Source of the DNA: a virus
IMG/VR virus record: IMGVR_UViG_3300042903_000062
Location: 1-23,136 of that record
Reading direction: 5' to 3' (one strand)
DNA: 23,136 bases
Shown here: positions 1 through 23,136 of the stretch, piece by piece
Position numbering within the stretch: the stretch's first letter is position 1
Layout: every line of letters begins with the position of its first letter
Program-made: the position numbers and the translations under genes
The notes under the pieces: generated by a model
The model's database searches: none
What the model was told of the DNA's origin: nothing
The model's input: only the letters and a program-made list of their open reading frames with translations

Positions 1-99
1 ATTAAAGCACAGATTGATAATAATACTACCTTCAATTCGAGTGCAGAAGCAAGGGTAATTATAATAAGTGGTGGAGAAATAAAATATGTTAAAGAATGA
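1..99 (+). CDS. C-terminal end of an unidentified protein (partial)
   Basis: A reading frame is open from the first base of the window and ends at TGA 97-99. It encodes the last 32 residues of a protein whose start lies to the left. The tail reads roughly IKAQIDNN...GEIKYVKE and shows no recognisable domain. Its stop codon overlaps the next gene's ATG (ATGA at 96-99), so the two are probably co-transcribed and translationally coupled. Its place before neck genes suggests a virion protein, but this is inference from position only. Confidence 0.6.
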   Translation: MKAQIDNNTTFNSSAEARVIIISGGEIKYVKE

Positions 100-1232
100 C
101 TTTAGATATAACTAACGAAGAGCTTAAAGAAATGTACCAATACATCAATGTATTGTTGGGTGCAGAAACTGTAGATGTTGATATTACAGAAGAAGAGGTA
201 CGTGTATTGGCTTGTCAAGCTTTGAAAGATTATGTTTATGAAATTAATCAATGGCAAGTTAGAAATCAACTTGCAAATGTACTAGGGTTTAAATCAAGTA
301 CAGATTTTACAAACAAATTTATTACTGAAAACTTCACCTTAGCTCAACAAGTATCTGATTGGTGGGCATCAATGGCTAGGGTTGGGGGAAAAACGCCTTG
401 GAAAAAAGATTATATTCAATTAGAATCTGGTCGACAAGTATATGACTTATCTGTGGATTCAAGTGTTCCATATATTCCTGGTGAACGTTATATTCACAGA
501 ATAATGTGGTATGCAAGACCAGAGTTTTTCGGAAACAATATACCACCAATTGATTTAACAGATAATAGTTTATTTACATTTACACCAGCAGGGCTAGCTT
601 ATAATGGATATTCTATGGCTTATTTGGGAAATGTTTTTGATGTTGTAATGCTGGCTCAAGCATTAGAAACAAGAAATAAAATATTAAGATCAGAGTTTTT
701 TTACAACATATCAGGGGATATAATTGAACTTACCCCTATACCCGGGAAAACATTAGACATTCCAAATAATGCTAAAATTTTTTATTACTATTATGACAAA
801 AAAGATTGGTTAGGATTAACATCTCAAGAACAAAATCAATTAGGAGAATTAATAGGAAACCCTACACAAATAAAATTAAATGTAATTCCTTATTCTAAAT
901 TAAATTCAATTGGGAAAAACTGGATAACTAATTACACGCTTGCATTAGCCAAGTATATGTTTGGCTCTAAATTAAGAATGGTAAGAAAAATAGCTGCTCC
1001 TGACTCTGATTACGGAATAGAATTTGATTATAATTCTTTGCTTGAAGAATCAAAAACAGAAAGAGAAGAATTAAAAACCTTTTTAAGGGGCGAGTTAGAT
1101 AAAGTAGATATAGTTAAAATGTTTGAAAACAAAGCTTCGATTGCTGAAAACGCCGCTAAGGTAAATAAATACAGTCCTAGAATGTGGTTTACAGGCACTT
1201 GGCTGCTTTTGTTTTCTTTTTCTTATTTATAA
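96..1232 (+). CDS. Neck protein, T4 gp13-like (probable)
   Basis: This 378-residue protein looks like the neck/head-completion protein of T4-like phages, which sits at the portal vertex and joins head to tail. The N-terminal part (about residues 25-55) is an acidic helix region, VDVDITEEEVRVLACQALK, followed by an aromatic segment. Residues about 80-125 carry the pattern AQQ(V/I)S...YIQLESGRQVYDL, which I recall from neck proteins of marine myoviruses. Near residues 270-345 the pattern WITNYTLALAKYMFG followed by a long charged helix is also typical. The start at 96 overlaps the preceding stop. The last 13 residues (TGTWLLLFSFSYL) are unusually hydrophobic for this family. The assignment rests on remembered patterns and on position ahead of gp14/gp15/sheath-like genes. 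Confidence 0.5.
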   Translation: MTLDITNEELKEMYQYINVLLGAETVDVDITEEEVRVLACQALKDYVYEINQWQVRNQLANVLGFKSSTDFTNKFITENFTLAQQVSDWWASMARVGGKTPWKKDYIQLESGRQVYDLSVDSSVPYIPGERYIHRIMWYARPEFFGNNIPPIDLTDNSLFTFTPAGLAYNGYSMAYLGNVFDVVMLAQALETRNKILRSEFFYNISGDIIELTPIPGKTLDIPNNAKIFYYYYDKKDWLGLTSQEQNQLGELIGNPTQIKLNVIPYSKLNSIGKNWITNYTLALAKYMFGSKLRMVRKIAAPDSDYGIEFDYNSLLEESKTEREELKTFLRGELDKVDIVKMFENKASIAENAAKVNKYSPRMWFTGTWLLLFSFSYL

Positions 1233-1266
1233 AAAATAATTAACTAACAAACAAAGCTCCTTAACA

Positions 1267-1542
1267 ATGAATTGGTATTCTTTAGATAAGCAAAGTGAGT
1301 TAAAAGAGTTTGTTGTAGAAATTGGAGATATTTTAGAAATAGATGAAGGAGTGTTTATTGTGATTACTAGTTTTAAAGATAACAAAATAAACGGAATATG
1401 TATTTTAAATACAAAAATCAATTCTTTAGAAGAATCAATTGATATGCTTTTAGATTCAATACTTGAAGCAGAAACCTTAGAAGAGAAAATAATATACAAA
1501 GAGATAGTTGATTATTTACAAAAAAAAGGCAATGTCAATTAA
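1267..1542 (+). CDS. Small acidic protein of unknown function
   Basis: A 91-residue acidic protein that I do not recognise. Its first half is rich in beta-forming residues (EIGDILEIDEGVFIVITSF) and could be a small barrel. The second half (residues about 50-88) is a predicted amphipathic helix with many Glu and Leu. It lies between two probable neck genes and its 3' end overlaps the next gene's ATG by 11 bases, so it is likely in the same transcript and perhaps acts in head-tail joining. The reverse-strand frame across the same bases is a shadow. The start ATG follows an A-rich leader (ttaacaATG). Confidence 0.7.
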   Translation: MNWYSLDKQSELKEFVVEIGDILEIDEGVFIVITSFKDNKINGICILNTKINSLEESIDMLLDSILEAETLEEKIIYKEIVDYLQKKGNVN

Positions 1543-2074
1543 CAAAGACACAAGGAGTGGCAGAATATTATTTGGAGAAAAGTCAGCTAATTATTTAAAA
1601 AAACTTTCAAGAACAGCTGTTGAAAATTATTCTAACACTTCTTTGTTGTTTTTTGAAATAGATTATGAAAAATCTAAGCGCAATTTATACGGAGAACTTG
1701 TTTATAAGGCTTGGAAAAATCCTTTAGGGATAGAGGTTAAAGGTATTATAAGTCTTAACTCCAAAGAAGAAATACAACAAGGAGATATTCCGAACAAAAT
1801 TATGTCGTTAAATTTTACTGTATATTTAGATCATTTAAAAGAATTAGGTATAGAGCCTAAACTTGGGGATTATTTTTCTGCTAAAAACCGTTTTTATTTT
1901 ATTTATGATAGAATTTTATTAGATTCTAATCAAGTTTCTTTAGGAGTAGACCGGGAAGCTATGTATATTAAATACATTTGTATACAAGCAGACGATGAAC
2001 AAATACAAATACCCGGGGACGGTCAAAGATCTTTAGGAACGGCAAATGATATAAGAAACGAAAAACAATATTAA
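1532..2074 (+). CDS. Probable neck / head-tail connector protein (gp14-like position)
   Basis: A 180-residue protein starting at ATG 1532 (MSINKDTRSG). An in-frame TTG at 1508 is possible, but it would extend the overlap with the preceding gene and give an unlikely MIIYKKKA leader. The centre carries the motif PKLGDYFSAKNRFYFIYD (about residues 110-127). It resembles the 'GD.....RFY.I' strand pair I associate with phage neck and connector proteins, where a loop is followed by a beta hairpin. Gene order (gp13-like, this gene, gp15-like, sheath) matches the T4 13-14-15-18 order and supports a gp14-like role. Sequence similarity to T4 gp14 itself is not obvious, so the function is mostly inferred from context. 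Its stop shares one base with the next ATG (TTAATGG at 2074). Confidence 0.4.
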   Translation: MSINKDTRSGRILFGEKSANYLKKLSRTAVENYSNTSLLFFEIDYEKSKRNLYGELVYKAWKNPLGIEVKGIISLNSKEEIQQGDIPNKIMSLNFTVYLDHLKELGIEPKLGDYFSAKNRFYFIYDRILLDSNQVSLGVDREAMYIKYICIQADDEQIQIPGDGQRSLGTANDIRNEKQY

Positions 2075-2907
2075 TGGCATTACGTAGACCAAATAGAGGT
2101 AGTTTAAAAGAAGAATATCCTCCTTCTTTTTCCAATTATAATGTAACAAGTGATGGCAATCCTAGTCATTTAGTAAATGAGACGGGAAACGAATTTTTAA
2201 GACCTATTACTCTGGAAAATATAGACGAAGCGGTTTTTACAGAATTTAACAGAAGATTTACTATAGCGGGTAGGCAAGTTAATTTAATTTTATTAGATGC
2301 TGACGTGGCTGCTATGCAATATGAACAATTTGAAAATTTTGACAAAACTAAACAATATATAAACTTTCCTTACTTTACAATGTGGAGGTCGGATGTTTCA
2401 CCACTTTTTAGAACCTCTCCTTCAAACAAGCCTATTATTTATGCAATACCTACTAATAAGCCACAAGGGGTAGTATATACAGAATATATAATGCCCCCTC
2501 CTCAAATGTTAAAGTTTACATATAATTTTCAGTTTTTAACAACATTCAGAGAATACACAAACCACTTTGAAGAACAAATGTTAAAATATTTTCAAAACAA
2601 AAGAAATGTATTGTTGTTAGATAATGAGCGTTTTGAAATAATGCCAGCAGAATCGACTACATTAGGTAGTTTAGAAATTACGGATAGAGAAGGGGCTAGT
2701 GGTCAATCTGTATATGTTTTAAAGTTTGATTTAATCGTAATAGGTTATTTAAGAAAATTAGAGGATATCCAAAAAAGAGAAAGGCCGAATACATATACAA
2801 TTCAAATAAAAGAGCATAGTAAAGCTGAGTCAGAAGAAATCACTAGATTTGAAACAAGGCTTCCCAAACAAAAAACAGACAATGTTGATAACCCAGAACC
2901 TTTCTAA
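2074..2907 (+). CDS. Tail completion / sheath stabiliser, T4 gp15-like
   Basis: A 277-residue protein resembling T4 gp15, the hexameric terminator that caps the tail and stabilises the sheath. The best segment is at about residues 147-172 (PQMLKFTYNFQF, then a T.REY.N.FEEQ stretch ending in LKYFQ). This lines up with the gp15 pattern P.KM.YEL.IFTRY.D...Q..EQILPYFQ. Later, QSVYVLKFDLIVIGYLRK (about 211-228) fits the gp15 strand ending in a G-[WY]-[ML] turn. T4 gp15 is 272 residues, close to this length. The N- and C-terminal ends are charged and probably flexible. It lies directly before the sheath gene, as gp15 does in related phages. The call is based on motif memory, not an alignment. Confidence 0.6.
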   Translation: MALRRPNRGSLKEEYPPSFSNYNVTSDGNPSHLVNETGNEFLRPITLENIDEAVFTEFNRRFTIAGRQVNLILLDADVAAMQYEQFENFDKTKQYINFPYFTMWRSDVSPLFRTSPSNKPIIYAIPTNKPQGVVYTEYIMPPPQMLKFTYNFQFLTTFREYTNHFEEQMLKYFQNKRNVLLLDNERFEIMPAESTTLGSLEITDREGASGQSVYVLKFDLIVIGYLRKLEDIQKRERPNTYTIQIKEHSKAESEEITRFETRLPKQKTDNVDNPEPF

Positions 2908-2937
2908 AAATTATATATCTAGGTTGTGTTTTTACTT

Positions 2938-2950
2938 ATATTTATATTTA
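2938..2950 (+). promoter_or_regulatory. Candidate late promoter element upstream of the sheath gene
   Basis: Two overlapping ATATTTA copies (2938-2944 and 2944-2950) lie 23-29 nt before the sheath ATG in the longest gap of the neck/tail block. The same heptamer lies upstream of several other late-type genes here. This is proposed by analogy with the single short box used by T4 gp55 (TATAAATA). It is unproven, because AT-only heptamers also arise by chance in this AT-rich DNA. Confidence 0.35.
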
Positions 2951-2973
2951 TAATAAATGTTTAAAAACAATAA

Positions 2974-5763
2974 ATGGCACGTAAAATAACAAATATTGGT
3001 TCGGGAATTTATTTCAGAGAAATAGATTTAACAACAGTTCAAGCCACTGTTGGGCAATTTGCAGGAGCTCAAATCGGATTAACTGAAAAGGGTCCTGCTT
3101 TTGAAATCATCGTTTCAGCAAATTATGACGAAAGAAGAGAGAAGCTTGGAGACCTTAACCCTCTTTATCCTTCATCATATTTTGCAAAACAATTTCTTGA
3201 ACAAGCCAATAATTTTAAAGATGTTCGTTTGTTAGGATTAGAAGGTTATAATGAAGAAAAACTCAACCCTACAGATAACGATATTGAAAATACGATATTT
3301 GCAATTTTGTTTGATGTTCCAAGTTCGACATCAGCAACAAAAACCGCAACTACCCCTTTAATAGCTGGCCCTGAATCTATCGCTTGTATATTAAAACCTC
3401 GTAAAACATCTTTTACAGGAAGGCCAACTATAGATACAGTTACTGTAGATGCAGCGCCTACACCAACAGATAATTTGTTTCAAATAACTATAACATTTAC
3501 AGACTCTTCAACTCAAACAGTTTTATGTTCTTTAAGACCAGAGCGTACAGAGTATATAGAAAAAGTTTTCGGAACACACCCTCGTGATAAGGCGAAAATT
3601 GCAGGACAAACTTCTCCATTGTGGGTTGAATATGTGTTCCCTACAACAAAAACAAGAAATAGAGCTTGGGATCCTACAAACCCAGCAAACCCTGATTTAG
3701 TATTAGAATATAGATACCCTGATGGACAACCTGGTGCAGGAGGGGTGTTATCTTTAATCCCAGGGGATATTAAGGCGACAAAATCATTTTCTTATCCAAA
3801 TTACACAATTAACGGTGTTGTTGCTGGATCTGGTACATATACTTTTACGACTACAAGTCCTCACCCGTTTACTATCGGAATGAAGGTAGAAATTTCAGGT
3901 GTAAATGGTTTCGGAGTTGTTTCTTCAGGAAATAAACCAATCAATAGTGTATGGGAAGTAGCAACAGTTGGTACAAATTCTTTTACTATTGTAATGACAC
4001 CAGCTGAATTTAGTGCTATTACTGGCTCCTACACTACTGGTGGAATTGTTAGACAATATTATTCACCAACGTGGGAATCAGAGGTAATGGATTTAGGAGG
4101 TACAGTAGGCAAGGAAATTACTTACCAAACACCTATTACTCCGTGGTTTGTATCCGACGCTGATGCTAGCGGTAATGTTGTTAGGTTATTCCGTTTTTGG
4201 AGTATATCAGATGGTGAATCTGCAAACACAGATATTAAGTTAGAAATTTTTAATCATAACCCGGACGGAAATATTGGAAAAGGCTCTTTTGATTTGCTTA
4301 TACGTAAATTCAACGATACAGATGATAAAAAACAGACGCTAGAGCTTTTTACTAATCTTACTTTAAACCCTAAATCTGACAATTATATTGCTAAAAGAAT
4401 TGGAGACGGGGAGACATATCCTATTAAATCTTCCTATATTTTTGTTGAAATGAATGAAGATATAGATCTCCCAGATAATGCATTACCGTATGGTGTAGAA
4501 GGATATCCTAATGTAAGCGGTATATCTATGCCAGATGTACAATGGACAACTGAATACAATTTTAATCAACCTATTACAAAACAAACACTAGGACTTGCAA
4601 ACAACAAGGTTAATATGTTTGCACCAATAACAAAGGATCATCTGTCATTTAAAAATGTTTCTGTTTACGATACTACAACTGTAGGAAAGGGTTTTCATTT
4701 AAACCCTAACAATAATGCAATGTTTGATCCTTCTAACCTTCTTTTTACAAAAGCAAGTCAAAGTATTTATCAAATTTCAGCAACAAACACTCTTCCAGTT
4801 ACTGGAATTGAAAAAGCTAAACGTAATCGCTTTGTTGTTTGTTTTTATGGTGGATTTGATGGTTGGAATGTTTATAAAGAAAGAGAATGGGGCGATGTTT
4901 CTTCTAAAGATTTCGAAGCATTAACAGCAGGTTTAAAAATTCTATCTGATGTTGAAAGCATAGAATCGGACTTTTCAGTATTAGTAACTCCGGACTTAAA
5001 CTTTGAAGATCATTTATCAGCTACACTTGCAACATTAGAAATGGTTGAACGTAGAGGCGATGCTTTATATTTGTTTGATTTTAAATACGATGAATTAGCA
5101 GATCCAGAACAGGCAAAAACAACGCTATCATTTACACCTGGGATGAAATCAAATTATTCCGCTGTATATTTTCCGTATGTACAAATCGAAGACCAGGTTA
5201 ATAAAACTAATATATGGATGCCGCCATCATTAATTGCTTTAGGAACAATTGCTTCTACTGCTGTAAAAGAAGATGTATGGCAACCACCTGCTGGTTCTTT
5301 AAGAACTGTTGCAGCTAATTTAGTTCGCACAAGAAGACGCATGAAAGGACCAGATAGAGAAATCCTTAAATCAGCTAATATCAATCCTATTACTTTATTC
5401 CCAGGAACAGGTTTTGAAATTACCGAAACAAGAACAACTCAAGAAACATTTTCAGCACTATCCTTTATTCATAATAGATTATTGTTAGGATATGCTAAAA
5501 AGGCTTTAAACCAAACTTTGCGCCCATTGTTACATCAATTAAATAATAATACTTTACAACAAGCATTTGTTAATGTTGTAACCCCGATTTTTGAACGTAT
5601 TAAAAAATTAAACGGATTAGAAGACTTTAAGGTAAATGTAAAAAATGTAGAGGAAGATAGAACTACCTTGTATGGGGAAATTATAATTGTTCCTTTATAT
5701 CCAGTAGAAAAAATTCAAGTTGATTTTATACTTTCTAATAACGGGGTAGATTTTCAACAATAA
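2974..5763 (+). CDS. Contractile tail sheath protein, gp18-like (very long)
   Basis: A 929-residue tail sheath subunit. The N-terminus GSGIYFREIDLT with A.GLTEKGPAFEI is the standard sheath start, which threads into neighbouring subunits. The C-terminal domain (about residues 800-929) is the conserved sheath core: a long helix with NRLLLGYAKKAL, LRPLLHQLN and the final strands GEIIIVPLYPVEKIQVDFIL, which build the inter-subunit mesh around the tube. T4 gp18 is 659 residues, so about 270 residues are extra. The extra material lies mainly between residues 100 and 560, including a beta-rich segment around 280-362 that looks like an FCCH-type module. The gene stands alone between an AT-rich leader and a strong terminator, consistent with high expression of an abundant structural protein. 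The sheath call is firm; the domain limits are approximate. Confidence 0.92.
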   Translation: MARKITNIGSGIYFREIDLTTVQATVGQFAGAQIGLTEKGPAFEIIVSANYDERREKLGDLNPLYPSSYFAKQFLEQANNFKDVRLLGLEGYNEEKLNPTDNDIENTIFAILFDVPSSTSATKTATTPLIAGPESIACILKPRKTSFTGRPTIDTVTVDAAPTPTDNLFQITITFTDSSTQTVLCSLRPERTEYIEKVFGTHPRDKAKIAGQTSPLWVEYVFPTTKTRNRAWDPTNPANPDLVLEYRYPDGQPGAGGVLSLIPGDIKATKSFSYPNYTINGVVAGSGTYTFTTTSPHPFTIGMKVEISGVNGFGVVSSGNKPINSVWEVATVGTNSFTIVMTPAEFSAITGSYTTGGIVRQYYSPTWESEVMDLGGTVGKEITYQTPITPWFVSDADASGNVVRLFRFWSISDGESANTDIKLEIFNHNPDGNIGKGSFDLLIRKFNDTDDKKQTLELFTNLTLNPKSDNYIAKRIGDGETYPIKSSYIFVEMNEDIDLPDNALPYGVEGYPNVSGISMPDVQWTTEYNFNQPITKQTLGLANNKVNMFAPITKDHLSFKNVSVYDTTTVGKGFHLNPNNNAMFDPSNLLFTKASQSIYQISATNTLPVTGIEKAKRNRFVVCFYGGFDGWNVYKEREWGDVSSKDFEALTAGLKILSDVESIESDFSVLVTPDLNFEDHLSATLATLEMVERRGDALYLFDFKYDELADPEQAKTTLSFTPGMKSNYSAVYFPYVQIEDQVNKTNIWMPPSLIALGTIASTAVKEDVWQPPAGSLRTVAANLVRTRRRMKGPDREILKSANINPITLFPGTGFEITETRTTQETFSALSFIHNRLLLGYAKKALNQTLRPLLHQLNNNTLQQAFVNVVTPIFERIKKLNGLEDFKVNVKNVEEDRTTLYGEIIIVPLYPVEKIQVDFILSNNGVDFQQ

Positions 5764-5780
5764 TTTTTAAACAAACCAAA

Positions 5781-5825
5781 CAATAAGAAACCTCATTGTA
5801 AAAGATGGGGTTTCTTATTGTTTTA
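5781..5825 (+). terminator. Intrinsic terminator after the sheath gene
   Basis: CAATAAGAAACCTCA (5781-5795) pairs with TGGGGTTTCTTATTG (5806-5820), giving 15 bp with one G-T wobble around a 10-nt loop. It is followed by TTTTAC. It lies 18 nt after the sheath stop codon. The stem is long for such AT-rich DNA, so it should be an efficient rho-independent stop or an mRNA 3'-end stabiliser. Confidence 0.85.
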
Positions 5826-5830
5826 CAACC

Positions 5831-5837
5831 ATATTTA
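5831..5837 (+). promoter_or_regulatory. Candidate late promoter element (ATATTTA)
   Basis: ATATTTA lies just after the sheath terminator and 19 nt before the ATG at 5857. A gene that follows a strong terminator needs its own promoter, which makes this copy one of the more convincing ones. The identical context CCATATTTA recurs after the second terminator, at 7983-7991. Confidence 0.4.
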
Positions 5838-5856
5838 AGTTAAAAGGAAATTTTAA

Positions 5857-6330
5857 ATGTTAAAAAAAGATAGAATAAAGGAGTTGTTGGAAAATTGCAA
5901 AGTTGTACAAGAATCTGTAGTATCTAAATGGCTTTATAATCAAGGACCTTTTGTTATCAGTCAGTTATATAGAACAGAGTTTGGAAAAACTCTTCCGTCT
6001 ATTAACAAAGCAATTGCTGAGCTAAGTCAAGTGTATGAAAAAAATCCTGAAAAATTTGAATATATTAAAACTATAGCATACGAATCAATAAATAAGAGAG
6101 CTTTAAAAGAAGCAGATGCTTTAGAAGATAAAGTAAAAACCACTTTTGATGTTTTAGACGAGGCTAGACAAAGTGTGCAAGATGCTCAAGCTAGTCTTGT
6201 TATTAATTTACCAGGTTCTGTACAAGATTTATATAAAACAGAATTAGCTTCTATTTATGAAAAATGTGATCGCGCTATACAAGAAATAATTAATTTAGCA
6301 AAAAAAATTCATAACGAAACAAATAGATAA
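5857..6330 (+). CDS. Helical protein of unknown function between sheath and tube
   Basis: A 157-residue, almost wholly helical protein that I do not recognise. It has no membrane segment or signal peptide. The central part (about residues 85-125) is rich in Ala, Glu, Asp and Gln and looks like a coiled coil. It is the first gene after the sheath terminator and 21 nt ahead of another small helical gene, so the two probably share a transcript. Genes in this position, between sheath and tube, are often tail accessory or chaperone proteins, but nothing in the sequence settles this. Confidence 0.7.
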   Translation: MLKKDRIKELLENCKVVQESVVSKWLYNQGPFVISQLYRTEFGKTLPSINKAIAELSQVYEKNPEKFEYIKTIAYESINKRALKEADALEDKVKTTFDVLDEARQSVQDAQASLVINLPGSVQDLYKTELASIYEKCDRAIQEIINLAKKIHNETNR

Positions 6331-6351
6331 CTAAACTATAAAATAATCATA

Positions 6352-6747
6352 ATGGCAATAAAAGAAAAAATTGTTGAAAAACTTGTAGAAAAAATAGAAA
6401 AAGAAACAGGTAGAAAACCTATACTTAAATCTAAAGAAGAGAAAGAGGTAACTACTGCTAATAAACTTACCTTAGGCAATGTTATGCCCGAATCTTCTAT
6501 TATGTTAATGAATGAATATCTTCAAGAAATGTTTTTGGATTTAGAAGAACAAATTTCTGAATTAAAAAATATTAAAATAACCAAAAACGCACAAGCATCA
6601 ACCGAAGATTATTACAAAAAAATCGAGAAAGCTCAATTTGATTTAAAACAAATAGCACGTATTTGTCAATATGCTTCTAATACAATTAGAGCAAATAAAT
6701 TTGATAAGACATTATTAGATATGATTCTTAACAACAAACAAGTATAA
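6352..6747 (+). CDS. Small helical protein of unknown function
   Basis: A 131-residue charged, helical protein. The N-terminus (about residues 5-30) is a Lys/Glu-rich amphipathic helix containing VEKIEKETGRKPILKS. This loosely recalls the tag LLESLTNKKVTLKE near the N-terminus of the next gene, though the match is weak. Residues 60-125 form two further helices with regularly spaced hydrophobics. No known domain is seen. It starts after an A-rich leader (ataatcataATG) and is likely co-transcribed with its upstream neighbour. Confidence 0.7.
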   Translation: MAIKEKIVEKLVEKIEKETGRKPILKSKEEKEVTTANKLTLGNVMPESSIMLMNEYLQEMFLDLEEQISELKNIKITKNAQASTEDYYKKIEKAQFDLKQIARICQYASNTIRANKFDKTLLDMILNNKQV

Positions 6748-6761
6748 AAATTTAGAAAAGA

Positions 6762-6791
6762 ATTTGAGAAACATTTTTAAGTTTCTGAAAT
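6762..6791 (+). repeat. Inverted repeat abutting a start codon
   Basis: ATTTGAGAAAC (6762-6772) is complementary to GTTTCTGAAAT (6781-6791) at 10 of 11 positions (one G-G mismatch), with an 8-nt loop. The last paired base touches the ATG at 6792. There is no T-run after it, so it is not a normal terminator. It may control initiation or mRNA processing at the next gene. Confidence 0.5.
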
Positions 6792-7274
6792 ATGAAAGTT
6801 TATACACAAAATAATAAATACCTTCGATTGTTAGAGTCTTTAACAAATAAAAAGGTGACATTAAAAGAGCGACAAGCCAAACGTTATGTTGTAGTTTGTG
6901 ATATGTATGTTTATGCCAACGATGATAAAGATGCCAAAAGAGTTGCAGATAAAATAATGTACGAAATTAATGACAAACACGATGCACACGCAGAAGTAAA
7001 AGAACTTTACGAAATGCCTTTTGGTTCTATGACTCCTAGAAAAATAAATTTAAGCGAAGCATATCAAGATGATGTTTTGATCCCGGTCAATAAACAAGAC
7101 ATAACAAATATGATCAAACAAGCTTATAAAGATTTAGGTTTAAAATATAAAACTTCTCATTTAACCTTTTTATATAAAAAAATAAACGAATTGCAGGCAA
7201 ATGAAGAAGGAAAACTTTTAACCTATGGCGATTTAAAAAAAATAATAAATTTTATAGACAAAGGTGGTAACTAA
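6792..7274 (+). CDS. Small alpha/beta protein with N-terminal LTNKKV tag
   Basis: A 160-residue protein of unknown function in three visible parts. Residues 11-26 are LRLLESLTNKKVTLKE, a short amphipathic segment whose core recurs at the C-termini of the proteins at 8002 and 22832. Residues about 31-78 (RYVVVCDMYVYANDDKDAKR...) look like a small alpha/beta domain. Residues about 95-158 are helical. The tag ends in LKE, which fits the [LI]-x-E consensus cut by T4-type prohead protease, so it could be a removable targeting peptide; this is inference. The gene sits just upstream of the tail tube gene and begins immediately after an inverted repeat. Confidence 0.7.
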   Translation: MKVYTQNNKYLRLLESLTNKKVTLKERQAKRYVVVCDMYVYANDDKDAKRVADKIMYEINDKHDAHAEVKELYEMPFGSMTPRKINLSEAYQDDVLIPVNKQDITNMIKQAYKDLGLKYKTSHLTFLYKKINELQANEEGKLLTYGDLKKIINFIDKGGN

Positions 7275-7347
7275 AAAAACAATTGATTAACTTGCATTAC
7301 AAACCCTTGGTTAATTTAAGATTTTTTTAAAACACTATAAGTTAACA

Positions 7348-7354
7348 ATATTTA
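7348..7354 (+). promoter_or_regulatory. Candidate late promoter element upstream of the tube gene
   Basis: ATATTTA lies 16 nt before the tail tube ATG, in a 96-nt gap with no gene. Together with the copies before sheath, hub-region and other genes it suggests a shared late element. Evidence is positional only. Confidence 0.35.
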
Positions 7355-7370
7355 TTTAAAAAATCGAGCA

Positions 7371-7919
7371 ATGATAAAATTAATAAATGACATAAATTTA
7401 GTAAGAATTAATAGACCTAGGGTAATAAACAGCGGAAAGATGTTTTCGTTGATGCCTAACATTTTTGACCCAATTCGTAAAGATTTATGGTCTATAGAAT
7501 TTCCTGTTCAAATGAATATTCCTGAAACTTTTCAGGTTAAAGCTGCCCGGCCAAAAACCACTAATGCAAGAAAAGAAATTCCTTATAAACATTTGACAAC
7601 ATATTATAAAGGAAAAACTAATACTGAAACTATGACAATTGCATTTAGAGATGCAATAGGTCCGGGAGTGTATGCTAAATTATTAGCTTGGCAAAGAGAA
7701 CACACAGATTTTGCTACTGGAAAGGGTGGATATGCACAAACTTATAAAAAAGAATTAGTTTTAAATATGGAAGACCCAACAGGTGCAGTTATTCAAAAGT
7801 TTATTTTACACGGTGTATTTATTGTTGATATAGATGGTGGAGAATTAGATATGACATCAGATGATATAGCAGAAGTTACTATGACAATATCATATGATAG
7901 TTATACTCAAGTGTTTTAA
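7371..7919 (+). CDS. Tail tube protein, gp19-like
   Basis: A 182-residue protein matching contractile-phage tail tube subunits, which stack as hexameric rings inside the sheath and form the DNA channel. T4 gp19 is 163 residues. Visible family features are FPVQMNIPETFQVKAARP at about 43-60, then YKHLTTYYKGKTNTETMTIAFRD at about 72-94, where tube strands meet, and an AKLLAWQREH helix at about 102-111. The final strands (VFIVDIDGGELDMTSDDIAEVTMTISYDSY) are the conserved end of the beta barrel. It sits between its own candidate promoter and a terminator, fitting an abundant structural protein. Finding it several genes away from sheath, rather than adjacent, is mildly unusual. Confidence 0.85.
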   Translation: MIKLINDINLVRINRPRVINSGKMFSLMPNIFDPIRKDLWSIEFPVQMNIPETFQVKAARPKTTNARKEIPYKHLTTYYKGKTNTETMTIAFRDAIGPGVYAKLLAWQREHTDFATGKGGYAQTYKKELVLNMEDPTGAVIQKFILHGVFIVDIDGGELDMTSDDIAEVTMTISYDSYTQVF

Positions 7920-7945
7920 AATAAAGAAAATTGTATTTTTTTAAG

Positions 7946-7977
7946 AAAGAGGTTTGCAATTTGCAAGCCTTTTTTTG
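7946..7977 (+). terminator. Intrinsic terminator after the tail tube gene
   Basis: AGGTTTGC (7950-7957) pairs with GCAAGCCT (7963-7970) with one G-T wobble and a 5-nt AT loop. It is preceded by AAAG and followed by a run of seven T. It lies 27 nt after the tube stop codon, isolating tube expression from the downstream genes. Confidence 0.85.
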
Positions 7978-7984
7978 TTATTCC

Positions 7985-7991
7985 ATATTTA
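7985..7991 (+). promoter_or_regulatory. Candidate late promoter element (ATATTTA)
   Basis: ATATTTA in the context CCATATTTA directly follows the tube terminator and is 10 nt before the ATG at 8002. If it is a T4-type box at about -10, the transcript would be nearly leaderless. Confidence 0.35.
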
Positions 7992-8001
7992 CAAAAAAAC
8001 A

Positions 8002-8325
8002 ATGTATATTTATACTATACAATTCAACAATTCCAAGTTTTTTGTAGCTGATAACACTTTATCAACATTTTTTAAATGGGTTAAAAAAAAAGATCCTTTA
8101 GCGATACAAACACATCCAAATGGAAAATTACCTACAGGAGCAAGACTTATATATTTTAAATCCAATCTTACGCCTTTAGAAATAAAAGAACTTGCCAAGA
8201 ATTTTGAATTGATTTATGATAACTTGTCGATTGATTTATATAATTTCAAAAAAATTGAAACAAAACTAGAAAAATGTTTAAAAATTTTGGAGATACTAAC
8301 AAATAAAAAGGTTGTTTTACAATAA
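8002..8325 (+). CDS. Small protein with C-terminal LTNKKV tag
   Basis: A 107-residue protein of unknown function. I start it at ATG 8002 (MYIYTIQFNN); the longer in-frame version would begin inside the terminator stem. The first 70 residues look like a compact alpha/beta fold. Residues about 83-99 form a helix, and the last 15 residues are LKILEILTNKKVVLQ. This tail matches the N-terminal segment of the protein at 6792, and the underlying DNA shares 16 identical bases (6841-6856 and 8297-8312). The same motif ends the reverse-strand protein at 22832. It follows a terminator and a candidate promoter and precedes a YkuD-like gene. Confidence 0.7.
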   Translation: MYIYTIQFNNSKFFVADNTLSTFFKWVKKKDPLAIQTHPNGKLPTGARLIYFKSNLTPLEIKELAKNFELIYDNLSIDLYNFKKIETKLEKCLKILEILTNKKVVLQ

Positions 8326-8422
8326 TATAAAAACAATCAAACTAGAGGTTAATTAGCGCAAACTTTATAAAGCAACGATGTTAACAAAAGAGTAATTTTA
8401 AAAACAAAACAAATCAATATAA

Positions 8423-9010
8423 ATGTTGGTAACATTAGATACATTAAAAAAAGCAATACAAAAAAAAGGTTATAAATGGTTTGAAGACCAACCTAATATA
8501 ATTGGAGTAAGAACAACATTGCAAATCCCAGATGTTTTTAATGATGTTTTATTTTGTGTTTTTAAAGATAAAGATGGAAAAGAGGTTGTAAAATCTTGGA
8601 CAATAACTACAAACCCTGGGCTTTATTGGTTGTTACATCCGGCAAATACATTAGGGACAGCTGTGTTAAAACCAGGTCAATATATTAATTCGCACGCAAT
8701 TGGATTTCATCAGGGGAAAGCAGATCATAAAGCATTGGTACAAATTAATCCAGTAACTGTTTATAGAGATAATAATAAAAACGATATAGCAGAAAGTTCT
8801 TCAAAAACGGAAACAGGGTTATTTGGAATCAATATTCATAGAAGTAATAAAACAGGCACAACTCAACAAATAGGAAAATGGAGTGCAGGATGCTTAGTTT
8901 TTCCACAAGCACAAAGTTTAGAACAGCTTTTATGGATATGTGAACAATATAAAAAAAAGACAGGAAACAAATTTACTTTAACTCTTTTAGAAGAAAAAGA
9001 TTTAGCTTAA
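8423..9010 (+). CDS. Putative cell-wall-active protein with YkuD-like H...SAGC signature
   Basis: A 195-residue protein from a conserved phage/Bacteroidota family I recognise by its pattern: NIIGVR at about 25-30, TTNPGLYWLLHPAN at about 62-75, GTAVLKPGQY at about 78-87, GINIHR at about 135-140 and SAGCLVF at about 154-160. His139 followed 15 residues later by Ser-Ala-Gly-Cys (Cys157) resembles the HxG...SHGC catalytic motif of YkuD L,D-transpeptidases. A peptidoglycan-acting role, as endolysin or virion lytic factor, is therefore plausible. There is no signal peptide, so export would need a holin or virion delivery. The family's function is not established to my knowledge; the enzyme call is inference. 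Confidence 0.55.
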   Translation: MLVTLDTLKKAIQKKGYKWFEDQPNIIGVRTTLQIPDVFNDVLFCVFKDKDGKEVVKSWTITTNPGLYWLLHPANTLGTAVLKPGQYINSHAIGFHQGKADHKALVQINPVTVYRDNNKNDIAESSSKTETGLFGINIHRSNKTGTTQQIGKWSAGCLVFPQAQSLEQLLWICEQYKKKTGNKFTLTLLEEKDLA

Positions 9011-9026
9011 CTTTAACTAGTAGATA

Positions 9027-10175
9027 ATGATAAAAGTAGATTGGTCTGAGTGTTTGTTAAAAGAAGATATAGCTGTTGCTATGTCTGCTCATGCTCTTGA
9101 CAGAGCTATTCAAAGAGGACAAGCACCTATTCAGCAAGTAAGAAAAGAAATTGAAAATTTAATTCAAGCAGCAGAACCACAGTTAATTGAGTTAAGCAAT
9201 AAATTTAAAACCTTTGTTTTAAAAGGCAAAAATAAATTAGCAGTTGTTGGTGCATTAATTCGCAAAGGAAAAGATTATATTTTCAAAGTAATTACCTTAC
9301 ATAAAAAAGATAATTTTATTCCTAACAACCCAGATGATAAAGTAATAAGTGTTCAAGAGGATTTAATTCCTGGGGGCAAAGGAGATAATATAGATTTATC
9401 TCAGTTTTCAATCGAACAAATAATTAAAGGTTTACAAGTAGAAAAAGAACATACAAACAATGTTTATATTGCTTTAGAAATTGTCGCAGATCATTTAACT
9501 GAAAACCCTTTCTATTATGATACTTATAATTTTCCAGAATTAAATTCTAAAAATTTTTCAAAAAATGTTTTAGATAATAACAAGGGTGAAAACAAGGCCT
9601 TAAACACAGCATTAAACAATAATATAATGGATATAAACAACGAACCGCAAGAAGATTATATTTTTCTTAGTGAAACAGAAAACTCTATTATAACTCATTT
9701 AAAACAGGTTTTTAAAGAGGGTTTAGAAAAAGAAGCAAATGGAGAAGATGAGACTTTGGCAGATAAGTTAATAGAGCAAGTATTTTTAAAACAGCCTAAA
9801 GGTATTGAAATTTTATCTATTACAAAAGAAGATTATCATATGCCTTCGAAAGTAGAAGACGCAGAAGCAGATGTAGATATAGAAGGTTCAATAACCGTAA
9901 CTGATGATTATATGATATCTTATAGATTTAAGTATCAAAACGAAGAACACGAAGTTGGTATTGGAATAGTAGAAAGTAGAGAACTTATCTATAAAGGCAA
10001 AGAGGCTGATGGTTATAAACACATTGATGTTTATCAAGATTCTGAATGGGTTGATATTTACGAAGATGGAGGTAGGGTAAAAATCAAAAATTCAAACAAA
10101 GAAATATTAGATAAAATTTTTAATTTTAAAAACAAACCTTTAAAATGGACAGACATTTATGAAGGGGATATTTAA
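9027..10175 (+). CDS. Multidomain protein: DUF4258-like N-terminus plus DUF5661-like segment
   Basis: A 382-residue protein with three visible regions. Residues about 15-105 (AHALDRAIQRGQ..., then FVLKGKNKLAVVGALIRKG) resemble DUF4258-type small domains of the RelE/BECR nuclease-like fold, with His22 early and a beta sheet later. Residues about 126-165 contain GLQVEKEHTNN and EIVADHLTENPFYYD. They match the DUF5661 signature (G..VE.EHT....A.EIA.DHL.E...YY), found in phage and archaeal proteins of unknown role. Residues about 205-382 are an acidic helix followed by a beta-rich domain with many Tyr, Asp and Glu. It lies 16 nt after the YkuD-like gene. Either an enzyme or a virion component is possible; the catalytic role of the first domain is uncertain. 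Confidence 0.55.
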   Translation: MIKVDWSECLLKEDIAVAMSAHALDRAIQRGQAPIQQVRKEIENLIQAAEPQLIELSNKFKTFVLKGKNKLAVVGALIRKGKDYIFKVITLHKKDNFIPNNPDDKVISVQEDLIPGGKGDNIDLSQFSIEQIIKGLQVEKEHTNNVYIALEIVADHLTENPFYYDTYNFPELNSKNFSKNVLDNNKGENKALNTALNNNIMDINNEPQEDYIFLSETENSIITHLKQVFKEGLEKEANGEDETLADKLIEQVFLKQPKGIEILSITKEDYHMPSKVEDAEADVDIEGSITVTDDYMISYRFKYQNEEHEVGIGIVESRELIYKGKEADGYKHIDVYQDSEWVDIYEDGGRVKIKNSNKEILDKIFNFKNKPLKWTDIYEGDI

Positions 10176-10207
10176 ACAAAACTTTTAATTTAAAAAAAAG
10201 ACAAATT

Positions 10208-10531
10208 ATGTTTGTTTATTTGATTAACGCAGAGGGAACTAATAAATATAAAATTGGGGTTTCAAAAAACACAAAATTAAGGCTTAAAGCTTTACAGACT
10301 GGCAGCAGTGAACGATTAACGCTTATAAAAGAGTTTAAAACCAATTTTGGTTATAAGTTAGAGGGAGCTCTTCACAGGAATTATGCATCCAAACAAGTAG
10401 CAGGTGAATGGTTTGAATTATCTTTGGATGAGGTTGCTAAATTTCTTGATATATGTCAAGTATTAGAGAACAATTTTCAATTTTTATTAGAAAAAAATAC
10501 TTATGTTCAAGATAAAAAAAATTGGTACTAA
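10208..10531 (+). CDS. GIY-YIG-superfamily protein (T5orf172-like)
   Basis: A 107-residue protein with the compact pattern of T5orf172/MUG113 GIY-YIG domains. VYLI (residues 3-6) and YKIGVS (14-19) stand for the two GIY-YIG strands, followed by Arg25 and LQTGSSERL (29-37). LEGALHRNYA (51-60) supplies the usual Glu and His, and GEWFEL (66-71) closes the domain. Members are putative nickases or DNA-binding proteins and often occur as mobile, homing-like genes in phages. Its stop overlaps the stop of the convergent reverse-strand gene. No intron or second domain is visible, so whether it is an active endonuclease is unknown. Confidence 0.75.
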   Translation: MFVYLINAEGTNKYKIGVSKNTKLRLKALQTGSSERLTLIKEFKTNFGYKLEGALHRNYASKQVAGEWFELSLDEVAKFLDICQVLENNFQFLLEKNTYVQDKKNWY

Positions 10532-10872
10532 ACCAATTTTTCTTTCAGTGCTAACAAAATTCCCATAAGTATTTGAACAAAGGTTAGTATAGCTATAGTA
10601 GCTGTCCATTTATTTTTTTGTCTATAAACTTCGTCTTTAAGTTCTTTCATTTGAGAAGGTGAAATTATATCATCAACCTTTTCTTTCCACTCTTCAAGTT
10701 TTGCAACAGAAATTTCAATGTTTTTAATAATAATTAATTCTCTTTTAATTTCATCAAATTTAGCATCTATATCGCGTCTTAAAACCTCTTGATTAGAATT
10801 TAATCTTTCTAATTCTTTTAAAACAAGCTTGCCATACTCAGCCCAGCTATTACCTTCTTTTTCCCCTGTCAT
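10528..10872 (-). CDS. Coiled-coil protein with C-terminal membrane anchor (XhlA-like architecture)
   Basis: A 114-residue protein. Residues about 12-85 form a charged helix or coiled coil (KLVLKELERLNSNQEVLRRD and onward), with SPSQMKELKDE near 71-81. Residues about 89-109 (WTATIAILTFVQILMGILLAL) are a single hydrophobic segment followed by a positive tail. This layout is shared with XhlA-type lysis-associated proteins and with small phage membrane proteins often annotated as putative holins. It is the last gene of a three-gene reverse operon and is convergent with the GIY-YIG gene. A part in lysis is plausible given the YkuD-like gene at 8423, but not shown. Confidence 0.6.
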   Translation of the reverse strand: MTGEKEGNSWAEYGKLVLKELERLNSNQEVLRRDIDAKFDEIKRELIIIKNIEISVAKLEEWKEKVDDIISPSQMKELKDEVYRQKNKWTATIAILTFVQILMGILLALKEKLV

Positions 10873-10921
10873 TAGCTAACAAACAATAACGTGAAAGTTT
10901 TAACAAAAATAATTTTGTATT

Positions 10922-11137
10922 TTATTTTAAATCTTGTAAAGTTTTTTCAATTGCTGATATTAATTCGTCGTACCTTTTTTCTTTATCTAAAGGGGTTTGA
11001 CTTTTTTTTATCTCGGCTTTATATTTTTTTATTAATTTCTCGATATTAAAAACAATTTCTTCTTGCGTAGCATAGCCATAAAGAATTTCTTTTAATCTCT
11101 CTATATTAGATTTGTTATTAAGAGAATTTTGGCCCAT
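10922..11137 (-). CDS. Small helical protein of unknown function
   Basis: A 71-residue, highly charged, helical protein with no membrane segment and no recognised domain. Its ATG overlaps the TAA of the upstream reverse-strand gene by one base (TAATG), so it is translationally coupled to it. It probably works with its operon partners at 11137-11541 and 10528-10872. Confidence 0.65.
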   Translation of the reverse strand: MGQNSLNNKSNIERLKEILYGYATQEEIVFNIEKLIKKYKAEIKKSQTPLDKEKRYDELISAIEKTLQDLK

Positions 11138-11541
11138 TAAAAAGCATTATGAAATTCAATAATTTTTTCAAAATCCTGAAAAGATTGTATCACTTTCCCA
11201 CTTATTTTAATAGTTCCGTCGGGATAAATTAAACAAGCTATGTTTTTACCTTGATCAGTTTGAAGAGTAAGAATTAATAATCCCTTATCTTGTTTTTTAG
11301 GAGAAGATAGCATAACATCAGCTAAAATCGCCCATTCTTGTAGTTTATATATCGCGTTTTCTTGTTGAATACTAGCTCCTAACTCTTCAGAATCACTTAT
11401 GATTACGTTTGTTTTTTGAGCAAGTTGTGATAACTTCCCTATATCCATATTCATAGCAGTTTTCGAATTTATTTTTACTCCTGTTTCGGTTTCTTTTAAA
11501 ATTGTATTTAATAAACGTTTAATACGAGCCGTTTTTGACAT
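11137..11541 (-). CDS. Unknown protein, first gene of the reverse-strand operon
   Basis: A 134-residue protein when started at MSKTARIKRLL (CAT at 11539-11541). The longer in-frame version adds a hydrophobic MFFFIFILN leader encoded by the AT-rich promoter region and is probably not translated. The N-terminal 20 residues form a basic helix, RIKRLLNTILKETE. The remainder is alpha/beta, ending with strands around GLLILTLQTDQGKNIACLIY and PDGTIKISGKVI, which resemble a small PH- or profilin-like sheet. No family is recognised. It reads away from the tRNA-like gene, with a candidate ATATTTA box 20 nt upstream on the same strand. Confidence 0.65.
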   Translation of the reverse strand: MSKTARIKRLLNTILKETETGVKINSKTAMNMDIGKLSQLAQKTNVIISDSEELGASIQQENAIYKLQEWAILADVMLSSPKKQDKGLLILTLQTDQGKNIACLIYPDGTIKISGKVIQSFQDFEKIIEFHNAF

Positions 11542-11561
11542 TTTTAACAACAAGTTTAAAA

Positions 11562-11568
11562 TAAATAT
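11562..11568 (-). promoter_or_regulatory. Candidate late promoter element on the reverse strand
   Basis: TAAATAT on the plus strand reads ATATTTA on the minus strand, 20 nt upstream of the start codon at 11541. Finding the same box on the other strand, in the right orientation and spacing for the reverse operon, supports the idea that it is a real element. Confidence 0.35.
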
Positions 11569-11635
11569 AAAAAAAAACAAAAAAACTTTAGTAAAAATAA
11601 AGTTAATTTATAATTTTAGGCGTTTATTTATTTTA

Positions 11636-11726
11636 GGCTAGGTGACGTAATCGAAAATGAATATCGACTAAGGGTAACGTCCTGAGATTTACTCAGGAGA
11701 TGCAGGTTCGAATCCTGCCCTAGCCG
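11636..11726 (+). tRNA. Aberrant tRNA-like gene with enlarged D-loop
   Basis: The acceptor stem is perfect: GGCTAGG (11636-11642) with CCTAGCC (11719-11725), then discriminator G and no encoded CCA. The T arm is perfect: GCAGG-TTCGAAT-CCTGC (11702-11718). CCTGA-GATTTAC-TCAGG (11681-11697) forms an anticodon-like arm, followed by a 4-nt variable loop AGAT. The D stem fits as ACGT (11645-11648) with ACGT (11677-11680), including A14 and a closing GGTA. The D-loop is then 28 nt instead of about 8-10, and the extra part carries TCGA/TCGA that can pair. The centred anticodon would be UUU (Lys), but position 33 is A rather than the nearly invariant U. It may be a divergent or non-decoding tRNA-like RNA, or a decayed tRNA. 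Confidence 0.7.
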
Positions 11727-11794
11727 CAATAAATAATTTTTTTTTGTTGTTATTAGACAGGGCTTTTCTTATTTTTACCAAAAAAACAATCAAA

Positions 11795-12430
11795 ATGAAA
11801 CAAAAAAAGATCAAATCTCACGAAAACTTCCCTAGAACAGAGAAAGAAAAGCAAAAAATTGTAAACAAAGCCGCAAAGGCATATGCCAAGTTTATGGAAG
11901 CTTTAGGCATTGATTATGAAAACGACCCTAATTCCCGCGATACACCTAAGCGAGTTGCAAAGGCATATGTATACGATTTAATTAAAGGTTGTTTTAACGA
12001 ACCTCCTAAAATTACGGCTTTTGATAATTTAGAAGGTTATGATGGTTTAGTTTTTCAGGGGAATATTGAACTAAAAAGTATTTGTAGTCATCACCATTTA
12101 ACGTTTTCAGGAAAAGCTCATGTTGCTTATATTCCTACTAAAAACGGGAAAGTAATTGGGTTAAGCAAATTAAATCGTATTGTAGATTTTTATGCTCGTA
12201 GACCACAAGTACAAGAAAATTTAACAACACAAATTCACGAACATATTGATAAAGTATGCGAAGGAAATTTGGGAGTAGCAGTTGTTATTGAAGCTACTCA
12301 TACTTGTTGTTCAAATAGAGGTATTGGTCACGATTCAACAATGATGACTTCTAAATTATCTGGAGCGTTTATGGAAGAAGTTGCAGCAAGAGAAGAATTT
12401 TATAATTTTATAAAAAACTTAAAAAAATAA
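11795..12430 (+). CDS. folE: GTP cyclohydrolase I
   Basis: A complete 211-residue GTP cyclohydrolase I, the zinc enzyme that converts GTP to 7,8-dihydroneopterin triphosphate. I start at ATG 11795 ([10 protein letters not shown]) after an A-rich leader; upstream in-frame starts fall in the spacer after the tRNA-like gene. Visible are the CSHHH motif (97-101; Cys97 and His100 as zinc ligands), [19 protein letters not shown] (123-141) with the Gln-Glu pair, HTCCSNRG (169-176; Cys171 as third ligand) and the [12 protein letters not shown] end. In phages this enzyme usually feeds 7-deazaguanine (preQ0-type) DNA modification, but no QueC/D/E-like gene is visible here, so the pathway may be completed elsewhere or serve folate/pterin supply. 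It begins the non-structural block. Confidence 0.93.
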
Positions 12431-12436
12431 AAATAA

Positions 12437-12958
12437 ATGACTGGGGATCGTATTGCAAAAAAAATAGGATTTGAACCTAAAATACAAGGATTATCAAAAT
12501 GGCCAGATGAAAACATCAAATTTCTCCCAGATGATGAAGGAGAAATAAAAGAAATAGCTAAGTTTTTAATTAACAAATACAGAACTGATTTGCAAAATGT
12601 TAACATTGCTTATGTTTTTAAACAAAAAGCTAGCAAATCTGGTGATAGCGTTATTTTAGGGCAGGCAAAAATAGAGAGTGATTTACAAAAAGCTTTACAT
12701 AGTTATGATGCTGTGGTTATTATAGGGTTTGATGTTTGGGTTGAATTAGATTTAGACCAAAAACTACGCCTCGTTTTACACGAATTAGAACATTTAATAA
12801 GAGATTTAGAAAGCGGGAAAATTAAAACTCAATCACATACAGTAGAAGAATTCCCTCTAGTAATGCAAATTTTTGGACCTGCAAATGATGATCAAATTAA
12901 TTTTATTCAAGCTTGGGAAAGGTTTAAAAACGATAATCCAGGCTCTGCAACAATCTAA
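12437..12958 (+). CDS. Putative phage metallopeptidase (HExxH zincin)
   Basis: A 173-residue protein matching the 'putative phage metallopeptidase' family. The start of the domain, VNIAYVFKQKASKSGDSVILGQA (about 55-77), and the DAVVIIGFDVWVELDLDQK segment (about 91-109) are typical. HELEH (115-119) supplies the zincin HExxH, and SHTVEEF (133-139) supplies a probable third ligand, His134. The usual family motif has HELcH followed by GHDVEEF, so the active site looks intact. The substrate is unknown. It lies 6 nt after folE and shares one base with the next ATG (TAATG), so it belongs to the same operon. Confidence 0.8.
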   Translation: MTGDRIAKKIGFEPKIQGLSKWPDENIKFLPDDEGEIKEIAKFLINKYRTDLQNVNIAYVFKQKASKSGDSVILGQAKIESDLQKALHSYDAVVIIGFDVWVELDLDQKLRLVLHELEHLIRDLESGKIKTQSHTVEEFPLVMQIFGPANDDQINFIQAWERFKNDNPGSATI

Positions 12959-13782
12959 TGTTAAAGATAAACATAAGCTTTTCAGAATATAGAGTGTTTA
13001 GAAATTGCCCTTTCAAACATTTTTTGCAACGCAACTTGGGTTATCAAGAACCTACCAACGAGTTTTTACAATTCGGCTCAGCATTACACTCTTCAATAGA
13101 AGATATAATTCAACAAAAACTAATAAAAGTTTTGTATAAAAATGTTTTTATTGAAAAATTAAAAGCTGAGGGGGTTAGTGAACAATATCTAAAAACAATT
13201 ATGGGAAAAAACCTTATAAACGAAGGAGTTTCTATATTAGAAAAGCTAGATTTTTTTAAAAGATTTGAAGGTTGGGAAATAGTAGGTGTAGAACTTGAGA
13301 TTAACCAAGTTTTTTTCGAATACAAAGGTTATGAAATAGGGTTTAAAGGAGTTATAGATTTAATTTTAAAAAAAGATGATAAATTTTTAATATTAGATTG
13401 GAAATCAGCTTTAGAACCGTGGGATATAGAAAAGAAAAAACAAGACCTAGGTTTTTTTGGGCAGTTAGCGTTTTACAAAACATTTTATTCACAACTCAAT
13501 AACATTCCTTTAAAAAATATAGAAACAAGATTTGTAGCATTATCTAGAAAACCTATAACAGTTCAACAATTTAACATTAATATTACAGAAGACTTTCGCC
13601 AGGAAATATTAAATGATTTCAAACTTGCTATTCAAGAAATGATAGATATTAATCCTTTAAATATACCTAAAGCAAAATTTATAAACCCTTCTTTTTGTAC
13701 CTATTGCAAATTAAATAAAAAAATATGCAACGACCAAAAAAAACAATTGGTACCATTTGAACTTGATAGTGAAAAAATATAA
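12958..13782 (+). CDS. PD-(D/E)XK nuclease, Cas4/RecB-like, probable Fe-S cluster
   Basis: A 274-residue RecB-family nuclease. Motifs appear in order: FGSALHSSIED (39-49, His44), GVIDLI (131-136, Asp134), ILDWKSA (145-151, Asp147 and Lys149) and the FFGQLAFYK helix (166-174, Gln169). All PD-(D/E)XK catalytic positions are present. Four cysteines, Cys17 (RNCPF) and Cys247, Cys250 and Cys257 (FCTYC...KKIC), have the one-plus-three arrangement that binds a 4Fe-4S cluster in Cas4 and AddB. Members act as exonucleases in recombination or DNA processing. No CRISPR array or Cas1/Cas2 gene is present, so a replication/recombination or host-DNA-degrading role is more likely. It overlaps the upstream gene by one base. 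Confidence 0.85.
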   Translation: MLKINISFSEYRVFRNCPFKHFLQRNLGYQEPTNEFLQFGSALHSSIEDIIQQKLIKVLYKNVFIEKLKAEGVSEQYLKTIMGKNLINEGVSILEKLDFFKRFEGWEIVGVELEINQVFFEYKGYEIGFKGVIDLILKKDDKFLILDWKSALEPWDIEKKKQDLGFFGQLAFYKTFYSQLNNIPLKNIETRFVALSRKPITVQQFNINITEDFRQEILNDFKLAIQEMIDINPLNIPKAKFINPSFCTYCKLNKKICNDQKKQLVPFELDSEKI

Positions 13783-13787
13783 ATAAA

Positions 13788-14495
13788 ATGAAAAAATCTA
13801 AAGTAGGAATAGTAATAGATAATGTAATAAGAATTCCTAATTTTATAGAATCTTATACTAACATAAAAGAAATTATTTTAGCAGGAAATCCAGCTGCTGA
13901 TATGTTGTCAACAAAAAAACTTGGGGTGGTAGATGATGATGGGGATAGTTATAAGCCTAAAATAGATATTGATTTAAGAAATTTTTGGCAATTATTAGCA
14001 AATAGAGAACCGGAGTGTATTCCTTTTTATCAAAAAACCCCTATTCCTTCAAAGGACTTTGGACCTGATTTTGATATAACGTGGGATAAATATTTTTATT
14101 CTCGTGAACATAAACTAAAATTTTTAGAAGAATATAGTTATTCTTTATTTGGCCAAGGGGCTGTTGCTAACAAAGCAGATATAATATTAATAAACACTGC
14201 TCAAAGTAAATTATGTGATATTGTTTTAATAGATATAGCAAGCCATACCAGAAAAATACCAAACACTTTTGCTTTTTTAGGAAGAAGCGGTTTGTTTATT
14301 AAAGAACTTGTATTCATTAATACATTAGAAGAATTAGGAGAATTAAAAAAGAGCTTGGTTGATATATGGAACCCATTCGAAGATGCTACTAAAAAAATAG
14401 AACCTAGCAAAACAATAGGAAAAGCTACACCGCACTTTTTAAATTGGTTTATGGCATTAGAAAAGAAAATCAAAAATATTGAAATTAAGAAATAA
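13788..14495 (+). CDS. Possible HAD-like phosphatase/nucleotidase-related protein
   Basis: A 235-residue protein whose N-terminus VGIVIDNVIRI (6-16) resembles a degenerate HAD motif I, with one Asp and Asn instead of the second Asp. The segment KIPNTFAFLGRSGLFIKELVFI (about 157-178) recalls phage proteins that I associate with HAD-like nucleotidases carrying a 'R..IP.T.FFL.' strand-helix. In the middle, SYSLFGQGAVANK (about 117-130) may be the cap region. It follows the nuclease gene by 5 nt and is probably in the same operon. The missing second Asp makes normal HAD catalysis doubtful, and the family call itself is tentative. Confidence 0.4.
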   Translation: MKKSKVGIVIDNVIRIPNFIESYTNIKEIILAGNPAADMLSTKKLGVVDDDGDSYKPKIDIDLRNFWQLLANREPECIPFYQKTPIPSKDFGPDFDITWDKYFYSREHKLKFLEEYSYSLFGQGAVANKADIILINTAQSKLCDIVLIDIASHTRKIPNTFAFLGRSGLFIKELVFINTLEELGELKKSLVDIWNPFEDATKKIEPSKTIGKATPHFLNWFMALEKKIKNIEIKK

Positions 14496-14524
14496 ATATC
14501 ACATTTTTAAAAAAAATAAAAAAA

Positions 14525-15760
14525 ATGTCGTTAAAAAAGGGTAAATCTAAATCTGAATTTCAAGAATCACTCGGGAGAGCATTAAAAGTACAACGCGACA
14601 AAGAACTTCCGGAGGATAAAAGGAAAGAAATACGTTATAACAAATTAAATGCAATATTTACCGAGCTTGGAGATCGACAAAATCGTTATATTTTTTATTG
14701 CCCTGACATTCCATTTGCCTTATCAACTGTAAAAATAATTTATGAAACAGTTAATAAATTAAAACAACTAGGTTATAATGCTATGGTTTTACACGAAGTA
14801 AAGGGATATAGGCCTAGTTGGTTAAAAAAGGATTGGGTAAAAGATATTCCAACTGACTATTTACAACACAAAACAGCTCAAGGCACTTTAACTAAACCTG
14901 TTTTTAAATTCAAACCCACAGATACTATTATTATTCCTGATGGTTTTTTTAGTATAATGAAAGGGTTTGAAAACATAAAACAAATACATAAAGTTGTTTT
15001 TGCTTTTGGTTATGGAGGTTTTGCTACTGCGGAAATAGATTGGTCTTTTTTAGGATTTACAGATGTTTTATGCGTATCAGAAAAAATTAAAGAAGATTAT
15101 TCTAAAACGTGGCCACACTTAAATTATCACGTAATAGGATATGAAATTAATCAAGAAGATTTTGCACCTGTTGAACCTAAAAATGTATACCCTGTTATTG
15201 CTCTTTCTTGTCGTAACAGAGAAGATGCTGGTAAAATTATAACTATCTTTCAAAGCAAATACCCTTATTTGGATATGTTTAGTTTTAAAATATTAAAAAA
15301 ATTAGATACAGAGCAATATGCTGAGGCGTTAAAAAACTCGGCTTTATTAGTTTTTGTTGACGAACAAGCTGGACATCCTGCTCCTCCGTTAGAAGCAATT
15401 GCTGCAGGCGTACCTACTATTGCTGTTTACGGAAGAGGGATGGAACATTTAGCCAACCACCCAGGTATTTTATGGGTAGAAGCTAACGACCCATTCTTAA
15501 TTACAGAATTGTTAGCTAAAGTTTGTATAAATTGGTTATCTAATCCCACTGTACAAGTAACAGATAAAACTATTTTAAACAATTATACAAGCGAATGTAT
15601 TAAAACTAATTTATTAAATACTTTTGAAGAATTACAATTACACAAAATTAAATTATTCACTGCAGTTAAAAAAGCTGTTGATGAAGGTAAGTTAGACGAT
15701 ACAGTATTTGCAGAACAAGAATCAAAATCTGTTGTTCAAACAACAAATGCAGAAGTTTGA
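14525..15760 (+). CDS. GT-B fold glycosyltransferase
   Basis: A 411-residue protein. After a basic 50-residue N-terminal extension, residues 54-200 form the first Rossmann-like domain (RYIFYCPDIPFALSTVKIIY, VVFAFGYGGFATAE, DVLCVSEKIKEDY). Residues 225-340 form the second, ending in GHPAPPLEAIAAGVPTIAVYG (283-303). That is the nucleotide-sugar-binding E...EA.A.G.P.I motif of GT4/GT1-type enzymes. It probably transfers a sugar to phage DNA bases, virion proteins or host surface glycans; the target cannot be read from sequence. The basic N-terminus could bind nucleic acid. It is paired with the next gene, which has a weak GT-A look. Confidence 0.75.
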   Translation: MSLKKGKSKSEFQESLGRALKVQRDKELPEDKRKEIRYNKLNAIFTELGDRQNRYIFYCPDIPFALSTVKIIYETVNKLKQLGYNAMVLHEVKGYRPSWLKKDWVKDIPTDYLQHKTAQGTLTKPVFKFKPTDTIIIPDGFFSIMKGFENIKQIHKVVFAFGYGGFATAEIDWSFLGFTDVLCVSEKIKEDYSKTWPHLNYHVIGYEINQEDFAPVEPKNVYPVIALSCRNREDAGKIITIFQSKYPYLDMFSFKILKKLDTEQYAEALKNSALLVFVDEQAGHPAPPLEAIAAGVPTIAVYGRGMEHLANHPGILWVEANDPFLITELLAKVCINWLSNPTVQVTDKTILNNYTSECIKTNLLNTFEELQLHKIKLFTAVKKAVDEGKLDDTVFAEQESKSVVQTTNAEV

Positions 15761-15808
15761 TAAATAAAATTATTATTAAAACACAAAATTCAATAATTAA
15801 TCATTGTA

Positions 15809-16447
15809 ATGAATGTACATTTTTTAATATTAAACATAAATGAATCTACAAAGGCAATAGATTCATTAAGTGCTGCAGGATACGAAAAAAAAGACTTTAC
15901 TATAATTAATGTTAAAAATTCAATTCCTATAACTTTAAACAAAACAATAAGCAAATTAAAACCTAAAAGTGAGTATTATTATTGTATAATTCCTGACAAC
16001 GCAACAATAGTAAAAAATTTTAAAGATATTGTTGCACAATATAATTCAACTTCACCAGAAGAAAGCCCAATTTACTTACCTTTAATAGAGTTGTTTGTTA
16101 AAGAAAATGATAAAGAACAACTCAAAGGTATTTTAAACAAATGCGTATGGTATCCATATTTTGCTACTATTATAGGAGAAATGGATCACGATTTAGCATT
16201 GAAACAAATAGACACTCATTTTTATGGTGCTTTAATACCAGCGCATAAAATTAAAGACATTTCTTTTAGAGAAGATATCAAATATTATTGGTATTTCGAA
16301 TGTTTTAATCGTATTACAAGCAAAAACGAAATAATTAAAGGTTTGCCTAAAATACTCTTTACATTAACTGAAGATTATCAATTATCTACAGTTTCACAAG
16401 AAGAAAAGAAAGCGGATTTTGATTTAGCTAAAGAAGAATACGTATAA
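15809..16447 (+). CDS. Possible GT-A-like glycosyltransferase-related protein
   Basis: A 212-residue protein. The N-terminal half alternates strands and helices (VHFLILNINESTKAIDSL) and contains YYYCIIPDNATIVKNF (about 56-71), where a GT2 enzyme would have its D.D motif. The second half has GALIPAHKIKDI (about 139-150) and FREDIKYYWYFECFNRI (about 152-168), resembling the late GT2 segments (G....R.......ED...W...R). The usual metal-binding DxD is missing, so it could be inactive or a non-enzymatic relative. It follows the GT-B gene by 48 nt and precedes a terminator, so the pair probably works together. Confidence 0.4.
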   Translation: MNVHFLILNINESTKAIDSLSAAGYEKKDFTIINVKNSIPITLNKTISKLKPKSEYYYCIIPDNATIVKNFKDIVAQYNSTSPEESPIYLPLIELFVKENDKEQLKGILNKCVWYPYFATIIGEMDHDLALKQIDTHFYGALIPAHKIKDISFREDIKYYWYFECFNRITSKNEIIKGLPKILFTLTEDYQLSTVSQEEKKADFDLAKEEYV

Positions 16448-16473
16448 AAGTTAATGCAGCAGGCATTTATAAA

Positions 16474-16521
16474 AACACCTGGGACAAACACAAAATATTG
16501 TGCATCTCAGGTGTTTTTTTT
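16474..16521 (+). terminator. Intrinsic terminator closing the accessory operon
   Basis: AACACCTGGGA (16474-16484) pairs with TCTCAGGTGTT (16505-16515) over 11 bp with one G-T wobble. The loop itself contains CACAA/TTGTG, which can form an inner 5-bp hairpin. A run of eight T follows. It separates the glycosyltransferase genes from the late sigma factor gene. Confidence 0.88.
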
Positions 16522-16580
16522 ATTTATATTTCAAATTCAAAAAAAAACAAATTTTAAAAACAAATAACATAACAATATGA

Positions 16581-17330
16581 ATGAACAAACAAAACAACTT
16601 GCCTGTTTCAAAAAAGAAACGCAAACATCGCAAAAAAAAAGAAGAGAACTTTAAAAAAGATTATTTTGGAGAAATTCAAGAAGAAGCTTTTAAAGAATAT
16701 ATGGAAAGTTTAGATGAAAAAAGAAAAACATATCTTTTTATAACATACATAGATCCGGCTTTAAAAGCATTGGTTAAGGGAATAATGAGAATGCCAAAAT
16801 TTCAAAAGCTTATAGGATTAGACCCAGTAACGTTAGAAGAAGATGCTTATTATCATGCACTTCTTCAATTACAATTAAAAAAATTCAAACCCGAAACAGT
16901 AGGCAAGAATGGACAACCAGCTAAAGCATATTCTTATTTTGGTACTTGTATTAAAAATTATATTTTGGGAGAAAAAAAGAAAGCAGATGCAAGAATTGCT
17001 GAATATGGTGGTTTTCTAGATATAAATGAATTAACAGATCAAATAGCAGATAAAAGAGGAGGTGCGCAATCTTTTGAAGTTTTAAGACAAGAACTGTTAA
17101 TAGGGTTGGAAAGTGTTTTAAAAAATCAAAAATTAAACACACACGATTTAACTGTTGGTAGTGTTCTTAAACTAATGGTTGTTAATTGGCATAAATTAGA
17201 ATTTCAAACAAAAAACGAATTTATGCGCCAATTAGGATATTATACAGACCTTCCACAATCTGTGATTGCTAGAAGTTTAAAAAAAATAAGAAACTTAACT
17301 TATTTATCTATAAAGAAAAGCAATGAATAA
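16581..17330 (+). CDS. Late-transcription sigma factor, T4 gp55-like
   Basis: A 249-residue protein resembling T4 gp55, the small sigma factor that directs host RNA polymerase to phage late promoters. The N-terminus (10-21) is a very basic stretch. Residues about 55-135 carry the sigma region 2-like signature: PALKALVKGIMRMPKF, then LEEDAYYHALLQLQLKKFKP, then KAYSYFGTCIKNYILGEKKK (115-134). The SYF...KN..L pattern is the hallmark of gp55-type factors. The C-terminal 60 residues are helical and could contact the sliding-clamp machinery, as in T4. T4 gp55 is 185 residues, so this one is longer. I use ATG 16581; an ATG at 16577 is in another frame. Its stop is overlapped by the next gene (ATGAATAA). 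Confidence 0.7.
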   Translation: MNKQNNLPVSKKKRKHRKKKEENFKKDYFGEIQEEAFKEYMESLDEKRKTYLFITYIDPALKALVKGIMRMPKFQKLIGLDPVTLEEDAYYHALLQLQLKKFKPETVGKNGQPAKAYSYFGTCIKNYILGEKKKADARIAEYGGFLDINELTDQIADKRGGAQSFEVLRQELLIGLESVLKNQKLNTHDLTVGSVLKLMVVNWHKLEFQTKNEFMRQLGYYTDLPQSVIARSLKKIRNLTYLSIKKSNE

Positions 17331-17691
17331 TAAAAAAATCCAAGTCAACAACGAAGGATTGGAAGAATTATTCGATGAACTTTTAAAAGGTTTAAAAGAG
17401 GATTTGGATGAAGCTAATATTAATGTAGATGTATACAAAACATTAGTTTTAAACACCCCTGCAGGCAAAGAACAATACGGTTCTTTTCTTAATGAAGCTT
17501 TAAAAATAAAAGGAGGGGCTAGGGACCGAATGTTAAAATTTTTAAATTTGTTTAAAGATAGAGTTAAGAGCAAAGAAGTTATAGATCAAATAAAAAGAAC
17601 TGAAGGAAGTGCAGGAATTCCTCCAGAAAAAATTATGGAAGCTTTGGATAAAGTAGAAAAACAAAAAGAACAAGATAGTTTAAGTGAATAA
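17323..17691 (+). CDS. Small acidic helical protein after the sigma factor
   Basis: A 122-residue acidic protein overlapping the sigma factor gene by 8 bases (ATGAATAA), so it is translationally coupled to it. Residues 10-33 form an acidic helix (EELFDELLKGLKEDLDE). Then come DVYKTLVLNTPAGKEQYGSF and a basic helix, MLKFLNLFKDRVKSKEVIDQIKR. The last third contains GIPPEKIMEALDKVEKQKEQ. No family is recognised. Because T4 late transcription needs gp55 and the small co-activator gp33, a co-activator role is worth considering, as is a small DNA-packaging protein; neither is supported by a motif. Confidence 0.7.
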   Translation: MNNKKIQVNNEGLEELFDELLKGLKEDLDEANINVDVYKTLVLNTPAGKEQYGSFLNEALKIKGGARDRMLKFLNLFKDRVKSKEVIDQIKRTEGSAGIPPEKIMEALDKVEKQKEQDSLSE

Positions 17692-17863
17692 AGGATTAGA
17701 TAACATAACAAATCAAGAACTTGAGCAATTTTTGCAAAGACTTCTTATAAAAGAAGAACAATTACGAAAAGAAATAAACATCAAGCTTAGTGCTTTAAGA
17801 GAGGTATGTGTTGAAATATTACAAATTTTAGAAGAAAAAAAGAAAAGAAGTGAAAGCCAATAG
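17684..17863 (+). CDS. Small coiled-coil protein, GTG start
   Basis: A 59-residue frame begins with GTG at 17684, immediately after an in-frame TAA, and ends at TAG 17861. It overlaps the upstream gene by 8 bases as GTGAATAA. This is the same overlap form as at the preceding junction, which supports it as a real gene. The product is helical: ITNQELEQFLQRLLIKEEQL and then a Lys/Glu-rich tail, a probable coiled coil. It fills the otherwise empty space between the upstream gene and the hub gene. The function is unknown. Confidence 0.6.
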   Translation: MNKGLDNITNQELEQFLQRLLIKEEQLRKEINIKLSALREVCVEILQILEEKKKRSESQ

Positions 17864-18779
17864 ATTAAATAATACACGCCCTGAAAGTGCTTTGCAAACA
17901 GAAATTGCTGATTTATTAGCTGGGTCAGCAAATACAGATGTAATTAGAATATTTCATTTAGGTCAAGTAGTAAACTCAACTGATCCCGAAAACTTAAACA
18001 GGCTTAAAGTTAGAATTCCTTTACTTGATGACCCTTTTTATTTAGATGAAAAAAATAATCTTAAAGATGGTATAGGAGACAATGCTCTCCCCTGGGCGCT
18101 GCCAGCACATGATAGACTTATAAGCGCACCCGAACCAGGTTCTATTGTTTTGGTAGCCTTATTTGATACACAAAACCCACTCGTCGGAAGAGTTTGGTTC
18201 ACCGCAATTCCAAAAATGAATGGAAAAAAATTAGAAGACTCCACTCAGTTACAACCAGAATATTCTAAAGACTCTCAATGGGAAAACGCTGAGAAAGTGT
18301 TAGGTGTAAATTATAGAAATACTCCAGGGAAGTTTGCTAATCCTAAAATTAAAACACTTAACACGAAAATCAATTACGAAGTAGGAATGAGAGGAAAAAA
18401 TAAAAATCTATTATTATTTGAAAAAAACAAAACCTCTCTTATCCAAAACAAAGGAACCTCAGACGAAAGTAAACTCGAACTAACACAAAATGTTTTGTTA
18501 TCAGGTGCTAAACTTGATTTAATTTCTTCAAAATCTCCTAGAAGAGAAAGGCCTGTGTTTGCTGATCCTTTAATTGCGTTTATACAAACCCAAAATGCAT
18601 TATTAAGTTCAATAGTTGGGGTAATCGTATCAGCTCAAACACATTTGAATCTTTTAACCAATACCCCTGATTTACCCAACCCAGCAGCAAGTGCATTACA
18701 ATCGGCTTTATCAACAATGCTAACAGCGTTCACAACATTTCAAACTCAGGGAGTTTCAGAAAACATAAAAATAAACTAA
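17850..18779 (+). CDS. Baseplate hub/spike protein with gp5-like OB domain
   Basis: A 309-residue protein. The N-terminal OB-fold of gp5/VgrG-type hub proteins is visible at about 33-130: HLGQVVNSTDPENLNRLKVRIPLLDD, then PWALPAHDRLISAPEPGSIV and VALFDTQNPLVGRVWF. This domain sits at the tip of the tail tube in the baseplate centre. T4 gp5 also has a lysozyme domain and a triple beta-helix needle; neither is seen here. The C-terminal 75 residues instead are helical (LIAFIQTQNALLSSIVGVIVSAQTHLNLL). The likely start is GTG 17850, overlapping the small coiled-coil gene by 14 bases. The missing lysozyme might be replaced by the YkuD-like protein at 8423. Confidence 0.75.
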   Translation: MKANRLNNTRPESALQTEIADLLAGSANTDVIRIFHLGQVVNSTDPENLNRLKVRIPLLDDPFYLDEKNNLKDGIGDNALPWALPAHDRLISAPEPGSIVLVALFDTQNPLVGRVWFTAIPKMNGKKLEDSTQLQPEYSKDSQWENAEKVLGVNYRNTPGKFANPKIKTLNTKINYEVGMRGKNKNLLLFEKNKTSLIQNKGTSDESKLELTQNVLLSGAKLDLISSKSPRRERPVFADPLIAFIQTQNALLSSIVGVIVSAQTHLNLLTNTPDLPNPAASALQSALSTMLTAFTTFQTQGVSENIKIN

Positions 18780-18785
18780 GGTTAA

Positions 18786-18792
18786 ATATTTA
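18786..18792 (+). promoter_or_regulatory. Candidate late promoter element (ATATTTA)
   Basis: ATATTTA in the context AAATATTTATATTC begins 6 nt after the hub stop codon and ends 23 nt before the gp25-like ATG. It is another copy of the element seen before sheath and tube genes. Confidence 0.35.
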
Positions 18793-18815
18793 TATTCACA
18801 AATTGTTAAAAATCA

Positions 18816-19184
18816 ATGCCTAGTGGATGTACTCTTTTCCCTTTTGAAAAAGACTTAAGAACAAGTTCTTTAAAAAGAACTGAAAATATTAATGATACTA
18901 TAAAAAGTGCTATAAAAGTTTTTTTGTTAACTAGGCCTGGCCAAAGAAGAGGAAATCCAATAGGGAGTTTTATTGGAGATTTAAAACATCAAATTCTACC
19001 GCCCAGTGCTTTAAAAGAAGTAAGCACACAACTTCGGCAAGAGTTAACAGAACATTTTCCAGGGATATTATTTGTTAATATAGATGTAAAACAAATAATA
19101 GAAAACAATATACCAACATTAAACATAAGTATTACATTTCAAACTGCATTATCCCAAGTGGAGGAGTTAAAAATGTTAATTTAA
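18816..19184 (+). CDS. Baseplate wedge protein, gp25-like
   Basis: A 122-residue member of the gp25 (GPW_gp25) family, which sits in the baseplate wedge and starts sheath assembly. T4 gp25 is 132 residues. The motifs are DINDTIK-type helix 1, then IKVFLLTRPGQRRGNPIGSFI (about 31-51), where the T-x-P-G-x-R-x-G-x-P signature is intact, and the final strands IPTLNISITFQTA. The gene lies between the hub and the gp6-like wedge genes, the usual order in contractile tails. Confidence 0.88.
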   Translation: MPSGCTLFPFEKDLRTSSLKRTENINDTIKSAIKVFLLTRPGQRRGNPIGSFIGDLKHQILPPSALKEVSTQLRQELTEHFPGILFVNIDVKQIIENNIPTLNISITFQTALSQVEELKMLI

Positions 19185-19242
19185 AAAACGCGATTTTGAT
19201 TTTTGTAATAGGTTTTGACGAAGTTGTAAAAAAAAGATTTTA

Positions 19243-21426
19243 ATGGCACAAGTAAATTACTTATCTCGCGATTTTCAATCACTTAAAAAAGATTTAATTA
19301 ACTGGGCAAGGACATATCACCCAGAAGCTCTTGCTTATTTTAACGATAATACCCCAGATATTTTATATGCCGAGATGGTTGCTTATGTAGGGGATGTTCT
19401 CAATTTTTATATAGACAAAACCTTTAACGAGTCTTTCTTATCTACAGCGCAAGCTAGAGAATCTTTGTTTAGAATTGCCAATGATTTAGGTTTTTTTAAT
19501 TTAGGTACAACTCCCGCACAAACACAAGTAGTTTTAACAATCACAGTACCTCCATATTTAGATACCCAAACAGGTCAGTTAATACCCGACCCGGATTTGT
19601 TAATAGCTATTCGCCCTGGAATGTTGTTAAACTCAGATAGCGGCGTACCTTTTGAGGTTTTAGAAGAAATTAACTTTGCTGACCCAATTAATAGAACTAT
19701 AATAAGAAACCTTGATGGAAACGGACAATTAATAGATTACACAATTCAAAAAACAGCTGTTGCAAAAGCAGGACAAACCAAAATACAACGTTTTTATGTT
19801 TCTGATGCGTTAGCTAAGCCATTTATGACAATAACACTTCAAGATGATGATGTAACTGAAATTACAGGTGTGGTAAGTGTTCCAGGAAATCAATATATAG
19901 CACCTCCTGAAGAAGATTTTACAGACCCTGATAAAGCATATATTGAAGTTAGTTATTTGGCGAAAGAAAAAATGTTTGTAGAAATAAACCCTACACAGCC
20001 AAGCTCTTCTAATTTTACAAGTTTTATTCCAAATACTATAAAAACAGGTGCTTATGTAGATATTCCAAGACGCTTTATAGCTAGAAGAGATGTTAATAAT
20101 TTAGTAACTTTAACTTTTGGAAATAATAGTACAAGTTATAGCGCTTTTAACAGTTTAATACAAACTACTATTGACCCTACTCAAATTAATTACAACCAAG
20201 TGTTAAACAATACTACTCTAGGAGAAATACCTCCTCCAGATACAACTTTGTTTATTCGCTATAGAGTAGGAGGTGGTGATAATACTAATGTTATAGCAAA
20301 TCAAATTAATTCTATAGCTGCAAAAACCTTTTTTCCTGCACCAGCATCAACAAGACCAAATTTTCTTACTTTGTTACAACAAGTTAGAAATTCTTTAACA
20401 GTCACAAACCATCTACCTGCTGTAGGGGGGCGATCTACTCCAGGAAACGAAGAAATTAGAGTTACAGCCGGTAAAATATTTGCAGCTGGAGATAGAGGCG
20501 TTACTTATGAAGATATAGTTGCGCTAATAAGCCAAATGCCAGCAAAATTTGGTAAACCCTTTAGAATTGCTTACGAAGAAATAAAACCTAGAGTAGCTAA
20601 TATGTCGCAAGTTAGTTTAGGTGTAAATTATTATTTAGAACAATTGCTAAATCAAGATACATCTCTTGGTAGACAAAAAATAGCGCAAGAAATAAAAACC
20701 TTTTTAAACAACTTAGAAAACGGGATTTCAACAGTAATTCCACCTTCTGGACAAACATCGACTTCAACAACAGTAATGAGCGCCGAATCAGTTTCTTTAT
20801 TGGGTAGTTTACCTACACTGTGGATAGGGGAAAAAGCACGATTGTATGTTTTAAGTTTAAATGAAAACGGACAAATAGTAGGAGCAATAAAAGATCCTAC
20901 TACACAATTGTTTTTATCTCCTCAACAACTTTTAAAAGAAAATATTAAAGAATTTTTAAAAGATAAAAGAGTTATAGGAGATTGGATTGACGTTGTAGAC
21001 GGAAGGGTTATTGATATTCAAATAGAATTTACTTTACTTGTAGATAAAAAGAACAAGCAACAAGTCCTAATTGAGGCTTTAAACAAAATGAGAAATTATT
21101 TTAATGTAGATAATTGGCAAATGAATCAGCCAATTTATGTTTCTAATGTTTCCACTATTCTGCAAGAAATTAATGGCGTTATAAATGTAGTAGATTTAAA
21201 ATTTTATAATATATTTGGGCTAGGAAATAATAGTATAGACCCGATTTCTGGTAGAGAATATACACCAGGCGAAATAGGAAGATATAGAAGAATAATTACC
21301 CCTTCGGTTTCATCTGCTAATAATAAATTTGAAATGAAAGCTGTTAATAATATTATTGAACAATGGCCAGATTCAATATTTCACGTTCGTTATCCTAATA
21401 TCGATATTGTAGGTAAAGTTTTGTGA
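19243..21426 (+). CDS. Baseplate wedge protein, gp6 / gpJ-like
   Basis: A 727-residue wedge protein of the Baseplate_J family. The N-terminus has YLSRDFQSLKKDLINWARTY, the DNTPDILYAEMVAYVGDVLNFYID block (about 35-58) and ESLFRIANDLGF (about 74-85), the most conserved stretch in gp6-like proteins. Residues about 375-425 contain the V.NHLPAVGG...P...EI and RGVTYEDIVALI segments that define the J-like core. The C-terminal region includes ALNKMRNYFNVDNWQMNQPIYVSNVSTIL, typical of the wedge arm. T4 gp6 is 660 residues. It would form the inner iris ring of the baseplate with the gp25-like protein just upstream. Confidence 0.88.
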   Translation: MAQVNYLSRDFQSLKKDLINWARTYHPEALAYFNDNTPDILYAEMVAYVGDVLNFYIDKTFNESFLSTAQARESLFRIANDLGFFNLGTTPAQTQVVLTITVPPYLDTQTGQLIPDPDLLIAIRPGMLLNSDSGVPFEVLEEINFADPINRTIIRNLDGNGQLIDYTIQKTAVAKAGQTKIQRFYVSDALAKPFMTITLQDDDVTEITGVVSVPGNQYIAPPEEDFTDPDKAYIEVSYLAKEKMFVEINPTQPSSSNFTSFIPNTIKTGAYVDIPRRFIARRDVNNLVTLTFGNNSTSYSAFNSLIQTTIDPTQINYNQVLNNTTLGEIPPPDTTLFIRYRVGGGDNTNVIANQINSIAAKTFFPAPASTRPNFLTLLQQVRNSLTVTNHLPAVGGRSTPGNEEIRVTAGKIFAAGDRGVTYEDIVALISQMPAKFGKPFRIAYEEIKPRVANMSQVSLGVNYYLEQLLNQDTSLGRQKIAQEIKTFLNNLENGISTVIPPSGQTSTSTTVMSAESVSLLGSLPTLWIGEKARLYVLSLNENGQIVGAIKDPTTQLFLSPQQLLKENIKEFLKDKRVIGDWIDVVDGRVIDIQIEFTLLVDKKNKQQVLIEALNKMRNYFNVDNWQMNQPIYVSNVSTILQEINGVINVVDLKFYNIFGLGNNSIDPISGREYTPGEIGRYRRIITPSVSSANNKFEMKAVNNIIEQWPDSIFHVRYPNIDIVGKVL

Positions 21427-21446
21427 TAATTTAATTTTAAAAGCAT

Positions 21447-22520
21447 ATGAAATTAGAAAAATTCAATAGTTTAAAAAAAGAAATAGAAGAAAAAACTTTT
21501 GAAAGCGAGTATTTTGTGTTAGAAAAAATATTGTTTTATGGTTCTTTTTTAGGAAATATCCTTTCAATTGTTTTGGGATATGTTTATTTGAATGAGCTTA
21601 TGTCCCAAGCCGCAATGTCATTTAAAGGCCAAAGTTTTGTTTTACCAATAGTTATTGTGTTGTTTTTAGGTTTGTTTGAGCTTTTAAAACGTTTTATGTT
21701 TGGGAAATTAACCCTAAATTGGCTCATATCACCCGTTAAATTATCTCTTAAAAATTTAAGCTCTATTTTGTTTATGTTAGTTTTAATAATCGGAACTTTC
21801 TTTTTAACCATTGGAGGAGCTAAAAAATTTGTTGATAAAAATGAACAAATAATTAATACAACTGATTCAACTTTAACTTTTAATATTGATAGTTTAAATA
21901 AAACCTATAATCTCGAAATCGAAAAGATAGAAAATAAAATTCAATATATATACAATGTTGCACAATATAGAAAAAGAAAATCTCTTACTACCGAAGAAAT
22001 TAAAAATATAAAACTTTGGGAACAAGATATTAAAGATCTAAAAAAAGAAAGAGATATAAAAATTAAAACTATAGAATCAAAACTAAAAGATAAAGCATCT
22101 TATCAAATAGAAAAATCTAATAAAACACAAACAACATTTATCTTACTTTCAGCTTTTATTGAATTAATAATTTTAATTGGAGTTGGGTTTAGATCTTATT
22201 TTACATTTGTAACTTATACTGAGGCAAAAGAAAAATATAAGGCTAATAAAAATTATCAAAAATACCTAGATTATTCTAAGTTATTGGATATTTTATATAC
22301 AAAAAATAAATTTGAAAAAGGCATGGAGTTGATTTCTCAAAAAAAATTTGAAGAATTGGTACAAGCCTCTGGAAATTACTATACCAAAAATATAATAAAA
22401 AATTTTTTAACATTGTTAAATCATTTAGAAATTACTAAAATTGATGGCGGGACTAGAAGAGCTTTGAAATCAAAAGAAGAAGCTTTGACCGCAATCAAAG
22501 AATATTTTAATCTCGTGTAA
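21447..22520 (+). CDS. Membrane protein with four segments and a coiled coil
   Basis: A 357-residue integral membrane protein that I do not recognise. Hydrophobic segments lie at about 26-48, 64-82, 104-124 and 229-249. Between the third and fourth is a 100-residue charged coiled coil (about 145-225, with repeated Lys-Glu-Ile). The C-terminal 100 residues are soluble and helical. No signal peptide is needed, since the first segment can act as an anchor. It comes 20 nt after the wedge gene but is unlike any baseplate protein. The coiled coil would lie on one side of the host inner membrane, suggesting a role in membrane remodelling, lysis control or exclusion of other phages; this is inference. 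Confidence 0.7.
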   Translation: MKLEKFNSLKKEIEEKTFESEYFVLEKILFYGSFLGNILSIVLGYVYLNELMSQAAMSFKGQSFVLPIVIVLFLGLFELLKRFMFGKLTLNWLISPVKLSLKNLSSILFMLVLIIGTFFLTIGGAKKFVDKNEQIINTTDSTLTFNIDSLNKTYNLEIEKIENKIQYIYNVAQYRKRKSLTTEEIKNIKLWEQDIKDLKKERDIKIKTIESKLKDKASYQIEKSNKTQTTFILLSAFIELIILIGVGFRSYFTFVTYTEAKEKYKANKNYQKYLDYSKLLDILYTKNKFEKGMELISQKKFEELVQASGNYYTKNIIKNFLTLLNHLEITKIDGGTRRALKSKEEALTAIKEYFNLV

Positions 22521-22574
22521 ACTTGCTAAAATTTCTTATCTTTAGGAAAAATTTAAAATTTGTAAAAAAAAGTT

Positions 22575-22757
22575 ATGAGCAAGTTGTCAAAAGACTTAGT
22601 GGAATATACCCAAGTCCCTTGTACACAAGAAGAGTATCTTAGCTATGTTAGTGGCTTTCGATGTGCTGAAAAAAAATATATACCATTAATCATTGGGTTG
22701 CAGATAGTCGTCGTAATTCAAATGGTTTTACTTATTGTAGTGTTGTTAAATACATAA
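22575..22757 (+). CDS. Small single-span membrane protein
   Basis: A 60-residue protein with a polar N-terminal half (MSKLSKDLVEYTQVPCTQEE) and one C-terminal hydrophobic segment at about 36-58 (IPLIIGLQIVVVIQMVLLIV), ending in LLNT. This is the size and layout of small phage membrane proteins such as pinholins or spanin-like partners. It follows the four-span membrane protein by 54 nt and ends in front of a convergent gene. No motif fixes its function. Confidence 0.6.
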   Translation: MSKLSKDLVEYTQVPCTQEEYLSYVSGFRCAEKKYIPLIIGLQIVVVIQMVLLIVVLLNT

Positions 22758-22818
22758 AAATGAATTTTTTATCTATTCTTTTTTCTTTGTTTTTTTATAG
22801 TTTGTAACAAATCGTAAA

Positions 22819-22837
22819 ATATAGTTTTATTCTATAT
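22819..22837. terminator. Weak AT-rich hairpin between convergent genes
   Basis: ATATAG (22819-22824) pairs with CTATAT (22832-22837) around a 7-nt loop. It lies between the plus-strand gene ending at 22757 and the minus-strand gene ending at 22832, flanked by T-rich DNA on both strands. It could act as a weak bidirectional terminator, but the stem is short and all AT except one pair. Confidence 0.3.
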
Positions 22838-23136
22838 AAATTTGATTTGTTTGTTTGTTAGCTTTTCTAGTGTTTTAATATAAGATGCAATGTATTTTTG
22901 TTGATATTCCGGCATCTTTGAAATATCGACTCCTTTAGATTGTAAAAATTCCCTTTGTTCTTCTGAGCTTGGGTTAAAATGATTATAATATTCGCCTTGT
23001 TCTTTAGGTCTAGGCGTAGGATCTTCTCCTTTGTAAGTTTTTCTCCAACTTACCAAATAAGTATAAGCATAAGGAATAAGATCTTTATATGCTATAATTA
23101 AATCTACTAACTCTCTGTATAATCGGGCAGGGTTGT
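22832..23136 (-). CDS. Unidentified protein with C-terminal LTNKQI tag (5' truncated by window)
   Basis: A minus-strand frame stays open to the right edge, giving at least 101 residues; the start lies outside the window, so the TTG/ATG-like codons near 23056 need not be the real start. The visible part begins NPARLYRELVDLIIAYKD, has a charged, Pro-rich middle (GEDPTPRPKEQGEYYNHFNP), and then SKMPEYQQKYIASYIK. It ends with IKTLEKLTNKQIKFI. This last segment matches the tags at 6822-6869 and 8278-8322. The helix-rich composition and tag suggest a virion-associated protein, but no family is recognised. Confidence 0.65.
   Translation of the reverse strand, partial: NPARLYRELVDLIIAYKDLIPYAYTYLVSWRKTYKGEDPTPRPKEQGEYYNHFNPSSEEQREFLQSKGVDISKMPEYQQKYIASYIKTLEKLTNKQIKFI

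Follow-up and report, generated by a model that had tools for sequence, protein, structure and literature searches.

A short terminal peptide shared by unrelated proteins is a probable capsid-targeting tag in a clade of uncultured T4-type phages

The window analyzed here, a viral record of 23,136 nucleotides (23 kb), carries genes for the sheath, tube, neck, and baseplate of a phage with a contractile tail. The tail sheath protein, which served as the anchor for locating relatives, is encoded at 2974–5763 (plus strand; phrog_23, E 1.1e-33), the tail tube protein at 7371–7919 (plus strand; phrog_4542, E 3.1e-20), and a baseplate wedge protein at 19243–21426 (plus strand; phrog_10646, E 6.5e-12). 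The window is a fragment, and no head gene or protease was identified within its 23 kb. A small T5orf172/MUG113 protein (10208–10531) adjoins a DUF5661 protein (9027–10175), and a pair in similar order was observed in the related contig L004 (11840–13445).

The original prediction was that three proteins with dissimilar bodies share a short peptide at one or the other terminus, and all three peptides were recovered. The first, LRLLESLTNKKVTLKE, forms residues 11–26 (6822–6869) of a 160-aa protein encoded at 6792–7274 (plus strand) and is part of an N-terminal tag, KYLRLLESLTNKKVTLKE (6816–6869), that ends in L-K-E. The second, LKILEILTNKKVVLQ (8278–8322; stop codon at 8323–8325), comprises the final 15 residues of a 107-aa protein encoded at 8002–8325 (plus strand) and is part of a 17-residue C-terminal tag, KCLKILEILTNKKVVLQ (8272–8322), that ends one residue short of the Glu position. 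Neither of these two proteins had a family match or a body homolog in the clade set. The third, IKTLEKLTNKQIKFI (22879 down to 22835), ends the minus-strand ORF at 22832 within the C-terminal tag SYIKTLEKLTNKQIKFI (22835–22885). The prediction that this protein ends in the tag stands, although it had gone unnoticed that the ORF is open to the contig end, such that its start is uncertain and its body may be incomplete. Also overlooked were the part of the signal that resembles a cleavage site and a fourth, degenerate N-terminal copy, KLVEKIEKETGRKPILKS (6379–6432, plus strand), at residues 10–27 of a 131-aa protein encoded at 6352–6747 (plus strand), where Ser replaces Glu. The tag is clear in the orthologs of this protein from contigs L104, L106, and L120.

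A matrix derived from copies outside the window gave the four copies scores of 29.2, 27.6 (the degenerate copy), 20.2, and 16.5 bits, as compared to 1.8 bits for the fifth-best window ORF and 15.7 bits for the best of 6,200 shuffled window ORFs. With the first matrix, the best of 4,775 shuffles scored 21.0 bits.

Relatives were identified by searching IMG/VR with the tail tube, the sheath, the tag, and the capsid protein, and 22 records were read fully or nearly so; they belong to uncultured, contractile-tailed, T4-type phages. Once duplicate sequences had been removed, the resulting census set comprised 955 non-overlapping ORFs from 23 records, the window among them. Fifteen of these 23 records encoded the tag, with 53 copies in 51 proteins, and in leave-one-record-out scoring none of the 53 fell below 15 bits (all were above 16). 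In an out-group of 964 ORFs, drawn from 66 sheath-bearing contigs of more distant phages and from portions of three reference phages, the tag was absent (top score, 10.3 bits). Nor did a profile search recover any tag from three complete records, LR756508, Rhodothermus phage RM378, and Flavobacterium phage immuto, whose tube and capsid proteins place them among the closest named records. A tblastn search of a phage collection with a 28-aa tag sequence gave no match at E 10, which indicates no near copy among the isolates there at that sensitivity, while a scan of genome contigs produced 217 pattern matches, none of which were confirmed, and a literature search for LTGKKV returned unrelated matches only. 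A DNA-level scan of the viral collection with a degenerate pattern for the whole tag found nothing, and was taken as uninformative since other searches did recover further tagged contigs. As far as the collections searched show, the tag is a feature of this clade.

With the tag removed, the bodies formed 40 blastp clusters when counted per site and about 38 when counted by protein, which upholds the prediction of unlike bodies behind a common tag. No family match was obtained for most of the bodies tested; those that could be recognized were GNAT-like, tudor-like, and leucine-rich-repeat (LRR)-like. The ORF at L100 3–1646 had a weak match to Acetyltransf_13. Matches of a GNAT-like protein from relative G011 to the PDB were weak (best E 5e-3) and nearly all to GNAT acetyltransferases, its AlphaFold2 model was middling (pLDDT 66), and its better match, in BFVD, was to a phage head-morphogenesis-domain protein (E 6e-10). 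A small tudor-like protein in G004 (L129:6679–6981) has the tag at its end, while a protein in G008 (L100:1646–3085) comprises a Phage_tudor-like domain (PF24144, E 5e-4, below the cut-off) followed by an internal tag and 337 more residues. Two neighboring paralogous tagged ORFs (L130:17106–18482), in a record without recognized head or tail genes, showed weak similarity to leucine-rich repeats (receptor L domain).

The consensus of the 53 copies is (I/V)-x-(L/I)-L-x-(E/K)-(K/L)-(L/I)-E-K-(L/Y/I)-(T/S)-(G/N)-K-K-(V/I)-x-(L/F/Y)-x, then E, or in short form LLxEK(L/I)EK(L/Y)(T/S)GKKVx(L/F)x, then E. From its sequence, the tag looks like an amphipathic helix that leads through a Gly/Asn turn into a short strand, the last of these suggested by the residue pattern. 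AlphaFold2, applied to the 131-aa window protein with its orthologs (four orthologs), predicts an isolated helix at residues 3–19 that carries the tag, a flexible, low-confidence linker at about 20–40, and a helical body at 41–127. The stretch between tag and body ranges from about 20 to over 100 residues among these orthologs. A helix, a variable linker modeled at low confidence, and a body would be the expected look of a tethered docking peptide.

Tag copies are concentrated at protein termini. Thirty-five of the 53 copies, against 6.9 expected, are N-terminal, beginning no later than residue 17, and six are exactly C-terminal (0.41 expected); neither number was ever reached in 20,000 simulations. 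Terminal copies thus total 41 of 53, as compared to about seven expected, and the remaining 12 are internal. These results bear out the claim that the tag switches between termini, and the search of related genomes found it neither at chance frequency nor scattered inside domains, the outcomes that had been named as speaking against a portable terminal docking or targeting peptide. That part of the original prediction is now well supported by 53 copies on approximately 38 unrelated bodies.

The two kinds of terminal copy differ at their last position. Glu is present at column 18 in 27 of the 35 N-terminal tags but in none of the six C-terminal tags (Fisher p = 7e-4), all of which end one residue ahead of the Glu column. 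The P3 position is hydrophobic in all 35 N-terminal copies (L in 22, F in eight, Y in four, and I in one), and the ending is therefore, read strictly, a broadened [L/I/F/Y]-x-E with Glu at P1. The eight N-terminal tags that lack this Glu (five Lys, two Ser, and one Asp), some of which have Glu one residue earlier, count against a capsid-targeting reading. Among untagged proteins, [LI]xE at residues 11–20 showed a modest general excess (1.67-fold) that was not specific to the clade, and it was not used as main evidence.

Comparisons among relatives show that the tag comes and goes as a unit. An ORF of G014 (3296–4189) is a fusion of a body A, a tag, and a GNAT-like body B, with the tag exactly at the junction. 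In G011 and G002 the two bodies are encoded by separate genes, and body B carries an N-terminal tag in G011 and a different leader in G002. Likewise, the tag of the G015 ORF at 17169–17765 is an N-terminal extension that homologs in other records lack.

Other leaders were also observed in these phages. In orthologs of body A (L005:11111–11539, L021:16871–17308, and L020:7380–8273), leaders of differing sequence end in L-x-E immediately before a conserved VRLP start, which suggests that other, shorter leaders may share the same putative cleavage site. In G001 (L113–L118, 115 kb), about 22 ORFs start with a second common leader, MNLINKILxE-SEEENLFKPRRLxxR (e.g., record positions 31912–32316, 38703–39101, and 50024–50461), the pre-Glu part of which ends in I-L-x-E and resembles a head-protease site. 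One G001 ORF (77288–77968) looks like a hybrid of this leader and the LTGKKV-type tag, and another (47001–48290) has both.

The head-gene region lies outside the window fragment, and was examined in relatives. These encode an S77 prohead protease (PF03420), a Gp23 capsid protein (PF07068), and a T4-type portal (Portal_T4, PF07230). PF03420 was identified in G001, G002, G004, G010, and G014, and blastp added G015 and G016. The ‘scaffold’ gene of the clade is named by position only and had no family match. In G010, tagged ORFs occupy the interval from portal to protease; in G004 they flank the protease; in G015 they follow the capsid gene; and in G001 three consecutive tagged ORFs separate a terminase gene from the protease. 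In T4, the core genes 67 and 68 sit between portal gene 20 and protease gene 21. The small tagged ORFs by the protease are thus where T4 keeps its prohead-core genes. In the same phages, I/V/L-x-E precedes a mature-looking start in both the capsid protein (TIVE/AWKG, VLVE/AWTG) and the protease (FLAE/VEGG, FLLE/SEGG, LLLE/IEGG). The G001 protease gene (66677–68563) has intein-like LAGLIDADG and HINT sequence within its S77 domain, and the G001 portal gene (33445–36111) contains an intein splicing domain; an ORF at 70665–71993 in this genome was considered as the portal but rejected, as it had no family match.

Packaging into the capsid had been offered as one example of what the tag might do. 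It is the likeliest fate of the tagged proteins, judged by the LxE ending of the tags, the position of tagged genes, and the T4-type head genes of relatives. The analysis shows the tag itself, conserved at the protein level, along with its distribution, its two forms, and the genes around it, whereas head entry, cleavage, a docking partner, and delivery to the host are what we infer. We consider it probable that, in this clade of T4-type phages, the peptide serves as a capsid-targeting tag that docks in the prohead core, with Glu as a release site for the S77 protease. The 17-residue helix-turn-strand would bind a component of the prohead core during assembly (probably the scaffold, or else a different core protein), and binding would load many unrelated cargo proteins into the head. 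Where a tag with Glu is N-terminal, or stands ahead of a fused second cargo, it would present a hydrophobic-x-Glu site that the prohead protease may cut, freeing the cargo. Where the tag is C-terminal, the chain ends one residue before Glu and the cargo would keep its tag. The signal may thus have two parts, with the helix-turn-strand as the dock and Glu as a release site where release is possible and useful. More tentatively, with prospects we judge as nearly even, this amounts to a loading tag with a dock at either terminus and an optional Glu that decides release by the protease: front-tagged proteins would be freed, back-tagged proteins would stay tagged, and fused cargos would be cut apart at internal tags, yielding a swappable set of up to about ten cargos per phage, including GNAT-like enzymes, for delivery to the host.

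The chief rival is that the tag attaches proteins to some part of the tail or baseplate (e.g., the tail-tube or neck assembly) and is unrelated to the head, with LxE being a mere strand end. It takes this place because sheath and tube genes have many tagged ORFs around them, in the window as well as in G003, G004, G008, G011, and G013. In the window, which holds no head gene or protease, two of these ORFs flank the tail tube gene, and both points count against a head reading. However, tail and head genes adjoin in T4 itself, such that nearness to the tube says little, and tagged ORFs also adjoin the prohead protease, the scaffold-position gene, or the capsid gene in G001, G004, G010, and G015. 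Moreover, annotated tail proteins are without the tag, and a purely structural role does not predict that N-terminal tags retain Glu whereas C-terminal ones lack it. We regard tail docking as unlikely, if deserving of attention.

The tag might instead be an assembly motif among prohead-core (gp67/gp68-like) proteins only, with most tagged ORFs encoding core subunits as opposed to delivered cargo. The gp67/gp68-like gene position of small tagged ORFs, the tandem tags in G010 (8914–9576) and G014 (8975–9355), and the all-helical AlphaFold2 model of one tagged body are consistent with such a motif. Yet GNAT-like, tudor-like, and LRR-like bodies resemble enzymes or binding modules rather than scaffold, and some tagged genes are far from head genes (in G005 and at 86–88 kb in G001), which together make a motif confined to the core quite improbable.

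It is scarcely credible that the tag is a selfish or mobile coding element that spreads as DNA without protein function, like the repeats inserted into Rickettsia genes. One peptide does occur in unrelated genes, and the 16 bases reported as identical between two window copies (6841–6856 and 8297–8312; TAACAAATAAAAAGGT) are indeed exact. But among pairs from the same genome with different bodies, identical residues shared a codon at a frequency of 0.61, as compared to 0.58 expected from codon usage; this shows no sign of DNA copying and refutes the recent-copying form of the explanation. Copies are also concentrated at termini, and the C-terminal ones all end at the same column. Finally, although the tag core is a common-looking amphipathic helix, an origin by chance or as convergent helix ends has already been refuted by the shuffle, leave-one-out, and out-group tests.

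If the capsid-targeting reading is right, one sequence search would list the head-packaged cargo of a whole uncultured clade, mostly proteins without a known family, and comparison of swappable cargo sets would make the role of internal head proteins, an old question, testable. It would also carry the capsid-targeting principle of T4 over to fused cargo and to cargo tagged at the C-terminus.

Characterized systems share parts of this pattern. In phages phiKZ and SPN3US, many inner-head proteins have propeptides that are removed after x-x-Glu by a gp21-like protease, and the diverged paralogs gp53 and gp54 have the same first 15 residues (PMC5694885). The removal of a Glu-terminated propeptide resembles what is proposed here, but those propeptides are mostly long, frequently of more than 100 residues, and no one portable motif shared across unrelated bodies has been described for them (PMC5694885). 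Phage P1 DarB has an N-terminal packaging signal of which 30 residues are sufficient (PMC9024508), and capsid-targeting N-termini therefore occur outside of T4. Compared by description and not by sequence, DarB is similar in that an N-terminal signal directs a protein into the capsid of a phage with a contractile tail; however, the signal is described for DarB, with no comparable tag on dozens of proteins.

The closest likeness is to the capsid targeting sequence (CTS) of T4. This sequence is found on IPI, IPII, IPIII, and Alt, is removed by gp21, which cuts after L/I-X-E, and in IPIII the first 10 residues suffice for head targeting (PMC9026906). By description, as opposed to sequence alignment, the clade tag shares with it a short peptide, mostly N-terminal here, on unrelated proteins, a hydrophobic-x-Glu ending that fits a prohead-protease site when broadened to [L/I/F/Y]-x-E, and a gp21-type S77 prohead protease and Gp23 encoded by the phages. 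The clade tag is not confined to N-termini: unlike the CTS, it also occurs at exact C-termini without Glu, in tandem, and between fused cargos, and it is found on many more bodies. Since the characterized signals in T4 and P1 are N-terminal (PMC9026906; PMC9024508), C-terminal targeting would be unusual, which tells against the reading. The clade tag is also longer (about 25 residues), and its turn-strand signature, (T/S)GKKV, is strong; if it is a targeting tag, it would be easier to recognize by sequence than the T4 CTS, whose length of 10 residues makes homology hard to judge. By analogy, the clade tag would work like a capsid targeting sequence rather than be a proven member of the T4-type CTS. 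In T4, separate residues govern targeting and processing: an Asp placed at the cut position prevents processing yet leaves targeting intact (PMC9026906). The pattern in the clade would fit a two-part signal of the same kind, with separable targeting and cleavage residues.
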